In this document: positions 1 through 64,000 of the stretch, piece after piece | Layout of the letters: every line of letters begins with the position of its first letter | Position numbering within the stretch: the stretch's first letter is position 1 | From: Natronosporangium hydrolyticum | GTDB lineage: Bacteria; Actinomycetota; Actinomycetes; Mycobacteriales; Micromonosporaceae | Reading direction: 5' to 3' | Assembly (NCBI RefSeq): GCF_016925615.1 | Contig: NZ_CP070499.1 | Location: 1,674,001-1,738,000, forward strand | Length of the DNA stretch: 64,000 nucleotides | Program-made: the position numbers and the translations under genes | Notes under the pieces: model-generated | Told to the model about the DNA's origin: nothing | Databases searched by the model: none | The model's input: only the letters and a program-made list of their open reading frames with translations

Positions 1-374
1 TCGCCGCCCTGCTGGTGCTGCACGACCTGCACCCGGCCAGTACCGAGCTGCGGGTTCGGCAGGCGGTCGAGCGGATCCGGCCGTTCCTGGGTCGGCACGC
101 CGGCGATGTGGAGCTGGTGGAGGTTACCGATACGGCGGTGCGGTTGCGGCTGACCGGCAGCTGCGAGGGGTGCCCGTCGTCGCAGGAGACGGTCCGTAAC
201 GCGATCGAGTCGGCGGTGACCTCGGCCGCGCCGGAGATCGAGACGATCACCGTGGCGGGGGTGGCGGCGCAGCCACCGCTGCTGCAGATCGAGACCGCCC
301 CGCGGCATCCGTACGCGGGTGCGGCGTGCCCCGCGGAGCCGGCGGCCGCGCAGGCGGAGGGGGTGCCGCGGTGA
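1..374 (+). CDS. NifU-like C-terminal domain protein, 5'-truncated by window
   Basis: The reading frame is open to base 3, and the in-frame residues before the first GTG (base 15) continue a plausible protein, so I treat it as cut by the window edge. The visible part matches the NifU C-terminal domain, which carries a Cys-x2-Cys pair; here it is CEGC at residues 50-53 counted from base 15. In that family the pair holds or transfers an Fe-S cluster. A Pro/Ala-rich tail follows. It overlaps the next gene by 4 bp (GTGA) and heads a hydrogenase accessory operon, so a role in Fe-S supply to hydrogenase or its small subunit is likely but inferred. Confidence 0.8.
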   Translation, partial: AALLVLHDLHPASTELRVRQAVERIRPFLGRHAGDVELVEVTDTAVRLRLTGSCEGCPSSQETVRNAIESAVTSAAPEIETITVAGVAAQPPLLQIETAPRHPYAGAACPAEPAAAQAEGVPR

Positions 375-1075
375 CCACCGGGCTTCGCCGTTTCGCGGTG
401 CCGCCGCCGTTTCCCACGATGGCCGGCGAGCCGGCGGAGCCGGCCGGCGAGCGGTGTGAGCTGTGCGCGGTGCCGGTGCCCGAGGGCGACCATGGGCACC
501 TGGTGGACCGTACCGCCCGGCGCCTCGCCTGCGCCTGCCGCGCGTGCTACCTGCTCTTCACCGGGGCGGGCGGCGCCGGCCGCTACCAGGCGATCCCTGC
601 CGAGTACTGGTACGCGCCGACGCTGCCGCTACGGCGCTCGGTCTGGGACCGGTTGGGTATCCCGGTCGGCCTGGCGTTCTTCTTTGAGAATTCAGGGTTG
701 GGGCAGCTGGTGGCGCTCTACCCGAGCCCGGCCGGGGCCACCGAGTCGCTGCTGTCGCTGGACGCCTGGTCGGAGGTGGTTACGGCGGCCCCACAGCTGT
801 CGCAGCTCACCCCGGACGTGACCGCGTTCCTGGTGAACCGGCTCGGCAGCGGCGACCGGGCCGGTCGGCGAGCCGGTCCCGAGCCGATCGGGGACACCCG
901 GTTCGAAGGGTTCGTGGTGCCGATCGATGCCTGCTACCGGTTGGTCGGGTTGGTCCGTACCCATTGGCGCGGCTTCGACGGTGGCGAGGAGGCCTGGCGG
1001 GAGATCGACGCCTTTCTCGCCGATCTCCGGGCGCGCAGTACCCTGATCCGGACGGGGGACCATGCTGGACTGTGA
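371..1075 (+). CDS. DUF5947 family protein, hydrogenase cluster
   Basis: A 234-residue protein starting at GTG 371, inside the stop of the preceding gene. Near the N-terminus are a CELC pair (residues 29-32) and a CACRAC cluster (54-59) with His between them, a pattern suggesting a zinc or Fe-S site. The rest resembles the DUF5947 family, found beside actinobacterial [NiFe]-hydrogenase genes. Its biochemical function is not known to me. Its end overlaps the next gene's ATG (1062), so the genes are probably translated together. A longer frame from base 326 exists but would run deep into the NifU gene. Confidence 0.82.
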   Translation: MTTGLRRFAVPPPFPTMAGEPAEPAGERCELCAVPVPEGDHGHLVDRTARRLACACRACYLLFTGAGGAGRYQAIPAEYWYAPTLPLRRSVWDRLGIPVGLAFFFENSGLGQLVALYPSPAGATESLLSLDAWSEVVTAAPQLSQLTPDVTAFLVNRLGSGDRAGRRAGPEPIGDTRFEGFVVPIDACYRLVGLVRTHWRGFDGGEEAWREIDAFLADLRARSTLIRTGDHAGL

Positions 1076-1703
1076 GTTCGAGTGCCGGTCAGCGGCGGTC
1101 GACCGGTACGCGGCGGCGCCGGCGATCCGGCTCCGGATGGCGGTCTCGGAGACCACCGGTGTGACCGTCCACACCGCGGCGCTGCGCTGCCAGGTGCGGA
1201 TCGAGCCACACCGGCGTGACTACACCGCAGGCGAGTCGGAGCTGCTGGCGTACCTGTTCGGCGATCCGTCCCGGTGGGGCGAGACGCTGCAGCCGATGCA
1301 GCTGGCAACGGTGGCCACGGTGCTGCCGGGGTTCACCGGTGGCGCCGAGTTCGAGGTGGTGTTGCCGTGCAGCTACGACCTGGAGGTGGCCGCCGGGAAG
1401 TACCTCCACACGTTGGCGACCGGTGAGATCCCGTTGCTGTTGCTGTTCAGCGGCACCGTCTTCACCAGGGGCGGCGGTGGGCTGCAGATCCAGCCGGTGC
1501 CGTGGCACTGCGAGACCACCTTCCGGCTGCCGGTACGGATCTGGCGCGAGGTGATGGACCACTTCTTTCCCGGCTCGGGCTGGCTTCGGCTGCGCCGCGA
1601 AACTCTCGACGCGCTGCTGCGTTACAAGGCGGTACAGGCGATTCCCACCTGGGACGAGGCGCTGAACCGGTTGGTGGCCGAGGCGGAAGGAGCATCGCGG
1701 TGA
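1062..1703 (+). CDS. DUF6084 family protein, hydrogenase cluster
   Basis: A 213-residue protein from ATG 1062, overlapping the upstream stop by 14 bp. The sequence resembles DUF6084, a conserved unknown of actinobacterial hydrogenase loci, with the aromatic, Trp-rich C-terminal half seen in that family. It has no signal peptide or membrane segment and no obvious catalytic motif. Position between DUF5947 and the maturation-protease fusion suggests a part in hydrogenase assembly or electron transfer, but this is guilt by association only. The stop overlaps the GTG start of the next gene (1700). Confidence 0.82.
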   Translation: MLDCEFECRSAAVDRYAAAPAIRLRMAVSETTGVTVHTAALRCQVRIEPHRRDYTAGESELLAYLFGDPSRWGETLQPMQLATVATVLPGFTGGAEFEVVLPCSYDLEVAAGKYLHTLATGEIPLLLLFSGTVFTRGGGGLQIQPVPWHCETTFRLPVRIWREVMDHFFPGSGWLRLRRETLDALLRYKAVQAIPTWDEALNRLVAEAEGASR

Positions 1704-3607
1704 CGACAGACGAAGCGGCGGTGGAGACGGTGACGGATCCGATGGCCGCCGCCAAGGCGATCGCGGACGCCGTCCTCTATGAGGGGTACCTGCTCTACCC
1801 CTATCGGGCGAGCGCGGCAAAGAACCAGCTGCGCTGGCAGTTCGGGGTGCTGGTGCCGCCGGCCTACGCGGCCGCCGGGACCGGCGAACAGGCCAGTTTG
1901 GGCACCGAGTGTCTGTTCGACCGCGCGGAGGGGGCGCTGCTGCATGCCAGGCTGCGGTTCTTGCAGCTGGTGACCCAGCCGGTGGCCGGCCCGGTCGCCG
2001 AGTCCGACCCAGTGCCCGCCCCGGTCGCCGAGGCGGCCGCGCGGTGGGACGAGGCGGTGCCCCGCGAGATCGACGTCGTGGTGCCGGTGAGCCGGTTGTT
2101 CGGCGAGGGTTGGCTGACCCCGTTTACGGTGCCGGCGGGTACGGGGGAGGAGCCGACATCCGGGATCGTGGGTGACCGCGAGGAGCTGCGGGGGGATTTG
2201 CTGCTGCGGGCCGAGCCGGTGCCCGGCCCGCACGGGCTGCTCCGGCTGCGGGCCAAGGTCTCGAACACGTCGACGTGGTCCGGCGGCGAGGGTAGTGAAC
2301 CCGTGCCCCGGCCGGTGGCGCTGCGGCGTTCGCTGGTCGCGACCCACCTGCTCTTCGTGGTGACGGGCGGGCAGTTCCACTCGTTGCTGGACCCACCGCC
2401 GTGGGCGCGACCGGGCGCGGAGGCCTGCCAGCAGCAGGGTGCGTGGCCGGTGCTGGTGGGCGACCCGGCGGAGCGCAACGCGGTGTTGGCGTCGCCGATC
2501 ATCTTGTACGACTACCCGGCGGTGGCACCGGAGAGCCCCGGCGATTTCTTCGACAGTACCGAGATCGACGAGCTGTTGAGTCTACGGACGTTGACCCTGA
2601 CCGAGGCCGAGAAGCAGGAGGCGCGTCGGACCGACCCGCGCGCGGCCCAGCTCATCGACCGGGTGGCGGCGATGCCGCCGGAGATGCTCGCGAGGCTGCA
2701 CGGCACCATCCGAGGGCTCACGCCGGTGCCCGGACCCGGTTCGGGTACGGACGGTGCGACCGCGGCTCCGGCGCAGCCGACCGGACCGACGGTGGCGGTG
2801 GCCGGCCAGCTGGTCGGCCGGGGCAGCCGGGTCCGGCTCGCGCCGGGTGGTCGGCGTACCGACGCCCAGGACATGTTTCTGGTGGATCGGGTGGCCACGG
2901 TCCGCGAGGTCCTACGCGATGTCGACGGTGACTGCTATCTGGCGGTGACGCTCGATGACGATCCCGGGGTCGACATGCACCTGGCGCACGGCCGGTTCCG
3001 TTACTTCGCGCCGGATGAGGTGGCGCCGCTGGTCGCCGACGAGCCGGATCCGGCGGCCGCGCCGGAGTCGCCGGAGTCGCCTGAACCGGTCCACACCGAC
3101 CGGGTGCTGGTCGCTGGGGTGGGCAATATCTTTCTCGGCGACGACGGGTTCGGGGTGGAGCTGGCCCGCCGGCTGGCGGCCGAGGAGCTGCCCACCGGTG
3201 TGCAGGTCGCCGACTACGGCATCAGCGGTGTCCATCTCGCCTATGACCTGCTCCGTGGGTACGAGGCGACGATCTTGTTGGACGCGGCGGCCCGGGGCGA
3301 GCCGCCCGGCACGGTTTCGGTGCTGGAGGTGGGCGAGTACCGGGCGGTCGACCCGGGCGAGGCGGTAACCGCGCTCGACGGGCACGGCATGCAGCCGGAC
3401 CGGGTACTGGGGCTGCTGCGCACGCTCGGCGGCGACCCGGGTCGGGTGCTGGTGGTGGCGTGCGAACCAGCCCAGAGCGGGTATGGGATCGGATTGAGTG
3501 AACCGGTCGCCGAGGCGGTGGCGCGGGCGCTGCCGATGGTGCGGGAGTTGGTGGCCGAGCAGCTGGCGCGGCCACCGCAGAGCCTAGAAGCGGAGGTGAC
3601 TGAGTGA
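1700..3607 (+). CDS. Fusion: hydrogenase-associated protein + M52 maturation protease
   Basis: The frame is open from 1502, but GTG 1700 overlaps the upstream stop and has GGAAGGAG at 1685-1692, giving 635 residues. Residues 1 to ~350 are a conserved hydrogenase-locus protein of unknown function. Residues ~355-440 look like a small beta domain, followed by a Pro/Glu linker. From ~467 there is a complete M52 (HybD/HycI-type) hydrogenase maturation protease with GNIFLGDDGFG, an internal LLDAA segment and LDGHGMQ, which supply the Asp and His positions used for nickel sensing. The family cleaves the C-terminal peptide of the large subunit after Ni insertion. M52 proteases are normally free proteins of ~150-180 residues, so the fusion is unusual. 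Confidence 0.85.
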   Translation: MTTDEAAVETVTDPMAAAKAIADAVLYEGYLLYPYRASAAKNQLRWQFGVLVPPAYAAAGTGEQASLGTECLFDRAEGALLHARLRFLQLVTQPVAGPVAESDPVPAPVAEAAARWDEAVPREIDVVVPVSRLFGEGWLTPFTVPAGTGEEPTSGIVGDREELRGDLLLRAEPVPGPHGLLRLRAKVSNTSTWSGGEGSEPVPRPVALRRSLVATHLLFVVTGGQFHSLLDPPPWARPGAEACQQQGAWPVLVGDPAERNAVLASPIILYDYPAVAPESPGDFFDSTEIDELLSLRTLTLTEAEKQEARRTDPRAAQLIDRVAAMPPEMLARLHGTIRGLTPVPGPGSGTDGATAAPAQPTGPTVAVAGQLVGRGSRVRLAPGGRRTDAQDMFLVDRVATVREVLRDVDGDCYLAVTLDDDPGVDMHLAHGRFRYFAPDEVAPLVADEPDPAAAPESPESPEPVHTDRVLVAGVGNIFLGDDGFGVELARRLAAEELPTGVQVADYGISGVHLAYDLLRGYEATILLDAAARGEPPGTVSVLEVGEYRAVDPGEAVTALDGHGMQPDRVLGLLRTLGGDPGRVLVVACEPAQSGYGIGLSEPVAEAVARALPMVRELVAEQLARPPQSLEAEVTE

Positions 3608-3708
3608 TACGTCGAACGTTGGGGCTGGCAGCACTGGCCGGCATAACCGCGATCGTGGTCAAGTCCTGGCCGGACCTGGTGCGATACCTGAAGATCCGAA
3701 AGATGTAG
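3604..3708 (+). CDS. DUF6893-like microprotein, 34 aa
   Basis: A very short gene starting at GTG 3604, overlapping the protease stop by 4 bp (GTGA) and ending at TAG 3706-3708. The 34-residue product has an Arg-rich start (MIRRT), one hydrophobic helix (about residues 6-20), then SWPDLVRYLKIRKM. That layout matches the small DUF6893 family, as I remember it: a membrane helix followed by a basic tail. It is probably a single-pass membrane peptide made by coupled translation. A role in anchoring or assembling the hydrogenase is inference. Confidence 0.72.
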   Translation: MIRRTLGLAALAGITAIVVKSWPDLVRYLKIRKM

Positions 3709-3746
3709 CCGATGCCATCGGCCAACCATTATGGAGCTGATAGAAC

Positions 3747-4115
3747 GTGCATGAGATTGGCCTGTGCGAAGGCATTGTGGCGGCCGTCCAGCGGCGCGCC
3801 GAAGGGCGCGAAGTGACCCGGGTCCGGGTGCGGGCAGGCGTGCTGCTGCGGGTGGTGGAGCCGTCGTTGGCCCAGGCGTTCGCGTTGCTCGCCGCCGGCA
3901 CCTCGGCCGCGGACGCGGTGGTGGAGCTGGTTCAGGTGCCGGCGGCGGCGACCTGTCCGGACTGTGGCTATAACGGCGAGGTTACCGATTCCCTCGCCAC
4001 CTGTCCGGAGTGCTTCGAGGGCGGCTTGCGGCTTAGCGGCGGCGACGAGATCGTGCTCGAATCGATCACGCTGGCTTCGGCGGAGACTGCCGAGCCGACA
4101 CCGGCCAAGGGGTGA
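3747..4115 (+). CDS. hypA: Hydrogenase nickel incorporation protein HypA
   Basis: A 122-residue protein from GTG 3747, preceded by GGAG near 3733. The N-terminus reads MHEIGL, keeping His2 and Glu3, which bind nickel in HypA. The zinc site is present as CPDC and CPEC about 17 residues apart. HypA works with the GTPase HypB to deliver nickel to the large-subunit precursor. No hypB is visible in this window. The start codon GTG replaces the usual ATG at the same position. hypC follows after 6 bp. Confidence 0.93.
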   Translation: MHEIGLCEGIVAAVQRRAEGREVTRVRVRAGVLLRVVEPSLAQAFALLAAGTSAADAVVELVQVPAAATCPDCGYNGEVTDSLATCPECFEGGLRLSGGDEIVLESITLASAETAEPTPAKG

Positions 4116-4121
4116 CCCCGG

Positions 4122-4391
4122 GTGTGTCTGGGCATCCCCGGCGAGGTGGTCGAGGTGTCGACCGATCATCGGGACCTGGCGACGGTCGACGTCAGCGGGG
4201 TACGCCGGCGGATCAACATCGGCCTGCTGGAAGAGCCGCCGCGCCCCGGGGACTGGGTGTTGATCCACGTCGGTTTCGCCATGTCGACGATCGACGAGCA
4301 GGAGGCCAGGTCGGCGTTGGACTTCCTGGTCAGCATCGGTGAGGCGTACGAGGAGGAGCTGACGGCGCTGCGTGAGTCGCGGATCGAGTGA
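4122..4391 (+). CDS. hypC: Hydrogenase maturation chaperone HypC
   Basis: An 89-residue HypC/HybG-family protein from GTG 4122. It begins MCLGIPGEVV; Cys2 is the residue that binds the Fe(CN)2CO unit and the large-subunit precursor. The central segment with DWVLIHVGFAM is also family-typical. HypC forms a complex with HypD on which the iron ligands are built. Its stop overlaps a possible GTG of the hypD frame. Confidence 0.95.
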   Translation: MCLGIPGEVVEVSTDHRDLATVDVSGVRRRINIGLLEEPPRPGDWVLIHVGFAMSTIDEQEARSALDFLVSIGEAYEEELTALRESRIE

Positions 4392-4417
4392 CCGGGACGG
4401 AGAGAGGCGGGGGGACG

Positions 4418-5569
4418 ATGCGGTTCGTGGACGAATACCGCGACGCGGACCGGGCCCGAGCGCTGGCGGCGAAGATCGCTGAGCTGTGCGAGCCGGGTCG
4501 GGAGTACAAGTTCATGGAGGTGTGTGGCGGGCACACCCACACCATCTACAAACATGGTCTGGAGGATTACCTGCCGGAGCAGGTCACGCTCGTGCATGGG
4601 CCGGGCTGTCCGGTCTGCGTGATCCCGATGGGCCGGATCGACGACGCGATCCACCTGGCGGAACGACCGGAAGTGATCATGACGTCGTTCGGCGACATGA
4701 TGCGGGTGCCGGGTGGGCGGGGCTCGTTCCTGGACGCGAAGGCCGCGGGGGCGGAGATCCGGATGGTCTACTCTCCACTCGACGCGCTGAAGATCGCCCG
4801 GAGCAACCCGGACCGGCGGGTGGTCTTCATGGCGATCGGGTTCGAGACCACCGCACCCGCCACCGCGATGACCGTGCTGCGGGCCGCCGCCGAAGGGATC
4901 CCGAACTTCTCGGTCTTCTGCAACCACGTGACGATCATCCCGGCGCTCAAGGCGATCCTCGACTCGCCGGATCTCCGGCTGGACGGCTTCATCGGCCCCG
5001 GCCACGTCTCCACGGTGATCGGCTGCCGGCCGTACGAGTTCATCTGTCGTGACTACCAGAAGCCGCTGGTGGTCGCGGGATTTGAACCGCTGGACATCCT
5101 GCAATCGGTCTATATGCTGTTGCGGCAGCTCGCTGACGGCCGGGTGGCGGTGGAGAACCAGTACGGCCGGGTGGTGCCGGAGCTGGGCAACCCAGTAGCG
5201 CTGCGGGCGATCCAGCAGGTGATGGAGCTGCGCCCGTACTTCGAATGGCGAGGGCTGGGGTCGATCTCGCACTCGGCGCTGCGGATGCGGCCCGAGTACG
5301 ACAGCTTCGACGCCGAGCAGTGGAGCGAGCTGCCCGGGCTGCGTGTCGCCGACCCGAAGGCGTGCCAGTGCGGGGAGGTGCTCAAGGGCGTATTGAAACC
5401 CTGGGAGTGCAAGGTGTTCGGCACCGCCTGCACGCCCGAGACTCCGATCGGCACCTGCATGGTCTCCTCGGAGGGGGCCTGCGCGGCGTACTACAACTTC
5501 GGCCGGTTCACCCGGCAACGCGTCAAGGAGGCGACGATGACGGCAGCTATGGAGAGCGGGGCGGTGTGA
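4418..5569 (+). CDS. hypD: Hydrogenase iron-cofactor assembly protein HypD
   Basis: A 383-residue protein. I chose ATG 4418 over the in-frame GTG 4388 because the family starts MRFVDEYRD and a purine-rich ribosome site (gagaggcggggg) lies just upstream. Conserved elements: CGGHTHT (Cys36), GPGCPVC (Cys64 and Cys67), and a C-terminal four-cysteine set at about residues 316-358 that holds the [4Fe-4S] cluster. HypD is the scaffold on which the Fe(CN)2CO moiety is formed with HypC and cyanide from HypE/HypF. The stop overlaps the hypE GTG start. Confidence 0.95.
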   Translation: MRFVDEYRDADRARALAAKIAELCEPGREYKFMEVCGGHTHTIYKHGLEDYLPEQVTLVHGPGCPVCVIPMGRIDDAIHLAERPEVIMTSFGDMMRVPGGRGSFLDAKAAGAEIRMVYSPLDALKIARSNPDRRVVFMAIGFETTAPATAMTVLRAAAEGIPNFSVFCNHVTIIPALKAILDSPDLRLDGFIGPGHVSTVIGCRPYEFICRDYQKPLVVAGFEPLDILQSVYMLLRQLADGRVAVENQYGRVVPELGNPVALRAIQQVMELRPYFEWRGLGSISHSALRMRPEYDSFDAEQWSELPGLRVADPKACQCGEVLKGVLKPWECKVFGTACTPETPIGTCMVSSEGACAAYYNFGRFTRQRVKEATMTAAMESGAV

Positions 5570-6768
5570 CCGAGCATTCCACAGAAGCGGCACCGGTCAC
5601 GGCGGCATGGGCGGAGCAGGCGCTACGTGAACACGCCGAACCGGAACTCACCGAAGTAGACGCACCGCCGGTGCCGCCAGTGGTGGGGGCGCCGACCTTG
5701 AGCCGGGAACAGCAGGTGCTGGCGCGGATCGACCGGGCCCGCCGGCGCCGGCCCCGGGTAACCGAGGACCGGATCACACTGGCCCACGGGGCCGGCGGCA
5801 AGGCGACTCAGACCCTGGTCGAGGCGGTTTTCCTCGCCCAGTTCGACAACCCGGCGCTGGCCGAGCTCGCCGACGCGGCGTCGCTGTCGGTCGACGGTGC
5901 CAAGCTGGCGTTCACCACCGACTCGTACGTGGTGTCCCCGCTGTTCTTTCCGGGCGGTGACATCGGCGAACTGGCGGTCAACGGCACCGTCAACGATCTG
6001 GCGGTCTGTGGTGCGCAGCCGCTCTACCTGTCGGCCGGGTTCGTCCTGGAGGAGGGATTCCCGCTGGCGGACCTGCGGCGGATCGTGGCCTCGATGAGCT
6101 CCGCCGCCGCGGCCGCCGGGGTGCAGCTGGTCACCGGCGACACCAAAGTGGTGCAACGGGGCAAGGCCGATGGTTGCTACATCACCACCTCGGGCCTTGG
6201 CCGCTGCCCGGCCGGGCGCCGGCTGGGCGTCGGTGAGTTGCGAGCCGGGGACGCGGTGCTGGTCTCGGGCCCGATCGGAGAGCACGGCGTCACCGTCCTG
6301 CTCGCCCGAGGCGAGTTGGAGATCGACGCGGAGCTGCGGTCGGACACCACCGCCCTGAACCAGCTGACCGAAGGGCTGCTCAACTCGGGGGCGACGGTGC
6401 GGGTGATGCGGGACGCCACCCGGGGCGGGGTCGCGACGGTGCTCAACGAGCTGGCCGCGGCGGCGGGCCTGGCAGTGGTGCTCGACGAGCCGGCCATTCC
6501 GGTGCATCCGGCGGTACGCGGGGCGGGGGAGCTGCTCGGCATCGATCCGCTCTATCTGGCGTGCGAGGGGCGGCTGGTCGCCGTGGTGGACCGGGCCGGC
6601 GTGGACTCGGCGCTGGCGGCGATGCGGGCGCGGCCGGAGGGCGAGCAGGCCGCGGTGATCGGCCAGGTCGCCGCCGACCCACCGGGGCTGGTGCTACTCA
6701 AGACCGAGTTCGGCGGTACCCGGATCGTGGACGTGCTGGTAGGTGATCCGTTGCCGCGGATCTGCTGA
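5566..6768 (+). CDS. hypE: Hydrogenase maturation factor HypE with N-terminal extension
   Basis: A 400-residue protein from GTG 5566, overlapping the hypD stop. The PurM-like core begins around residue 68 (LAHGAGGKATQ). The C-terminus is PRIC, whose terminal cysteine is the one carbamoylated by HypF and dehydrated to thiocyanate. HypE proteins are usually 330-350 residues. The extra ~65 N-terminal residues here are acidic, then Arg-rich, and have no counterpart that I know. No better internal ATG start was seen near the core. It is the last hyp gene of the forward operon. Confidence 0.93.
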   Translation: MTEHSTEAAPVTAAWAEQALREHAEPELTEVDAPPVPPVVGAPTLSREQQVLARIDRARRRRPRVTEDRITLAHGAGGKATQTLVEAVFLAQFDNPALAELADAASLSVDGAKLAFTTDSYVVSPLFFPGGDIGELAVNGTVNDLAVCGAQPLYLSAGFVLEEGFPLADLRRIVASMSSAAAAAGVQLVTGDTKVVQRGKADGCYITTSGLGRCPAGRRLGVGELRAGDAVLVSGPIGEHGVTVLLARGELEIDAELRSDTTALNQLTEGLLNSGATVRVMRDATRGGVATVLNELAAAAGLAVVLDEPAIPVHPAVRGAGELLGIDPLYLACEGRLVAVVDRAGVDSALAAMRARPEGEQAAVIGQVAADPPGLVLLKTEFGGTRIVDVLVGDPLPRIC

Positions 6769-6861
6769 AACCCGAACGGGTCTCGGGCGAACTCCCACAT
6801 CGTGGCGCTGGCGGCAGTAGATTACGGGTAGCCCCCGGTGGCGCGAGCCAGAGGAGCTGAC

Positions 6862-7107
6862 ATGCCAGGACGACGCGGGCGGGAGCGGCGGATCTCCCGG
6901 ATCGAACGGCGCGGAGTGCCCTCGACCGACACGAGCGCGCGGTCGGCACGGGGGGTGGGGATCAGCTACTCGCCGCAGGGCAATGCCCGAGCGGTGAACC
7001 ACAGCGAGCGGCGCCGTCGGCGGGACCGGGAACAGGTCGGGATCGCGCCACCCCGGCCGATTCATCCGGAGAGCCCGCGGCTGATCACCGGGGACCAGGC
7101 CGGCTGA
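6862..7107 (+). CDS. Small basic hypothetical protein
   Basis: An 81-residue frame from ATG 6862 with a good ribosome site (GAGGAG, 6851-6856). The product is very Arg-rich (about one quarter Arg/Lys), with no hydrophobic segment, signal or recognised domain. It lies between hypE and the convergent hypF, 93 bp after hypE. A separate AT-richer stretch (6805-6835) upstream may hold a promoter. Arg-rich frames arise by chance in GC-rich DNA, so it may not be a gene. The ribosome site is the main argument for it. Confidence 0.4.
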   Translation: MPGRRGRERRISRIERRGVPSTDTSARSARGVGISYSPQGNARAVNHSERRRRRDREQVGIAPPRPIHPESPRLITGDQAG

Positions 7108-7118
7108 GCCCGACCAGG

Positions 7119-9419
7119 TCAGTCGGCGCGGTCCTGGGCAGCGGCGATCGCCGCCTGCCCCAGGCTGACCCCACCGTCGTTGGGTGGGACGGCGGTGTGG
7201 GTCAGCACCCGAAAGTCGGCGGCGGCCAGCCGGTCCACGAGCCGGGCGAGCAGCAGTTCGTTCTGGAAGACGCCACCGGAGAGCGCCACGGTCGTCAGCC
7301 CGGTGCGTTCCCGCAGCCGCAGGCAGGCGGTGGCCAGGCCGGCGGCGAGGCCGTTGTGGAAGCGGGCGGCGATCACCGGCGGCGGCACCGCGCGGCGCAG
7401 TTCGTCGGCGACGGCCCGGATCAGATCCGCCCCCCGTAGCCGCAGCGGCGCCCCGGTGCCGGGCTCGTCGAGCCGCATCGGGTAATCACCCAGCTCGGCC
7501 GGGTCGGCCAGCTGCTCCAGCTCGATCGCGGCCTGGCCCTCATAGCTGATCTGGTCCCGGAGACCGAGGATCGCCGCGGCGGCATCGAAGAGCCGGCCCG
7601 CGCTGGACGTCGATGGGGCGGCGCTGCCGCCGCCGCGGGCCAGCCGGCGGACCTGCGGCCAGCTGGTGGCGTGCCGGGTCAACACCGGCAGATCCGGGGG
7701 CGGCGCACCGTCATAGGCCAGGTCCAGATATGACACCGCCATCCGCCACGGCTGCCGGATCGCGCTCATCCCGCCGGGCAGCGGCGCCGGGCAGAGCAGC
7801 CCCACCCGCTGAAACTCCACCAGGTCGGCGACGAGCAGCTCACCGCCCCAGAGCGTGCCATCGGGGCCGTAGCCGGTGCCGTCCAGCGCGACCCCGAGCA
7901 CCGGCCCGGTCTCCTGGTTGTCCACCAGGCAGGCGGCGATGTGGGCGTGGTGGTGCTGCACCGGCACCAGCTCGGCCCCGGCGAGTCCGTCGTTGGGCAG
8001 CTCCCGGGCGTACCGGGTGGACAGGTAGTCCGGATGCAGGTCGTGGGCGATGAGTAATGGGGTGAGCCCTAGCAGTCGCTGAAACGCCGCGACCCCGTCT
8101 CGGTACGCGACCAGGGTGGAGTAGTCCCGTAAGTCTCCGATGTGCGCCGAGAGGAACGCCGCTTCTCCGTCGGCGAGACAGAAGGTGTTCTTGAGCTCGG
8201 CCCCGCACCCCAGCACCGGCCGGCGCGCCGCTCGGGGCAACCGGATCGGATTCGGCACGTAGCCGCGGGAACGCCGCAGCAGCTGCGGGGTCCCCCGGAA
8301 GGTCCGGGCCACCGAGTCGTCGGCCCGGAACTGGATCGGGCGGTCGTGGGTCAGGAAGGCGTCGGCCACGGTGGCGAGCGCCCGCCGTGCTGGCTCGTCC
8401 TGGTAGGCGATCGGCTCGTCGCTGCGGTTGCCGCTGGTGAGCACGATCGGCCCGGCGGTCTCCTGTAGCAGCAGGTGGTGCACGGGGGTGTAGGGCAGCA
8501 GCAGCCCCAGCCGGCGGTCGCCGGGGGCGACGTTGCTGGCGAGCATGAGGTCGTCCCTTCGCCGCAGCAGGACGATCGGTCGGGCGGGGGAGCGGAGCAG
8601 CTGCTCGTCGCCGCTGGCGAGGTGGCACAGCTCGGCGGCGGCGACGAGGTCGGGAACCATCACCGCGAACGGCTTCTCGTCCCGGTGTTTCCGGGTCCGC
8701 AGCTCGGCGACGGCCGGCTCCTGTCGGCCGTCGACCGCGAGGTGGTAGCCACCGAGCCCTTTCACCGCGACCACCCGCCCGGCGCGTAGCAGCGCCGCGG
8801 CGGCCGCCACCGGCTCGCCCGGCAACGCCGCCCCGGTGGCGTCGCACAGCGTCAGTCGCGGCCCGCACGCCGGGCAGCAGACCGGCTGTGCGTGGAAGCG
8901 TCGATCGCCCGGATCGTCGTACTCCTGGTGGCAACCTGGGCAGAGCGGAAAGCCGGCCATGGTCGTTTGCGGACGGTCGTACGGAGTGCCGGTCACGATG
9001 GTGAAGCGGGGGCCGCAGTCGGTGCAGCTGATGAACGGGTGCCGGTGTCGGCGGTCGGCCGGGTCGGTGAGTTCCCGCAGGCAGTCCGGGCAGGTGGCGA
9101 CATCGGGCGGAATCCGGCTGCGGCGCCGCGGGTCGGCGCGGCTGGCGGCGATCTGGAAGGTAGTCGCTCCGGCCGGCGGCTGGTTGGTCACCGTGATCCG
9201 GTCTACCAGCGCCAGCGGCGGGTGTTCGTGTTGAAGTCGGCTCAGGAACTCGGTCACCGCGGCCTGGTCGCCCTCGACGTCGACGAAGACCCCGGTGCTG
9301 TCGTTGCCGACCTGCCCCCCGAGTCCGAGCGCGGTGGCGAGGCCGTGGACGAAGGGGCGGAACCCCACCCCCTGTACCAGCCCTTCGACCTGCGCCCGTA
9401 CCCGTTTACGCTGCGACAT
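7119..9419 (-). CDS. hypF: Carbamoyltransferase HypF
   Basis: A 766-residue protein with all HypF domains in order. An acylphosphatase domain comes first (GLVQGVGFRPFVHGLA near residue 15). Two zinc-finger-like repeats follow (CPDC...CTDC and CPGC...CPAC, about 108-185), then a YrdC-like domain, and a Kae1-like carbamoyltransferase domain with HHHAHIAACL and VLGVALDGTGYGPDG. HypF makes the carbamoyl group for the cyanide ligands and loads it on the HypE C-terminal cysteine. It faces the hypE operon tail to tail and probably has its own promoter, upstream of 9419. Confidence 0.96.
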   Translation of the reverse strand: MSQRKRVRAQVEGLVQGVGFRPFVHGLATALGLGGQVGNDSTGVFVDVEGDQAAVTEFLSRLQHEHPPLALVDRITVTNQPPAGATTFQIAASRADPRRRSRIPPDVATCPDCLRELTDPADRRHRHPFISCTDCGPRFTIVTGTPYDRPQTTMAGFPLCPGCHQEYDDPGDRRFHAQPVCCPACGPRLTLCDATGAALPGEPVAAAAALLRAGRVVAVKGLGGYHLAVDGRQEPAVAELRTRKHRDEKPFAVMVPDLVAAAELCHLASGDEQLLRSPARPIVLLRRRDDLMLASNVAPGDRRLGLLLPYTPVHHLLLQETAGPIVLTSGNRSDEPIAYQDEPARRALATVADAFLTHDRPIQFRADDSVARTFRGTPQLLRRSRGYVPNPIRLPRAARRPVLGCGAELKNTFCLADGEAAFLSAHIGDLRDYSTLVAYRDGVAAFQRLLGLTPLLIAHDLHPDYLSTRYARELPNDGLAGAELVPVQHHHAHIAACLVDNQETGPVLGVALDGTGYGPDGTLWGGELLVADLVEFQRVGLLCPAPLPGGMSAIRQPWRMAVSYLDLAYDGAPPPDLPVLTRHATSWPQVRRLARGGGSAAPSTSSAGRLFDAAAAILGLRDQISYEGQAAIELEQLADPAELGDYPMRLDEPGTGAPLRLRGADLIRAVADELRRAVPPPVIAARFHNGLAAGLATACLRLRERTGLTTVALSGGVFQNELLLARLVDRLAAADFRVLTHTAVPPNDGGVSLGQAAIAAAQDRAD

Positions 9420-9651
9420 CGCCTGATTGTCGAGCGTGCCCCCCGGCGGTCCGCAGTGACGTGCCCGAGTCGATGGTGGGGGTAACCCGTCTCGGGGACA
9501 TCGGTGTGGGTCCGGTAGGTCACATCGGCGAGGCGGTTGGGTAACCGGGCCCGTTCGCCACTGCTAAATCTCTCGATCGGGTGTAGTCTGCCGGCGGCGC
9601 GGTGTCCTGGGGAGCGTTCGGTCGTGGACGTTTCTAGGAGGGAGACGGCAC

Positions 9652-11139
9652 ATGTTCGACTGGGTCGGTCGGACCCTGGATGGGATCGAGGAGGGGCTGG
9701 CGAGCGCCTCCGATTTCATCTGGGGCCCCTGGCTGCTGATCCCGTTACTGCTGCTGACCGGGGTTTACCTGACCGGGATGCTGCGCGGGGTGCAGTTCAC
9801 CAAGCTGGGGTACGCGCTGTGGCTGGCGCTGATCAAGCGCAAGGAGCCTGGCGCCGCCGGCGATATCAGCCACTACCAGGCGTTGACCGTGGCGCTGGCG
9901 GCCACCGTCGGCGTCGGCAACATCGCCGGGGTGGGCACCGCGATCGCGCTGGGTGGCCCGGGCGCGCTGTTCTGGATGTGGATCACCGGTCTGGTGGGGA
10001 TGGCCACCAAGTACGCCGAGGCGTTCCTAGGGGTGAAGTACCGCCGGCTGGACGCCAAGGGTGAGCAGAGCGGTGGCCCGCAGTATTACCTCAGCGAGGG
10101 GTTGCGGCGCCACTTCGGACCGGGCATGGCCCGGTTCGGCACCGTGCTGGCGGTCCTGTTCGCGGTCTTCGGCGCGATCGCCGCGTTCGGGATCGGCAAT
10201 ATGGTCCAGTCCAACAGCGTCGCCGACGCGCTGCACACCGAGTGGAGCGTGGCGCCGTGGCTGACCGGTCTGGTGCTGATGCTGGTGGCGGCGCTGGTGA
10301 TCCTCGGTGGGATCAAGATGATCGGCCGGTTCACCGCCGCCTTCGTGCCGTTCATGGCGATCTTCTACATCCTCGGCGCGACCGTGGTGCTGGTGCTCAA
10401 CGCCGATCAGCTGCCGGGAGCGCTACAGACCATCTTCAACGACGCCTTCACCGGCACCGCGGCGGTCGGTGGCTTCGTGGGGGCCGGGTTCCTGGCGGCG
10501 TTGCGCTGGGGGGTCGCCCGGGGCATCTTCTCCAACGAGTCCGGGTTGGGGACCGGTGGGATCGCCGCTGCCGCGGCGAAGACCACTCACGAGGTACGCC
10601 AGGCGTTGGTGTCGATGACCCAGACGTTCCTGGACACCCTGGTGGTGGTCAGCTTTACCGGGCTGACGATCGTGGTCACCGGCGCCTGGCAGCATGTGGA
10701 TGCCGCCGGGGACGCGCTGACCGGCGCTTCGCTGACCGCTGGTGCGTTCCGGGAGGGCCTGCCCGGTGATCAGGGCGGCATCATCGTCTCGCTGGGTGTG
10801 GTGTTCTTCGCCTTCTCGACGCTGCTCGGGTGGGCGTACTACGGCGAGCGGTGTCTGGAGCGGCTGTTCGGGGTGCGTCCGATCGGGGCGTACCGGGTGG
10901 TCTTCTGCCTGGCGATCTTCGCGGGCGCGGTCTTCGAGCTGGGGTTGGTCTGGACCTTCGCCGATGTGCTCAACGGACTGATGGCGCTGCCCAACCTGAT
11001 CGGCTTGATCCTGCTGTCGGTGCTGGTGGCGAAGGGGACCCGCGCGTTCTTCGAACGCCCCGACTGGAAGTCGGTGACCGAGGGCCGGGCCGATCCGGAC
11101 GATCCGGATGCCCCGCGGGAACGGCTGGAACCGGTCTAG
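9652..11139 (+). CDS. Alanine/glycine:cation symporter (AGCS family)
   Basis: A 495-residue integral membrane protein starting at ATG 9652 after GGAGGGAG (9636-9643). About eleven hydrophobic segments and the family signature [17 protein letters not shown] near residue 82 identify a sodium:alanine symporter-type transporter (AGCS). It is expected to take up alanine, glycine or related amino acids with Na+ or H+. The exact substrate cannot be read from sequence. It stands alone: divergent from hypF and convergent with the next gene across a strong hairpin. Confidence 0.93.
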
Positions 11140-11149
11140 GACCCGGATG

Positions 11150-11199
11150 CCCCGGTGAGCATGAGCGCGGCGGCGTGCCGCTGCTCATGCTCGCCGGGG
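11150..11199. terminator. Hairpin terminator between convergent genes
   Basis: Two 17-nt arms (11150-11166 and 11183-11199) pair perfectly apart from one G-U wobble, around a 16-nt GC-rich loop. The structure sits just after the AGCS stop and before the convergent gene's stop at 11208, where a bidirectional terminator is expected. There is no T-run, as is common in actinobacteria. Confidence 0.7.
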
Positions 11200-11207
11200 T
11201 GGCGGGC

Positions 11208-11819
11208 TCAGCCGCTCGGCGAGTAGAGCCAGGGCTCCGGCAGATCGAGGTAGCGCAGGTCGGCGTAGAGGTCCGAGTCGGCGCTGAAGAGGTCAGCGAG
11301 CTCGGGCGGCGGCGATTTGCGCTCGCCCGTCCGGGCCTCGGCCTCCGACGTGAAGTAGACCGCCTCGGTGAACCGGGCGGCGTCGCCGTGGTGTGCGATG
11401 AGCCCGCCGATGATGTCGGGCCGGTAGCTGCGTACCCCGTCCTCGTGCCGCTTGGTGAGCGCCACCAGCTGCGCCGGGTCGCTGGAACGGCCCTGCAGGA
11501 TCTGGACGAAGCCGGCCTGGTCCGAGCCGCCCTGCAGGAAGGTGTCGACGTCGGTGCAGTCGTGGAAGGTGGCGCTGCCGAGGAACAGCTTCGACGTCTC
11601 CATCCACCATTGGTGCTGCTCGGGCCGATGGCTGTTGCGCTGCGCCGCCTCCGGCGACTCAAATCGCACCAGCGCGATGAACTCGTCGTCGGCGGTCACT
11701 CCGGCGGTGGTGCCGAGCCAGCCTTCGGCTCCGGGTGCGAGGTCGCGGGCCCAGCTCTGCATAGCGTCGTACATCTCGTCCCGATCCGAGATGTGCCCGT
11801 GGATGACCTGTACGAACAT
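11208..11819 (-). CDS. Dimeric alpha/beta-barrel (ABM-like) protein
   Basis: A 203-residue protein from ATG 11819. Two halves look alike: each begins with a strand followed by an Asp-rich helix (MFVQVIHGHISDRDEM and GFVQILQGRSSDPAQ), as in duplicated ferredoxin-like folds of the antibiotic biosynthesis monooxygenase superfamily. No signal peptide or catalytic residue is evident. Function is unknown; such proteins range from monooxygenases to stress proteins. It is divergent from the DUF6328 gene. Confidence 0.65.
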   Translation of the reverse strand: MFVQVIHGHISDRDEMYDAMQSWARDLAPGAEGWLGTTAGVTADDEFIALVRFESPEAAQRNSHRPEQHQWWMETSKLFLGSATFHDCTDVDTFLQGGSDQAGFVQILQGRSSDPAQLVALTKRHEDGVRSYRPDIIGGLIAHHGDAARFTEAVYFTSEAEARTGERKSPPPELADLFSADSDLYADLRYLDLPEPWLYSPSG

Positions 11820-11939
11820 GGTGATCCCCCCTTGCCGGCGAACGCGGATGGGTCGCCGGTCCCACTACCGAAGGTACGTCGAAAGTCACCCTCTGTCATT
11901 GGTGGTGAGGGCCTTCTGGTGCGGTGGCACGCTGGAGGG

Positions 11940-12443
11940 ATGACCGAGCCGGTAGAGCCACCCGATCTCACAGCGTCGACCGGCCCGGCCGGAGAGACCG
12001 ACCTGCAGCGCTGGCAGCGCAACTTCAACGAGCTGTTGCAGGAGCTGCGAGTCGCTCAGACCGGGGTGCAGATCCTCTTCGCGTTCCTGTTGATCCTGGC
12101 GTTCACCCCGGGGTTCGCGGCCGACGCCGACGCTTTCGCCCGTTCCGCCTACCTGGTGGCGCTGTTGTCGGCCACCGCCGCCGCGGCGCTGATCATCGCC
12201 CCGGTCGCGTACCACCGGGTGTTGTTCCGCCGCGGACACAAGCCCGAGCTAGTCGTCTACGCGCACCGGATGGCGTTCGGCGGGCTGATGATGGTGCTGG
12301 TGTCGATCGTCAGCGCGCTGCTGCTCGCTACCGATGTGGTGTTACCGCGCGTGGTGGCGGTGCTGGTCAGCGCCGCCGCGGGCATCGGGTTCGTGCTGCT
12401 CTGGGCGGTCTTTCCGTTCCTGCGTCGCCGTGCCGGCGACTGA
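11940..12443 (+). CDS. DUF6328 family membrane protein
   Basis: A 167-residue protein. ATG 11940 is used, preceded by GGAG (11935). The longer open frame from 10830 merely runs through the AGCS gene. A soluble N-terminal part containing QRNFNELLQELRVAQTGVQ precedes four hydrophobic segments, the layout of DUF6328 proteins of actinobacteria. No function is established to my knowledge. Confidence 0.8.
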   Translation: MTEPVEPPDLTASTGPAGETDLQRWQRNFNELLQELRVAQTGVQILFAFLLILAFTPGFAADADAFARSAYLVALLSATAAAALIIAPVAYHRVLFRRGHKPELVVYAHRMAFGGLMMVLVSIVSALLLATDVVLPRVVAVLVSAAAGIGFVLLWAVFPFLRRRAGD

Positions 12444-12507
12444 CCGCCGGAACGCCGCCGTACCACGAAGTGAAATTGGCCTTTACCCGTCGGAGCGGCT
12501 ACGTCTA

Positions 12508-12534
12508 CCATTCCTACCTGTTAAGTAGGAATGG
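12508..12534. promoter_or_regulatory. Perfect 10-bp palindrome upstream of TauE/SafE gene
   Basis: CCATTCCTAC (12508-12517) and GTAGGAATGG (12525-12534) form a perfect inverted repeat around the 7-nt CTGTTAA. It lies 14 bp before the ATG of the TauE/SafE gene, in an AT-richer patch. It could be a repressor operator or a hairpin that masks the ribosome site. Confidence 0.55.
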
Positions 12535-12547
12535 CGGGGGGTGGAGC

Positions 12548-13501
12548 ATGCCGGCGCTGCTGCTGCTCGGACTGGTCGGATTCGGCGCGCAGATGATCAA
12601 TTCGGCGCTGGGCATGGGCTACGGCGTCACCTCCACCACCTTCCTGCTCACCCTGGGCACCGCCCCGGCGCTCGCCTCCGCCACCGTGAACTTCTCGCAG
12701 GTCGGCTCCCAGTTCGTGTCCGGGCTCGCGCACTGGCGGTTCGGCAACGTCGACTGGCAGGTGGTGTGGCGGATCGCGATCCCCGGGGCGGTGGGCGCGT
12801 TCGCTGGCGCCACCTTCCTCAGCTGGCTCGCCACCGAGCATGCCCGCCCGATCATGTCCGGCATCCTGCTCGGGCTCGGCACCTACATCCTGATCCGCTT
12901 CACCCTGCGCGGCACCCCCCGCGGCAAGCTCGGCAAACCGCTGCGATCCCGGTTTCTCACCCCGCTCGGGCTGGTCGGCGGGTTCATGAACTCCACCGGC
13001 GGTGGCGGCTGGGGGCCGGTCGGCACCACCGCCCTACTCGCCAGCGGCCGGCTGGAGCCCCGCAAGGTGATCGGCTCCATCAGCGCCGCCGAGTTCGCGG
13101 TGGTGGTCGCGGGCAGCGCCGGCTTCCTGGTCGGGCTCGGGCTGGGCGGGGTCAATCTCGCCTGGGTGGCGGTGATGCTGCTCGGCGGGGTGCTGGCGGC
13201 CCCGATCGCGGCCTGGCTGGCCCGGCACATCCCGCCCCGAATGCTCGGCTCGCTCACCGGCGGGTTGATCGTGGTGACGAACGTGCGGACGCTCTTCGTC
13301 ACCGAGACGATCGCCGCCCCGCCGGTGGTCCGGGCCACCACCTACCTCGTGCTGGCGTTGCTGTGGGCCGGCGCGGTCGGCTGGTCGGCGCGAGCGCACC
13401 GGCTGACCCAGCGGGCCGAGCAGGCCCAGCGGGCCGCCGAGGCTGCGGCGACTCCTGCCGGCTCACCCGCCCCGGTGGGCGGCGGTCAGCCACCCAGCTG
13501 A
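12548..13501 (+). CDS. TauE/SafE family sulfite/organosulfonate exporter-like permease
   Basis: A 317-residue membrane protein with eight or so hydrophobic helices and two glycine-rich half-repeats (GLVGFGAQMINSALGMGYG and GLVGGFMNSTGGGGWGP), which define the TauE/SafE (DUF81) family. Members export or import sulfite, sulfonates or small anions; the substrate here is not known. ATG 12548 was chosen because GGGGGGTGGAG lies directly upstream. The frame open from 11924 covers the DUF6328 gene. A palindrome overlaps its leader. Confidence 0.88.
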   Translation: MPALLLLGLVGFGAQMINSALGMGYGVTSTTFLLTLGTAPALASATVNFSQVGSQFVSGLAHWRFGNVDWQVVWRIAIPGAVGAFAGATFLSWLATEHARPIMSGILLGLGTYILIRFTLRGTPRGKLGKPLRSRFLTPLGLVGGFMNSTGGGGWGPVGTTALLASGRLEPRKVIGSISAAEFAVVVAGSAGFLVGLGLGGVNLAWVAVMLLGGVLAAPIAAWLARHIPPRMLGSLTGGLIVVTNVRTLFVTETIAAPPVVRATTYLVLALLWAGAVGWSARAHRLTQRAEQAQRAAEAAATPAGSPAPVGGGQPPS

Positions 13502-13839
13502 CCGGTGGTTGAATCCGGCCCGGCTCACCGCCATGCGTTCCCCGCCGACGCTCCCGGAATGCAGAACCGCGTCCCGTCTGCACCACGTCGTGACCTCGGC
13601 CGGGGGCCCGGAACTCGTCAACGATGGCGTCGACACGGCGCCGTCCAAACGGATTAGCGCGGCACTCCCGAGATACAGCAAGACGATTGACGGCCCGCTG
13701 TGTATCCAGGAGTTGGGATTGGCGAAGTTGCGGGCGACCTGCCCCCACCTCGACGCCTGGCTCACTGAACTTGAGCGGCGGGTGGGGTGACTGAGCCGGC
13801 GGTGGTGGCCCCGGTAGCTCAGTCACCACCGCCCGGTAA
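13502..13839. other. Gene-poor stretch with one doubtful short ORF
   Basis: This 338-bp gap separates TauE/SafE from the convergent VOC gene. A forward frame, 13509-13790 (93 codons), ends in a plausible helical sequence (LTELERRVG). It lacks a ribosome site and matches no family I know; it may be a decayed gene end. A strong hairpin occupies the end of the gap. Confidence 0.4.
13786..13827. terminator. Hairpin terminator between convergent genes
   Basis: GGTGACTGAGC (13786-13796) pairs perfectly with GCTCAGTCACC (13817-13827) around a 20-nt GC-rich loop. It lies between the TauE/SafE side and the convergent VOC gene, ending 13 bp before the VOC stop, so it probably ends transcription from both sides. 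Confidence 0.65.
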
Positions 13840-14316
13840 TCAGGCGCCTTCGTAGGCCCGGGTCAGCTCGGGCAGGTCGAGCTTGCGCATCTGCAGCATC
13901 GCCTGCATCACCCGCCCCGCCCGGGCCGGGTCCGGGTCGGCCAGCATCGTCGGCAGCGCCTCCGGGACGATCTGCCACGAGACCCCGTACCGGTCCTTCA
14001 GCCAGCCACAGAGGCTCTCCTCGCCGCCGTCGGCGATGAACCGGTCCCAGAAGTGGTCCACCTCCGCCTGGTCGCGGCAGTTCACGTGGAGCGAGATCGC
14101 CTCGGAGAACGCGCGGTCGCCGCCACCGTTGAGGGCGAAGAAGCGCTGCCCCGCTAGCTCGAAGGTGACCAGCAGCGCGGAGCCGGGTTCACCAGGACCG
14201 GCCTCTCCCGTCCGCTGGACCGCCACGATCCGGGCGTCTTCGAAGAGCGAACAGTAGTAGTTGGCCGCCGCTTCCGCCTGGTGGTCGAACCACAGGCAGG
14301 TCGTGATCTGTTGCAT
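13840..14316 (-). CDS. VOC family (PhnB-like) protein
   Basis: A 158-residue protein. The frame reaches 14460, but ATG 14316 with AGGGAG just upstream gives the family start MQQITTCLWFDHQAEAA. It resembles PhnB/3-DMU-9_3-mt proteins of the vicinal oxygen chelate fold, with a typical GGEESLCGWLKDRYGVSWQ segment and a C-terminal helix. Related proteins are small dimers of mostly unknown activity. It is divergent from the aldo/keto reductase. Confidence 0.85.
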   Translation of the reverse strand: MQQITTCLWFDHQAEAAANYYCSLFEDARIVAVQRTGEAGPGEPGSALLVTFELAGQRFFALNGGGDRAFSEAISLHVNCRDQAEVDHFWDRFIADGGEESLCGWLKDRYGVSWQIVPEALPTMLADPDPARAGRVMQAMLQMRKLDLPELTRAYEGA

Positions 14317-14398
14317 GGGTGGTGCTCCCTTCGAATCGTTGCTACTGGTACATCGGAGCAGCGGGCGCGAGGTCGACGGCTCGGGGAGAATCGGCGGC

Positions 14399-15166
14399 AT
14401 GGGCAATGAGAACGTGACGCTCGCCGGCGGGGTGACGATGCCGATGGTGGGGTTCGGCACCTGGCAGATCCGTGGCGAACCGGCCTATCAGGCGGTCTCG
14501 TACGCGTTGGCGGTCGGTTACCGGCATCTCGACACCGCCACCATGTACGGCAACGAGGCGGAGGTGGGGCGCGCGGTACGCGACAGTGGCCTGCCCCGGG
14601 AAGATGTCTTCCTTACCACCAAATTACAGCCGAGCGACGCCGGTCGGGAGCGGCGCGTGCTGGATGCGAGCCTGCGCGCGCTGGGCACCGACTACCTCGA
14701 CCTGTGGTTGATCCACGCCCCGCCGATCGAGCAGGACGGGGTGCCGACCTGGCGAGAGTTTTTGGCGCTGCGCGACGAAGGGTTGGTCCGGTCGATCGGG
14801 GTCAGCAACTACGACGTCGATCAGCTCGACCTGCTGGCGACGGCGACCGGTGAGCTGCCGGCGGTCAACCAGGTGCCGTGGAGCCCGGCCCGCCACGACC
14901 CGTACGTGCTCGACGAGCATCGGGAGCGGGCGGTGGTGTTGGAGGGCTACAGCCCGCTCAAAGGCACTCGGCTGTCGGACCCGGTGCTGCGGGAGATCTC
15001 CGAGCGGCGCGGGGTCACCCCGGCTCAGGTGGTGTTGCGGTGGCACCTGGAGCACGGGATTCCGGTGATCCCGAAGTCCGCTACCCCGGAGCGGATCGCC
15101 AGCAACTTCGACCTGTGGGGCTTCGAGCTCTCCGATGAGGAGCTGTCCCGGATCGACGCGTTGTAG
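14399..15166 (+). CDS. Aldo/keto reductase
   Basis: A 255-residue TIM-barrel oxidoreductase from ATG 14399. The catalytic tetrad is visible: Asp and Tyr in DTATMYGNEAEVG, Lys in TTKLQP and His in LIHAPP. The C-terminal IPKSATPERIASN segment binds NADP. At ~255 residues it belongs with the short 2,5-diketo-gluconate reductase-like members. Substrate is unknown. It appears monocistronic. Confidence 0.92.
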   Translation: MGNENVTLAGGVTMPMVGFGTWQIRGEPAYQAVSYALAVGYRHLDTATMYGNEAEVGRAVRDSGLPREDVFLTTKLQPSDAGRERRVLDASLRALGTDYLDLWLIHAPPIEQDGVPTWREFLALRDEGLVRSIGVSNYDVDQLDLLATATGELPAVNQVPWSPARHDPYVLDEHRERAVVLEGYSPLKGTRLSDPVLREISERRGVTPAQVVLRWHLEHGIPVIPKSATPERIASNFDLWGFELSDEELSRIDAL

Positions 15167-15225
15167 GGCGTCGGTAGGCGCTCGGTATCCTGAGCGGGCC
15201 TGCCGCCCGAGCGCCTGGAGCCATT

Positions 15226-16611
15226 GTGGTGAAGCCCCACCCCGAGCCCTCGATCGATCTTGGCGACCTCTCGGTCGGCGCTGATTACCACAGTGGAGGT
15301 TCTCGGCCGGCCTGGTCGCGGCAGTTGCGGACCGGTTGGCAGCGGCACCGGCGCTGGCTGGCGCCGCTGTTGGTGCTGGCGTTGGTGCTCGGGCTCGGCG
15401 GCGAGGTGGGCCAGTTTCACGGCGCGCGACTTACCGTGGTGGACCTGCCGGGAGAGGCGTCGGGCGGCCTGCAAGTGGTGGACGGGCGGTTGCTGGTCGA
15501 GCATGACTCCGGCCACCTGACCGCGTACCACCTAGACAGCGGAGAGCGGGACTGGCAGATCACCGGAGGGCGTGGGCTGTTCCCGACCACCGACGGGCGG
15601 ATGTTGGTGGACCCCGCGAGCTCCGTCGGGCTGGAGCCTGCGACCGGGCAGGTGCGCTGGTCCCGTCCAGGTCTGGAGCTAGTGCCCGGCATCGACCACG
15701 CGCTGTCGCTTAGCGGCTATCAGCGCAGCCTCGGGGAGCATGGGGAGCCGATCGCACATGAACTGGTCGGCGTCGACCTGGTCACCGGCGAGGAGCTGTG
15801 GGAGGCAGACGTCCCGGCGGGGGCGTACGCGTGGCTGTTGGCGGAGCCGCCGTTGGTGGTGACTATCTCCCAGGACCGGGAGTTGGCGCTGCGGGACCCG
15901 GCGACCGGGGAGCTACAGGGCCGCGGCGCGGTGGTATCGGCCGAGCTGCTCGGCTATAGCTGGCCGGCGGTGGCGGCAGAGTCGTTGGTGCTGCTGCAGC
16001 GGACCGATTGCCCGGATGACGGGGCGAGCCCGGGCCCGCCACTTCGCTGCGCAACGGTGCGTGGCTACCCGCTGGACACCCTGCGGCAGAGCTGGGAGCG
16101 GCCGGCGGGACTGTTCTCCCGGATGGAGCCCTGTGGGCCGGTGCTCTGCCTGCATACGGTGCCGGGCCCGGCGGAGGCGCCGCCAGCGGCTGATGACGCG
16201 TCGGCGCCTGTTGCGGGAGGGCACCGCACGCTCGGGCTCGACCCGGCGACCGGGGAGCCGGCGTGGGAGCTGGCCCACAGCGGGTTCGTCGCCCCGGTCG
16301 GCGACTGGTTGCTGGTGCAATTGCCCGGCGGTCGGGAGTTGGCGCTGCACGATCCGGCGACCGGGGAGCCGGTGGTGGAGCTGGCGGGCTGGCAGTGGCA
16401 GCCGCTACTCGCCGGAGACTTGCGCGGTCGGGCGGCGGGCCATGGCCTGGCGTTGGTCCGTGGCGAGGAACCACGGGTGGCGACGTTGAACCTCACTACG
16501 CTGGAGCTGGTGGTGCATGAGATGGTGACCGGCGAGCCCGAGCGGTGTGAGAGCTTCCCGGGCGGGCTGGCGTGCCAGTATGGCCAGCAGCTGTGGGTGT
16601 GGCGCTGGTAA
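15226..16611 (+). CDS. Membrane-anchored PQQ-like beta-propeller protein
   Basis: A 461-residue protein from GTG 15226. One membrane segment lies at about residues 46-62 after an Arg-rich stretch, so the bulk is probably outside the cell. The exported part holds repeats of the form G-L-D-P-A-T-G-E-x-x-W, characteristic of PQQ-binding-like beta-propellers. Two Cys pairs may form disulfides. No quinoprotein active site is evident, so a binding or scaffold role is more likely than an enzyme. It precedes a two-component system. Confidence 0.75.
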   Translation: MVKPHPEPSIDLGDLSVGADYHSGGSRPAWSRQLRTGWQRHRRWLAPLLVLALVLGLGGEVGQFHGARLTVVDLPGEASGGLQVVDGRLLVEHDSGHLTAYHLDSGERDWQITGGRGLFPTTDGRMLVDPASSVGLEPATGQVRWSRPGLELVPGIDHALSLSGYQRSLGEHGEPIAHELVGVDLVTGEELWEADVPAGAYAWLLAEPPLVVTISQDRELALRDPATGELQGRGAVVSAELLGYSWPAVAAESLVLLQRTDCPDDGASPGPPLRCATVRGYPLDTLRQSWERPAGLFSRMEPCGPVLCLHTVPGPAEAPPAADDASAPVAGGHRTLGLDPATGEPAWELAHSGFVAPVGDWLLVQLPGGRELALHDPATGEPVVELAGWQWQPLLAGDLRGRAAGHGLALVRGEEPRVATLNLTTLELVVHEMVTGEPERCESFPGGLACQYGQQLWVWRW

Positions 16612-16670
16612 CTCGCATCGACGTCATGATCAACGTCACTGCGCGGCCGGGCCTGCGCTAGGTTATGGCC

Positions 16671-17342
16671 ATGCGAGTGCTGGTTGTAGAGGACGAACGC
16701 AACCTGGCCGATGCGATCGCGCGGGGCCTGCGGCGGCAGGGGATGGCGGTCGACGTTGCTTACGACGGCGACACCGGTCACGAAATGTCGTATGTGACCC
16801 GGTATGATGTGGTCGTTCTGGACCGGGACTTACCCGGCAAACACGGCGACGAGATCTGCGCCGAGCTTGCGGCGTCCGGCGCCCTCACCCGGGTGTTGAT
16901 GCTGACCGCCGCGGACAGCGTCGATGAGCGGGTGGCCGGGCTGCAGTTGGGCGCCGACGACTACCTGCCGAAACCGTTCGCCTTCAACGAGCTGGCGGCC
17001 CGGGTGCGGGCGCTGGGCCGGCGGGCGACGCCTCCGGCACCGCCGGTGTTCACCGTCGCCGACTTGGTGCTCGATCCCGCCAAGCGCAGCGTCAGCCGCG
17101 CCGGCACGCCGGTCGAGCTGACCCGTAAAGAGTTCGGGGTGCTGGAAGCGCTGCTGTCGGCGCGCGGTGGGGTGGTCTCCAGCGAGGAGCTACTGGAGCG
17201 GGTGTGGGACGCCAACGCCGACCCGTTCACGACCACGGTCCGGGTGACGGTCCGGACATTGCGTCGTAAGCTCGGTGACCCGCCACTGATCGAGACGGTG
17301 GTCGGCTCCGGCTACCGGGTCGCCCGGGACGCTGCCGGATGA
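16671..17342 (+). CDS. OmpR/PhoB-family response regulator
   Basis: A 223-residue regulator. The receiver domain has the acidic pair (EDE), the phospho-acceptor Asp in VVLDRDLPG and the Lys in YLPKPF. A winged-helix DNA-binding domain fills the C-terminal half (ELTRKEFGVLEALL...GYRVA). Two ATGs are possible, 16665 and 16671. The second fits the family start MRVLVVEDE and lies 7 nt after a TAGGTT -10-like box (16659-16664), suggesting a leaderless transcript. It overlaps the kinase gene by 4 bp. Confidence 0.93.
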   Translation: MRVLVVEDERNLADAIARGLRRQGMAVDVAYDGDTGHEMSYVTRYDVVVLDRDLPGKHGDEICAELAASGALTRVLMLTAADSVDERVAGLQLGADDYLPKPFAFNELAARVRALGRRATPPAPPVFTVADLVLDPAKRSVSRAGTPVELTRKEFGVLEALLSARGGVVSSEELLERVWDANADPFTTTVRVTVRTLRRKLGDPPLIETVVGSGYRVARDAAG

Positions 17343-18394
17343 GCAGCCGCTGGCTGCGCCGTGTGCCGCTGCGTCCCACACTGCGGCTGCGGCTGATTCT
17401 GCTCAACGGGGCGCTGCTCTTCGGCTCAGGGTTGTTGCTCGGGGCACTGGCTTCGCTGCGTTGGGAACAGCCCACCGGTCTGCTTACGGTAGGACTGCCG
17501 TCGCTGCTGCTGGTCACCCTGCTGGGGATGGGCATGGCGTGGCTACTTGTCGGGCGGGCGTTGCGACCGCTGCACCGGGTCACCGCCACCGCGCAACGGC
17601 TCGGTGAAGAGAACCTCGACGAACGGATCCGGTACGCCGGCGCCCACGACGAGGTCGCGGAGCTGGCCGGCACCTTCGACGCGATGCTGGACCGGCTGGC
17701 GGAGTCGTTCGAGAGCCAGAAACGGTTCGTCGCCAACGCCTCCCACGAGCTGCGTACCCCGCTGGCGGTGATGCGGACCGAGGTCGACGTGACTCTCGAC
17801 GATCCCGATGCTGACCTGGGCGAGTACCGGCGGATGGCGCGGGTGGTGCGCGACGCCTCGGAGCGCGCCAACAGTCTGGTCGAGGCGCTGCTGGTGCTCG
17901 CCCGCAGCGAGGCCCAGTCCGGGCGGCGGCTGGTCCGCAAGGTGGAGACGGACCTGGCCGACGGCGCCGCCGCGGCGCTGTCGGCCATCGACCGCGAAGC
18001 GAAGCGGCTCAGCCTGCACATCTCCACCACGCTCGATCCGGCCCCGGTGGTCGGCGATCCGAGCCTGCTGGAACGGCTCGCCGGCAACCTGCTTGAGAAC
18101 GGTGTCCGCTACAACCATCTCCACGGTCAATTGTGGGTGGAGACCGGGGCCGACCCGGAATATGCCTGGCTGGTGGTCGCGAACACCGGCTTCGAAGTGG
18201 CGCAGGCGGACGTGCCCGGCCTGTTCGAACCGTTCCGTCGGGGTGGCCGGGAGCGGACCGGCGCCCGCGGCGCGGGGCTCGGGCTGGCGATCGTACGGGC
18301 GGTCTGTGACGCCCACGGTGGCACGGTGAGCGCGGTGGCGCTCGACGAGGGCGGGCTGGAGGTCACCATCCGGCTGCCCGTAGCCTCCGCTTGA
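17339..18394 (+). CDS. HAMP-domain sensor histidine kinase
   Basis: A 351-residue kinase starting at ATG 17339, which overlaps the regulator stop. Two membrane helices (about residues 18-40 and 48-68) enclose only a very short outside loop, so it probably senses a membrane or intracellular cue. A HAMP linker follows, then the H-box ASHELRTPLAVM with the phospho-His near residue 137, and an ATPase domain with N, G1 and G2 boxes (NLLENGVRYN, RGAGLGLAIV). Its signal is unknown. Confidence 0.93.
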   Translation: MSSRWLRRVPLRPTLRLRLILLNGALLFGSGLLLGALASLRWEQPTGLLTVGLPSLLLVTLLGMGMAWLLVGRALRPLHRVTATAQRLGEENLDERIRYAGAHDEVAELAGTFDAMLDRLAESFESQKRFVANASHELRTPLAVMRTEVDVTLDDPDADLGEYRRMARVVRDASERANSLVEALLVLARSEAQSGRRLVRKVETDLADGAAAALSAIDREAKRLSLHISTTLDPAPVVGDPSLLERLAGNLLENGVRYNHLHGQLWVETGADPEYAWLVVANTGFEVAQADVPGLFEPFRRGGRERTGARGAGLGLAIVRAVCDAHGGTVSAVALDEGGLEVTIRLPVASA

Positions 18395-18407
18395 CCCTCC
18401 CGGCCCT

Positions 18408-18486
18408 CTTGGTTGGCTGGGGAGGGATCAAGCGCCCGGAAAAGTCCGACATTCCGGTGCGCAAGATCCCTCCCCAGCCAACCAAG
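18408..18486. repeat. Long nested hairpin with 22-bp perfect arms
   Basis: Bases 18408-18429 and 18465-18486 are perfect 22-nt inverted repeats (CTTGGTTGGCTGGGGAGGGA... and its complement). The 35-nt interior folds again (GCGC and CCGGAA pairing with TTCCGG and GCGC), giving one ~79-nt nested hairpin. It lies between the kinase stop and the convergent fadB-like stop (18507). It may be a terminator, but it is longer than needed and looks like a miniature palindromic element. Confidence 0.75.
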
Positions 18487-18506
18487 TTGGGCTACTCGGG
18501 TCGGGT

Positions 18507-20585
18507 CTACTCAGGCACGCTCGCGACCCCCGGCGGCAGGAACCGGCCACCGTTGACCCGCTCCGACACTCCGGCACGGTCCAGGTAAGGAGTAATCCCG
18601 CCCAGGTGGAACGGCCAGCCGGCGCCCAGGATTAGGCACAGGTCGATGTCGCGCGGGTCGGAGACCACCTGCTCGTCGAGCATCAACTGGATCTCCTGCG
18701 CCAGGGCGGCCAGCGCCCGGTCGCGTACCTGTTCGCCGGTACGCGGGTCGTCGCCGGTCTTGAGCTTTGCAACCAGCTCCGGGTCGAGCGAGCCGTCCTC
18801 GGTGAGTAGCGTGGTGGCGCCGCTCTCCGCGAGCCGGGCCAAGTTTTCGCTAACCCCGAACCGGTCCGGGAAGGCATCGTGCATAATCTGTGCGATGTGG
18901 TGGGTCACCCCGGTGCCCACCAGCTCCAACAGTCGCAGTGGCCGCATCGGCAGGCCCAGCGGGTCCAGTGCGGTGTCCGCCACCGCCACCGGAGTGCCGT
19001 GGTCGATCGCGTCGAAGACCTCACCGAGGAACCGGAACAGCAACCGGTTGACCACGAACGCGGGCGCGTCCCCCACCAGCACACAGGACTTCTTGAGTTG
19101 CTTGCCGACCGAAAGCGCAGTGGCCAGGGTGGCATCGTCGGTAGTCCCGCCGCGTACCACCTCCAGCAGCGGCATCACCGCGACCGGGTTGAAGAAGTGG
19201 AAACCGACCACCCGCTCCGGGTGCTTCAAGCCGGCGGCCATGTCGGTCACCGACAGCGACGAGGTGTTGGTAGCCAGGATGCACTCGGGGCTGACGATCT
19301 CTTCTAGCTCGGCGAAGATCCGCTGCTTCAGCGAGAGCTCCTCGAAGACCGCCTCCACCACGAAGTCTGCCTTCGCGTACGCCTCGGTCTTGTCCACCGT
19401 GCCGGAGACCAAGCTGCGTAGCTTCGCCGCCTTACCCTCGTCGAGCCGCCCCTTGGCCCGCAGCTTGTCAATCTCGCCCTCAACGTAGGACAGACCTTTG
19501 TCGACTCGGTCCTGGTCGATATCGGTCATCACCACCGGCACCTCCAGCCGGCGGGCGAAGAGCAGCGCCAGCTGGCTGGCCATCAACCCGGCGCCGACGA
19601 CGCCGACCTTGCTGACATCGCGGGCCAGCTTCCGGTCCGGGGCCCCGGCGGGTCGCTTGGCCCGTCGCTGGACCAGGTCGAAGGCGTAGACGCCGCTGCG
19701 TAGCTCGTCGCTCATGACCAGGTCGGCCAGGGCCTCGTCCTCGGCTGCGGCACCCTCGGTGAACGAGGTGTCCTTCGCCGCCGCCAACAGCTCCAACGCC
19801 CGGTACGGTGCCGGTGCGGCCTGGTGGAGCCGCTCGTCGAGCTGCTGCCGGGCGAAGGCCACCACCCCGTCCCAGGCGTCCGGGTCGATCTCCGGGCGGG
19901 ATACGGCGACGTCACCGCGGACGACGCCGGCCGCCCACTCCAGGGAGCGCTCCAGGAAGTCGGCGGGCTCGAGCAATACGTCGGCGATGCCCAGCTCGGC
20001 GGCCTTGTCGGCGCGGAGCATCCGGTTCTGCTGCAACGGGTTCTGGATCACCACCTGGGCGGCGCCGATGATGCCGATCAGGTTCGGTAGCAGCTGGGTG
20101 CCGCCCCAGGCTGGTACCAGGCCGAGCATCACCTCGGGTAGCGCCAGCGCCCGCGCGCCACCGGAGAGGGTGCGGTAGTGGCAGTGCAGCGCCAGCTCCA
20201 GCCCGCCGCCCATCGCGGCGCCGTTGATAAAGGCGAAGGTCGGTACCGGCGAGTCCCGGAGCCGCCCGAACACCCGATGGCCGAGCTGCCCCAGCTCCAA
20301 CGCCTGCTCCCGGCTGCGGATCAGCGGCATCCCGTTCAGATCAGCGCCGACGCTGAAGATGTACGGCTTGCCGGTGACCGCGATGAACGCGGGGTCGGCG
20401 GCGAGCGCCTCCTCGATCGCCTGCTCCAGGCTGGCCAACCCGGCCGGCCCGAGGGTGCTCGGCTTGGTGTGGTCGTGGCCATTGTCCAATGTGATCAGGG
20501 CTGCCGGCTTGGCGAGCCCGGGTACGGTCACCTGCCGCAGCAGCGCGTTGGTGACGACTTCTTCTGCGAACTCCACGTCACTCAC
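18507..20585 (-). CDS. FadB-like trifunctional beta-oxidation enzyme
   Basis: A 692-residue enzyme. GTG 20585 was chosen (AAGGAA upstream; product begins VSDVEFAEEV), although the frame reaches 20624. Residues 1 to ~300 form an enoyl-CoA hydratase/isomerase domain with its oxyanion-hole GVGADLNG and GAAMGGG segments. Then come the NAD-binding GVVGAGLMASQLA (about residue 340) and 3-hydroxyacyl-CoA dehydrogenase domains with GFHFFNPV. It carries out hydration and oxidation of fatty acyl-CoA. It lies 55 bp downstream of the thiolase gene, as in a fadAB operon. Confidence 0.92.
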   Translation of the reverse strand: MSDVEFAEEVVTNALLRQVTVPGLAKPAALITLDNGHDHTKPSTLGPAGLASLEQAIEEALAADPAFIAVTGKPYIFSVGADLNGMPLIRSREQALELGQLGHRVFGRLRDSPVPTFAFINGAAMGGGLELALHCHYRTLSGGARALALPEVMLGLVPAWGGTQLLPNLIGIIGAAQVVIQNPLQQNRMLRADKAAELGIADVLLEPADFLERSLEWAAGVVRGDVAVSRPEIDPDAWDGVVAFARQQLDERLHQAAPAPYRALELLAAAKDTSFTEGAAAEDEALADLVMSDELRSGVYAFDLVQRRAKRPAGAPDRKLARDVSKVGVVGAGLMASQLALLFARRLEVPVVMTDIDQDRVDKGLSYVEGEIDKLRAKGRLDEGKAAKLRSLVSGTVDKTEAYAKADFVVEAVFEELSLKQRIFAELEEIVSPECILATNTSSLSVTDMAAGLKHPERVVGFHFFNPVAVMPLLEVVRGGTTDDATLATALSVGKQLKKSCVLVGDAPAFVVNRLLFRFLGEVFDAIDHGTPVAVADTALDPLGLPMRPLRLLELVGTGVTHHIAQIMHDAFPDRFGVSENLARLAESGATTLLTEDGSLDPELVAKLKTGDDPRTGEQVRDRALAALAQEIQLMLDEQVVSDPRDIDLCLILGAGWPFHLGGITPYLDRAGVSERVNGGRFLPPGVASVPE

Positions 20586-20640
20586 TGCAGTTCCTTCCTT
20601 GCTTCGCGGCTGCGGTCCTCGCACGGTGCGGTGTTCGCGC

Positions 20641-21831
20641 TCACTGGCCCTCCCAGTGCGGGTTCTCCCAGATCACGGTGCCGCCCATGCCGATGCCGAT
20701 ACACATCGCGGTCAGCCCGTACCGCACCTGCGGCCGTTCCGCGAAGTGCCGGGCCAGCTGGGTCATCAGCCGGACCCCGGAGGCGGCGAGCGGGTGGCCG
20801 ACCGCGATCGCGCCGCCCCACGGGTTGACCCGCGGGTCGTCGTCGTCGATGCCGAAGTGGTCGAGGAAGGCGAGCACCTGCACCGCGAACGCCTCATTCA
20901 GCTCGAACAGGCCGATGTCGTCGATGGACAGTCCCGCCAGTCGCAGCGCCTTCTCGGTCGAGGGGACCGGGCCGAAGCCCATCACCTCCGGCTCCACCCC
21001 GGCGAACCCGTACGAGACGAGCCGCATCGCCACCGGCAGGTCGAGTTCGCGGGCGACCTCCTCGGCGGTGACCAGGCAGGCGGTGGCGCCGTCGTTGAGT
21101 CCGGCGGCGTTGCCGGCGGTCACCTTGCCGTGCGGGCGGAACGGAGTCTTCAACCCAGCAAGGGCGGGCAGCGAGGTCTCCCGCGGCGCCTCGTCGACCC
21201 CGGCCAGACCCCAGCCGGCCTCGGCGTTGCGGGTCGCGATCGTTACCAGGTCGGGCTGTAGCTTGCCGTCGGCGTACGCCTTGGCGGTGCGCTCCTGGGA
21301 GGCGAGCGCGAAGGCGTCCGAGCGTTGCTTGCTGATGTGCGGCAGCCGGTCGTGGAGATTCTCCGCGGTCGCGCCCATCACCAGCGCTGACGGGTCGACC
21401 AGCTGCTCGGCGAGGATCCGAGGGTTGGGGTCGACCCCCTCACCCATCGGATGCCGGCCCATGTGCTCGACGCCGCCGGCGAACGCGGCGTCGTAGGCCC
21501 CCATGGCGATGCCGCCGGCGACGGTGGTGACCGCGGTCATCGCGCCGGCGCACATTCGGTCGATGGCGAAGCCCGGCACCGACTTGGGCAGTCCGGCCAG
21601 CAACGCGGCGGTCCGGCCGATGGTCAGGCCCTGGTCGCCGATTTGGGTGGTGGCGGCGATGGCGACCTCGTCGACCCGCTCGGGCGGTAGCTGCGGATTT
21701 CGTCGTAGCAGCTCCCGTAGACAGCGGATGACCAGGTCATCGGCTCGGGTCTCGGCGTACATCCCGCCGGCTTTGCCGAACGGGGTACGGACGCCGTCGA
21801 CAAATACGACATCCCGGGCGGTTCGTGGCAC
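20641..21831 (-). CDS. Acetyl-CoA C-acyltransferase (thiolase, FadA type)
   Basis: A 396-residue thiolase. The nucleophilic cysteine lies in FAIDRMCAGAMTAV, the catalytic His in AIAVGHPLAASG and the second Cys in AMCIGIGMGG, so the active site is complete. It cleaves 3-ketoacyl-CoA in the last step of beta-oxidation. It is the first gene of a two-gene minus-strand operon with the FadB-like enzyme. Its start is at ATG 21831. Confidence 0.94.
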   Translation of the reverse strand: MPRTARDVVFVDGVRTPFGKAGGMYAETRADDLVIRCLRELLRRNPQLPPERVDEVAIAATTQIGDQGLTIGRTAALLAGLPKSVPGFAIDRMCAGAMTAVTTVAGGIAMGAYDAAFAGGVEHMGRHPMGEGVDPNPRILAEQLVDPSALVMGATAENLHDRLPHISKQRSDAFALASQERTAKAYADGKLQPDLVTIATRNAEAGWGLAGVDEAPRETSLPALAGLKTPFRPHGKVTAGNAAGLNDGATACLVTAEEVARELDLPVAMRLVSYGFAGVEPEVMGFGPVPSTEKALRLAGLSIDDIGLFELNEAFAVQVLAFLDHFGIDDDDPRVNPWGGAIAVGHPLAASGVRLMTQLARHFAERPQVRYGLTAMCIGIGMGGTVIWENPHWEGQ

Positions 21832-21919
21832 TGCGCGCCTCCTCTAGCTGGGGCGTGGACCTTCTTGCCACCATGCTACCCGTCAGTAACCTCGGCGGGG
21901 CGCCACCGGGCCGACCGGG

Positions 21920-22738
21920 TCACGGGATATCGGCCAGGAAGCGACGGACCTGTCCGTCGAAGACGGTCGGCGACTCGAAGTAGCTCTCGTGGCCCAGGCC
22001 GGGAAGCACCACGAGCTGGGCATCGGGGATCGAGGCGAAGAGCTGCTCGGCGATCGCCAGCGGTGACCGCTCGTCAAGGCTGCCGTAGAGCAGCAGGGTG
22101 GGCACCTCGATCAGCGGCAGGACATCGCGTAGGTCCGCCTCCGCGAAACCGTGTGCCATGACCCGGGTCGCCGCCGGCCGGATGTCGGACATGATCTGAG
22201 CCAGGTACGCCGCTTGGTCGTCCGACATCGCTGAAGAGAACAACCCAGGCACCGACTCGGGTGAGAACCGTCCATGCGACAGCTGTTGCGCCACCGCGAG
22301 CGCCGCGTGTCGACGTTGCTCGACGGCCTCCGGGGGGAGCGAGCCGGCCCATCCGGCGTACCCGCCAGCGAGCAGCAGGGAGCTGGGCAGCGACGGGTGG
22401 CGGCGGTAGAGCTCCAGCGCGAGCCCGGCGCCGAACGAGTGGCCCAGGATATGCGGCCTGGTCAATCCCAGCGCGGCGACGAGCTCCGCCAGGCGGTCGG
22501 CGTACTCGGGCAGGCGGAACGTCTCCGGTGGGTCGGCGGAGCCGCCGCAGCCGGGGGCGTCCCACGCCACCACGGTGAACTCGTCGGACAGGTCCGCCAG
22601 CTGGGCGTGCCACACCCGGCTGTCGCAGAGCGCCCCGTGCAGCAGCACCAACGGTGGCCCGGCGCCCACCCGGCGGAAGGCGATCCGCAAGCCGCCCACC
22701 ACTGCGTACTCCAGGTCCGGCAGCGGGGACCAGCTCAT
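21920..22738 (-). CDS. Alpha/beta hydrolase
   Basis: A 272-residue alpha/beta-hydrolase-fold protein. The oxyanion strand VLLHGALCDSRVW, the nucleophile elbow GHSFGAGLAL, a late Asp (LYGSLDERSPL) and the final His (LPGLGHESYF) give a full catalytic triad. There is no signal peptide. The substrate is unknown; esterase, lactonase and haloperoxidase-like enzymes share this layout. It is encoded upstream of the thiolase on the same strand with an 88-bp gap and may be separate. Confidence 0.88.
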   Translation of the reverse strand: MSWSPLPDLEYAVVGGLRIAFRRVGAGPPLVLLHGALCDSRVWHAQLADLSDEFTVVAWDAPGCGGSADPPETFRLPEYADRLAELVAALGLTRPHILGHSFGAGLALELYRRHPSLPSSLLLAGGYAGWAGSLPPEAVEQRRHAALAVAQQLSHGRFSPESVPGLFSSAMSDDQAAYLAQIMSDIRPAATRVMAHGFAEADLRDVLPLIEVPTLLLYGSLDERSPLAIAEQLFASIPDAQLVVLPGLGHESYFESPTVFDGQVRRFLADIP

Positions 22739-22829
22739 CTCTCCAGCCTAACCTCGAGGCGGGCGCTGGCTGGCTCGGATGGCATCTCGCAAGGCAGTGA
22801 TGTCGGTGGCTGCCGGTAGGTTGCCGAGC

Positions 22830-23786
22830 ATGTCGGCTGAGTCGAGTCCTCACGACGCGGTGTTCCGGCGGATGCTGAGCAAGCCCGCCAACGCCGCCTC
22901 ACAACTTCGTGCGTTGCTGCCCGCCGAACTCTCCGAGAAGCTGGATCTTGGCCGGCTGGCGCTGCATCCGGGCAGCTTTGTGGACCCTACCCTGCGGTGG
23001 CGCCACACCGACCTCCTGTTCACCGCCCCGTTGGCCGGCCACGACGCCTACATCTACCTCCTCATCGAGCACCAGAGCAGCAGCGACAAGCTCATGCCGT
23101 TGCGGATGCTGCGCTACATCATGCGGATCTGGGACAAGCACCTCGACGCGAACCCCAAGGCCGATCGGCTGCCGGCGGTTATCCCGCTGGTGGTCCACCA
23201 CAACCGTCGCGCCTGGCACGCCCCCAGAGACCTGTCCGACCTGATCGACCTCGACCCCGACACCGCCAAAGCCGCCAGCGAATACCTCCCCCAACTGCGG
23301 TTTCTGCTCGACGATCTTACGGTGGTGGATGAGGCGGCACTGCGGGCGCGGCCGGTCACCGCGCCGCTGCGGCTGACCCTGCTGTTGCTAAAGATCGCCC
23401 CGGGCAATCCCGGTCTGGCCGAGGATCTGCGGCGGTGGTCCGATCAACTGGCGGAGGTGCTGCGCCGGCCCGGCGGCTGGGACGATTTCGTCTGCCTGCT
23501 CAGCTATATTCAGAGGGTAGGTGAGTTACCCGCTGACGAGCTGCATGACCTGGTCGCCGAGCTGGGACCCACCGCAGAGGAGGCGTTCATGACCATCGCG
23601 GAACAACTGGAGGCCCGGGGCGAGGCCCGGGGGCGGGCCGAGGCGCTGGCGGAGTTCCTGGCCGCCAGGTTCGGGCCGTTGCCGCAGCACGTGCGGGACC
23701 GTCTCGACGCCGCCACCCTCGACCAGCTCAAGACCTGGACCGGTCGGATCGCCACCGCCGACACACTCGCGCAGGCCTTGGACTAG
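22830..23786 (+). CDS. Rpn family recombination-promoting nuclease/putative transposase
   Basis: A 318-residue protein from ATG 22830 (MSAESSPHDAVFRRML). The N-terminal HDAVFRRML and the FVDPTLRWRHTDLLF...YLLIEHQSS core match Rpn/YhgA-like PD-(D/E)xK nucleases, whose Asp and Glu-x-Gln are visible. The C-terminal helix-rich part ends with a Glu/Ala/Arg-rich segment. Rpn proteins promote RecA-independent recombination and are linked to phage defence; many are annotated as transposases. It opens an accessory patch. Confidence 0.85.
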   Translation: MSAESSPHDAVFRRMLSKPANAASQLRALLPAELSEKLDLGRLALHPGSFVDPTLRWRHTDLLFTAPLAGHDAYIYLLIEHQSSSDKLMPLRMLRYIMRIWDKHLDANPKADRLPAVIPLVVHHNRRAWHAPRDLSDLIDLDPDTAKAASEYLPQLRFLLDDLTVVDEAALRARPVTAPLRLTLLLLKIAPGNPGLAEDLRRWSDQLAEVLRRPGGWDDFVCLLSYIQRVGELPADELHDLVAELGPTAEEAFMTIAEQLEARGEARGRAEALAEFLAARFGPLPQHVRDRLDAATLDQLKTWTGRIATADTLAQALD

Positions 23787-23797
23787 TCGTCACCGAG

Positions 23798-23905
23798 GTG
23801 CCGTGGGATCTGGAGCTGGCGGAGGCGTTGCGTACCTCCGGGCTGGCCGTACCTGAGGAGCGAGTGGTGGAGCTGCTATTCGCGGACCTGGCAGGCACAG
23901 CGTAA
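23798..23905 (+). CDS. Possible 35-aa ORF after the Rpn gene
   Basis: GTG 23798 to TAA 23903 gives 35 residues of credible helical composition (WDLELAEALRTSGLAV...). It follows the Rpn stop by 11 bp in another frame. It could be a tiny gene, or the displaced C-terminus of the Rpn protein after a frameshift. No ribosome site is obvious. Confidence 0.3.
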   Translation: MPWDLELAEALRTSGLAVPEERVVELLFADLAGTA

Positions 23906-23916
23906 GGTCAGCGGTC

Positions 23917-24774
23917 GTGGCGGTCGTGATTGATGGTCAGGCGTTCGGCGACTCGCTACCGGTCGAGGTGCGGCAGGCGGCGGATGCGCTGCAGCGGGCC
24001 GGTGCGGTGGGTGAGGTCGAGTCGGTCAACGGCGGGGCTCAGGCGGCGGTACGCGAGGAGCGGGGAGCTTTCCTGCCGTGGGTGGGTGTGGTCGACCAGG
24101 AGTTGACCCGTGAGTGCGACTGCCCGGCGCCGCCTGGCGACTGGTGCGGGCACGCGGCAGCGGTAGCGCTGGTGGCGATCGAGTCAGAGATCCGATGGTC
24201 CGGCGATGCGAGCCCACCCAGCACCATCGAGGTGTCTGATGAGTACGCGCACTACCTGGCCGCGGTGGCGCGGGTCCCGCCGCGACAGTTGGCGGAGCTG
24301 GTGGCCGCGCAGGCGGTCGCGGGCCGCCAGTTCGCGGTGGACCTTCTTGCGGCGGCGGGGATGCTCGGGGCGCCCGACCGCGCCGCGTTCGACCGGTTCG
24401 CGGAGGTGGTGTCGGCCGCCGCCGACGTGACCGGTAGGCGCCGTTGGGAGATCCGGGACATCGAACTCGCGGGGCAACAGTTGGTGGACGAGGCGCAGAT
24501 CCTCGGTTCGTATCCGGCGACCCCTGAGGCGTTGGAGCTGATCGAGGAGGCGTTGCTGGTCTGGGATGAGCTGGCAGGCTTCCTGATCGACGCCTACTAC
24601 CTGCGAAACATCGACCCGGACGAGATCAGCGGGCCGCTGGTCGGCGTCCATGCCGACCTCTGCGACCGGCTGGGCATGGACGCCTACGAGGTGGCCAAGC
24701 GCCGGGACGATCTGATCAGACGCTGCGACCACGACACGGTCGACCCGGCTGCCTACCGCGAGCTTCTCCAGTGA
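23917..24774 (+). CDS. SWIM zinc-finger protein
   Basis: A 285-residue protein from GTG 23917. At about residues 67-80 it has CDCPAPPGDWCGH, the Cys-x-Cys-xn-Cys-x-His pattern of a SWIM zinc finger, which in other proteins binds DNA or partners. The rest is helical and acidic with no recognised domain. It overlaps the next gene by 4 bp, suggesting joint expression. Its role is unknown; nearness to an Rpn nuclease and a low-GC patch hints at accessory function. Confidence 0.72.
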   Translation: MAVVIDGQAFGDSLPVEVRQAADALQRAGAVGEVESVNGGAQAAVREERGAFLPWVGVVDQELTRECDCPAPPGDWCGHAAAVALVAIESEIRWSGDASPPSTIEVSDEYAHYLAAVARVPPRQLAELVAAQAVAGRQFAVDLLAAAGMLGAPDRAAFDRFAEVVSAAADVTGRRRWEIRDIELAGQQLVDEAQILGSYPATPEALELIEEALLVWDELAGFLIDAYYLRNIDPDEISGPLVGVHADLCDRLGMDAYEVAKRRDDLIRRCDHDTVDPAAYRELLQ

Positions 24775-25345
24775 GCTCCCAAACCCCTGCTCACTCCGTT
24801 GTGCCTTCGGACGGGTGGGAGTTGACTCGGGCTATCAGGACCGACGCTGGGATGTTCGGGGTCTGGCAGCCCGAGCACTTCGTAGGTGTGGCCAGCTTGG
24901 ACGAATGGGAAAGCGAGGTGTCCGACGACGTTGCGCTTCTCCGTCACATCGAGGTAGGAGTGTTCGTTCCGATCAACATCGGGGAGGTGGTGCTTATCAA
25001 TTCACCGTCCGATATGGGGACCCTTCCGGCGGCCTGACGGAGCGCGAAAGCCGGCACCGACTGGTTTCGTCGAAGCCATATTTGCTGATCGCTAAGGGGC
25101 GGACTGCACTTGGTGGGCTAGAGGCTGTGGGTCAATATTCGGGCATAGATTCCGTGGCGCTGCCTACGGGCCTGGGGCGCTACGCCGTTACCATCCACTT
25201 GATCGATTGGAAGGCTGAGTCTGGCGCTGCTGATCCAGATGGGAAGCCAACGACGAACGCGCTGTCGGATTTCGTTATTGAGGTCTCCCTCGAGTCCGGG
25301 AATAAAGAGTATCGCCTACTCTTGGCTACATTCGATCAACCGTAG
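24771..25345 (+). pseudogene. Frame-disrupted hypothetical gene
   Basis: The GTG 24771 frame stops at 25037, but a second frame (to 25345) carries on with sequence of the same character. The best join is near 24983-24992, where ...PINIG in the first frame can be followed by GAYQFTVRYGD in the second, in a G-rich run (ggggaggtgg). The joined protein would be ~190 residues, apparently beta-rich, of unknown family. Either one base was gained or lost, making it a pseudogene, or there is a sequencing error. GC content falls within this gene. Confidence 0.6.
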
Positions 25346-25621
25346 ATATCGGGTCTTCGAGGTTAATACGGCGGCCCGACTTCATTTTAGCGGTTCGCGA
25401 GAGACTGCCGGCTTCACAATGTTCTTTGAGGAGGGCGGCTTCTCCGCAAGCTGGATGTCACGAGGCGTAAATGGCCGAAATCACGGCAACCGCTAGCGCC
25501 TGTAGGCGCCAGGCAGTCGATTGAAACTGAAGTGCTCGTAGGTGGTCTTCGGGTTCCCGAGCTCTTGCCCGACCATATATAGCAGCTAGCTGCGCAGGCT
25601 TAAGCCATGGGAGGGAGAATT
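25346..25621. other. Low-GC intergenic stretch
   Basis: This 276-bp AT-richer stretch shows no convincing gene. A forward frame (25239-25496) overlaps the preceding gene and has no ribosome site. A purine block at 25609-25617 serves as ribosome site for the next gene. Confidence 0.45.
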
Positions 25622-26362
25622 GTGCAGATCGGTCTAGTGGACGTCTACGCCAATCATGGAGTTCTCGTTATCGGGAATAAACTGGACCTCGATACCGATG
25701 TGACTCTCCAAGGTGCGGCTGCCGTATCTTCCTCCCATGTCCTGCTGGCAACCCGCGGACAGGCCGGTCTGGTGAGGGTTCGCCTGTGGAACGGTATTGG
25801 ACCTCGCGTCGGCACCGAGGTCGTTGTAGCTAAATTGGAGCTTTCAAGTCAGTATCTATTCGTCTTCGATATTGAGAAGGTTGGCATGCATTCCTTCGCT
25901 GCCGGAGACTTGGGAACAACCCCGATCAGAGTCTCGGTCGATGATCCGGGGCTTGCCTCTCGCGTGGATGTTCTGATCGGTGAGGTGCATGAAGAGAGAG
26001 AACTTACAAGTGTGGCAGGCCACCCCCTCTTCTCGGTGGCAGTCGCCTCTGGCGTGGAGATGGAAGTAGCCGACGAATTGGATCTCATCCTGTCGGGGCA
26101 CGACTTGCCGTTGAATCGGCTGGCCGCTGCTATCAAGCTGATTTTTGTTTCTCCTGCGTCCCGGCCCGCTATTCTAGATTCACGACTTGGTCAAGTGGTT
26201 GAATGGAGTAGGTGGCTTACTCCTCAGCAATCTGTTGACCGCAGCCATGAACTCGGGAGATTCCTGCGTTCTGGAATTGCGAGCCTGCATGAGCCGGCGC
26301 AAGATGTTGAGGTGATTAGTTTGGCCGAGAGGGCCCTCGCGAAGTCCGTTTTCAGTCGATAG
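25622..26362 (+). CDS. Hypothetical protein in low-GC patch
   Basis: A 246-residue protein. GTG 25622 was preferred over ATG 25607 because GGGAGGGAG (25609-25617) stands 4 nt before it and would lie inside the longer product. The N-terminal half is beta-rich (VDVYANHGVLVIG...); the C-terminal half is helical with SRWLTPQQSVDRSHELGRF. No signal, membrane segment or family was recognised. Its base composition is clearly below the window average, suggesting recent transfer. Its beta-rich N-terminal half recalls the disrupted gene upstream. Confidence 0.65.
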   Translation: MQIGLVDVYANHGVLVIGNKLDLDTDVTLQGAAAVSSSHVLLATRGQAGLVRVRLWNGIGPRVGTEVVVAKLELSSQYLFVFDIEKVGMHSFAAGDLGTTPIRVSVDDPGLASRVDVLIGEVHEERELTSVAGHPLFSVAVASGVEMEVADELDLILSGHDLPLNRLAAAIKLIFVSPASRPAILDSRLGQVVEWSRWLTPQQSVDRSHELGRFLRSGIASLHEPAQDVEVISLAERALAKSVFSR

Positions 26363-26711
26363 GTCACGGCCGGTTTCAAGATCATGAAAGATCTCGGTAC
26401 GTGGACTAGTCGCGCAGAAGCCTGGCGATACAGTCTGCCGAGTCACGATCTCGGCGCGATGTTAGGAGCTGATTGCAACGTAGTCCCGCGGCATCGCTGT
26501 GCACCGGTGCTCACGGCGCTCGCCCGCGAGATCGTCACGATCGTGGTGGCGGGCGTCGACCGCGAGGTCACCTTCTGACGGTTACGCTGGGGAGCATCCG
26601 ACCTTTCCGGAGCTGGACGGAGGGTGTGTCAGTTATGTCCGTTTCCCTGTCTTTCGGCGGCCCTCTTCGCCTGCCCCAGCGGGGACCGAGGGTGACGGTC
26701 GGGAGCTGGTC
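26363..26711. other. Gene-poor stretch upstream of ECF41 sigma gene
   Basis: This 349-bp gap holds a 64-codon frame (26384-26578) without a ribosome site, which I do not accept as a gene. Composition returns to high GC from about 26500. The sigma-factor promoter should lie in the last 130 bp, where TGTCAG (26625-26630) resembles an ECF41 -35 box, but no matching -10 was found. Confidence 0.4.
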
Positions 26712-27590
26712 ATGGGTGTGACCCAGGAGCGGCTGGAGCGGTTCGAGGCAAACCGTGGGCGCCTGTTCGGGGTGGCCTACCGGATGCTGGGGGAGGCGTC
26801 CGAGGCGGAAGATGTGGTGCAGGACGCGTACCTGCGCTGGGAGCGGAGCGACAGTGCGGTCTCCCCGGAGGCGTGGCTGACCAAAGTGGTGACGAACCTG
26901 TGCCTGGACCGGCTCACTTCCGCGCGGGCGCGCCGGGAGCAGTATGTGGGACCCTGGTTGCCCGAGCCGGTGGCGACCAGCGACGGTGCGCTCGGCCCGT
27001 TGGAGACCGTGGAGCAGCGGGAGTCGTTGTCGCTGGGGATGCTGGCGCTGCTGGAGCGGCTCACCCCGCCGGAGCGGGCGGTGTTCGTCTTGCGGGAGGC
27101 GTTCGGGCACAGCCACCGTGAGATCGCCGAGATCCTTGAGGTAACGGAGCCGCACGTCCGCCAGCTGTACCGGCGGGCGCAGCAACACATCACCGCGGAG
27201 CGGCCGCGGTTCGCCGCCACGTCGGAGCAGCGCCAGCAGCTCCTGGAGCAGTTCATACGGGCCGCGTTGGACGGTGACGTGCCGGCGCTGGAGCGGATGC
27301 TCGCCGAGGATGTGGTCGCCTGGGCCGACGGCGGCGGCAAGGCGCCAGCGGCGCGGCGCCCGGTGGTCGGCCGGGATCGGGTCGTGCGTGGCTTGCTGGG
27401 CGTGAGCGAACTCCGGCAGCGGCTCCGGTTCGAGCTCGACGTGGTAAATGGCGAGCCCGCCGTCGTGGTCTACCTGGACGACCGCCTGACCGCGATCACC
27501 CTTCCGGAGTTCGACGGCGACCGCATCGTCGCCATCCGCAGTGTCACTAATCCCGACAAGCTCGCCTTCATCAGCAACCAGAAAATGTGA
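26712..27590 (+). CDS. ECF41-type RNA polymerase sigma factor (SigJ-like)
   Basis: A 292-residue sigma factor from ATG 26712 with GGGAG upstream. Region 2 (FGVAYRMLGEASEAEDVVQDAYLRW is split here only for naming) and region 4 (HREIAEILEVTEPHVRQLY) are clear. A SnoaL-like C-terminal extension follows, bearing the two ECF41 hallmarks WLPEP and DGGGK. In that group the extension regulates the sigma factor instead of an anti-sigma protein. The gene directly downstream carries a fitting ECF41-like promoter and is its likely target. Confidence 0.92.
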   Translation: MGVTQERLERFEANRGRLFGVAYRMLGEASEAEDVVQDAYLRWERSDSAVSPEAWLTKVVTNLCLDRLTSARARREQYVGPWLPEPVATSDGALGPLETVEQRESLSLGMLALLERLTPPERAVFVLREAFGHSHREIAEILEVTEPHVRQLYRRAQQHITAERPRFAATSEQRQQLLEQFIRAALDGDVPALERMLAEDVVAWADGGGKAPAARRPVVGRDRVVRGLLGVSELRQRLRFELDVVNGEPAVVVYLDDRLTAITLPEFDGDRIVAIRSVTNPDKLAFISNQKM

Positions 27591-27609
27591 CCTCCTCCTC
27601 GCCCGGGGT

Positions 27610-27636
27610 TGTCACGGATCGCCGTCGTGCCCCGTT
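27610..27636 (+). promoter_or_regulatory. Predicted ECF41 promoter
   Basis: TGTCACG (27610-27616) and CGTT (27633-27636) are separated by 16 nt. This closely fits the known ECF41 consensus (TGTCACA, 16-nt spacer, CGTC). It lies 33 bp before the oxidoreductase ATG, just after the ECF41 gene. Confidence 0.65.
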
Positions 27637-27668
27637 CACTCCTTGACGACGAGGAGAGGGGAACGAAA

Positions 27669-28805
27669 ATGACGACGACACCACGCATCGCGGTGCTGGG
27701 CGCCGGCTATACCGGCCTGGCCGCCGCCAAGCTACTCGCCAATCGCACCGACGGGGTGGTCACGCTGGTCAACAACCGTGACTACTTCGTCCCGCGGATG
27801 CGCAACCACCAGGTCGCCAGCGGCCGGCCGTCGCGGCGGCTGCCCCTGCGAGGGCTGCTCAAGGGCACCGGAATTCGGCTGTTCGTCGACCAGGTAACCG
27901 GCATCGACGCCGCGGCGCGGGAGGTCGTGCTGGCCGGCGCCGCTGACCCGGTCGGCTACGACCTGTTGGTGTACGCGATGGGTAGCCAGGCCGACCTGGC
28001 GACCGTTCCTGGAGCGGCCGAGCACGCGTACGGCGTCGCCGCCGTCGAGCAGGCGGAGCGGCTGCATGAGCGGATGCGCACCGCGGGCACGGTCGCGGTG
28101 GCCGGCGCCGGGTTGACCGGCATCGAGGTGGCGACCGAGCTGGCCGAGACCTACCCCGACCGGACCGTGCGCCTGGTCACCAGCGGGGCACTGGGGGCGC
28201 AGCTGTCCGAGCCGGGCAGGGAGTATCTGCACCGGGCGGCTGATCGGTTCGGCATCCAGGTGCTCGAGCACGCCACGGTCGGCAAGGTCGGCCCGGACGG
28301 CGTGCTGCTGGCGGACGGGGCTCACGTTGCCGCCGACGCGGTGGCGTGGACTACCGGGTTCACGGTGCCGGCGCTGGCGCGGGCGGCCGGGTTGGCGGTG
28401 GACGAGCGTGGGCGGCTGGTAGTTGACTCGACCATGCGGTCGGAGTCGCACCCGGAGATCTACGGGATCGGGGACGTGGCGGCCATCCGGAACCGCGACG
28501 GGCGGCTGCTGCGGATGGGCTGCGGGCCCGGCGGGCTGGCCGCGGTGTGCGCGGTCCACGCGATCACCGACCGCGAGGCCGGGCGTACGCCGAAGCCGTT
28601 GCGGGTCAAGGACGACGCGCTCTGCATCAGCCTGGGTCAGCGGGATGGCATCCTGCAGCCCACCGAACTCGACGGTACGCCGAAGGGGAAGGTGCGCACC
28701 GGCCGGCCGGTGGCGGCGTTCAAGCGGTTCATCCTCCGTACCACCGGAGTGGTGTTCCCTCGCTACCCCGGTCTGGTGGCGGCCGGAGCCGCCGGGCGCG
28801 CGTAG
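27669..28805 (+). CDS. NAD(P)/FAD-dependent oxidoreductase (NDH-2-like)
   Basis: A 378-residue flavoprotein from ATG 27669, with GAGGAGAGGGGA upstream. It has an FAD-binding GAGYTGLAAAKLL at residues ~11-23, an NAD(P)-binding GAGLTGIEVATEL near 154 and the C-terminal YGIGDVAAI flavin-contact segment. It resembles type II NADH dehydrogenase/FSP1-like oxidoreductases. The electron acceptor is unknown. The ECF41 sigma gene directly upstream and an ECF41-type promoter point to regulation by that factor, as described for other ECF41-oxidoreductase pairs. Confidence 0.9.
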   Translation: MTTTPRIAVLGAGYTGLAAAKLLANRTDGVVTLVNNRDYFVPRMRNHQVASGRPSRRLPLRGLLKGTGIRLFVDQVTGIDAAAREVVLAGAADPVGYDLLVYAMGSQADLATVPGAAEHAYGVAAVEQAERLHERMRTAGTVAVAGAGLTGIEVATELAETYPDRTVRLVTSGALGAQLSEPGREYLHRAADRFGIQVLEHATVGKVGPDGVLLADGAHVAADAVAWTTGFTVPALARAAGLAVDERGRLVVDSTMRSESHPEIYGIGDVAAIRNRDGRLLRMGCGPGGLAAVCAVHAITDREAGRTPKPLRVKDDALCISLGQRDGILQPTELDGTPKGKVRTGRPVAAFKRFILRTTGVVFPRYPGLVAAGAAGRA

Positions 28806-28817
28806 CATCTTCTGCTT

Positions 28818-28890
28818 CGCAGATGCGAGGGTGATCGTGTCGCACAGCGGCGAAACAGTGTTGCTGCGGCGCTTTCGCCTCGCATCTGCG
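28818..28890. promoter_or_regulatory. Inverted repeat ahead of molybdate regulator
   Basis: CGCAGATGCGAGG (28818-28830) and CCTCGCATCTGCG (28878-28890) are perfect 13-bp inverted repeats 47 nt apart. A further GCATCT (28805-28810) lies upstream, so the GCATCT unit occurs three times. The second arm ends 20 bp before the regulator ATG, suiting an operator for the regulator itself. Confidence 0.55.
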
Positions 28891-28910
28891 GGGAGCTAGA
28901 CTCGGCTGCC

Positions 28911-29333
28911 ATGACGGTGTTCCGGATCGGGGAGGCGGCGCAGCTGCTCGGGGTCAGCGCGGACACGGTGCGGCGATGGGTCGACTCGGGCCGGCTCGTC
29001 GCAACCCGCGACGAGCATGGCCATCGGGTGATCGCCGGGGTGGACCTCGCCGACTTCGTCCGTGCCCAGGCCGGCGAGCCGGACTCGGTCGCGGCATCCT
29101 CCGCGCGTAACCGGCTGCGGGGCATCGTGACGGCGGTGACCAAGGACACCGTCATGGCCCAGGTGGAGATCCAGGCCGGCCCGTTCCGGCTGGTCTCGCT
29201 GCTGAGTCGGGAGGCGGTCGATGCGCTGGACCTACAGGTCGGCTCGGTCGCCGTCGCGGTGATCAAATCGACCACAGTGGTGGTGGAGCGGTCCAGCCCT
29301 GCGGAGTTGTCCAGTGGGAGGAGCACCACGTGA
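28911..29333 (+). CDS. HTH-TOBE molybdate-responsive regulator
   Basis: A 140-residue protein. Residues 1-50 form a MerR/excisionase-type helix-turn-helix (FRIGEAAQLLGVSADTVRRW). Residues ~68-130 are a TOBE (Mop-like) domain (SARNRLRGIVTAVTKDTVMAQVEI), the fold that binds molybdate in ModE and ModC. It overlaps modA by 4 bp, so it very likely controls modABC according to molybdate level. It is a short alternative to ModE, with an HTH of different type. Confidence 0.88.
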   Translation: MTVFRIGEAAQLLGVSADTVRRWVDSGRLVATRDEHGHRVIAGVDLADFVRAQAGEPDSVAASSARNRLRGIVTAVTKDTVMAQVEIQAGPFRLVSLLSREAVDALDLQVGSVAVAVIKSTTVVVERSSPAELSSGRSTT

Positions 29334-30130
29334 GCCCACATCGGATACCCGGCCTGGTGGCGGGGTTGACCGCTGCGGCGGTGGCGATGGCCGGCTGCGG
29401 CGGGTCGCCGGACGCGGACGCTGAGCCGGCCGCCGCGGCCGGCGGTGACGGGCCGCTAACCGGGGAGGTGGTGGTGTTCGCGGCGGCGTCGCTGACCGAG
29501 TCGTTCGCCCGGATCGGCGACGAGTTCGAGGCGGCGCACCCCGCGGTGTCGGTGACGTTCAACTTCGCCGGCAGTGCGATCCTCGCCCAGCAGATCAACC
29601 AAGGCGCCCCCGCAGATGTCTTCGCCGCGGCCAACCCGGCCACCATGCAGACGGTGACCGATGCCGGCAGCGGCGACGGCGAGCCGGTCAGGTTCGCCCG
29701 CAACCAACTCGTCATCGCCGTGGCCGACGGCAACCCGGTCGGGATCGGCAGCCTGACCGACCTCGCCGATCCGGAGGTGAAGGTGGCGCTCTGCGGCGAG
29801 CAGGTGCCGTGCGGCGCCGCCGCGCGTACCGCGCTGGACACCGCGGGGGTGGAGGTCACTCCGGTCACCCTGGAACGAGACGTCCGCGGCACCCTGTCCA
29901 AGCTGACGCTGGGGGAGGTGGACGCGGCACTGGTGTACCGCACCGACGCCGCATCGGCGGCCGGGGTGGCGGCGGTCGATTTTCCCGAATCGGAGCGTGC
30001 AGTCAATGACTATCCGATCGTGGTCCTGGCCGGGGCCGGCAACCCGCCCGCTGCGGCGGCGTTCGTCGACTTCGTACTCTCCGAGTCGGGTCAGGCGGCG
30101 CTGGCGCAGGCCGGCTTCCAGACCCCCTAG
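29330..30130 (+). CDS. modA: Molybdate ABC transporter substrate-binding lipoprotein ModA
   Basis: A 266-residue protein from GTG 29330. The N-terminus is a lipoprotein signal (VAMAGCGGS; the Cys is lipid-modified). The mature part has the ModA hallmarks VFAAASLTESF, FNFAGSAILAQQINQGAPADVFA and a Cys pair (ALCGEQVPCG). It captures molybdate or tungstate outside the membrane for ModBC. Confidence 0.94.
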   Translation: MSPHRIPGLVAGLTAAAVAMAGCGGSPDADAEPAAAAGGDGPLTGEVVVFAAASLTESFARIGDEFEAAHPAVSVTFNFAGSAILAQQINQGAPADVFAAANPATMQTVTDAGSGDGEPVRFARNQLVIAVADGNPVGIGSLTDLADPEVKVALCGEQVPCGAAARTALDTAGVEVTPVTLERDVRGTLSKLTLGEVDAALVYRTDAASAAGVAAVDFPESERAVNDYPIVVLAGAGNPPAAAAFVDFVLSESGQAALAQAGFQTP

Positions 30131-30149
30131 CACGCAGGTGTCGTAGGCG

Positions 30150-31004
30150 ATGTCCACCCGCAACCAACCGGCCGCCGGTGCTGCCGCCGCGCCGTCCGTG
30201 GGCTGGCGCCGCCAGCGCCGGAGCCGTCACCGGGTGCCGCTGCTGCTGCTCCTGCCGGCGCTGCTGGGCCTCGGGTTTTTGGTGCTGCCGCTGGCCGGTT
30301 TGGTGATCCGGGCGCCGTGGTCGACCCTGCCGGAGCGGCTGACCGCCCCCGGGGTGCTGGACGCGCTGCGGTTATCGCTGGTCACCGCCACCGTCGCCAC
30401 CGGACTCTGCATTGTGCTGGGCGTGCCGCTGGCGTGGCTACTCGCCCGCACCGACCTGCCGGGCCGGCGGCTGGCGCGGGCCCTGATCACCGTGCCACTA
30501 GTGCTGCCACCGGTGGTCGGCGGCGTGGCGCTGTTGCTGGTCTTCGGCCGCCGCGGCATCGTCGGCAGCTGGCTGGACGCCACCTTCGGGATCACGCTGC
30601 CGTTCACCACCACCGCGGTCATCCTCGCCCAGGCGTTCGTCGCGATGCCGTTTCTGGTGATCGCCGTCGAAGGTGCCCTCCGCGGCGCCGACGTGCGCTA
30701 CGAAGAGGCCGCCGCCACCCTGGGCGCGGGCCGGTGGCGCACCTTCACCCGGGTCACCATCCCGCTGGTCGCACCAGGGATCGCCGCCGGCGCGGTGCTG
30801 TGCTGGGCCCGCGCGCTGGGGGAGTTCGGCGCCACCATCACCTTCGCCGGCAACTTCCCCGGCCGGACCCAGACCATGCCGCTCGCGGTCTACCAGGCTT
30901 TAGAGACCGATCTGGAGGCGGCGATCGTGCTCAGCCTGATCCTGCTCGCGGTGTCGGTCACCATCCTGGTCGGCCTGCGCGGGCGGTGGTTGGGAGCCAC
31001 ATGA
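30150..31004 (+). CDS. modB: Molybdate ABC transporter permease ModB
   Basis: A 284-residue permease with about six membrane helices and the EAA loop GADVRYEEAAATLGAG that docks to the ATPase. The N-terminal ~30 residues are basic and cytoplasmic. It starts at ATG 30150, 20 bp after modA. Its stop overlaps the modC start (31001), consistent with one mRNA. Confidence 0.94.
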   Translation: MSTRNQPAAGAAAAPSVGWRRQRRSRHRVPLLLLLPALLGLGFLVLPLAGLVIRAPWSTLPERLTAPGVLDALRLSLVTATVATGLCIVLGVPLAWLLARTDLPGRRLARALITVPLVLPPVVGGVALLLVFGRRGIVGSWLDATFGITLPFTTTAVILAQAFVAMPFLVIAVEGALRGADVRYEEAAATLGAGRWRTFTRVTIPLVAPGIAAGAVLCWARALGEFGATITFAGNFPGRTQTMPLAVYQALETDLEAAIVLSLILLAVSVTILVGLRGRWLGAT

Positions 31005-32092
31005 CCGAGGCATCTGCGCTGCTCTATGCGAACCTGGTGGTCGACCGGGGCAGCTTTCGGCTCGACGCCGCGCTGTCAGTCGCCGCCGGCGAGGTCGTGG
31101 CCCTACTCGGGCCGAACGGTGCCGGCAAGACCACCGCGGTCCGTGCCCTCGCCGGGCTGCTGCCGCTGACCGGTGGCCGGATCCAGCTCGGAGACCGGAC
31201 CCTCGACGACCCGCAGCGGCGGATACTGGTGCCACCGGAACGGCGGAAGATCGGCGTGGTTTTCCAGGATTACCTGCTCTTTCCGCACCTGACCGCCCGG
31301 GACAATGTGGCCTTCGGCCCGCGCAGCGTGGGCGCCGCCCGCCGCCCGGCCCGCGCCGCCGCGGACGCCTGGCTGGCCCGGGTCGGGCTGGCCGAGCATG
31401 CCCACCGCAAACCACGTCACCTCTCCGGCGGGCAGGCTCAGCGGGTCGCGCTGGCCCGCGCCCTCGCCGTAGAACCGGTGCTGCTGCTGCTCGACGAACC
31501 CCTCGCCGCGCTCGACGCCCGCACCCGGCTCGACACCCGCGCCGCGCTGCAGCGCCACCTGCGGGCACACTCCGGCGCCACGCTGCTGGTCACCCACGAC
31601 CCGCTGGACGCGCTGGTGCTCGCCGACCGGCTGGTCATCGTCGAAGCCGGCCGGGTGGTCCAGGAGGGTGACCCGGCCACCATCACCGCCCAGCCCCGCA
31701 CCGACTACGTGGCGAGCCTGGTCGGGCTGAACCTCTACCGCGGCCGCGGCGAGGGCCACACCGTCACGGTCACGGCCGGCGATGGGTCGGCCGACCGGTT
31801 CCAGCTCAGCGTCGCCGAACCGGTCGACGGTGAGGTGTTCGTCGCCTTCCCCCCGGCGGCCGTGGCGCTGCACCCAACCGAACCCGACGGCTCCCCGCGC
31901 AACACCTGGCCGGCGGTCATCACCGGCATCCAACGCCACGGCGACAACCTTCGCGTCGAACTCGATGGGCCGATCACGGCCGCGGCCGACATCACCCCGG
32001 CCGCCGCCGCCCATTTGGAGTTGATCCCGGGCAGCCGGGTGTGGGCGGCGCTCAAGGCCACCGAAACCCACGCCTACCCTGCCGGCGGCTGA
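31001..32092 (+). CDS. modC: Molybdate ABC transporter ATP-binding protein ModC
   Basis: A 363-residue ATPase from ATG 31001 (the frame is open further upstream through modB). Walker A is GPNGAGKTT, the signature LSGGQAQRVALARAL, Walker B LLLLDEPLAALD and the switch His lies in LVTHD. A C-terminal TOBE region (about residues 240-355) probably senses molybdate and limits transport. Its 3' end overlaps the convergent NUDIX gene by 19 bp. Confidence 0.94.
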   Translation: MTEASALLYANLVVDRGSFRLDAALSVAAGEVVALLGPNGAGKTTAVRALAGLLPLTGGRIQLGDRTLDDPQRRILVPPERRKIGVVFQDYLLFPHLTARDNVAFGPRSVGAARRPARAAADAWLARVGLAEHAHRKPRHLSGGQAQRVALARALAVEPVLLLLDEPLAALDARTRLDTRAALQRHLRAHSGATLLVTHDPLDALVLADRLVIVEAGRVVQEGDPATITAQPRTDYVASLVGLNLYRGRGEGHTVTVTAGDGSADRFQLSVAEPVDGEVFVAFPPAAVALHPTEPDGSPRNTWPAVITGIQRHGDNLRVELDGPITAAADITPAAAAHLELIPGSRVWAALKATETHAYPAGG

Positions 32093-32655
32093 CCTGCGCA
32101 ACCGCCCCCACCATGATCAGCACACCGGACCAGCAGGCGGGCAAGGTCCGGGCCTGTGGCCGCAAGGTCGGCGGGGCGCCGCCAGGCAACTGCGGTGATC
32201 TCCTCGGACTGCAACAGACCTACGTCGCCAAAGGTGTGGAACCGGAACCGAAAGTCGATGTGCTGGTGCCCCGGCTCGCCCTTCGCCTGGCTGCTGGGTA
32301 TGAAGTGGATATCGATGTCGACCGGGACATCCGAGATAAGGCAAACGCTGTTCGGGTCGATGCCGGTCTCTTCGACGAGTTCGCGTAGGGCAGCGGCGGA
32401 GAGACTACCGTCAGCCGCTTCGAGGTGGCCCCCAGGCAGGAGCCAGCGGGACAGCGCGAGGTGGTGGACCTGCAGGATGCGCCCGATCGGGTCGGTGAGG
32501 ACGGCACCGGCGGTGGCATGGCCGCGGAACTCGACGCGCGAGGTGAGGTCAGCCCCGGAGTCAAGCAACTGACGGAGCGGTTCCAGCCGGGCCTCGTCCG
32601 CCGGGTGCCGGTCGAGATAGGCGTCGAGGGTCGAGCGGACGTGGGCTTCGGTCAC
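32074..32655 (-). CDS. NUDIX hydrolase
   Basis: A 193-residue NUDIX protein. GTG 32655 (VTEAHVRSTLDAYL) is taken as start; the frame runs on to 32955 through non-coding-looking, Arg-rich sequence. The NUDIX box is GGHLEAADGSLSAAALRELVEETG (given split: GGHLEAADGS, then LRELVEETG), with a slightly long spacing. It hydrolyses a nucleoside-diphosphate derivative of unknown identity. Its gene ends inside the modC 3' end. Confidence 0.83.
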   Translation of the reverse strand: MTEAHVRSTLDAYLDRHPADEARLEPLRQLLDSGADLTSRVEFRGHATAGAVLTDPIGRILQVHHLALSRWLLPGGHLEAADGSLSAAALRELVEETGIDPNSVCLISDVPVDIDIHFIPSSQAKGEPGHQHIDFRFRFHTFGDVGLLQSEEITAVAWRRPADLAATGPDLARLLVRCADHGGGGCAGQPPAG

Positions 32656-33030
32656 GGCCAAGGTGGCTCGTCCGGCACCAGATCGATGTGATCCACGTGC
32701 AGCATCGTAACCAACGCGCTGGCGCTGCCTTGCCGAATTATGGCCTCCCAGCAGGTTCGATCCGATGGGCGGTGTCGTAGGCGTAGGCGGCCGACGCCGC
32801 CGCCCGGCTCGACGTCCCGCATTACCCGATCGGCCTGCACGAGTACCGGGTACGACTTCTAGCCACCAACGGGCTATTGCCATTCCAACCGCCGATGTTA
32901 GTCTCCATCGCCTCCGCCGTGCGCCATCGGGTTGTGGGGATGGGTTTGGCGGCACTGGCCGCTAAACCCATCCCCACAACCCTGGGGCCGGGATGCAACT
33001 CTCGTAGGAGGAGCGAGAAAGGAGTGGTCG
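32656..33030. other. Gene-poor stretch with coding-like fragment and hairpin
   Basis: This 375-bp gap lacks an acceptable gene. One forward frame (about 32787-32908) reads like protein (VPHYPIGLHEYRVRLLATN) but has a stop just upstream and no start, so it may be a gene remnant. A long palindrome follows at 32931-32980, then the leader of the next gene. Confidence 0.45.
32931..32980. repeat. 17-bp perfect inverted repeat
   Basis: GTTGTGGGGATGGGTTT (32931-32947) and its exact complement (32964-32980) flank a 16-nt GC-rich centre that can itself pair (GCGGC with GCCGC). The product is a ~50-nt hairpin 50 bp upstream of a lipoprotein gene. It could be a terminator for an ancestral gene or a palindromic element. 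Confidence 0.7.
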
Positions 33031-33483
33031 ATGATCCCGGCCCTACGTCCTGCCCGGGCCCTACGATGTGTCGTTCTGCTCGCGTCGGCCGCTGCGCTCG
33101 TCGCGTGCTCCGCTGACGAGATCACCGTGGTCGACGACGATCCGCGGCTCATCGTCCACGCCTTTGATTCGCACGACTTCCTGCGACCCGACCACTCGAT
33201 CGGCGGCAGCCTTCGGTACAACGCCGACACGGGATGCATGTTCTTAATGGACCGAGGGGCGAAGCTCCTGATCTGGCCGGAGGGGACGACTCCGGTCCTG
33301 ACAGACGGCGAGCGCGGGGTAGAGGTGCCGGACTATGGCATCGCCATGCAGCGCGACGACATCAGGCTGAGCTACTACTCGGTCCCCGAGGATTATTACG
33401 TCGACTTCGATGGATGGGAAGCAGCCGAGAGCTGTGTGCCGGGGAGCGGAGACGTGGTCTTCGTCAGCCAACTCCTCGACTAG
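33031..33483 (+). CDS. Hypothetical lipoprotein
   Basis: A 150-residue protein from ATG 33031 with an ideal ribosome site (AAAGGAG, 33018-33024). Residues 1-26 are a lipoprotein signal ending LVACS. The mature part is acidic with two further Cys (TGCMF and ESCVPG) that may form a disulfide. No family was recognised. It stands alone between two intergenic gaps. Confidence 0.72.
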   Translation: MIPALRPARALRCVVLLASAAALVACSADEITVVDDDPRLIVHAFDSHDFLRPDHSIGGSLRYNADTGCMFLMDRGAKLLIWPEGTTPVLTDGERGVEVPDYGIAMQRDDIRLSYYSVPEDYYVDFDGWEAAESCVPGSGDVVFVSQLLD

Positions 33484-33607
33484 TCAGGTGGCTGAACCAG
33501 CGAGACTCGCCGAATCAATGGCGCTCCGTCACCGCGTCACGACCCGCCCAGCTTAGTCAGCGTACCGCGGCCGGTGGGAACCCGCGACGGGCGCTACTGT
33601 GAGCGCC

Positions 33608-34039
33608 ATGATCAAGGGCTTTCGCGATTTCATCGTGCGCGGCAACGTCGTCGACCTAGCGGTCGGGTTCGTGATGGGGGTGGCGTTCACCGCGGTCGTC
33701 ACCCAGTTCACCGAATCGTTCCTGGAACCGCTGATCCGAGTGCTGTCCGGCGGGGAGGGCATCGGCGCCGGCGCGGTCGAGATCCGGGGGGTACCGTTCG
33801 ACTGGGCGGCCTTCGTCAACGCGCTGATCGCCTTCATACTGACCGCCGCCACCCTCTACTTCCTGGTAGTGCTGCCGATGAACAAGCTCGCCGAGCGCCG
33901 GAAGCGCGGCGTCGAAGAGCCGGCGAGCCCGCCCAGCGACGAGGCAGCACTGCTGACCGAGATCCGCGACCTGCTCGCCGCCCAGGCCGCCCAGCCCGGC
34001 CGGGCGCCGGTCACTCCACCCGACCCACGCCGCCGCTGA
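33608..34039 (+). CDS. mscL: Large-conductance mechanosensitive channel MscL
   Basis: A 143-residue channel from ATG 33608 (MIKGFRDFIVRGNVVDLAVG); GTG 33599 would add three residues. The N-terminal amphipathic helix, TM1 (GFVMGVAFTAVV), the loop and TM2 (ALIAFILTAATLYFLVVLP) and the cytoplasmic helix (LLTEIRDLLAAQ) are all present. MscL opens under membrane tension to release solutes on hypo-osmotic shock. Confidence 0.94.
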   Translation: MIKGFRDFIVRGNVVDLAVGFVMGVAFTAVVTQFTESFLEPLIRVLSGGEGIGAGAVEIRGVPFDWAAFVNALIAFILTAATLYFLVVLPMNKLAERRKRGVEEPASPPSDEAALLTEIRDLLAAQAAQPGRAPVTPPDPRRR

Positions 34040-34072
34040 CCCGCCGCCCGGGCGTACTGGCAGCATGTCGGT

Positions 34073-35044
34073 GTGGATGTTCGCGGGATCTCTCACCACA
34101 TCGACCACCTCTCGGAGGAGCGGGCCGCCGCGGACATGTGTGTGATCCGCGAGGAGCTGCACTGCACGGCGGTGATGCCCATCGGCTCCGATCTGGCGCG
34201 CCTGCGCGCGGCGTCGCAGGCCGCGCTGACGGCGGGCTTGGCGGTGTGGATACGGCCGCAGCGTGCGAACCGGCCGGTGCGGGAGCAGATGGCGCACCTG
34301 GCCGGGGTCGCCGCGATGGCCGAGGAGTTGCGCGTCGCCCACCCGGGCCGGGTGACCCTGCTCGTGGGTACCGAGTTTTCGCTGACCGCCCCGGGGTTGC
34401 TGCCGGGGCGCGGCGAGTTCGTTCGCATCCAGATCATCCGGCGGCCCCGGCTGCGTCGCCTCTTCGAGCGGCGCATGAACCGGCGGCTGGCGGCCCTGCT
34501 GGCGAGGGCGTGTGAGGTCGCCCGGGAGCACTTTTCCGGGCCGCTCACCTACGGTGCGGGTCCTTGGGAGGACATCGACTGGTCGAGGTTCGACGTGGCA
34601 GGGATCAACCTGTACCGGCAGGGTAGAGACACCGAGGGGTACGCGCGCCGGCTCCGGGAGCTGACGGCCCGGCTCGACCGGCCGCTGGTGATCACCGAGT
34701 TCGGCTGCGGTGCGTACCAGGGTGCGGAGGTAAGGGGGGCGGGGTCGTTCTTTGCGGTGAACTGGTTCGCCGACCCGCCTCGGCTGCGGAAGGGGATCGT
34801 GCGGGACGAGTCGGTGCAGGCCCGCTACCTTGTGGAGCTGCTACACCTGTACCAGGAGGTCGGCGTGCATGGGGCGTTCGTGTTCACGTTCACCATGCCG
34901 GACTTCCCGCACCACGAGGACCCGGCGTTCGACCTGGACGCGGCGGGTTTCGGGGTGGTGCGGCCTACCGCCGACCTCGCCTCGTGGGTGCCCAAGGAGG
35001 CCTTTCACGCGGTCGCAGACCAGTACGCGGCGGGCGAGGGCTGA
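34073..35044 (+). CDS. Glycoside hydrolase-like TIM-barrel protein
   Basis: A 323-residue protein from GTG 34073. It looks like a (beta/alpha)8 glycosidase fold: strands ending in TLLVGTEFSL, DVAGINLY and LVITEFGCG would put two Glu at the barrel mouth, as in retaining glycosidases. There is no signal peptide. Homologues are sometimes named abortive infection proteins, without support that I can see here. The N-terminus seems short by ~20 residues compared with what I recall of relatives. Confidence 0.6.
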   Translation: MDVRGISHHIDHLSEERAAADMCVIREELHCTAVMPIGSDLARLRAASQAALTAGLAVWIRPQRANRPVREQMAHLAGVAAMAEELRVAHPGRVTLLVGTEFSLTAPGLLPGRGEFVRIQIIRRPRLRRLFERRMNRRLAALLARACEVAREHFSGPLTYGAGPWEDIDWSRFDVAGINLYRQGRDTEGYARRLRELTARLDRPLVITEFGCGAYQGAEVRGAGSFFAVNWFADPPRLRKGIVRDESVQARYLVELLHLYQEVGVHGAFVFTFTMPDFPHHEDPAFDLDAAGFGVVRPTADLASWVPKEAFHAVADQYAAGEG

Positions 35045-35086
35045 CCGTAGCCGGGTCCGGGCAGGCGGCCGATGAGGGGGTCGTCC

Positions 35087-35704
35087 TCAGGCCAGCTGGA
35101 GCGTGGTCAGGCAGGTGGGGTCTTCCGGGCCGGTGGCGATCTGTTCGGTGCCGGCCCGGCCATCGTGCTCGATCTCGATGGTGGCGTCGATGCCGCTGGG
35201 CAGCCAGAAACCGACGAACCCGTTGTCGTAGACCTCGGTGACCTCGTTTACCAGCACCTCGCCGGTGTCCAGGTCGGTGATGGTCACCGCGAGCTGCTCC
35301 CCGGCCAGCTCACCCAGGCAGGTGGTCAGGCTGTGGAAGTAGCAGTCGTGGGTGTGGTCGACGTATGGCGCGACCGACAGGTAGAACTCATCGGTGGGCA
35401 GCGCCACCACCGCCGGCTGCTCGTCGGGCTCCCCGGACAGGTGCAGCTCCCCGGAGCGTACCGAGGCCATCAGGTCGGTCGGCCGCTCCGCCACCGGGAG
35501 CCGGTCGAGGCGGTCCACGATCTCCCGCCCGTCGAGCCCCGCCAGCCCGTACGCGGCCAGGAGCGAGTCGGCGGACGAGTCCGCTGGGGCGGTGACCCCC
35601 GGGGCGGCCCGGCCCGCGGCATCATCTTCCGAGTCAGCGGCGCCGCAGCCGGCGAGCGCCAGGATCGCGATGGCCGCGATCGTCAGAGTTCTCTGCACCG
35701 TCAT
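35087..35704 (-). CDS. CueP family copper-binding lipoprotein
   Basis: A 205-residue exported protein. The signal ends in a lipobox (ILALAGCGA). The central CYFHSLTTCLGEL segment, with two Cys and a His, and a third late Cys (EDPTCLTT) match the CueP family, a copper-binding protein first known from the Salmonella periplasm. It probably buffers or traps copper at the cell surface. No copper regulator is adjacent. Start is ATG 35704. Confidence 0.85.
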   Translation of the reverse strand: MTVQRTLTIAAIAILALAGCGAADSEDDAAGRAAPGVTAPADSSADSLLAAYGLAGLDGREIVDRLDRLPVAERPTDLMASVRSGELHLSGEPDEQPAVVALPTDEFYLSVAPYVDHTHDCYFHSLTTCLGELAGEQLAVTITDLDTGEVLVNEVTEVYDNGFVGFWLPSGIDATIEIEHDGRAGTEQIATGPEDPTCLTTLQLA

Positions 35705-35746
35705 GCCGGAGATTCTGCTGCCTCGGAAACGGCGTCGCGTAGGGCA

Positions 35747-36250
35747 CTAGGGCCCATCGAGGTCCTCTCCTACGACCTGCAGGTCGGCGTCGAGGTGGAA
35801 GGTGGCCTCGTACGGCTCGCCGGAGCCGAGCACCACCGGACCGAAGAACCGCAGGTCCGGGCCGGGCATCGGGATCTGCTGCCAGCCATCGGTCGGCCAC
35901 CACCGCAGCTGACCCTCCCGGCCGTCGCTGACCACCTCGCCCTCGAAGTCGTCGACCAGGTAGGCGAAGAGGAGATACTGGTGGTCAACCAACGGAGAGA
36001 ACTCGGTGATCACGCCCCGGAGCACCGCCCGGTTGGCCCATAGGCCGGTCTCCTCGCGCAGCTCCCGTACCGCCGCCTCGGCCGGGGACTCGCCCGGCTC
36101 CACTTTCCCTCCTGGCCCGGTCCAGTAGCCGGGGTACGGGCGCTTGACTCGTTCGATGAGGAGCACCTCCCCGTCGCGTACGCAGTAGATCAGGGTGACG
36201 AGTTTCGGCGGCGGCAGCGGTGTGGGTGGGTTCGCGGAGGTCTCGATCAC
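35747..36250 (-). CDS. NUDIX hydrolase (MutT-like)
   Basis: A 167-residue MutT-type protein. The NUDIX box is complete: [18 protein letters not shown] followed by REETG. It resembles 8-oxo-dGTP diphosphatase-like enzymes, which clean the nucleotide pool, though substrate cannot be fixed from sequence. It lies 42 bp upstream of CueP on the same strand. Confidence 0.9.
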
Positions 36251-36314
36251 GCCCCGGACCGTACCCGGGGCGATCGGGGCCGGCGAGCCAATTGCCGACC
36301 GGCCCGGCGGGGCG

Positions 36315-37511
36315 TTACGGCTGGCGCAGTGCTTCGGCGAGGTCGGCGGCGAGTAGCTCCGCCTGCCATGAGCGGGCGCCGTAGCCGGCCAACGCCGCGC
36401 TGACCGCCGCCAGGCTGAGCTCTTCCGGCGGTCGCCAGGCCAGCCGCCGGATGTGATCGGGGCTGATCAGATTTTCCGGGGGGAGGGCGTTCGCCGCCGC
36501 GACCTCGGTGACCACCTGCCGGCACCGGCCGAGCCGGGCCGCGGCCGCCGGGTCGCGCTCCGCCCACCGGTGGGGTGGCGGCGGGCCCTCCTGCGGCGGT
36601 GGGGTCGGCAGTTGGTCGGCGGGCAGCTCCCGGGCTTCGGTGAGCGCCGCCAACCAGGTGCGGGCGAGTCGCCGCACCGACCGGCCGCCGAAGCCGGGGA
36701 TCGCCAGCAGCGCCCGCTCGTCCGGCGGGTCGATGTCGGCCGCGGCGACGATGGCGCTGTCGGGTAGCACCCGGCCCGGGGCGGCGTCGCGTCGGGCGGC
36801 GATTGCGTCCCGGGCGTACCAGAGCGCACGGACTCGGGCGAGCGCCCGCTGGCCGCGGACCCGGTGGATGCCGGAGGTACGCCGCCAGGGGTCCGGCCGG
36901 GGCCGCGGCGGTGCGGCGCCGGAGGCGGCGAGTGCAGCGAACTCCTGTTCGGCCCAGCCCGCCTTGCCCTGGCGGTCGAGTTCGGCGGCGAGCAGATCCC
37001 GCAGCGGTACGAGCAGCTCGACGTCGAGCGCGGCGTAGGCGAGCCAGGTCTCCGGCAGTGGTCGGGTGGACCAGTCGGCGGCGGAGTGGTGCTTGTCGAG
37101 TGTGTAACCGAGGAGCTGCTCGGTCAGCGCCGCCAGACCAACTCGCTCAAATCCGGCGAGTCGGGCGGCGAGTTCGGTGTCGAAGAGCCGCTGCGGTCGC
37201 AGCTCCAACTCCGCGAGGCAGGGCAGATCTTGGCTCGCCGCGTGTAGAACCCACTCGGCGTCGCCGATCCGTTCACTGAGTTCGCGCAGGTCAGCAAAGG
37301 GGAGCGGGTCGATCAGGACGGTCCCGGCACCCGCTCGACGCAACTGCACCAGATACGCGCGTTGACTGTAGCGGTAACCTGAAGCTCGCTCAGCGTCAAC
37401 CGCCACCGGTCCGACCCCGCCGGCGAGTGCATCGATCGCCGTATCGAGGTCGGCCGGTGTCGTCACCGGTTCGGGCGTCCCATCACGTGGCGCGGTCAAC
37501 GGTACGGGCAC
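36315..37511 (-). CDS. Ribonuclease D-like 3'-5' exonuclease with HRDC domain
   Basis: A 398-residue protein if started at GTG 37511 ([11 protein letters not shown]), which fits actinobacterial homologues as I know them. The open frame reaches 37661, but that would overlap the divergent protease gene. The DEDD exonuclease motifs are seen as [20 protein letters not shown], the LFDTELAA segment and YAALDVELL. An HRDC domain follows (about residues 200-280, with the AIPGFGG turn). It probably trims structured RNAs. In many actinobacteria a DUF3000 gene is adjacent; here two other genes intervene. Confidence 0.88.
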
Positions 37512-37617
37512 CTGGAAACTGTACGGTGTTCCGCCGGAGCCGGCGGCACAGGTGGTGGGTTGCGCCAGTGTGGTTACCTTGGACCAGAGTGTCCCCGGCA
37601 CAGAAGGGCGTACGACG

Positions 37618-38616
37618 ATGAACCAGTGGAGCCAGCCGGCCGGCCGGGCCAGCGCGCCCACGGGTCAACCGCCCGCGCAGTATCCCCCCGCGCCCGGCGC
37701 GTACCCGACAGCTCCCGCCCCGCCGCCGTATCAGCGCGCGCCGATCTCGCAGGTGGCGCCCGGTTCTGCGGCGCCCGCGTCGCCGGCGGCCGCGCCCGCG
37801 TCGCCGCCGCCCTCGCCGGCCGGGCAGCGTCGTGGCTGGCCGGGTCTGGTGGCGCTGATTCTGGTGGGGGTGCTCACGCTGGCGGTGGGCTTCCAGACTT
37901 GGCAGGTGCACAGCGTCTCGGAGGATCTCAACCGGGCTACCGACCGGCTCGACGAGCTCTCCCAGGGCCAGGCCTATGGTGGCGAGCGGATGGACGCGCT
38001 GGAGGACCGGGCCGGCGAGCTGGAGCGGATCGCCGGTGAGGTCTTCGACTCGGAGGCGGTGGCCGCCGCGGTGTTGCCGAGCGTGTTCATGGTGGTCGCG
38101 GGACAGTTCAGCGGGACCGCCTTCGCGATGGGCCCGAGCGAAGACGGTGGCGCCACCAACCTTTTCACGAACTACCACGTGATCGAGGAGACCTGGGAGC
38201 GTGGCGACAACCGGGTCACGCTCCAGCGCACCAATCAGAGCTACCCGGCCGAGATCGTCGATGTGGAGCCCGGTAACGACGTCGCCTGGCTGCGCACTGA
38301 CAGTTCGTTCCCCGGATTGTCACCGGCTAGCGAGGATGTTCGAGCCGGTCAGCCGATTATCGCGGTAGGCGCGCCGCAGGGTCTGACCGATACAGTCACC
38401 AGCGGTGTGGTCAGCACACCGGCCCAACGCCTGTCGGATGGTTCTGGTCCCTGGATTCAGTTCGACGCGGCCATCAACCCGGGCAACTCCGGTGGGCCGG
38501 TGATCAACTCAACCCAGGAGGTGGTCGGTATCGCGACCGCCAAGGGGCGGGAGACTGAGGGGATCGGTTTCGCGGTTCCGATCGAGGTCGCGTGCGACCT
38601 GTTCGACATTTGCTGA
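37618..38616 (+). CDS. Membrane-anchored trypsin-like serine protease
   Basis: A 332-residue protein from ATG 37618 with AGAAGGG upstream. A Pro/Ala-rich cytoplasmic tail (1-70) is followed by one membrane helix (74-92) and a short coiled coil (~100-140). The exported trypsin-fold domain has catalytic His187 (NYHVIE), Asp221 (GNDVAWL) and Ser291 (GNSGGPV). There is no PDZ domain, unlike HtrA. It probably degrades or signals on misfolded envelope proteins. The next gene encodes a similarly built membrane protein. Confidence 0.88.
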   Translation: MNQWSQPAGRASAPTGQPPAQYPPAPGAYPTAPAPPPYQRAPISQVAPGSAAPASPAAAPASPPPSPAGQRRGWPGLVALILVGVLTLAVGFQTWQVHSVSEDLNRATDRLDELSQGQAYGGERMDALEDRAGELERIAGEVFDSEAVAAAVLPSVFMVVAGQFSGTAFAMGPSEDGGATNLFTNYHVIEETWERGDNRVTLQRTNQSYPAEIVDVEPGNDVAWLRTDSSFPGLSPASEDVRAGQPIIAVGAPQGLTDTVTSGVVSTPAQRLSDGSGPWIQFDAAINPGNSGGPVINSTQEVVGIATAKGRETEGIGFAVPIEVACDLFDIC

Positions 38617-38666
38617 TCGCCGGGCACGGCGGCAAGTGAAGATGTTTGTCATGAATGGAGAGACTG

Positions 38667-39644
38667 GTGTCCCACCCCGACCACGCGGCTGATCCTCCTG
38701 CTCGCGGTACAGCCCGCCCGCCGTCGCCACCTCCTTCGGCGGACAGTCCGCCCCCGCAGTCCTCACCTCCAGCGCAGCCGGCCGGCGGCTGGCAGCCAGG
38801 GCAGCCGCCGGGGCAGCCGCCCGCCCAACAGCCGGGTTATCCGCCGCCGGGCCAGCAGCCCCCGCCGCCCGGTCAGCCCCCGCCGCCGGGCCAGCAGCCG
38901 CCCGGGCAGCAGCCCCCGTCGGAGTGGGCACCGCCCGCTTCGCCGGCTGCGGCCCCGGCGTCACCGCCCGCGGGCCCGCCGACCCAGCCCGCCTACCCGA
39001 TGGCGATGGAGCCGCCGGACTATCCGGCCGCGGGCACGCCCTCCGGCCCGCCCGGTGCCGTACCCGGGGGTCCGCCCGGGCCGTTCGTACCGGCCACCGT
39101 GCCTGGCCAGCCGGTCGGTGGCCACGACCAGGCCCCGCCGCCGGCGTTCGTCGGCGGCGGGCCGGTGCCTCCGGGCACTGACCCGTGGCAGCAGAACCAG
39201 CCTGGTGCGAAGCCCGCCGGGGGCAGAGGCGGCATGGTCGGCATGATCATCGTGTCGTCGGTGGCCGTGGTCCTGCTCGGCGTGGCCGGTGTGATGGGCT
39301 ACCTGTGGTGGGACACCAGCAACGAGCTGGACGACACCCGCAGCGAGCTCACCGCCGAGGTCGAGCAGCTCAACGGGACGGTCGACGAGCGCGACGACGA
39401 GATTGACCGGATCAGCGACGAGTTGCAGGGCATCCAGGACCAGCTCACCGACGCGGAGACCCAGCTAGAGGGCACCGAAAACATGGTCGAGCTGCTCGAA
39501 GAGCAGCAGGAGACGGTTCGGGACTGCATCCTGCTCTCCGCCGAGATCAACTTGATTATCGATGAGGGTGACACGCCCTCGAGCTCGTTGCTCCAGGCCC
39601 ACGAGGAAGTCTGCGACGAGGCGCTGGACATCCTCGGCCTCTGA
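38667..39644 (+). CDS. Proline-rich single-pass membrane protein with coiled coil
   Basis: A 325-residue protein. GTG 38667 is preferred because GGAGAG precedes it; ATG 38655 is the alternative. Residues 1-185 are a Pro/Gln/Gly-rich cytoplasmic tail with repeated QPPPPGQ units. A membrane helix (~190-213) and an acidic exported coiled coil (~218-285) follow, ending in a small part with two Cys. No family is recognised. Its topology mirrors the protease encoded just upstream, so the two may act together at the membrane. Confidence 0.72.
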   Translation: MSHPDHAADPPARGTARPPSPPPSADSPPPQSSPPAQPAGGWQPGQPPGQPPAQQPGYPPPGQQPPPPGQPPPPGQQPPGQQPPSEWAPPASPAAAPASPPAGPPTQPAYPMAMEPPDYPAAGTPSGPPGAVPGGPPGPFVPATVPGQPVGGHDQAPPPAFVGGGPVPPGTDPWQQNQPGAKPAGGRGGMVGMIIVSSVAVVLLGVAGVMGYLWWDTSNELDDTRSELTAEVEQLNGTVDERDDEIDRISDELQGIQDQLTDAETQLEGTENMVELLEEQQETVRDCILLSAEINLIIDEGDTPSSSLLQAHEEVCDEALDILGL

Positions 39645-39651
39645 GCCGGTG

Positions 39652-40230
39652 TCAACCGCCGGTCAGCGGGGTGAGTCGCCCAGTCAGGGCGCTCACCCCC
39701 GGCGGGGGCAGCCCCGCGGCGGAGGCCAGCAACGCGCACCACGCCGAGAAATGCCGATCCAGCCCGCCGCCGACCGGAGTCCACGAGGCCCGGATCTCCA
39801 GATCGGCGGCGGGTGGCGGGCCGGTCAGGTCACCGAATCGGGTAGAGATCGTCTGCGTCACGGTGCCGGCCAGCGCGGTGTAGTTCGGTGCCCGACCGGC
39901 CAGCGCGTCGGTGAGCCAACTCCACCCCACCTCGGGCAGCAGCTGGTCCGCGGCCAGGTCTGGTTCCAGCTCCGCGGTGACGTAGGTGACCAGCCGGAAC
40001 TCGCCCTGCCAGGCCACCTGACCGGCCGGGTCGTAGAGCAGGATCAACCGTCCGGACGCTACCTCCGCCGCCGCCGGTGGGCGCACCGCCGCCCCCAACG
40101 CGTACGTGTAGGGGGCCAGCTTCTGCGGCGCCGGCAGTTCGGTGATGGTGATCTCCGACCGGGCGGGGACCGACCCGAGCGCCGCCACCGCAGCCGAGAA
40201 GGTGTCGGGGACCACGGCCGAGGGTGCCAT
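39652..40230 (-). CDS. DUF3000 family protein
   Basis: A 192-residue protein from ATG 40230. The pattern of LILLYDPAGQVAWQGEFRLV and LPEVGWSWLTDAL matches DUF3000, an actinobacterial family usually encoded next to an RNase D-like gene. Function is unknown to me. Here the two are on the same strand but about 2.1 kb apart, split by two forward genes. Confidence 0.85.
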   Translation of the reverse strand: MAPSAVVPDTFSAAVAALGSVPARSEITITELPAPQKLAPYTYALGAAVRPPAAAEVASGRLILLYDPAGQVAWQGEFRLVTYVTAELEPDLAADQLLPEVGWSWLTDALAGRAPNYTALAGTVTQTISTRFGDLTGPPPAADLEIRASWTPVGGGLDRHFSAWCALLASAAGLPPPGVSALTGRLTPLTGG

Positions 40231-40358
40231 GCCCCGAGCCTAGGCGGTGACCGCGTACCCGGCGGTCACCGACGCGGTCCTCGGCGCGGCGGCTGCGGTA
40301 CCGTCGCGGTGGCTAGTTCGAAGGCCCTACCCCGCGCCGCCGAACGGAGGGTGCCAAG

Positions 40359-41036
40359 GTGACCGTACCGTCCGCCTTTCTGCTTGGCTGGGCAGTGTTC
40401 CTCGCCGCCTCGGTGCTGCTGTTTGTGCTTATGGGCGTCATCGCCTGGGCGCAGCACCGTCGGGAGGTGCCGAGCCGAGCCCGGCGCCTGGCCGAGGCGG
40501 CGGAGTGGGCGGAGCACGCCGCGGCGGTGACCGACCGGGTCCAGCAGGCAGCCGACCGCACCAGCAGCGCCCAGGCCGAGTTGGCGGTCGCCGAAGCCGA
40601 ACGGGCCGCGGCCTGGCAGGAGCTGGAGCAGGCCGAGGCGGCGCACGCCGCGGCCGTCGAACGGTACCGGGAGGTCAGCGGCCGCGTCGAGGGGCCGAAG
40701 CTCGCCGGTCCGGACTCGGTGGTCGCGCATGCTGCGCTCGCCGCCTACCGGCGCGGCGACCTGTCGCAGGAGCAGCTGTGGCGAGTCTGGAGCTGGGGCG
40801 CCGGCGGGGGGTCGGAGCTGGCCGAACCCGAGCGTGACGTGCAGGCGTTGCGGACTGCGCTGCGGATAGCGCACCTGCGGTACCAGGCGGCCGCGCATCG
40901 GGAACGGACCGCTCTCGCGGAGCTGGGGGTCGCCGACGTGGAGTCGCGGGTGCTCGCCGAGGAGGTGGCGACTGCGGCCGATCATGCCGGGTGGCACGAT
41001 AGCCGTGATGAGCAACGAAGCTTCCAAAACCAATGA
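40359..41036 (+). CDS. Membrane-anchored coiled-coil hypothetical protein
   Basis: A 225-residue protein from GTG 40359 with GGAGGG upstream. One N-terminal membrane helix (about residues 6-30) is followed by a long Ala/Glu/Arg-rich coiled coil (35-105) and a second helical segment. The product probably lies mostly in the cytoplasm. No family was recognised. Its last 29 bp overlap the hemE start, so it may be co-transcribed with the haem genes. Confidence 0.65.
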
Positions 41037-42048
41037 GCCGCCCCTGATCGCGGCCTACCGGGGCCGCCCGACGCCCCACACCCCGGTGTGGTTCATGCGG
41101 CAGGCCGGCCGTTCCCTGCCCGAGTACCGGCGGATCCGGGAAGGCGTCCCGATGCTGGAGTCGTGCCGGCGGCCAGAGCTGGTCTGCGAGATCACGTTGC
41201 AGCCGGTACGGCGGCACGGGGTGGACGCCGCGATCCTGTTCAGCGACATCGTGGTGCCGCTGGCCGCCGCCGGGGTGGGGGTGGAGATCGTGGCCGGCAC
41301 CGGCCCGGTCGTCGCCGAGCCGATCCGCACCGAAGCCGACCTCGCCCGGTTGCGGGGGCAGGCCGACCTTAGCTTCATCTCCGAATCGGTGCGGCTGGTC
41401 ACCGCTGAGCTCGGCGACGTTCCGCTGGTCGGATTCGCCGGGGCTCCGTTTACCCTCGCCAGCTACCTCATCGAGGGCGGGCCGTCGCGTACCCACGCGG
41501 CGACCAAGGCGCTGATGTACGGCCAGCCGGAGACCTGGCATGCGCTCTGCGCCTGGCTGGCCGAGCTCACCCGCGAGTTCCTGCAGACCCAGGTCAGCGC
41601 CGGCGCGGCGGCGGTGCAGCTCTTCGACTCCTGGGCGGGGACGCTCTCGGCTGCCGACTATCGGCGCTACGTCGCACCCCACTCCGCGTACGTATTGGCA
41701 GGGTTGGCCGACGCCGGCGTGCCTCGGATCCACTTCGGGGTCGATACCGCGGAGTTGCTGCCGGCGATGGCCGAAGCGGGCGCGGACGTGGTGGGGGTGG
41801 ACTGGCGCACCCCACTGGACGTGGCGGCGCGGCGGATCGGGGGAGCGTTGCCGGTGCAGGGCAATCTGGATCCGTGCGTGCTCTTCGCGCCGTGGCCGGT
41901 GATCGAGACGGAGGTGCGCCGGGTGTTGACCGAGGGGGCGGCTGCGCCGGGGCACGTGTTCAACCTCGGCCACGGGGTGCTGCCCGAGACTGACCCGTCG
42001 GTGCTCACCCGGGTGGTGGAGCTGGTGCATGAGGTCTCCACGCAGTGA
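41008..42048 (+). CDS. hemE: Uroporphyrinogen decarboxylase
   Basis: A 346-residue enzyme from ATG 41008. The N-terminal signature [16 protein letters not shown] and the active-site Asp in [12 protein letters not shown] are present, as is [17 protein letters not shown]. It converts uroporphyrinogen III to coproporphyrinogen III. A longer start at 40984 is possible but less like the family. It forms an overlapping operon with cgoX and hemQ. Confidence 0.96.
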
Positions 42049-43436
42049 CCAGCGTGGCGGTGGTGGGCGGCGGCATCACCGGGTTGGCGGCGGCGCTGCG
42101 GCTGCGGGACCGGCTCGGCCCGGCGGCCGAGATCACCATCTTTGAGCAGGGCAGCGAGCTGGGGGGGAAGCTGCGCACCGGTCGGCTCGCCGGGGTCCCG
42201 GCCGAGTACGGTGCCGACGCCTTCCTGATGCGGGACCCTGGGGGGGTCGGCGATTCGGCGGCGGTGGCACTGATCCGCCGGGTCGGGCTCGGCGATCAGT
42301 TGGTGCACCCGTCGCGGCTGCCGCCGGCGATTCTGCTCGATGGTGAGCTAGAGCCGATGCCCGGCGGCACCCTGCTGGGGGTGCCGGGGGACCTCACCCG
42401 GCTGCCGGCGGCGATACCGGTGCAGCCGGAGCGGGACTTCGACCGTGGCCACCCGGTGCTCGGCGGCGGGGACACCACCGTTGGTGAGCTGGTGCGGCAG
42501 CGGCTCGGTGATCAGGTCGTGGCCCGGTTGGTCGATCCGATGCTCGGCGGGGTCTACGCCGGCCGGGCGGATGAGTTGTCGCTGCAGGCCACGATGCCGG
42601 GGTTGGCAGCGGCCGCGACCGACGCGCACACGCTCACCGGCGCGGTCCGCGCGGCGCTGGCTGCTTCTCCGCGACCGACCGGTTCGCCGGTCTTCGGCAG
42701 CCTGCGCGGCGGTATCGGGGAGCTGCCGCCAGCGGTCGCCGCGGCGAGCGGGGCGACGATCCGGCTCGGGTTGCCGGTGCGGGAACTGGTGCCGGCGGCG
42801 GACCGGTGGCGGCTGACGGTCGGCCCCACCCCCGACCCGCAGCGGGTGACGGTGGACGGGGTGGTGCTGGCGGTGCCGGCGCGGCCCGCCGCCCGACTGC
42901 TGGAGACGGTGGACCCGGCGGTGGCCGGGGCGGTCGGCCAGCTCGACTACGCCAGCGTGGCGCTGGTGACGGTGGCGCTGCCACCGGCGACCCCGCTGCC
43001 CAGGCTCTCCGGCTTCCTGATCCCGGCCGATGAAGGGTTGACGACGAAGGCGGTTACCTTCGTCACACAGAAGTGGCCGGAGCGCCACGGCGACGACGAT
43101 CCGGTGCTGGTCCGCGCCTCGATCGGCCGGTACGGCGAGCCCGGGCCGCTGCAGTCGACCGACGACGAGCTGGTGCGGTTGGTCAGCCGCGAACTCTCCG
43201 ATGTGCTCGGTGGGGTGCCGGATCCGCTCGCCAGCCACGTGCAGCGGTGGGGCGGAGCGCTCCCGCAGTACCCGGTCGGCCACCCGGCCCGGATGGCCCG
43301 GGTGCGTTCGACACTGCCGGCCGGGCTCGCGGTCGCTGGCGCGGGGTACGACGGGGTCGGCATCCCCGCCTGCGTCCGGTCCGGCGAGACCGCCGCCGAG
43401 CAGGTCTCGACGGTGCTGGAAGAATCGACGCTATGA
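42045..43436 (+). CDS. cgoX: Coproporphyrinogen III oxidase / protoporphyrinogen oxidase (HemG/HemY type)
   Basis: A 463-residue FAD enzyme from GTG 42045, overlapping hemE by 4 bp. The FAD site is [19 protein letters not shown]; the C-terminal [17 protein letters not shown] is typical of the family. In Gram-positive bacteria with HemQ, this enzyme oxidises coproporphyrinogen III to coproporphyrin III. It is often annotated hemG or hemY. Confidence 0.93.
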
Positions 43437-44155
43437 GCAGTGAGCCCAGCGGCGACCAGGCGGGCACCAACGCCGCCCGGTTGCGCGAGTTGAACGAGAC
43501 CATCCGCTACACCATGTGGTCGGTCTTCGCGGCCACGGCGCCGCTGCCGGCCGACCGGGAACCGCTGGTGCACGAGGTGACCGAGCTGTGGCGGCAGCTG
43601 GCCGACAAAGACGTGGTGGTGCGCGGCAGTTACGACGTCGCCGGGCTGCGGGCCGACGCGGACATCATGGTGTGGTGGCACGCCGAGTCCGCCGACGCGC
43701 TGCAGGACGCCTACGCCCGGCTGCGGCGCACCGGCTTGGGGCAGGTGCTGCGGCCGGTCTGGTCACAGCTGGCGCTGCACCGGCCGGCCGAGTTCAACAA
43801 GAGCCACGTCCCCGCCTTCCTCGCCGGTGAGCCACCCCGGGCGTACCTGTGCGTCTATCCGTTTGTCCGCTCGTACGAGTGGTATCTACTCCCCGACGAG
43901 GAACGGCGCGCGATGCTCGCCGAACATGGCCAGATGGCGCGCGGGTTCCCCGACGTGCGGGCGAACACCGTGCCCTCGTTCGCGCTCGGCGACTACGAGT
44001 GGATGTTGGCGTTCGAGGCTGATGAGCTGCACCGGATCGTGGATCTGATGCGTCACCTGCGCGGGTCGACAGCGCGCCGGCACGTCCGGGAAGAGGTCCC
44101 CTTCTTTACCGGTCGTCGGCGCTCGGTGGCAGAGCTGGTCGCCGGGCTGCCCTGA
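43433..44155 (+). CDS. hemQ: Coproheme decarboxylase HemQ (ChdC)
   Basis: A 240-residue protein from ATG 43433, overlapping the upstream stop by 4 bp. It has the catalytic Tyr region [13 protein letters not shown], the LAEHGQMAR helix expected to bear the proximal His, and [16 protein letters not shown], all typical of HemQ. It makes haem b from coproheme using hydrogen peroxide. Together with cgoX it shows that this organism uses the coproporphyrin-dependent pathway. The ferrochelatase is not in the window. Confidence 0.95.
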
Positions 44156-44180
44156 GCCGGGCACTGCTGATGCGGCGCTG

Positions 44181-44639
44181 TCACCGCTCGCGCCGCATTG
44201 GCACGTGTGGGATGCCGTCGTCTAGATACTCTGGACCGGTGGGACGGAAGCCGTACTGCTGGTAGAAGTCGACCAGCTGGGACTGCGCATCCAGCACGCA
44301 GGTGCGCTGGTAGACCAACGCGAGGGCGGCGGGCATGAGTCGCCGGGCGAGGCCGGCGCCGCGCGCCCGCAGCGCAACCGCCACCCGGCCGATCCGGACC
44401 GTCTGGTCCGGCTCGGCGAGCAGCCGCAGGTAGGCCAGTGCCGACCCGGCCCGCTCTGGGTCGGGCAGCCACAGGTGCCGGGTGGTGGGTTCGATGTCCC
44501 GACCATCCAGCTCTGGATAGGGGCACTGTTGCTCGACCACGAACACGTCAACTCGTAGCCGGAGCAGTTCGTACAACGTGGTGGCATCGAGGTCGGTGAA
44601 GTTCGCGACCCGGACGCCATCGATCGAGGTGGCTGGCAC
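44181..44639 (-). CDS. GNAT N-acetyltransferase (ElaA-like)
   Basis: A 152-residue protein with GTG start at 44639. The sequence LYELLRLRVDVFVVEQQCPYPELDG is typical of ElaA-type GNAT proteins, and the acetyl-CoA loop is seen in RIGRVAVALRARGAGLARRLM. Substrate unknown. It converges with hemQ. Confidence 0.87.
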   Translation of the reverse strand: MPATSIDGVRVANFTDLDATTLYELLRLRVDVFVVEQQCPYPELDGRDIEPTTRHLWLPDPERAGSALAYLRLLAEPDQTVRIGRVAVALRARGAGLARRLMPAALALVYQRTCVLDAQSQLVDFYQQYGFRPTGPEYLDDGIPHVPMRRER

Positions 44640-44659
44640 CCCGCTAGATTAGCCCTCGC

Positions 44660-44917
44660 TCACGCGGGGTGAGCACCGACCGTGTCGCGAAGCTGACTGC
44701 CCTGGTCCTCGACCATCCGGGCGCAGTGTGCGCAGCAGAAGAATCGGCCGGAGACCTCGACGCCGTGGCCGACGATCTTGCACCCGCAGTGCTCGCAGAC
44801 GGGCGCGAGCTTGTGGATTGCACATTCGAAAGAATCGAAGGTGTGGGTGTTGCCGCCCGAGGTGCGGACCTCGAACGCCATCCAGTACTCGTTACCGCAC
44901 ACTTCACAGGTCGCCAT
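44660..44917 (-). CDS. Prokaryotic metallothionein-like zinc protein
   Basis: An 85-residue cysteine-rich protein beginning MATCEVCGNEYWMAFEV. Cys pairs recur (CEVC, CEHCGC, CCAHC) along with His, giving one or two metal sites. It matches the family annotated as prokaryotic metallothionein in actinobacteria. It probably binds zinc; whether it stores metal or is a structural zinc ribbon is unsettled. It lies 20 bp upstream of the GNAT gene on the same strand. Confidence 0.82.
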   Translation of the reverse strand: MATCEVCGNEYWMAFEVRTSGGNTHTFDSFECAIHKLAPVCEHCGCKIVGHGVEVSGRFFCCAHCARMVEDQGSQLRDTVGAHPA

Positions 44918-45081
44918 GGCGGTTCACCCCCGTAGATATCGCCGTGTTCAGCCTGGCGATTTCCCGGCCCGGGCGCAACCGAAACCCCAGAAACAACTCG
45001 AAGCTACTCTTTGCGCAATGAATACCGTTTCCGATTAAGGGCTATTGTGATCTAGAACACTGGTCGGGCTGATCGCTCGGA

Positions 45082-45465
45082 TCAGCTCGGATCTAGCCGC
45101 ATCGCCACGCTGTTGATGCAGTAGCGGGCGTCGGTGGGGGTGAACCCCTCGCCGTCGAAGCGATGACCCAGGTGTGAGTCGCAGGCGGCGCAGCGTACCT
45201 CAACCCGGACCATGCCCAGCGAACGGTCCTCAAGGTAGCGGATCGCGCCGGGGATCGCCTGGTCGAATGAGGGCCAGCCGCAGTGTGAGTCGAACTTGGT
45301 GTCGCTGGTAAACAGGGCGGCATTACAGGCCCGGCAGTAATAGGTGCCGGGGGTTTTGGTATCGACATACTCGCCGGTCCACGGGGTTTCGGTGCCGCCC
45401 TGCCGAAGCACTCGAAACTCCTCGGGGTTCAGCAACTCCCGCCATTGCGTATCGGTTCGTTCCAC
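45082..45465 (-). CDS. msrB: Peptide-methionine (R)-S-oxide reductase MsrB
   Basis: A 127-residue enzyme. The catalytic Cys lies in RYCINSVAM near the C-terminus. The zinc site is formed by CRAC and CAACDSH, and HCGWPSF is a further family motif. It repairs methionine-R-sulfoxide using thioredoxin. It is single-domain, not fused to MsrA. Start ATG 45465. Confidence 0.95.
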   Translation of the reverse strand: MERTDTQWRELLNPEEFRVLRQGGTETPWTGEYVDTKTPGTYYCRACNAALFTSDTKFDSHCGWPSFDQAIPGAIRYLEDRSLGMVRVEVRCAACDSHLGHRFDGEGFTPTDARYCINSVAMRLDPS

Positions 45466-45505
45466 CCGTCCAGCCTACGCGCGCTCCCACCCCCCGCCAC
45501 CCCGA

Positions 45506-45566
45506 GTTGATCATGGACCTAGGTGCCTTGTCGGGGCGATTTGACGTCCCAAACCCCATGATCAAC
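45506..45566. repeat. TTGATCATG palindromic repeat, copy A
   Basis: GTTGATCATGG (45506-45516) and CCATGATCAAC (45556-45566) are perfect 11-bp inverted repeats around a 39-nt centre. It lies between msrB and vapC. It shares its core with two other copies in the window (46364-46436 and 49843-49909). Confidence 0.75.
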
Positions 45567-45591
45567 CCGTCTGGTGAGGGTTGGCGGCCCG

Positions 45592-45993
45592 TCAGTCTTG
45601 GGGGGCGAACACCGTCATGCCGGCGTCCTGCGCCGCCCGTGCTAACCGGTCGCCGTAGGTGACCACGCCGGTCAGGTCGGGGTCGAGCGCCCGGGCGGTC
45701 GCGAGGTGGATCGCATCCAGTGAACGCAACCCTCGGTCGGGTTCGCTCATGGCGGCATCGACGATCTCGTCATCGATGGCCACGTAGTCGAACGCCGACA
45801 GGAGGTCCCTTGCGTCGGGTAGCACGGCCGGCATGACTCTGGTGACGGCGCGGATCACCTCGATCTGGAGCAGCGCCGAGCTGACCCATGACGCGTTAGC
45901 ATGGTCATCATAGAAGGTCGCGAATGCGCGGGAATGGCTCTCTTCGGCTAGGAGCTTGAGCGCCGCGGAGGTGTCGAGGTAGTAGACGCTCAC
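45592..45993 (-). CDS. PIN-domain toxin VapC
   Basis: A 133-residue PIN-domain ribonuclease. Acidic active-site residues appear in YYLDTSAALK, IEVIRA, SLDAIHLATA and TYGDRLARAA. It overlaps the antitoxin gene by 4 bp. VapC toxins cut specific RNAs, often initiator tRNA; the target here is unknown. Confidence 0.92.
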   Translation of the reverse strand: MSVYYLDTSAALKLLAEESHSRAFATFYDDHANASWVSSALLQIEVIRAVTRVMPAVLPDARDLLSAFDYVAIDDEIVDAAMSEPDRGLRSLDAIHLATARALDPDLTGVVTYGDRLARAAQDAGMTVFAPQD

Positions 45994-46286
45994 CAGCGTT
46001 CCTCGGCGCGGAGATCGGCAAGGGCGTCGCCGAGTCGATCCGCGCCGCTCGCGGGCCGCATCCGGGGCCGGTAACCAGGGCGGGTCGCCAACCGCACCCG
46101 ACCAGCGGAGATCATGCGGTCCAGCACCGGCGCGGGCTCCCGCTGCTCGACCGGCACGATCCGAGCAACCAGCCGCCCGTACTCGGTCACGTCGATGGTC
46201 TCCCCGTGTCGCACCCGAGCCAGCACCTCACTCGTGTGGTGGCGTAGCTCCCGCAGGCCAACCGAGTGGTCGCTAGTCGTCGGCAT
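45990..46286 (-). CDS. Phd/YefM-type antitoxin
   Basis: A 98-residue protein from ATG 46286 with the Phd/YefM DNA-binding start VGLRELRHHTSEVLARVRHGE followed by VTEYGRLVARIVPVE (motif split). The C-terminal ~45 residues are basic and probably disordered, the part that wraps the toxin. It precedes and overlaps vapC, the standard antitoxin-toxin order, and should repress its own promoter. Confidence 0.9.
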   Translation of the reverse strand: MPTTSDHSVGLRELRHHTSEVLARVRHGETIDVTEYGRLVARIVPVEQREPAPVLDRMISAGRVRLATRPGYRPRMRPASGADRLGDALADLRAEERW

Positions 46287-46299
46287 GGGAAAAATGTAT

Positions 46300-46318
46300 C
46301 ACAGTATTGTGGCCACAA
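46300..46318. promoter_or_regulatory. Operator-like palindromes upstream of antitoxin
   Basis: CACAGTATTGTG (46300-46311) overlaps the perfect 12-bp palindrome TTGTGGCCACAA (46307-46318), 14-32 bp before the antitoxin ATG. Overlapping palindromes in an AT-richer leader suit autoregulation by the antitoxin-toxin complex. Confidence 0.55.
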
Positions 46319-46363
46319 CGTGCTCTGCGGGCGCTGCTGGTCGCTTCCGGCCGTCCCCGCTCC

Positions 46364-46436
46364 CTCCCGGCCGATCATGAGCGTGTTGACCGACACGCGC
46401 GGCGTGTCGGTCAACACGCTCATGATCGGCCGGGAG
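46364..46436. repeat. 73-nt near-perfect palindrome, copy B of GATCATG repeats
   Basis: Arms of 35 nt (46364-46398 and 46402-46436) are exact complements around the 3-nt loop GCG. The arm holds GATCATGAGCGTGTTGACC. The ROK gene stop (46420-46422) lies in the right arm, so the hairpin includes the end of that gene and may serve as its terminator. Confidence 0.85.
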
Positions 46437-47586
46437 ACCACTCCGTCACGCCGCGTTCGGTGAGGATCGCATCGAAGGCGACGTCGGCGGCGCCCATCAT
46501 CGAGCCGCTGTCGCGAAGCTCACTGGGTCGCAGCGGGGCCGGTGCCGAGCGGCGGAACCGCATCAGCCCGGCGGTGTAACTATCGGTGAGCGCCGCGCCG
46601 GAGTGCTGGTACAGCGCGGTGGCCAGCCCGCCGAGCGCCACCACGGCCGGGTCCAGCGCGTTGACCAGCCCGGCCGTCCCTCGGCCGAACGCCTCCGCGC
46701 AGCGGTGCACCGCTGCGCGGGCCGGCGCGCCATCGTCGGCCAGGGTGGCCTCGGCGTAGCTGCGCGGGTCAGCTGGCGCCGGGTGGCCGCGGTGACGGGC
46801 CATAGCGCGTCCATCCACTTCGATGTCCCAGCAGCCGCGAGCCCCGCAGGGACAGGTCAGGGCGTGGTCGCCGAAGGGCAGGTGTCCGAACTCGCCGCCG
46901 GCCGCGGTAGCTCCGGCGACAGCTTGCCCATTTTGTACGAGGATACCGCCTACTCCTACCTCGACGGTCAGATACAGCACGGTGCGGTCGGGGTAGTGCC
47001 GCCGGGCCTCCGCGACCCCGGCGAGGGTGGCGTCGTTGCCGAGGAACTGGGGCACTCCCGGCACCAGTCGGCCCAGGTCGACCTCCTCCCAGCCCAGCGT
47101 GCTCGCCTGCACGATCCGGTCGTTGCACACGGTGGCGGCGACCGAGACCGAGACGGCGCGCAGCCGGTGGCCGTAGGACTCGGCAATCGATGCCAGGACG
47201 TCGCGCAGCCCGGCCGCCACCGCGGCGGGGCGCTGGTCGCGGTGCCGGCCGGCGGCCGGGCTGTGGAGGCGGCTCTCCAGGTCGACCACGCTCACCCGCC
47301 AGTCCTCGTGGCGGATCTCCACGGCGGCCACCACCGGCCCGTCGGCGTGCGCGTGCAGCGTGGTGGTGGGCCGGCCCCGGCCCGTGGGTGGCGCCTGACG
47401 CTCATCGAGTAGTTGCAGTCCGCGGAGGCGGGCGGCGATCTCGGTAGCCGAACTGCTGCTGATCTCCAGCGTCCGGGCGGCCTGGGCACGAGTAATGCCC
47501 GGCTGCCGGCGTACCAGGCGTAGCAGGTCAAGGGCGCCCAGCCAACGAGCCGTCGCGGCTCGTCCGGTCCTAGTTCGGGCTTGCAT
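46420..47586 (-). CDS. ROK family transcriptional regulator
   Basis: A 388-residue protein. Residues ~12-75 are a winged HTH (QPGITRAQAARTLEISSSSA). A ROK sugar-kinase-like domain follows, with the zinc motif CPCGARGCWDIE. Such regulators repress carbohydrate genes and respond to sugars. It is divergent from a HAD remnant-MFS-SDR unit, which it likely controls. The stop codon lies inside a long palindrome. Confidence 0.92.
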   Translation of the reverse strand: MQARTRTGRAATARWLGALDLLRLVRRQPGITRAQAARTLEISSSSATEIAARLRGLQLLDERQAPPTGRGRPTTTLHAHADGPVVAAVEIRHEDWRVSVVDLESRLHSPAAGRHRDQRPAAVAAGLRDVLASIAESYGHRLRAVSVSVAATVCNDRIVQASTLGWEEVDLGRLVPGVPQFLGNDATLAGVAEARRHYPDRTVLYLTVEVGVGGILVQNGQAVAGATAAGGEFGHLPFGDHALTCPCGARGCWDIEVDGRAMARHRGHPAPADPRSYAEATLADDGAPARAAVHRCAEAFGRGTAGLVNALDPAVVALGGLATALYQHSGAALTDSYTAGLMRFRRSAPAPLRPSELRDSGSMMGAADVAFDAILTERGVTEWSPGRS

Positions 47587-47602
47587 GATCCTCTTCTCGC
47601 AC

Positions 47603-47631
47603 TTATCCTCGCCACGCGAGCTTAATACAAT
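47603..47631 (+). promoter_or_regulatory. Predicted promoter of HAD remnant-MFS-SDR unit
   Basis: TTATCC (47603-47608), a 17-nt spacer and TACAAT (47626-47631) resemble a housekeeping promoter. The predicted start is about 47638, next to the ATG of the HAD remnant (47637), so the transcript would be leaderless. Confidence 0.5.
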
Positions 47632-47636
47632 CCGGG

Positions 47637-47795
47637 ATGGGCGACATGGAGCTTCTCCGCAAGATCAAGGCCATTCTGCTCGACCTGGACGGCACCCTGG
47701 GGGACCCCGACGCGGCGGTGGCAAGGGCCTATCAGCGCTGGAGCGTCGAGTGGATGGTGGACCCGCAGCACGACCGCTGGCGCGGCACGTGCTGA
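47637..47795 (+). pseudogene. Truncated HAD-family N-terminus
   Basis: ATG 47637 to TGA 47793 encodes 52 residues. The first part, KIKAILLDLDGTLGDPDAAVARA (catalytic motif DLDGT), is the start of a HAD phosphatase, but the rest of the ~200-residue domain is absent. The stop overlaps the GTG start of the MFS gene (47789). It is probably a deletion remnant, or could act as a leader peptide for coupled translation. Confidence 0.65.
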
Positions 47796-49072
47796 CGTCG
47801 TGGTGGCAGACCATCGCACGGCCGCGCCGGGGCCACCCCAGCGGCGGGCCGCCACCAGAGCCCCCGCCACCAGAGCCCCCGCCACCAGAGCCCCCGCCAC
47901 CAGAGCCCCCGCCACCAGAGCCGCCGCGGCCAGTGGCCGCCCCGAACCGAGGCAACGTGGATGCGGCCGTCTGCACCGGGCAGGTCGCGCTCGGATTCCT
48001 GGTCGCCACCTTCGGCGCGTACCTGGCGGTGCTGGCAGACGAACTCGAGCGTCCCCGTGGCGAACTGGTGTGGGTGACCTCCACCTTCGGTGGTGGTCTG
48101 GTGCTGGCCGCGGTGCTCGGTCCCACCGTCCTGCGGGTCGGTGCCGGGCGGCTGCTGCGGCTGGGGGCGTTCGCGACGGCGGTGGGCGCGATCGGCATGG
48201 CCGCGACCCCAGTGCTGCCAGTGGCCGGTACGGGTTCGGTGTTGGTCGGTCTCGGCTGTGCGGCGATCGTCCTGGTCACCCCGGCGCTGCTGGCAGGGCC
48301 GGACGCAGCGCGGCGGCTGACCCGGGCGGTGGCCGCGGCGAGCGCTGGCGGGGTGTGCGCGCCGATGGTGATCGGGGCCCTGCAACAGGTCGGCGTGTCT
48401 GGTCGGTGGGGGCTGCTGGCACCCGTGCCGGTGCTGATAATCGCCGCTGCGCGGCGAGTCGTCCCCGACCGGGGTGTGCCGGCCGCACACCAACAGATGT
48501 GGGGGGCAGCGGTGACCGACGCCCCCCGGGTGGTGGCAGCTCCGGCGACCATCGGGTGGTTGCGGATCGTGCTGGCGGTGGCGGCGGAGTTCTGTTTCGT
48601 GGTCTGGGCGGTGTCCCGACTGCAGGACACTGGCGCGTCGCTCGGGGCTGCCTCGGTGTTGAGCACGGGGTTCGTCCTCGGCATGGCGGTCGGCCGGCTC
48701 GGCGGGATCCGGATCGCACAGTGGCCGGGGGCGCTGGTGCTCGCCAGCCTGGTCGCGATGACGGGCACGGTGGTTGTCTTTGTCGGCGACGATCCAATTC
48801 CGGTGACGGTGGGCATCACCATCGCCAGTCTCGGCATCGCGCTGCTGTACCCGATCACCCTGGCCCAGCTGGTGGCCGTGCCGGGGCTGCGGCCACGCCA
48901 CGCGGCGTCGATCGGTTCGCTGGCATCCGGCAGCGCGGTGTTGGCCGCGCCAGCGGTGCTGGCGTGGCTGGACGGGGCGATCGGCCTGCGGTTGGCGTTC
49001 CTGCTGCCCATTCCCTTGCTGTTACTGCTGGTGGTGCTGTCCCCACGGCAGCGCCGCCAGGAGCCCGTTTGA
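47789..49072 (+). CDS. MFS transporter with proline-rich N-terminal repeat
   Basis: A 427-residue membrane protein; GTG 47789 overlaps the HAD-remnant stop. Frames further upstream run through the remnant and are rejected. After ~20 residues there is a PPPEP repeat (about residues 21-45), then twelve or so hydrophobic segments of the major facilitator type. It lacks clear substrate motifs. The ROK regulator opposite suggests a sugar or related cargo, but this is inference. Confidence 0.75.
   Translation: MLTSWWQTIARPRRGHPSGGPPPEPPPPEPPPPEPPPPEPPPPEPPRPVAAPNRGNVDAAVCTGQVALGFLVATFGAYLAVLADELERPRGELVWVTSTFGGGLVLAAVLGPTVLRVGAGRLLRLGAFATAVGAIGMAATPVLPVAGTGSVLVGLGCAAIVLVTPALLAGPDAARRLTRAVAAASAGGVCAPMVIGALQQVGVSGRWGLLAPVPVLIIAAARRVVPDRGVPAAHQQMWGAAVTDAPRVVAAPATIGWLRIVLAVAAEFCFVVWAVSRLQDTGASLGAASVLSTGFVLGMAVGRLGGIRIAQWPGALVLASLVAMTGTVVVFVGDDPIPVTVGITIASLGIALLYPITLAQLVAVPGLRPRHAASIGSLASGSAVLAAPAVLAWLDGAIGLRLAFLLPIPLLLLLVVLSPRQRRQEPV
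47851..47922 (+). repeat. 15-bp tandem repeat in MFS gene, 4.8 copies
   Basis: The unit GCCACCAGAGCCCCC repeats four times exactly and then partly a fifth time, encoding PPPEP units. Exact DNA identity between copies suggests recent slippage expansion and likely length variation between strains. Confidence 0.85.
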
Positions 49073-49087
49073 TCGAGGAGGTCGGTG

Positions 49088-49828
49088 ATGGTTGGTGTGG
49101 CGTTGGTCTCCGGAGCTTCCCGCGGCCTGGGTGCGGTCATCTCGCGGCGACTAGCCGCGGATGGCTGGGCCGTGGCGGTGAACTATGCCAGGAGCCGGGC
49201 GGCGGCGGAGCGGGTAGTAGCGGACATCCGCGCTGCCGGCGGTGTTGCGGACGGGTTCGGCGCCGACGTGACCGACGAAGCGGCGGTGGCCGACCTGGTG
49301 GCACGGGTACGCTCTGCGCTCGGTCCGGTGGGGGCACTGGTGGCGAACGCGACCGGCCCCCAACCGGAGGTGCCGATCGACCGCCTCAGCTGGCAGGACC
49401 ACCTGGACCAGCTCGAATTCTTCGTGAAGAGCCCCACGTTGTTGCTGCAGGCGGTGCTGCCGGACATGCGTCGCGCGGGGTACGGGCGGGTGATCCAGCT
49501 GGGCTCGGACATGTTCGAGCGGGCGCTGCCCGCTTGCTCGGCGTATGTGGCGGCAAAGGGCGCGCAGTGGGGACTTACCCGATCGTGGGCGCGGGAACTC
49601 GGCGGTGACGGGATCACCGTGAATCTGGTGGCGCCCGGCTGGATCCCGGTGGAGCGCCACGGCGAACTGTCCGACGCCGAGGTGGCCGGATACCGCGCCG
49701 ATGTACCGCTGGGCCGGATGGGCGTCCCCGAAGACGTGGCGAGCGCCGTCTCCTACCTGGCCTCCGGCGAGGCCGGATTCATCACCGGCCAGCGCATCAC
49801 CGTCAACGGCGGCCACAACATGGACTGA
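49088..49828 (+). CDS. SDR family oxidoreductase (FabG-like)
   Basis: A 246-residue short-chain dehydrogenase. ATG 49088 is taken, with GAGGAGG (49075-49081) upstream; GTG 49085 is the alternative. It has the cofactor motif SGASRGLG and the active-site Tyr and Lys in SAYVAAKGA. The usual catalytic Ser seems to lie in QLGSDMF. The C-terminal FITGQRITVNGG is family-typical. It lies 15 bp after the MFS gene and is probably co-transcribed. Confidence 0.91.
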   Translation: MVGVALVSGASRGLGAVISRRLAADGWAVAVNYARSRAAAERVVADIRAAGGVADGFGADVTDEAAVADLVARVRSALGPVGALVANATGPQPEVPIDRLSWQDHLDQLEFFVKSPTLLLQAVLPDMRRAGYGRVIQLGSDMFERALPACSAYVAAKGAQWGLTRSWARELGGDGITVNLVAPGWIPVERHGELSDAEVAGYRADVPLGRMGVPEDVASAVSYLASGEAGFITGQRITVNGGHNMD

Positions 49829-49842
49829 AACGCCCTCGCCTT

Positions 49843-49909
49843 CGGGTTGATCATGGAGTTGGGCGCGGAAAACCCGCTGGTTCAGGTACTTAAGTCCATG
49901 ATCAGCCGG
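49843..49909. repeat. TTGATCATG palindromic repeat, copy C
   Basis: Arms 49843-49857 (with TTGATCATGGA) and 49895-49909 (with TCCATGATCAG) pair with one mismatch and one G-U wobble around a 37-nt centre. It lies between the SDR gene and the LigD-type polymerase gene. Confidence 0.7.
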
Positions 49910-49932
49910 GTGGGGGGGCGTAGGTTCGGGGG

Positions 49933-50985
49933 GTGGCTAAGGCAACTGCTGAAGAGGTCGAGGTCGCCGGGCGGACGATCCGGCTGACCAACCCCGACCG
50001 GGTCTACTTTCCCGCGCGCGGGTTCACCAAGCGCGATGTCTTCTCCTACTACCTCTCGGTGTCGGAGGGGATCATGCGGGCGCTACGCGACCGGCCCACC
50101 ACCCTGGAACGCTGGCCGCAGGGCGTGATCGAGGGGGCGAAGCTCGCCACCCGGCAGGACAACCGGGGCGACGCCTTCTACCAGAAACGGGTGCCGAAGA
50201 CCGCCCCCGACTGGTTGGCTCGGGCCGAGATCGCCTTCCCGAGCGGCCGGACCGCCGACGAGCTGTGCCCGGCCGACCTGGCCCATGTCGCCTGGGCGGC
50301 CCAGCTCGGCACCATCGTGTTCCACCCATGGCCGGTTCGCAAGGGCGACGTGGAGCACCCGGACGAGCTGCGGATCGACCTGGACCCGCAGCCGGGCACC
50401 GGGTTCGCCGAGGCGGTCGAGGCCGCTGGCGAGGTGCGGGCGCTGCTGGCTGAGCTGGGCGCGGTGGGCTGGCCGAAGACCTCCGGTGGCCGGGGTGTCC
50501 ACGTCTACCTGCGGATCCAGCCGCGGTGGACGTTCACCGAGGTACGCCGGGCGGTGATCGCGTTCGGCCGGGAGGTGGCCCGGCGCCGGCCGGATCTGGT
50601 GACCACCGCCTGGTGGAAGGAGCAGCGGGGCGAGCACGTCTTCCTCGACTACAACCAGATGGCCCGGGATCGGACCATCGCCTGCGCGTACTCGTTGCGG
50701 GCGAACCAGCGCGCCACCGTCTCCACCCCGGTGGCGTGGGAGGAACTGCCCGCGTGCGACCCGGACGACTTCGACCTGGCGAGCGTGCCGCCTCGGCTTG
50801 CGCAGCGGGGGGATCCGCACGCCGGGATCGACGACCACCCGTGGGACATTACGCCGTTGCTGGAGTGGGCCGAGCGGGACGAGCATGGCGGGGACGGGGA
50901 CCTGCCCTATCCCCCGGACCACCCGAAGATGCCGGGGGAGCCGATGCGGGTGCAGCCGAGCCGGGCCCGCCAACCGGAGTCCTGA
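49933..50985 (+). CDS. LigD-type NHEJ polymerase/primase
   Basis: A 350-residue stand-alone polymerase domain from GTG 49933. The archaeo-eukaryotic primase-type catalytic Asp pair is visible in LRIDLDPQPG, and SGGRGVHVY and FLDYNQMARDRT are further LigD-PolDom motifs. In end joining this enzyme fills gaps with ribo- or deoxyribonucleotides. No ligase or nuclease domain is fused. A separate ligase gene lies 2.7 kb away on the other strand. Ku is not in the window. Confidence 0.92.
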   Translation: MAKATAEEVEVAGRTIRLTNPDRVYFPARGFTKRDVFSYYLSVSEGIMRALRDRPTTLERWPQGVIEGAKLATRQDNRGDAFYQKRVPKTAPDWLARAEIAFPSGRTADELCPADLAHVAWAAQLGTIVFHPWPVRKGDVEHPDELRIDLDPQPGTGFAEAVEAAGEVRALLAELGAVGWPKTSGGRGVHVYLRIQPRWTFTEVRRAVIAFGREVARRRPDLVTTAWWKEQRGEHVFLDYNQMARDRTIACAYSLRANQRATVSTPVAWEELPACDPDDFDLASVPPRLAQRGDPHAGIDDHPWDITPLLEWAERDEHGGDGDLPYPPDHPKMPGEPMRVQPSRARQPES

Positions 50986-51049
50986 CTCGATCCGTCGGAT
51001 CCCCGACACCGATTGGCGCATGACCCTATAGTGATGTCACTATGGCGTC

Positions 51050-52057
51050 ATGGAGATCGACCTCATTGACCGTCCTGACTCTGCCGAGACCGAGGAGTTG
51101 CTCGCGCTACGGCACGCAGCGCACGCCGCCGACACACCGGATGAGCCGCCGCCGCTGCGCTCCCAGCTGCTCGCGGAGATCGCTCACCCCAGCCGGGAGT
51201 ACCAACGCCAGTGGCTCGCCGCCCGGGTGGACGGCGGGTTGGTCGCCGTCGCCAGGCTGAAGTTGCCGCAGATCGATAACCGCCAGCTGGCGGAGGTCTT
51301 CGTCGAGGTGGCTCCCGGCCACCGGCGCCGAGGCATCGGACGGGCACTCATGGAACGCGCCTTCCGTCGCAGCGACGAGGCGGAGCGGTCCACGGTGGTC
51401 AGCGGCGCGATCCGGCCGCATCCGGACGGCCCGGCCCGGCCCGACGCCGGCGCCCGCTTCCTGGAGCGGCTCGAGTTCTCACCGGGGCTCACCCTGGTCC
51501 AGCGCCGGCTCGATCTCGCTGCCGTGGACGAGGCGGCCGAGCAGCAGCTGGCTGAGCAGTGTCAGCCCCACGCCTCCGAATATCAGCTGCACAGCTGGAC
51601 CGGGGAGACTCCGGAAAGCTTCCTGGACGGGGTCGCCTACCTGGGCAACCGGCTCGTGGCCGACGCGCCGGCCGGCGAGCTCTCCGTGCAGAGCACCCTG
51701 GACGCGCCCAGGGTGCGCGCGGAGGAGCGTGAGCTTCTCCGGACCAGCCATCTGGTCTCGGCGGTGGCCCAGCACCGCGACACCGGGTTGGCGGGGATCA
51801 GCCAGCTCAAGGTGCGGCCAACGGGCGACCGCGGGTCAGTGACGTTGACGGTGGTCGACCCTCGGCACCGTGGCCACCGGCTCGGCATACTGTTGAAGAT
51901 CGCGGTTCACCGGTTGGCCCGCCACACCTTCCCGGAGCTGGGGTACGTGCACACCGGCAACGCCGACACCAACGGCCACATGGCGGCGATCAACGAGCGG
52001 TTAGGGTTCGCCGCTTACCAGACCGGGGTTATCTACCAGCACCGCCGGCCGCGGTGA
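51050..52057 (+). CDS. Tandem GNAT acetyltransferase
   Basis: A 335-residue protein with two GNAT halves. The first has VFVEVAPGHRRRGIGRALM with the acetyl-CoA loop. The second (from about residue 190) has LTVVDPRHRGHRLGILLKI and the C-terminal YVHTGNADTNGHMAAINERLGF. Double-GNAT proteins include mycothiol synthase-like and aminoglycoside-modifying enzymes. The substrate cannot be told from sequence. Confidence 0.85.
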   Translation: MEIDLIDRPDSAETEELLALRHAAHAADTPDEPPPLRSQLLAEIAHPSREYQRQWLAARVDGGLVAVARLKLPQIDNRQLAEVFVEVAPGHRRRGIGRALMERAFRRSDEAERSTVVSGAIRPHPDGPARPDAGARFLERLEFSPGLTLVQRRLDLAAVDEAAEQQLAEQCQPHASEYQLHSWTGETPESFLDGVAYLGNRLVADAPAGELSVQSTLDAPRVRAEERELLRTSHLVSAVAQHRDTGLAGISQLKVRPTGDRGSVTLTVVDPRHRGHRLGILLKIAVHRLARHTFPELGYVHTGNADTNGHMAAINERLGFAAYQTGVIYQHRRPR

Positions 52058-52081
52058 GCATGGCCGGCGGTGCCGGGCCGG

Positions 52082-53662
52082 TCACTCCGCCGGGCAGCGG
52101 GTTCCTTCCTCGGGGACGGTCAGGTCGATCAGGTAGGCGTCGACCGCGTCGGCGATACAGCTGACCTCCGGATAAGCGGTGTGGCCCTCACCCTCGTAGG
52201 TGAGCACCACGCCGACGCCGAGCAGCTCCGCCAGCCCCGCGGTCGCCTCGTACGGGGTGGCCGGGTCGCCGAGCGTGCCGATGACCAGGATCGGCGGTGC
52301 CCCCTCGGCGGGCCCGGTGGGGTAGGGGTCGCTCGGCACCGGCCAGAGCGCGCACCCGGCCACGCCGACCGCCAGCGGTGCCCCGAAGACCGGGTACTCG
52401 TCCCGCCACTCTTCCTGCAGGTCGCGGACCTGCTCGACGGTGACCTCCGTGTCAGAGTCGGCGCAGTTGATCACGGTGTTGGCGTCGAACATGTTGTCGT
52501 AGTTGCCCTCGGCGTCGCGCCGGGTGTAAGCGTCGGCGAGTTCGAAGACCACCGCCGGGTCGCCGGCGTCAAGCTGCTCCAGGGCGGCGGCGAGCTGCGG
52601 CCACAGATCCTGCGAGTAGAGGGTGGCGATCACCGCCCAGAAGACCCAGCCGGCGGTCGCCTCCCGGCCGTCCGGGCCGGTCACCGGCTCGTCCCGCGCC
52701 GCCTCGATCGCGTCGCTCACGGCGGTACGCGCGTCGGGCCGCAGCGAACACTCGTCCGGCGAGTCCGCGCACCACTGCGAGAAGTTGTCCAGCGCCCGCT
52801 CGAAGCCCTGAGCCTGACCCTCCACCGAGGTGAGCAGATCCTCCCGGGGGTCGATCGCGCCGTCGAGCACCATGCTCCGGATCCGGTCGGGATACATGTG
52901 GGCGTAGGTGGCGCCGAGCAGCGTGCCGTACGAGAACCCGAGGTAGTTGAGCTCGCCGTCGCCGAGCGCCACCCGGATCGCCTCCATGTCGTGTGCGGTC
53001 TGCTTGGTGGAGTACGTCCGCAGCGCGTCGCCGTACTCGGCGGCGCAGGCCTCGGCCTGCTGCTGACCTTCGGCGACCCCCTCGTCGAATTCGCCTTGGG
53101 TGACCGGATCCGGGTCGGCACCGAACGACTCGTCCAACTCTTCATCGGAGAAGCAGTCCACCGGGCTGGAACGGGCCACCCCCCGCGGGTCGAAACCGAC
53201 CAGGTCGAACCGGGCCGTCACCGAATCGGCGAGCCCGCCGAAGACCGGCCCGAACGACAGGAACACCGCCGATTCGATCCCGGACCCGCCCGGGCCGCCC
53301 GGGTTGACCAGCAGCGAGCCGATCCGATCGGACTGGTCGGCGCTGCGGGCGCGGACCAGCGCGATCTCGTGCGTCTCTGGAGCGTCGGGTTGCTCCCAGT
53401 CCTGCGGCACGGTGACCGTGCCGCAGTCGTAGCTGGTGGCTTCGGTGAGCTGGTCGATCAGCCCGGGTGGGGCGATGTCGCCGAAGAGCTCGTCCAGCAG
53501 CTCCGGGCATGCCGCCCAGTCGACCTCGCCGTTCTCGTCGGCGGCAGCCGGGCCGCTCGGGCCCGCAGCGTCGTCGTCGGTGCCGGGCCAGTCTCCGGTA
53601 CAGCCAGCGAGCAGGAGGGCGACGAGCGTGGCCGGGGCGACGAGGAGGCGGATGCGACTCAT
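52082..53662 (-). CDS. Exported alpha/beta hydrolase (tripeptidyl aminopeptidase-like)
   Basis: A 526-residue lipoprotein (signal ends LLLAGCTGD). The mature part starts acidic and then contains the hydrolase fold with VNPGGPGGSG (oxyanion), the nucleophile elbow GFSYGTLLGA, VIGTLGDPATPYE (Asp) and EGEGHTAY (His). This is typical of the actinobacterial proline-/tripeptidyl-peptidase group (SlpD/Tap type). Several Cys probably form disulfides. It likely trims peptides outside the cell. Confidence 0.9.
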   Translation of the reverse strand: MSRIRLLVAPATLVALLLAGCTGDWPGTDDDAAGPSGPAAADENGEVDWAACPELLDELFGDIAPPGLIDQLTEATSYDCGTVTVPQDWEQPDAPETHEIALVRARSADQSDRIGSLLVNPGGPGGSGIESAVFLSFGPVFGGLADSVTARFDLVGFDPRGVARSSPVDCFSDEELDESFGADPDPVTQGEFDEGVAEGQQQAEACAAEYGDALRTYSTKQTAHDMEAIRVALGDGELNYLGFSYGTLLGATYAHMYPDRIRSMVLDGAIDPREDLLTSVEGQAQGFERALDNFSQWCADSPDECSLRPDARTAVSDAIEAARDEPVTGPDGREATAGWVFWAVIATLYSQDLWPQLAAALEQLDAGDPAVVFELADAYTRRDAEGNYDNMFDANTVINCADSDTEVTVEQVRDLQEEWRDEYPVFGAPLAVGVAGCALWPVPSDPYPTGPAEGAPPILVIGTLGDPATPYEATAGLAELLGVGVVLTYEGEGHTAYPEVSCIADAVDAYLIDLTVPEEGTRCPAE

Positions 53663-53672
53663 TCGTACGACG

Positions 53673-54752
53673 TTACTGGTTGCCCGCGAGCACTTGGTCG
53701 ACGTCGTACCGGATCGGTTGCTCGAGTTGGCTGTAGTCGCAGGAGCGCGGGTCGCGGTCGGGGCGCCACCGCTTGAACTGGGCGGTGTGCCGGAACCGGT
53801 CGCCCTCCATCGCGTCGTAGCCGACCTCCACCACCAGCTCCGGCCGTAGCGGCTGCCACTCCAGCGTCTTGCCGGCGCTCCAGCGGCTCACCGCGCCGGG
53901 CATCCGGGTGCCGGGCTCGCCGGCCCACTCTGCCCAGGGATGCCCGGTGAGATCGGTCACCCGGTGCGGCTCAAGCTCGTCGAGCAGCTCCCGGCGCCGG
54001 GCGGCGGTGAAGCTCGCCGAGACGCCGACGAACCGGAGGCCGCCCTGCTCGTCGTAGAGGCCGAGCAGCAGGGAACCGACCACCGGCCCGGACTTGTGCC
54101 AGCGGAAGCCGGCGACCACACAATCGGCAGTACGGGCGTGCTTCACCTTGAACATCGATCGCTTACCCGGGGCGTACGGCAGGTCCGGTGGTTTGGCGAT
54201 CACCCCGTCGAGCCCGGCGCCCTCGAAGATCTGGAACCAGTGCTCGGCGACGGCCGGGTCGGTGGTGCTCGGGGTGAGGTGGACCGGTGGGGTGACGCCG
54301 GCCAGCGCCCCGGCCAGCCGGGCCTGCCGCTCAGGGAACGGGGCCGTCAACAATGCTTCGTCGTCGATCGCCAGCAGGTCGAAGGCGATGAACTCGGCCG
54401 GCGTCTCCTCGGCCAGCCGCCGCACCCGGGACGCGGCAGGGTGGATCCGCTGTTGCAGCTGCTCGAAGTCGAGGCGGGGCAGGGCGCCCGGCTCGCGGCG
54501 GATCACGACCAGCTCGCCGTCGACCACACACCTGCGCGGGAGCTGGCCGAGCACCTGCTCGACCACCTCTGGGAAGTAACGCTGCATGGTCTTGCCGCCC
54601 CGGCTGCCCAGCTCCACCTGGTCACCATCGCGAAAGACGAGGCAGCGGAAGCCGTCCCACTTGGGCTCATACGTCATGCCGGCGGCGTGGGGGATCTCGG
54701 GCACGCTCTTGGCGAGCATCGGCTCGAGCGGCGGGTTGACCGGTAGCTCCAC
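53673..54752 (-). CDS. ATP-dependent DNA ligase LigC type
   Basis: A 359-residue ligase. Motif I, with the adenylated Lys, is YEPKWDGFR. Motifs III-V appear as EFIAFDLLAI, LDGVIAKP and KVKHARTADC. An OB-fold domain completes the C-terminus. It lacks polymerase or nuclease domains, as in LigC of mycobacteria. It is expected to serve end joining or base-excision repair with the stand-alone polymerase encoded nearby. Start 54752. Confidence 0.92.
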   Translation of the reverse strand: MELPVNPPLEPMLAKSVPEIPHAAGMTYEPKWDGFRCLVFRDGDQVELGSRGGKTMQRYFPEVVEQVLGQLPRRCVVDGELVVIRREPGALPRLDFEQLQQRIHPAASRVRRLAEETPAEFIAFDLLAIDDEALLTAPFPERQARLAGALAGVTPPVHLTPSTTDPAVAEHWFQIFEGAGLDGVIAKPPDLPYAPGKRSMFKVKHARTADCVVAGFRWHKSGPVVGSLLLGLYDEQGGLRFVGVSASFTAARRRELLDELEPHRVTDLTGHPWAEWAGEPGTRMPGAVSRWSAGKTLEWQPLRPELVVEVGYDAMEGDRFRHTAQFKRWRPDRDPRSCDYSQLEQPIRYDVDQVLAGNQ

Positions 54753-54936
54753 GGTAAACAGTCAACCACCTTTAGTGCCCACCCTTGACCCCGGGGTTCG
54801 GCCGCGACTAGCGTCCTGACCATCGGAAACCCCCCCGGCACTCGCGATCGGACCTCACGGAGGACACCCACATAGTCCAACTGTGAATGCTGCTCAGGCG
54901 GGACGGTCGCGTGTGCCATCCGAACGGAGGACGGGA

Positions 54937-55920
54937 ATGACAAACAAGATGACTTCGCGTCGCCACTGGCGCGCGTTGTCTATCGTGGCCGCCGCCAACC
55001 TGGTGGCGGTCGGGCTGGTGGCTGGGCCGTCACAGGCGCAGTCGGTGAGCCTGTGCAGCGGGACGGCTGAGAACTTCACCATCGCCGGCGACCTCGCGGT
55101 GCCGGCCGGTGAGTCCTGCAGCCTGACCAACGTGACGGTCACCGGCGACGTGGTGGTCCGGGCCGACGCCAACCTGACGTTGGCCGGTACCACCGTTGGT
55201 GGTGACCTGACGGTCCGGGCCGATGGCTTCGCCCTGGTGCTTGACTCCAGTGTGGATGGGGTGACCACGCTGCGGCAGGCGTTCGGGCTCTCGGCCGAGG
55301 GGTCGGAGCTGGCCGGTGGGGTGGATGCGCGTAACTCCGGGTTCTTCTTCAGCGAAGAGACCACCTACGGTGGTGAGCTGTTCTCGCGGAACGGCCAGAC
55401 CGTGGTGCTCGCCAGCTGGGTCGACGCGGATGTGCGTACCAACGAGGATCTGCTCACCGACGTGTCGGACACCGTGGTGACCGGCGGCGTCAACATCAAC
55501 CAGGCGCAGCTCGGTTCGGTGATCTGCCGGTCCGAGGTCGACGGCGAGGTGCTGTTGCGCAACAGCGGCGACCTGATCCAGCTCGGTGAGGGTGCCGCGG
55601 TGGCCGACTGCGAGTTCAACGTGTTCGGTGCCGGGGTGACCCTGCGGAACAACGACGCCGACATCCGGATCGGCGGCAACGTCATCCGGGGCGACCTGGT
55701 CTGTGTCGACAACACGTCGGCGCCGACCGGTTCGGACAACCGGGTACGGGGCGAGAGCGTCGGCCAGTGCGAGGACCTCGCGCCGGCCATGGCGACCTTC
55801 GGTCGTACCAGCCCGGAGCTGAGCACCGACTCGCGGACCGACGAGATCCGGGGCCAGATCGACGACCGTTCGGCGGAGGCGGCCACGGAGGCTGCCGAGG
55901 CCGGACCCGCCGACCTGTAA
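54937..55920 (+). CDS. Exported beta-repeat (bactofilin-like) hypothetical protein
   Basis: A 327-residue protein from ATG 54937 with GGAGG at 54926-54930. A signal peptide ends near PSQAQS (residue ~36). The mature protein has short repeats around TVTGDVVVRADANLTLAG and TVGGDLTVRADG, typical of a right-handed beta-helix or polymer-forming fold. Five or so Cys may pair. The C-terminal 40 residues are acidic. Function unknown; probably a cell-surface structural protein. A strong terminator follows. Confidence 0.75.
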   Translation: MTNKMTSRRHWRALSIVAAANLVAVGLVAGPSQAQSVSLCSGTAENFTIAGDLAVPAGESCSLTNVTVTGDVVVRADANLTLAGTTVGGDLTVRADGFALVLDSSVDGVTTLRQAFGLSAEGSELAGGVDARNSGFFFSEETTYGGELFSRNGQTVVLASWVDADVRTNEDLLTDVSDTVVTGGVNINQAQLGSVICRSEVDGEVLLRNSGDLIQLGEGAAVADCEFNVFGAGVTLRNNDADIRIGGNVIRGDLVCVDNTSAPTGSDNRVRGESVGQCEDLAPAMATFGRTSPELSTDSRTDEIRGQIDDRSAEAATEAAEAGPADL

Positions 55921-55950
55921 CTGTCCTTTCGGGTAACCGGAGAGACAGCC

Positions 55951-55984
55951 CGGGCCCGGGCACCCCCGTGGGTGCCCGGGCCCG
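55951..55984 (+). terminator. Strong hairpin terminator
   Basis: Perfect 15-nt arms (55951-55965 and 55970-55984, CGGGCCCGGGCACCC and complement) around a CCGT loop, 31 bp after the preceding stop and 46 bp before the convergent DUF4142 stop. It is likely bidirectional. Confidence 0.85.
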
Positions 55985-56029
55985 AGTGTTGCTGGGCGCC
56001 ACCACCAGTGAGGCGGCCGGCGCCGGCGA

Positions 56030-56764
56030 TCACCGAGGACGCACAGTCCGGATCACCGTGACGGTGCCGGCGGCGGCCGCCACGCCCAGCAGGCCCCAGA
56101 CGAACAGCGGGTCAACCCCGGCAGGGCTGGCGCTCAGGAAGCGGCTCCGGGTGCCGTGCGGCTCGGGTGGCGGTTGAATGTGCAGCCAGTCGACGATGCC
56201 GGAGCTCTCGAGATACTCCATGTGCCGGTTGACGAACTGCTCGCCGGTGTCGGCGAAGTCGCGCATCAGGTCGTTCTGGGTGCCGGCCCGGACGAAGGCG
56301 ATCTGCGGGTAGATCTCACCGTGGGCCTCCCGAAGTCGCATGATGAACTCCAGGTCGAAGTCTTCACCCGAGGCCCGCTCCATCCGGTCGAGGAAGACCT
56401 GGTTGTCCGCGTACACCTCGTTCGGCAGCAGCACGCCGAGGGTGGCGGCGAGTTCGCGGGTGGCGTCGTCGAGCTCGATGTGTTCCTCGGCGATGAACCG
56501 GCCGATCTCGCGGATCTGCTCGGTGGTGCCCTTCTCCTGGGCCATCCGGCCGGCGGGGATCTCCCACAGTCCGGCGTACCGCACCTTGATCAACAGGTCC
56601 CGGTCAGCGGGCCCGAGCGGCCCCCACTCGGTGTCGACGAAGCCCTCTTCTTGTGCGTGCGCGGGGATCGCTGGCAGCACCGCCACCGCCAAGCCGATCC
56701 CGGCGGCGGCCAACAGAGCTGCGAAACGTTGCCAGCGCACCCGACGCGGCCGGCGTGGAATCAT
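56030..56764 (-). CDS. DUF4142 exported protein with C-terminal membrane helix
   Basis: A 244-residue protein. ATG 56764 was chosen (GGAGG upstream); the frame runs on to 56845. A signal peptide (to about residue 37, PAHAQE) is followed by a helical DUF4142 domain (LLIKVRYAGLWEIPAGRMAQ...), which belongs to the ferritin-like group. Close to the end is a membrane helix (GLLGVAAAAGTVTVI). It is therefore probably anchored on the outer face. It is divergent from the haem-ferredoxin gene, with an inverted repeat in the shared control region. Confidence 0.8.
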   Translation of the reverse strand: MIPRRPRRVRWQRFAALLAAAGIGLAVAVLPAIPAHAQEEGFVDTEWGPLGPADRDLLIKVRYAGLWEIPAGRMAQEKGTTEQIREIGRFIAEEHIELDDATRELAATLGVLLPNEVYADNQVFLDRMERASGEDFDLEFIMRLREAHGEIYPQIAFVRAGTQNDLMRDFADTGEQFVNRHMEYLESSGIVDWLHIQPPPEPHGTRSRFLSASPAGVDPLFVWGLLGVAAAAGTVTVIRTVRPR

Positions 56765-56865
56765 GGCACCTCCATCCAGGATGCTGGTCTGAACCCCCCG
56801 AACATTACCGCCACAAAGGTTAGGCGTTCGGCGGCGAAAGGCCAACCGTAAAATGCGGGTCAGGA

Positions 56866-56890
56866 CACTCTTAGGCTTGTCTTAAGAGTG
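56866..56890. promoter_or_regulatory. Inverted repeat in divergent control region
   Basis: CACTCTTA (56866-56873) and TAAGAGTG (56883-56890) are perfect 8-bp arms around 9 nt. They lie between the DUF4142 gene and the haem-ferredoxin gene, about 105 bp upstream of the latter's -35 box. A regulator of the locus could bind here. Confidence 0.5.
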
Positions 56891-56995
56891 GCTTATAAGT
56901 GCAGCCCAGGGGCTTGTGGGGGGCCTGTATCCGGTCCTAGCATAACCCTGCTGAGCTGCGGTAAGGGCCCCGATATGGGAGTCAGACCACACTCC

Positions 56996-57023
56996 TTGAC
57001 ATTCCGTGTCGGTGGCCCATAAT
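56996..57023 (+). promoter_or_regulatory. Housekeeping promoter, leaderless
   Basis: TTGACA (56996-57001), 16-nt spacer, CATAAT (57018-57023): a near-consensus promoter, rare in such GC-rich DNA. Transcription should start about 57030, which is the G of the GTG start codon, so the mRNA is predicted to be leaderless. Confidence 0.75.
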
Positions 57024-57029
57024 TGCTTG

Positions 57030-57935
57030 GTGCGCAGTGTCCAGGAGAGTTTGCACCTCGTCGCCGCCACGGTGGGCTTCCTATCTTTCTTCTTGATGTG
57101 GCTCGCCGTGATGTGGGGAATGTTCCTTCGTAACGGATGGGCCTTGACCTGGGTTCGTCACTCGACGTTACTGGCGACCCACACCACGGTGGCGTTACTC
57201 GGGCTCACTCTCGGGGCGGTTCACGCCGCGGCGCAGCTAGCCAAGCCGGCGAACCTGTTCACGGTGCTCGATGTACTGGTGCCCTTCTATCACTGGCGGG
57301 ACCCGATCGGGACCGGGGTGGGGATCATCGGCCTGTACATCATGATCGCGGCGGCGATGTCGATCATGATCCAGCGTTGGTTGGGGTACAGCCGGTGGCG
57401 GGCGCTCCACACCATGACCTACGTGGGCTTCACTCTGGTGACCGCCCACGTCCTGATCTCCGGCTCGGACACCGGCATCGCCTTCCTCACCTACGGCGTC
57501 GCCGGTTCCTGGGTGGTCACGGTGGTGGTATGGCTACTCACCACCCCGGCGGTCGCCACCATCCGCAGCTGGCTCTCCGGCGGAGAGGAGAAGGCGGCAC
57601 GGCAGAAGGTGCAGGACGTCTCGGTGGATGTCAGCGCCCAGCGGTGCGCCCGATTCGGCTTCTGCGAGCACGAAGCCCCGGACGTCTTCCGGCTGCGCAG
57701 CGACGGCCGGCTGGCCTACCGGGCGTCGGTGCCGGCCGAGGAGGCCGCGCCGGTGGTGCGCGCCGCTGAGGTCTGCCCGGCCCGCGCCATCACCCTGAGT
57801 AAGGTCCCCACCAGCATGCTCACCCCGGGCCCGCCGGAGCCGGGCCGTCGGGACACTGGGCCACCCGAAGAACCGGTCTCGCCCGCGGTAGCGGGCGGTC
57901 CTCGCCGCCGGCGTACCCCCCGCTATCGCGACTAG
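57030..57935 (+). CDS. Di-haem membrane protein fused to 3Fe-4S-type ferredoxin
   Basis: A 301-residue protein; GTG 57030 fits the promoter and there is no ribosome site for other starts (GTG 57006 is inside the promoter). Five or so membrane helices resemble ferric reductase-like domains. His51/His65 and His127/His140, spaced 14 and 13 residues, could hold two b haems. From ~195 a ferredoxin-like domain has CARFGFC (206-212) and CPARAI (249), the Cys-x5-Cys...Cys-Pro pattern of 3Fe-4S ferredoxins. The tail is Pro/Arg-rich. It should pass electrons from a cytoplasmic reductase across the membrane. Confidence 0.82.
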   Translation: MRSVQESLHLVAATVGFLSFFLMWLAVMWGMFLRNGWALTWVRHSTLLATHTTVALLGLTLGAVHAAAQLAKPANLFTVLDVLVPFYHWRDPIGTGVGIIGLYIMIAAAMSIMIQRWLGYSRWRALHTMTYVGFTLVTAHVLISGSDTGIAFLTYGVAGSWVVTVVVWLLTTPAVATIRSWLSGGEEKAARQKVQDVSVDVSAQRCARFGFCEHEAPDVFRLRSDGRLAYRASVPAEEAAPVVRAAEVCPARAITLSKVPTSMLTPGPPEPGRRDTGPPEEPVSPAVAGGPRRRRTPRYRD

Positions 57936-58058
57936 CCGGGCCACCCGGACCGACCGGGCCACCCGGACCGACTGAGCCATCCGGACCGACTGAGCCACCG
58001 AACATGTGGGACATCCGAATCGATCGACCGGACCGACGAAGGTTGGACATCTTCACTC

Positions 58059-60476
58059 ATGACTCGTTTCCGCGGAAACTGGGAGACCGGACAGCGTCGC
58101 AGCCTCCGCCGGGTGCTCGTGGTGGGCGCCGGCCGCGCCGGTGTAGCCGCCGCTGAGGAGCTACGCCGGCAGGGCTTCGGCGGCGAAGTCCTGATCATGT
58201 CCGATGAACCCGAGGCCCCATACGACCGGCCATCCTGTTCCAAAGGTCTGCTGACCGGGCACAAGCGGCCCGCCGACGCCAAGATGCCGATGGGCGACGA
58301 CCTCGCCCTGCAGTGGTTGATGGGGCGCAAGGCCGCGCACCTGGACCCGGAGCGGCGGGTGGTCACCGCCGACACGGATGAGGAGTTCAGCTACGACGGT
58401 CTGGTCATCGCCACCGGTGCCCGGCCAGTGTGGCCCAAGGAGTGGCCGCTGAAAGGCGAAGAGGGCCTCTACACCCTGCACGGCATCAAGGACGCCTGGC
58501 AGCTCCGCAAAGCGTTGCAGCGGGCCAAGAAGGTCGTGGTGGTCGGCGGCGGCCTGACCGGCTGTGAGGTGGCTTACTCGGTCCGGAAGATGGCTCGGGA
58601 GTGCGTGCTGGTCAACACCCAGGCCCACGTCATGGGCAAGACGCTCGGGGACGCGGTGGGTGAGTACGTCACCGAGGAGGTCATCCGCGACGGCGTCGAC
58701 CTCCGGGCCAACCGGCGGGTGAAGGGCGTGGAGCGCTACAAGCGCGGCTGGGTGGTGGTCCTGGACGACGGCTCGGAGATCGAGACCGACGTGGTGGTCG
58801 CCACCATCGGCGAGCGGCCCGACACCAAGTGGCTGGCGGACTCCGGTTACGACATCTCCGACGGCGTCCTCTGCGACGAGAACCTGCGAGTGGTCGGCGG
58901 CGAGGACGTGGTCGCCGCGGGCACGATCGCCCGCTGGCCCAACCTGCGCTACCGTTCCGAACCGCGCCGGGTCGGGCAGTGGATCATGGCGTTGGAGCAG
59001 GGGCGGGCGGCCGCGTCGTCACTACTCGGCAGCGATCATCCCAGCCGCCCGGCGGCGCTGGTGCCGCGGTACTGGTCCGAACAGTTCGGCCTACGAATCC
59101 AGGTCTGTGGCGAGGTCGCGACCGGCGACGACATCGAGGTCTCGGTCGAGCAGCGCCGCGGCGGCAACAAGAACGTCGCCCGCAACGGCGTGATCGTCCA
59201 CTACCACAAGCGCGGCGAGCAGGTCGGCGTCGCGGCAGTGAACATGCTGAAGGCGTTCACCACAGTGGCTCGGGAGATGCTGGCGGCGCCGGCCCAGCTC
59301 GCGGAACCGCCGAAGCTTTCGCCGCCGGCGCCGCCGCGTCGCGCCGTCACCGCCCGCATGATCGAGGCGGCGCCGGCAGAACCGCCGGCCCGGCACACCA
59401 TCGACGTACCCGCCAGCGCGGTCCGGGACGTCTCCTACGAACCGTACGCTCCGGCGTACGCCCGCAGCGGTGGTGGTGGCCGGCGGGCGGCCGGCGATCA
59501 GCTCGCGCTGCCGGCAGGTCGCCGGCGGCGGGCGGAGCCAGCGCCGGAGCCGGTCGCGCACACCCCCGCCGAATACCGGCCCCGGCGGGCAGCGGCAGGT
59601 CATCCGCCCCCGGGCGAACGGCGCGGCTACCCCGAGCCGCCGTACCCGGAGCCCCGGTACCAGGAGCCCCGATTCCCGGAGCCCCGGTACCCCGAGCCCC
59701 GGTACCCCGAGCCCCGGTACCAGGAGCCCCGATTCCAGGAGCCCCGATTCCAGGAGCCCCGCTACTCCGAGGCCCCGCGCGGGCGGTCACGGCACCCCGA
59801 GCCGGCCTATCCCGAGCCGGCCTACCCTGACCGCTACTACCCGGACGCGCCGTACCGGGGATCGCCCCGCCGGCAGTCGATCGACCCACGTGAACCGGCG
59901 AAGGCTGGGCCGCCGCCGGGTCGTCGTCGCGAGCTTGCGGCGGCACCGCACCGGGGCCCCGTGCCCCAGGCAACGCCCGAGCGTCAGCCGGCCTATCCGG
60001 ACTACCGCCCCGAGCCTGGTTTCGGCCCCGGCGGCTACGGGCCGCCCGGGTACGGCGAGGCTGGCTACGGCGAGGCTGGCTACGGGCCGCCCGGGTACAG
60101 CGGCGAGCCTGGGTACCGGCCACCTGGCTACGGATCGGGGCCCGAGCAGGCTTCGCCCCACTATCCGCGCGATCCGCAGACGCTCGGGTACGACGGGCAT
60201 GACCCCGGTTACGAACACCGGCACCATCAGGCGAGCTATCCGGCCGAGCCCGACTATCCCCAGCCGGCGTACCCCGGCTACGGCCCGCCGGAGCCGTACC
60301 CCGGCTACGGTCCGGCCGATGAACCACCGGGTCGTTGGCGACCGGCCGCCGACTATCCGGTATCGCCTGCAGTGCAGCCGATGCGCCCGGTTTCGTCGTC
60401 ACCCCGGCCGGTATCGCCGGGCCGGTCGGGTGGGCCGAGAGATCGGTTCACCACGGAGTTCGCCGCTGTTCGTTAA
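58059..60476 (+). CDS. NAD(P)H/FAD oxidoreductase with long repeat tail
   Basis: An 805-residue protein from ATG 58059. Residues ~18-410 are a pyridine-nucleotide-disulfide-type reductase: FAD site GAGRAG (23-28), YDRPSCSKGLL (55-65), IATGARP (117-123) and NAD(P) site VVGGGLTG (161-168). It resembles ferredoxin/rubredoxin reductases. Residues ~410-805 are low-complexity: PEPRYP/QEPRF units (about 525-575), then GYGEAGYGPPGY units. The tail is probably disordered. Encoded after a ferredoxin-bearing membrane protein, it probably reduces that ferredoxin. Family members are normally ~400 residues. Confidence 0.85.
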   Translation: MTRFRGNWETGQRRSLRRVLVVGAGRAGVAAAEELRRQGFGGEVLIMSDEPEAPYDRPSCSKGLLTGHKRPADAKMPMGDDLALQWLMGRKAAHLDPERRVVTADTDEEFSYDGLVIATGARPVWPKEWPLKGEEGLYTLHGIKDAWQLRKALQRAKKVVVVGGGLTGCEVAYSVRKMARECVLVNTQAHVMGKTLGDAVGEYVTEEVIRDGVDLRANRRVKGVERYKRGWVVVLDDGSEIETDVVVATIGERPDTKWLADSGYDISDGVLCDENLRVVGGEDVVAAGTIARWPNLRYRSEPRRVGQWIMALEQGRAAASSLLGSDHPSRPAALVPRYWSEQFGLRIQVCGEVATGDDIEVSVEQRRGGNKNVARNGVIVHYHKRGEQVGVAAVNMLKAFTTVAREMLAAPAQLAEPPKLSPPAPPRRAVTARMIEAAPAEPPARHTIDVPASAVRDVSYEPYAPAYARSGGGGRRAAGDQLALPAGRRRRAEPAPEPVAHTPAEYRPRRAAAGHPPPGERRGYPEPPYPEPRYQEPRFPEPRYPEPRYPEPRYQEPRFQEPRFQEPRYSEAPRGRSRHPEPAYPEPAYPDRYYPDAPYRGSPRRQSIDPREPAKAGPPPGRRRELAAAPHRGPVPQATPERQPAYPDYRPEPGFGPGGYGPPGYGEAGYGEAGYGPPGYSGEPGYRPPGYGSGPEQASPHYPRDPQTLGYDGHDPGYEHRHHQASYPAEPDYPQPAYPGYGPPEPYPGYGPADEPPGRWRPAADYPVSPAVQPMRPVSSSPRPVSPGRSGGPRDRFTTEFAAVR
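59641..59775 (+). repeat. 15-bp tandem repeats coding EPRYP/EPRFQ
   Basis: About nine imperfect copies of a 15-bp unit (type CCGGAGCCCCGGTAC) encode alternating PEPRY and QEPRF pentapeptides. A second, Gly/Tyr-rich block with the unit GGCTACGGCGAGGCT lies near 60050-60100. Copies differ slightly, so this is older than the exact repeat in the MFS gene. Confidence 0.8.
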
Positions 60477-60560
60477 GTTTCGACTGGACCATTTTCGCGG
60501 CGCCGTCATTCCGGAAGCTCGCAGTGGCGGCGCCGGCGTCTAGGCGGGGAGCGCAGAGTG

Positions 60561-60604
60561 GCGGCGGCCGGCCGCGCTGTCCACGGGCAGCGACCGGCCG
60601 CCGC
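60561..60604 (+). terminator. Hairpin after oxidoreductase gene
   Basis: GCGGCGGCCGG (60561-60571) pairs with CCGGCCGCCGC (60594-60604); the interior GCTGTCC/GGCAGC extends the stem. It lies 85 bp after the oxidoreductase stop. Confidence 0.6.
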
Positions 60605-60825
60605 GTTCCCACAGGCCGTGGGCGGGAGGAGGAACCACGGCCTGAGCCTGTCATCAGCTGGTACGTGTGCCGCGCCGGTATGGTTGAAGACTTGGGGAAG
60701 AATCTGAGATTGTGGGTCACGCCATACTCTGGCCCCGCCGGGCGGCCCCTCCCGCGCCCCATTCTTTGTCCTCGTATAAGCGTGGTTTAAGGGAAGCTTT
60801 GCTACTTTAATTCTTCCTTGCTTTC

Positions 60826-60855
60826 TTGACATTGATCCACGGTGGCTTCTAGGTT
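60826..60855 (+). promoter_or_regulatory. Predicted housekeeping promoter
   Basis: TTGACA (60826-60831), 18-nt spacer and TAGGTT (60850-60855), a typical actinobacterial -10. It would start transcription near 60862, giving a leader of ~120 nt for the exported protein gene at 60984. Confidence 0.65.
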
Positions 60856-60983
60856 TTGTCCGTCGAGCTGGTGCGTCCACCCCACCGACATTGGACGAAG
60901 AGTACGCACGACAATTTCGATTCGGCGTCGCAGCTTCCGCCCCATCGACATTGTCACCAGGGACTTCAGAGAGGTGATCTATC

Positions 60984-62117
60984 GTGCAAGAACGTGACTC
61001 CTTGCGGGAGCGCGTGTTCGCGGGCCGGATGCGGCAGGACGCGCGCCGGCGGCGGGCCGCAGTGGCACGCAAAGGGGGTCGGCGTTTGGTTGCTGTGTTC
61101 GCCGGACTCGGTGTGGTCGCTGGCCTGCTCACGGTGACCCAGCTGACCTCGTCCGCGCTGGAGGACACCGAGGGTGGTCTTGGTGCGGCGGACTGCGAGA
61201 CCACGGTCACCGTCGAGGAGGTCTCGACCGATGAGGACCTTGAGCTCCACATTGAGGAAGACCCCGAAGGCCACGTGCACTACCACTACCGGAAGAAGGG
61301 TCGGGGCGGCAACGATGCGCCTCCGCCGCCGCCGGTGACCAACCCGGACTGTGAAGAAGGCGGCTCGGGCGGCGAAGACGGCGGGTCCGACGACGGTGAC
61401 GGTTCGGGCGACGGCAGCGGCCCGGGCGACGGTGACGGTTCGGGTGACGGCTCCGGCGATGGCGGTGAGGACGGCTCCGGCGACGGTTCCGGGGATGGCA
61501 CTGCTCCTGGCAGCAGCAACCCCGGTGGCGCCGACGGCAACAACAACGGCCTCGACGTACTCGGCCGCACCTGCGACGACAGCGACCTGCCGCTGCACAC
61601 CGGCTTCCAGTCGGACGAGCCGCAGTGCGTGGACGTGCACATGGGCGAGGTCAGCGCGGCGGATAACAACCCGACCCTGTTGATCACCGAGTTCCCCGAT
61701 TGGGTGGCGGTCGATGAGACCTTCACTATCACTGTGAGCACCCGCAACCTGGTCCGGGATCGGTTCCTGGGCGCTGGGGACGGCGGCTACTACCTGGAGC
61801 CGGGCTTCCTCGACGAGAACGGGGTCACCCGTGGCCACTTCCACGCGGGCTGCCTGAACCTGGTGGACGGCAATCAGGCGCCGGCCGCCAGCACCACCCT
61901 TGACCCGCAGTTCTTCGCCGCGATCGAGGACGGCGGCGGCGGCGCCGGGGTCGACTTCGTCACCGTGGAGATCCCGGGGCTCTCGGAGCCGGGCATGTAC
62001 CGCTGCATGGTCTGGGCCGGGGACGGCTCGCACCGGGTGCCGATGATGTCCTTCGCCCGCCAGCAGATCGCGGTGGACGCGGTGCGCATCACCGTTACCG
62101 ACGGCGAAGAAGGCTAG
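60984..62117 (+). CDS. Exported protein with Asp/Gly/Ser linker and metal-site motifs
   Basis: A 377-residue protein from GTG 60984 with GAGAGG upstream. A basic N-terminus (1-32) and one membrane helix (~33-52) anchor it. Outside there is HVHYHYRK (near residue 97), a Pro stretch, a ~50-residue Gly/Asp/Ser linker, then a C-terminal domain with CVDVHMGEV, GHFHAGCL and MYRCMVWAGDGSHR. Clustered His, Cys and Met suggest a metal (perhaps copper) site, but no cupredoxin signature is complete. I do not recognise the family. It follows the redox genes. Confidence 0.75.
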   Translation: MQERDSLRERVFAGRMRQDARRRRAAVARKGGRRLVAVFAGLGVVAGLLTVTQLTSSALEDTEGGLGAADCETTVTVEEVSTDEDLELHIEEDPEGHVHYHYRKKGRGGNDAPPPPPVTNPDCEEGGSGGEDGGSDDGDGSGDGSGPGDGDGSGDGSGDGGEDGSGDGSGDGTAPGSSNPGGADGNNNGLDVLGRTCDDSDLPLHTGFQSDEPQCVDVHMGEVSAADNNPTLLITEFPDWVAVDETFTITVSTRNLVRDRFLGAGDGGYYLEPGFLDENGVTRGHFHAGCLNLVDGNQAPAASTTLDPQFFAAIEDGGGGAGVDFVTVEIPGLSEPGMYRCMVWAGDGSHRVPMMSFARQQIAVDAVRITVTDGEEG

Positions 62118-62180
62118 TGACCTACCTGCACTAGGGGAAGGCCCGGGACCCCGTCCGTCCGGGCCAACCCACCCACAGTC

Positions 62181-62220
62181 GGTCGCCGAGCGGAGCCGAG
62201 AGAGGCTCCGCTCGGCGACC
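62181..62220. terminator. Hairpin terminator between convergent genes
   Basis: Perfect 17-bp stem (62181-62197 GGTCGCCGAGCGGAGCC with 62204-62220) and a GAGAGA loop, between the exported-protein gene and the convergent efflux gene. Confidence 0.85.
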
Positions 62221-62261
62221 GGCTGCTGTGTGTGGCCGGTGGCGGGGGACGCCGTCCGCGG

Positions 62262-63542
62262 CTAGTGGCCGACCACCACTGGATGGCCGTCTCCGGGGGG
62301 AAGATCCGGGATTCCCCGTCGGATCAGGAATGCGAGTAGCAGGGTGGCGGCGAGCATGCCGCCGGCGATCACCACCGCCATCGCCAGCCCTTCCGATCCG
62401 GGTGCCACCAGCCCCACCACCGGTGCGGCGAGCCCGCCGACGCCGAACTGCACCGCCCCGAGAACCGCCGCTGCGGTGCCGGCGGCCTCACCGTGCCGGG
62501 ACATCGCCAACGCCGGGGCGTTGGGCAGGGCCAGGCCGGCGGCGGCGAGTACCAGCCACAGCGGCACCATGGTGCCGACGAGCCCGCCTACGCCGGTGGC
62601 GGCGAACCCGACCAGCACCAGGCCGGCGACGCTCCCGGCGACGAGCGCCGTTGCCAGCAGACGCTGCGGACTGTACCGGCGCAGCAACCAGGCGTTCAGC
62701 TGGGTGGCGGCGATCAGGCCGACCGCCCCGGCGCCGAAGGCCACCGCGAACTGTTGCTCACTAAGGCCGTACTCCTCCTGGAAAACGAAGGGCGAGCCGG
62801 CGACGTACGCGAAGAGCGCGGCCATCGCGAGGCCGGCGACCAGGACCAGCCCGACGAAGGTACGGTCGCGCAGCACGGTGCGGCAGCTGCGCAGAGTGGT
62901 ACGGAGGCTGGCAGGTTGCCGGCGGGCCGGCGGCAGCGACTCCGGCAGTCCGTAGAAGGCGACGGCGATCAGCAGTACGCCGAATCCGGCCAGGACCACG
63001 AAGACGCCGCGCCAGTCGGTCCACCGCAGCACGGCGCCGCCGAGCGTGGGGGCGAGGATCGGCGCCGCCCCCATCACCAGCAGCAACCGGGAGAGCAGCC
63101 GGGCGAAGGCGGCGCCGCTGAACAGGTCCCGGAGGACCGCCATGGCGACCACCGCGGCGGCGGCGACGCCCAAACCTTGCAACACCCGGAACAGGCTGAG
63201 CGCGCCGATGGTGGGGGCGAACACACACAACGCGGAGGCGAGGACGTGGACGACCAGCCCGGCCAGCAACGGCCCGCGGCGCCCGAGCGAGTCGGAGAGC
63301 GGGCCGATCACCAACTGTCCCAAGCCGAGCCCGAGCAGCGTGCCGGTGAGGGTCATCTTGGCGGCGGTGTTGGTGGTCTGCAACTCTTCGGTGAGCGCCG
63401 GCAACGCCGGGAGATACATGTCGATGGTGAGTGGACCGATCGCGACCAGCGAACCGAGGACGAGGATGAGCCGCAGCCGTCTGGAACCGCTGAGCTCGTC
63501 TCCGGGCGGCGAGATCGGATCAGCGGCCAGGGTGGCGGACAT
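62262..63542 (-). CDS. Multidrug efflux MFS transporter (Bcr/CflA family)
   Basis: A 426-residue, twelve-helix transporter. ATG 63542 is used (GAGGAG upstream); the frame extends to 63587. TIDMYLPALPAL in the first helix and GQLVIGPLSDSLGRR after the second are hallmarks of the Bcr/CflA drug-efflux group. It probably expels drugs such as bicyclomycin or chloramphenicol-like compounds; the actual substrate is unknown. Confidence 0.92.
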   Translation of the reverse strand: MSATLAADPISPPGDELSGSRRLRLILVLGSLVAIGPLTIDMYLPALPALTEELQTTNTAAKMTLTGTLLGLGLGQLVIGPLSDSLGRRGPLLAGLVVHVLASALCVFAPTIGALSLFRVLQGLGVAAAAVVAMAVLRDLFSGAAFARLLSRLLLVMGAAPILAPTLGGAVLRWTDWRGVFVVLAGFGVLLIAVAFYGLPESLPPARRQPASLRTTLRSCRTVLRDRTFVGLVLVAGLAMAALFAYVAGSPFVFQEEYGLSEQQFAVAFGAGAVGLIAATQLNAWLLRRYSPQRLLATALVAGSVAGLVLVGFAATGVGGLVGTMVPLWLVLAAAGLALPNAPALAMSRHGEAAGTAAAVLGAVQFGVGGLAAPVVGLVAPGSEGLAMAVVIAGGMLAATLLLAFLIRRGIPDLPPGDGHPVVVGH

Positions 63543-63650
63543 CGGTTCTCCTCTGATGCGGCAGCGGCCGGGGCGGCGCCCCGGCACACTAGCCTCTAAG
63601 GCGGCACCGACCGCCGCTCATTCCGGTTCGCCGGCAGGAGGTGCCGCAGC

Positions 63651-64000
63651 TCACAACCGCGCGTCGGATGTCCGGGCTGGTTGGGTTCGGCTAGCCCGGT
63701 CACGATCGTGCAGTACCAGCAGGATGGTCAACCCCATTACCAAGCCGAGGACAACGCCGGCTTCGGTGGTGATTACCTGGGCCACCGGATGTTCCGGGGC
63801 GTAGGCCGAGTCAGGGCGGAGTGCGAAGAAGAGGCTGTAGGCGAAGAGCATGCCGGAGGAGACCCACGCGACCACCATCGGCGGCAGGAACTGTCGCGCG
63901 CCGCGACCCTCGGTCAACACCAGCACACTCCACGCGCCAGCGAGCGACCACGCGCCCGTGCTGAGCGACAGCGCGTGCCACCACAGGTCACGTTCGGCCA
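63651..64000 (-). CDS. Integral membrane protein, 5' end outside window
   Basis: The minus frame is open from the window edge to TGA at 63651, with 115 codons visible. The part before the first internal GTG (63926) reads as protein (RDLWWHALSLSTGAWSLAG), so the gene very likely begins beyond 64000. At least three hydrophobic segments are present, with an Arg-rich cytoplasmic tail at the C-terminus. No family was recognised. Confidence 0.65.
   Translation of the reverse strand, partial: AERDLWWHALSLSTGAWSLAGAWSVLVLTEGRGARQFLPPMVVAWVSSGMLFAYSLFFALRPDSAYAPEHPVAQVITTEAGVVLGLVMGLTILLVLHDRDRASRTQPARTSDARL

Follow-up and report, generated by a model that had tools for sequence, protein, structure and literature searches.

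A candidate electron-export locus in Natronosporangium hydrolyticum built around a ferredoxin-fused ferric reductase domain protein

A four-gene locus of Natronosporangium hydrolyticum (GTDB Micromonosporaceae) belongs to a small gene group conserved in soil actinomycetes that appears to pass electrons from NAD(P)H across the membrane to surface proteins. The locus occupies positions 56030-62117 of the window, by which we mean the whole stretch of DNA analysed (64,000 nt; GCF_016925615.1, contig NZ_CP070499.1, forward strand, 1,674,001-1,738,000). All four genes were found where the original prediction had placed them, and the observation held up. We consider it reasonably probable that these genes specify a chain for exporting electrons across the membrane, linked with an ECF-sigma envelope module, with a DUF4142 protein as the most likely user of the electrons. 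The evidence comes from the domains present, the conservation of ligands, the fold and topology predicted by modelling and loop charges, an operon-like gene order, conserved neighbours and an adjoining sigma/anti-sigma pair.

The ferredoxin-fused membrane protein and its reductase

The gene at 57006-57935 (+ strand; 309 aa) encodes a five-helix ferric reductase domain (FRD) protein with a ferredoxin fused at its cytosolic end (FRD-ferredoxin), as indicated by domain searches and a structural model. The match of the window protein to PF01794 (Ferric_reduct; E = 5e-5, 23.7 bits) is under the Pfam cut-off of 28 bits; 10 of 12 homologues matched the same family at E < 1e-3, the best at 3e-9. PF13459 (Fer4_15) matched the window protein at E = 7e-6 and all 12 homologues. 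In the AlphaFold model (pLDDT 84), which comprises five helices plus a ferredoxin fold, the transmembrane b-haem region (57057-57545, + strand) carries His pairs on helices 2 and 4. These are H59/H73 and H135/H148 when counted from the first possible start, and 51/65 and 127/140 when counted from the alternative start, GTG 57030, which agrees with the N-termini of homologues; the spacings are 14 and 13, as originally noted. Judged from sequence and model, the two His pairs on two helices and the PF01794 match support membership in the FRD superfamily.

The four His, together with C214, C220 and C257, were invariant in a 28-member alignment and were kept in every intact homologue checked, so that the conservation of both His pairs, on which the original prediction depended, was borne out. 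The same holds for the predicted fusion of a Cys-x5-Cys...Cys-Pro ferredoxin to the membrane protein: both motif and fold are present at 57618-57803 (+ strand). This domain resembles the [3Fe-4S] ferredoxins that serve P450s, matching a CYP51-ferredoxin fusion (6mcw) and a Mycobacterium tuberculosis ferredoxin (8amp) in phmmer, and 1siz, 8amp and 4id8 in Foldseek. From ligands and fold, FRD-ferredoxin is predicted to contain haem and an Fe-S cluster, and the charge pattern of its loops places the C-terminus in the cytosol. A survey of 198 genomes sampled across the phylum recovered the full fusion from the genome of the window alone, all other matches being single-domain; the range of the fusion therefore seems narrow. 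In Frankia, FRD and ferredoxin are split into two adjacent genes ahead of the reductase gene.

STEAP2, SpNOX and [3Fe-4S] ferredoxins ranked highest when the model was searched with Foldseek, the best match of the membrane domain being a STEAP metalloreductase (7tai). Zhang et al. (2013, PMC3591440) report two or three haem His in STEAP and YedZ proteins, whereas the FRD of the locus has all four, and a ferredoxin is fused to it in place of the NADPH domain of STEAP. FRE ferric reductases and NOX, the long forms of the FRD superfamily (Zhang et al. 2013), have two stacked b haems, four His in two helices and a cytosolic NAD(P)H donor, much as proposed here. These long forms, however, carry fused FAD and NAD(P)H domains, which the locus FRD lacks; it carries Fer4_15, and its reductase, a member of another family, is encoded separately. 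Among the FRD fusions that the available text of that paper names (Fer2, Rieske, FMN and others), we found no mention of 4Fe-4S. A NOX-like oxidase, in which the ferredoxin and reductase would stand in for the fused flavin domain and O2 would be converted to superoxide at the surface, is consistent with the SpNOX match and the four-His, two-haem arrangement. Nevertheless, it seems improbable, given the missing FAD/NAD domain and the constant exported-protein neighbours described below, which suggest a protein or metal acceptor.

The reductase gene (58059-60476, + strand) encodes a NAD(P)H/FAD enzyme whose core spans residues 1 to ca. 432. Both Pyr_redox_2 (PF07992, E = 1e-52) and Reductase_C (PF14759, E = 1e-5) are present, as in BphA4-type, oxygenase-coupled reductases, and the nearest PDB relative is BphA4 itself, the biphenyl dioxygenase ferredoxin reductase (1d7y, E = 2e-43). 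These matches agree with the ferredoxin-reductase-like identity proposed at the outset. The giant tail that had also been pointed out does exist in the window (residues ca. 440-805; 365 residues, rich in Pro, Tyr and Glu, made of 15- and 45-base tandem repeats), but it is lineage-specific and is missing from the 461-aa reductase of a relative in the same genus. Being repeat-derived and absent in close relatives, the tail was dropped as a functional part.

P450-serving pairs of a [3Fe-4S] ferredoxin and a BphA4-type reductase share the Cys pattern and the reductase family with the locus. Unlike in those pairs, the ferredoxin here is attached to a haem protein of the membrane, and no cytochrome P450 was recognised among the conserved neighbours. 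The gene content does not fix the direction of electron flow, and BphA4-type reductases are reversible in principle; electrons could thus be imagined to pass inward from an extracytoplasmic donor through the haems to the ferredoxin, yielding reduced ferredoxin or NAD(P)H. We regard this as very improbable, since NADH oxidation is the normal direction of BphA4-type reductases and transfer to a low-potential ferredoxin from high-potential extracytoplasmic donors is unfavourable. Outward flow is the direction we infer.

Conserved neighbours and the exported proteins

Neighbourhood conservation was examined across actinomycetes. Downstream of the FRD gene, the reductase gene lies within 2 kb in 70 of 78 loci, spanning all 24 genus groups, and the two genes frequently share a 4-bp stop/start overlap; they therefore likely form an operon. 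A DUF4142 gene is found no more than 2 kb from the FRD gene in 62 of the 75 informative loci, divergently or on the same strand depending on the lineage, while about one-sixth of the FRD-ferredoxin loci have no DUF4142 nearby. In a set of 61 genomes, FRD-ferredoxin and DUF4142 were adjacent in all eight informative genomes carrying both, and the three genomes having the fusion with no DUF4142 neighbour had no DUF4142 anywhere. Neighbour conservation is far above chance, and it spans Micromonosporaceae, Kineosporia, Kribbella and Pseudonocardiaceae. No plasmid-borne relatives of the locus were found. Homologues of DUF4142, FRD-ferredoxin and the reductase adjoin across several families rather than being scattered, which supports the predicted joint system for these three genes. 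The fourth gene, EXP2, accompanies them only in the genus of the window, genome G012, Asanoa and Kineosporia.

The DUF4142 protein (56030-56845, - strand; likely start, ATG at ca. 56764) has a signal peptide, in line with the export predicted for it, a clear PF13628 domain (E = 5e-17; 62.8 bits, cut-off 27) and a C-terminal anchor of one transmembrane segment (residues ca. 247-266). It is the only DUF4142 copy in the genome. H208 is present in 60 of 61 homologues, and H122 and H175 in 50 of 61. These three His also occur in ordinary secreted DUF4142 copies, and are therefore not specific to the pairing with FRD. A sequence search found no relative of solved structure. DUF4142 is the putative direct partner of FRD-ferredoxin.

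EXP2 (60984-62117, + strand) is exported and held by one N-terminal hydrophobic anchor. An acidic Gly/Asp/Ser linker is present along with a conserved C-terminal domain (ca. 61506-62114, + strand) with invariant His and four Cys; no Pfam family matched. The motifs HFHxxC and C..W, which correspond to two motifs of the original description, are conserved, but HVHYHY falls in a variable linker and was abandoned as a metal site. The EXP2 model, of low confidence (pLDDT 52), shows an immunoglobulin-like strand pattern; with this model Foldseek ranked superoxide reductase first (E = 3e-4, TM 0.32) and copper monooxygenases lower. Since the EXP2 Cys, judged by eye, misses the position of the superoxide reductase ligand, this likeness is taken as a lead only.

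EXP2 genes adjoin DUF1775 in two genomes. DUF1775 is a copper-linked family, and this, with STEAP2 among the closest solved folds, would fit a stand-alone ferric/cupric reductase for metal uptake, whose outer haem reduces Fe(III) or Cu(II) while the surface proteins are co-regulated metal binders. This explanation is rather unlikely: none of the conserved neighbours was recognised as a metal transporter, and DUF4142 is much more constant than mere co-regulation would need.

A probable link to an ECF-sigma envelope module

The exported genes belong to a wider module that consists of ECF sigma/anti-sigma, Lipoprotein_15, DUF4142 and EXP2. ECF sigma and zf-HC2 anti-sigma genes recur beside the module in relatives, and in the organism studied such a pair lies 4 kb beyond EXP2, outside the window; the locus may thus be regulated by the ECF sigma factor. 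In Catellatospora, DUF1996 occupies the place equivalent to EXP2. In other genera, EXP2 stands next to DUF4142 and Lipoprotein_15. DUF4142, Lipoprotein_15 and EXP2 also occur together in genomes having no FRD-ferredoxin, so that they can act without it or with another donor, and EXP2 belongs first to this broader module. Spaced-word counts upstream of the module genes revealed no shared promoter motif (up to 11, versus 7-9 in shuffled controls). A single A+T-bearing word was rejected as it proved to be DUF4142 coding sequence.

The sigma/anti-sigma genes suggest an envelope stress response, and FRD is related to MsrQ. A variant of MsrPQ that repairs oxidised methionine in envelope proteins might therefore be considered; we give it only a small chance, as no methionine sulfoxide reductase, MsrP included, was recognised among the conserved neighbours. 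The MsrQ-like flavinylation systems of Actinobacteria (Meheust et al. 2021, PMC8238504) likewise use a two-haem FRD protein (PF01794) between NAD(P)H and extracytoplasmic redox proteins, and a NuoF-type donor is known in them. However, searches found no ApbE or FMN_bind match anywhere in the genome of the window, whereas control genomes gave matches; the locus is therefore not the published flavinylation-based system. It also differs in its FRD-fused ferredoxin, its BphA4-type reductase and its DUF4142, Lipoprotein_15 and EXP2 partners, and DUF4142 is not mentioned in that study. In one genome (L154), an FRD gene is followed by a NuoF-Fer4_15 fusion. Our literature searches yielded no description of an electron-export layout like the present one, no relevant pairing of DUF4142 with ferredoxin, and nothing of the kind for COG4315.

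Proposed electron route and its implications

In the export chain that we favour, the cytosolic BphA4-type reductase would draw electrons from NAD(P)H via FAD and hand them to the ferredoxin domain at the inner face of the five-helix FRD protein. From there, two b haems, one per membrane side and held between the conserved His pairs, would conduct them to the outer face. Domains, ligands and model together support this complete route as first predicted. At the outer face, the electrons would most likely be used by the membrane-anchored, His-bearing DUF4142 and, where these occur, by the surface proteins Lipoprotein_15, EXP2 or DUF1996. Under stress, they would probably reduce either bound copper or iron or some other oxidised target in the envelope; the choice of metal as the acceptor is a guess.

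More tentatively, and at somewhat less than an even chance, the locus may represent a previously undescribed redox system of the actinomycete envelope under ECF-sigma control, in which a ferredoxin-fused b-haem conduit feeds DUF4142, Lipoprotein_15, EXP2 and DUF1996. To our knowledge, no function has been assigned to exported proteins of the common families DUF4142, Lipoprotein_15 and DUF1996, and the FRD family is known to receive its electrons from fused flavin domains, from quinone or from separate NAD-binding proteins. If the proposal is true, the FRD family would gain a ferredoxin-fused input, and the widespread families DUF4142, Lipoprotein_15, EXP2 and DUF1996 would gain a redox role; the tie to a dedicated electron line and an ECF sigma/anti-sigma pair offers a direct, testable hypothesis for DUF4142, Lipoprotein_15 and DUF1996.

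Conserved residues and predicted topology of the FRD-ferredoxin

The four neighbouring genes of the original prediction are all present as described: an exported DUF4142 protein (window 56030-56845, minus strand), the FRD-ferredoxin, a ferric-reductase-domain, predicted b-haem membrane protein fused to a Fer4_15 ferredoxin (57006-57935, plus), a ferredoxin reductase (58059-60476, plus), and EXP2, a membrane-anchored exported protein without a Pfam family (60984-62117, plus). The Ferric_reduct match of the fusion is weak (E=5e-5, under the Pfam cut-off) and that of its relatives stronger (10 of 12 match, best 3e-9), while Fer4_15 was matched in 12 of 12 family members. A second, stronger Ferric_reduct match in this genome lies at G000:C1:3200260-3200607.

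The predicted His pairs 51/65 and 127/140 fit a start at GTG 57030, which agrees with the N-termini of homologues (59/73 and 135/148 from the first possible start). No change is seen at these four His or at Cys 214, 220 and 257 in a 28-member alignment, and in a 67-protein set exceptions occurred only in pieces without one of the two domains. The AlphaFold model (pLDDT 84, pTM 0.75) shows a ferredoxin domain set apart from five long helices; its best Foldseek matches in the PDB were STEAP2, [3Fe-4S]-type ferredoxins and Streptococcus NOX, with weak E values (about 0.02-0.1) and probability 1.00. Loop 3 and the stretch following helix 5 carry positive charges, and no net positive charge is present in the presumed outside loops, suggesting that the ferredoxin domain is in the cytosol, on the same side as the reductase.

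Conservation of the gene neighbourhood

The window covers bases 1674001-1738000 of a genome that is a single 5.7-Mb contig. The nearest relative found, the MAG 'Micromonosporaceae bacterium Dino_bin41', has an FRD-ferredoxin 68-70% identical, and the host was assigned to Micromonosporaceae accordingly. A species-genome scan gave 104 relatives, of which 80 were kept with flanks. As predicted, two partners stay near the FRD gene: within 2 kb, the reductase was found in 70 of 78 informative loci, representing all 24 genus groups, and 62 of 75 loci from 15 of 22 groups have DUF4142, the groups being read from record titles. Chance adjacency of DUF4142, with a few copies per 5-10 Mb (one in the window's genome), was estimated at no more than about 1% per locus. 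Of 39 measured loci, 13 have a 4-base overlap between the FRD stop and the reductase start and 11 others a spacing of 0-5 bases; gene ends were called by a simple in-house method, and a few of the 39 represent the same contig counted twice. DUF4142 and the FRD gene are divergent in the genus of the window, Asanoa, Catellatospora and Kineosporia, whereas Planosporangium, Virgisporangium and Pseudonocardiaceae have the two in the same direction; since orientation differs by lineage, the link has survived rearrangement.

In a 61-genome set, the fusion was present in 12 genomes and adjacent to DUF4142 in 8 of 8 informative genomes having both, the G026 contig being too short to judge; DUF4142 was absent genome-wide from three fusion-bearing genomes (G034, G040 and G046). 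In the Frankia locus L076, FRD and ferredoxin are separate adjacent genes followed by the reductase, which supports a functional pair. Six loci with FRD-ferredoxin relatives (L062, L064, L066, L099, L111 and L113) have neither reductase nor DUF4142 within 2 kb; the Saccharothrix members among them adjoin an ECF sigma gene.

Reductase, proposed electron path and possible acceptor

Residues 1 to about 432 of the reductase are of the BphA4 type (1d7y, E=2e-43; Reductase_C match), in keeping with the original prediction. The giant tail also noted there (365 residues, encoded by 15- and 45-base tandem repeats) is lineage-specific, since the 461-aa reductase of a same-genus relative lacks it. An array with 15/60/45-base units lies within the tail at 59628-60133. 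There are also 18-base tandem repeats in the gap upstream of the reductase (57936-57999), and these two arrays look recently grown.

BphA4-type reductases hand NADH electrons singly to small ferredoxins; in FRD proteins with four His, electrons cross the membrane via two stacked b haems. Domain order and predicted topology give the complete outward path that had been proposed, in which electrons would pass from NAD(P)H through the reductase, the ferredoxin domain and two b haems to the outside; their direction, the cofactors and the acceptor are putative. Among the exported partners DUF4142 is the most constant, and in this subfamily it has a C-terminal membrane anchor. Ordinary DUF4142 copies have no such anchor yet share the same three His, so these residues alone say little. 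A metal acceptor is weakly suggested by the neighbours of EXP2, which include DUF1775 in two genomes and, in a further one, a protein named by eye as DUF305-like.

The envelope module and known FRD systems

The fourth protein had been predicted as part of the locus; this held in the window genus, G012, Asanoa and Kineosporia, and elsewhere EXP2 was not near the FRD gene. Clustering of neighbour genes gave recurring Lipoprotein_15 (PF03640), ECF sigma, zf-HC2 anti-sigma and DUF1996 (PF09362). Six Micromonosporaceae genomes that lack the fusion (G003, G010, G022, G030, G031 and G032) keep the gene order ECF sigma and/or anti-sigma, Lipoprotein_15, DUF4142, EXP2, indicating that this envelope module is a unit in its own right. 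Lipoprotein_15 was not detected in the window's genome by a search that gave no match in any control either. The strongest match to ECF sigma (E=2e-93) is found with its anti-sigma gene at 66145-67514, just beyond the end of the window and some 4 kb from EXP2; in a same-genus relative, EXP2 is immediately followed by the anti-sigma gene.

DUF1996, an exported His-bearing family, adjoins DUF4142 at the place held by EXP2 in other genera (L052 7815-8999, L053 7801-8928 and L036 10302-11360). Also recurrent next to the module is a gene that by eye resembles DNA-3-methyladenine glycosylase (L147 11255-12175, L149 7735-8838, L150 7572-8588, L152 9475-10428, and 67622-68542 past the window end). An exported protein without a Pfam family (54883-55920, plus) adjoins DUF4142; a same-genus relative has a homologue at the equivalent place and a second copy adjoining an ECF sigma gene.

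The MsrQ-like systems published from actinobacteria have ApbE or FMN-binding partners as their defining feature (PMC8238504), whereas a genome-wide search found neither in the window's genome. FRD clusters with NuoF-like donors have also been reported (PMC8238504), and the FRD gene of L154 (G029:C28:45000-64500), which has a long charged tail, precedes a NuoF-Fer4_15 fusion; ferredoxin-type input thus recurs and is not unique to this locus. By eye, L154 also has a six-helix CcdA/DsbD-resembling protein after this fusion and, upstream, an AA10-like (lytic polysaccharide monooxygenase-like) gene and an exported protein. The 2013 FRD survey lists fusions with Fer2, Rieske, FMN and others, and a search of its text found no mention of 4Fe-4S (PMC3591440). 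No description of DUF4142 in such a locus was found in the literature searched, which comprised main texts outside most subscription journals.

The predicted locus exists and is conserved, and its reading as a transmembrane electron-transfer system is well supported in kind. New within the FRD class is the combination of a ferredoxin input with a distinctive partner set, which is probably ECF-regulated. The FRD-ferredoxin and reductase look like an electron-feeding addition to the envelope module.
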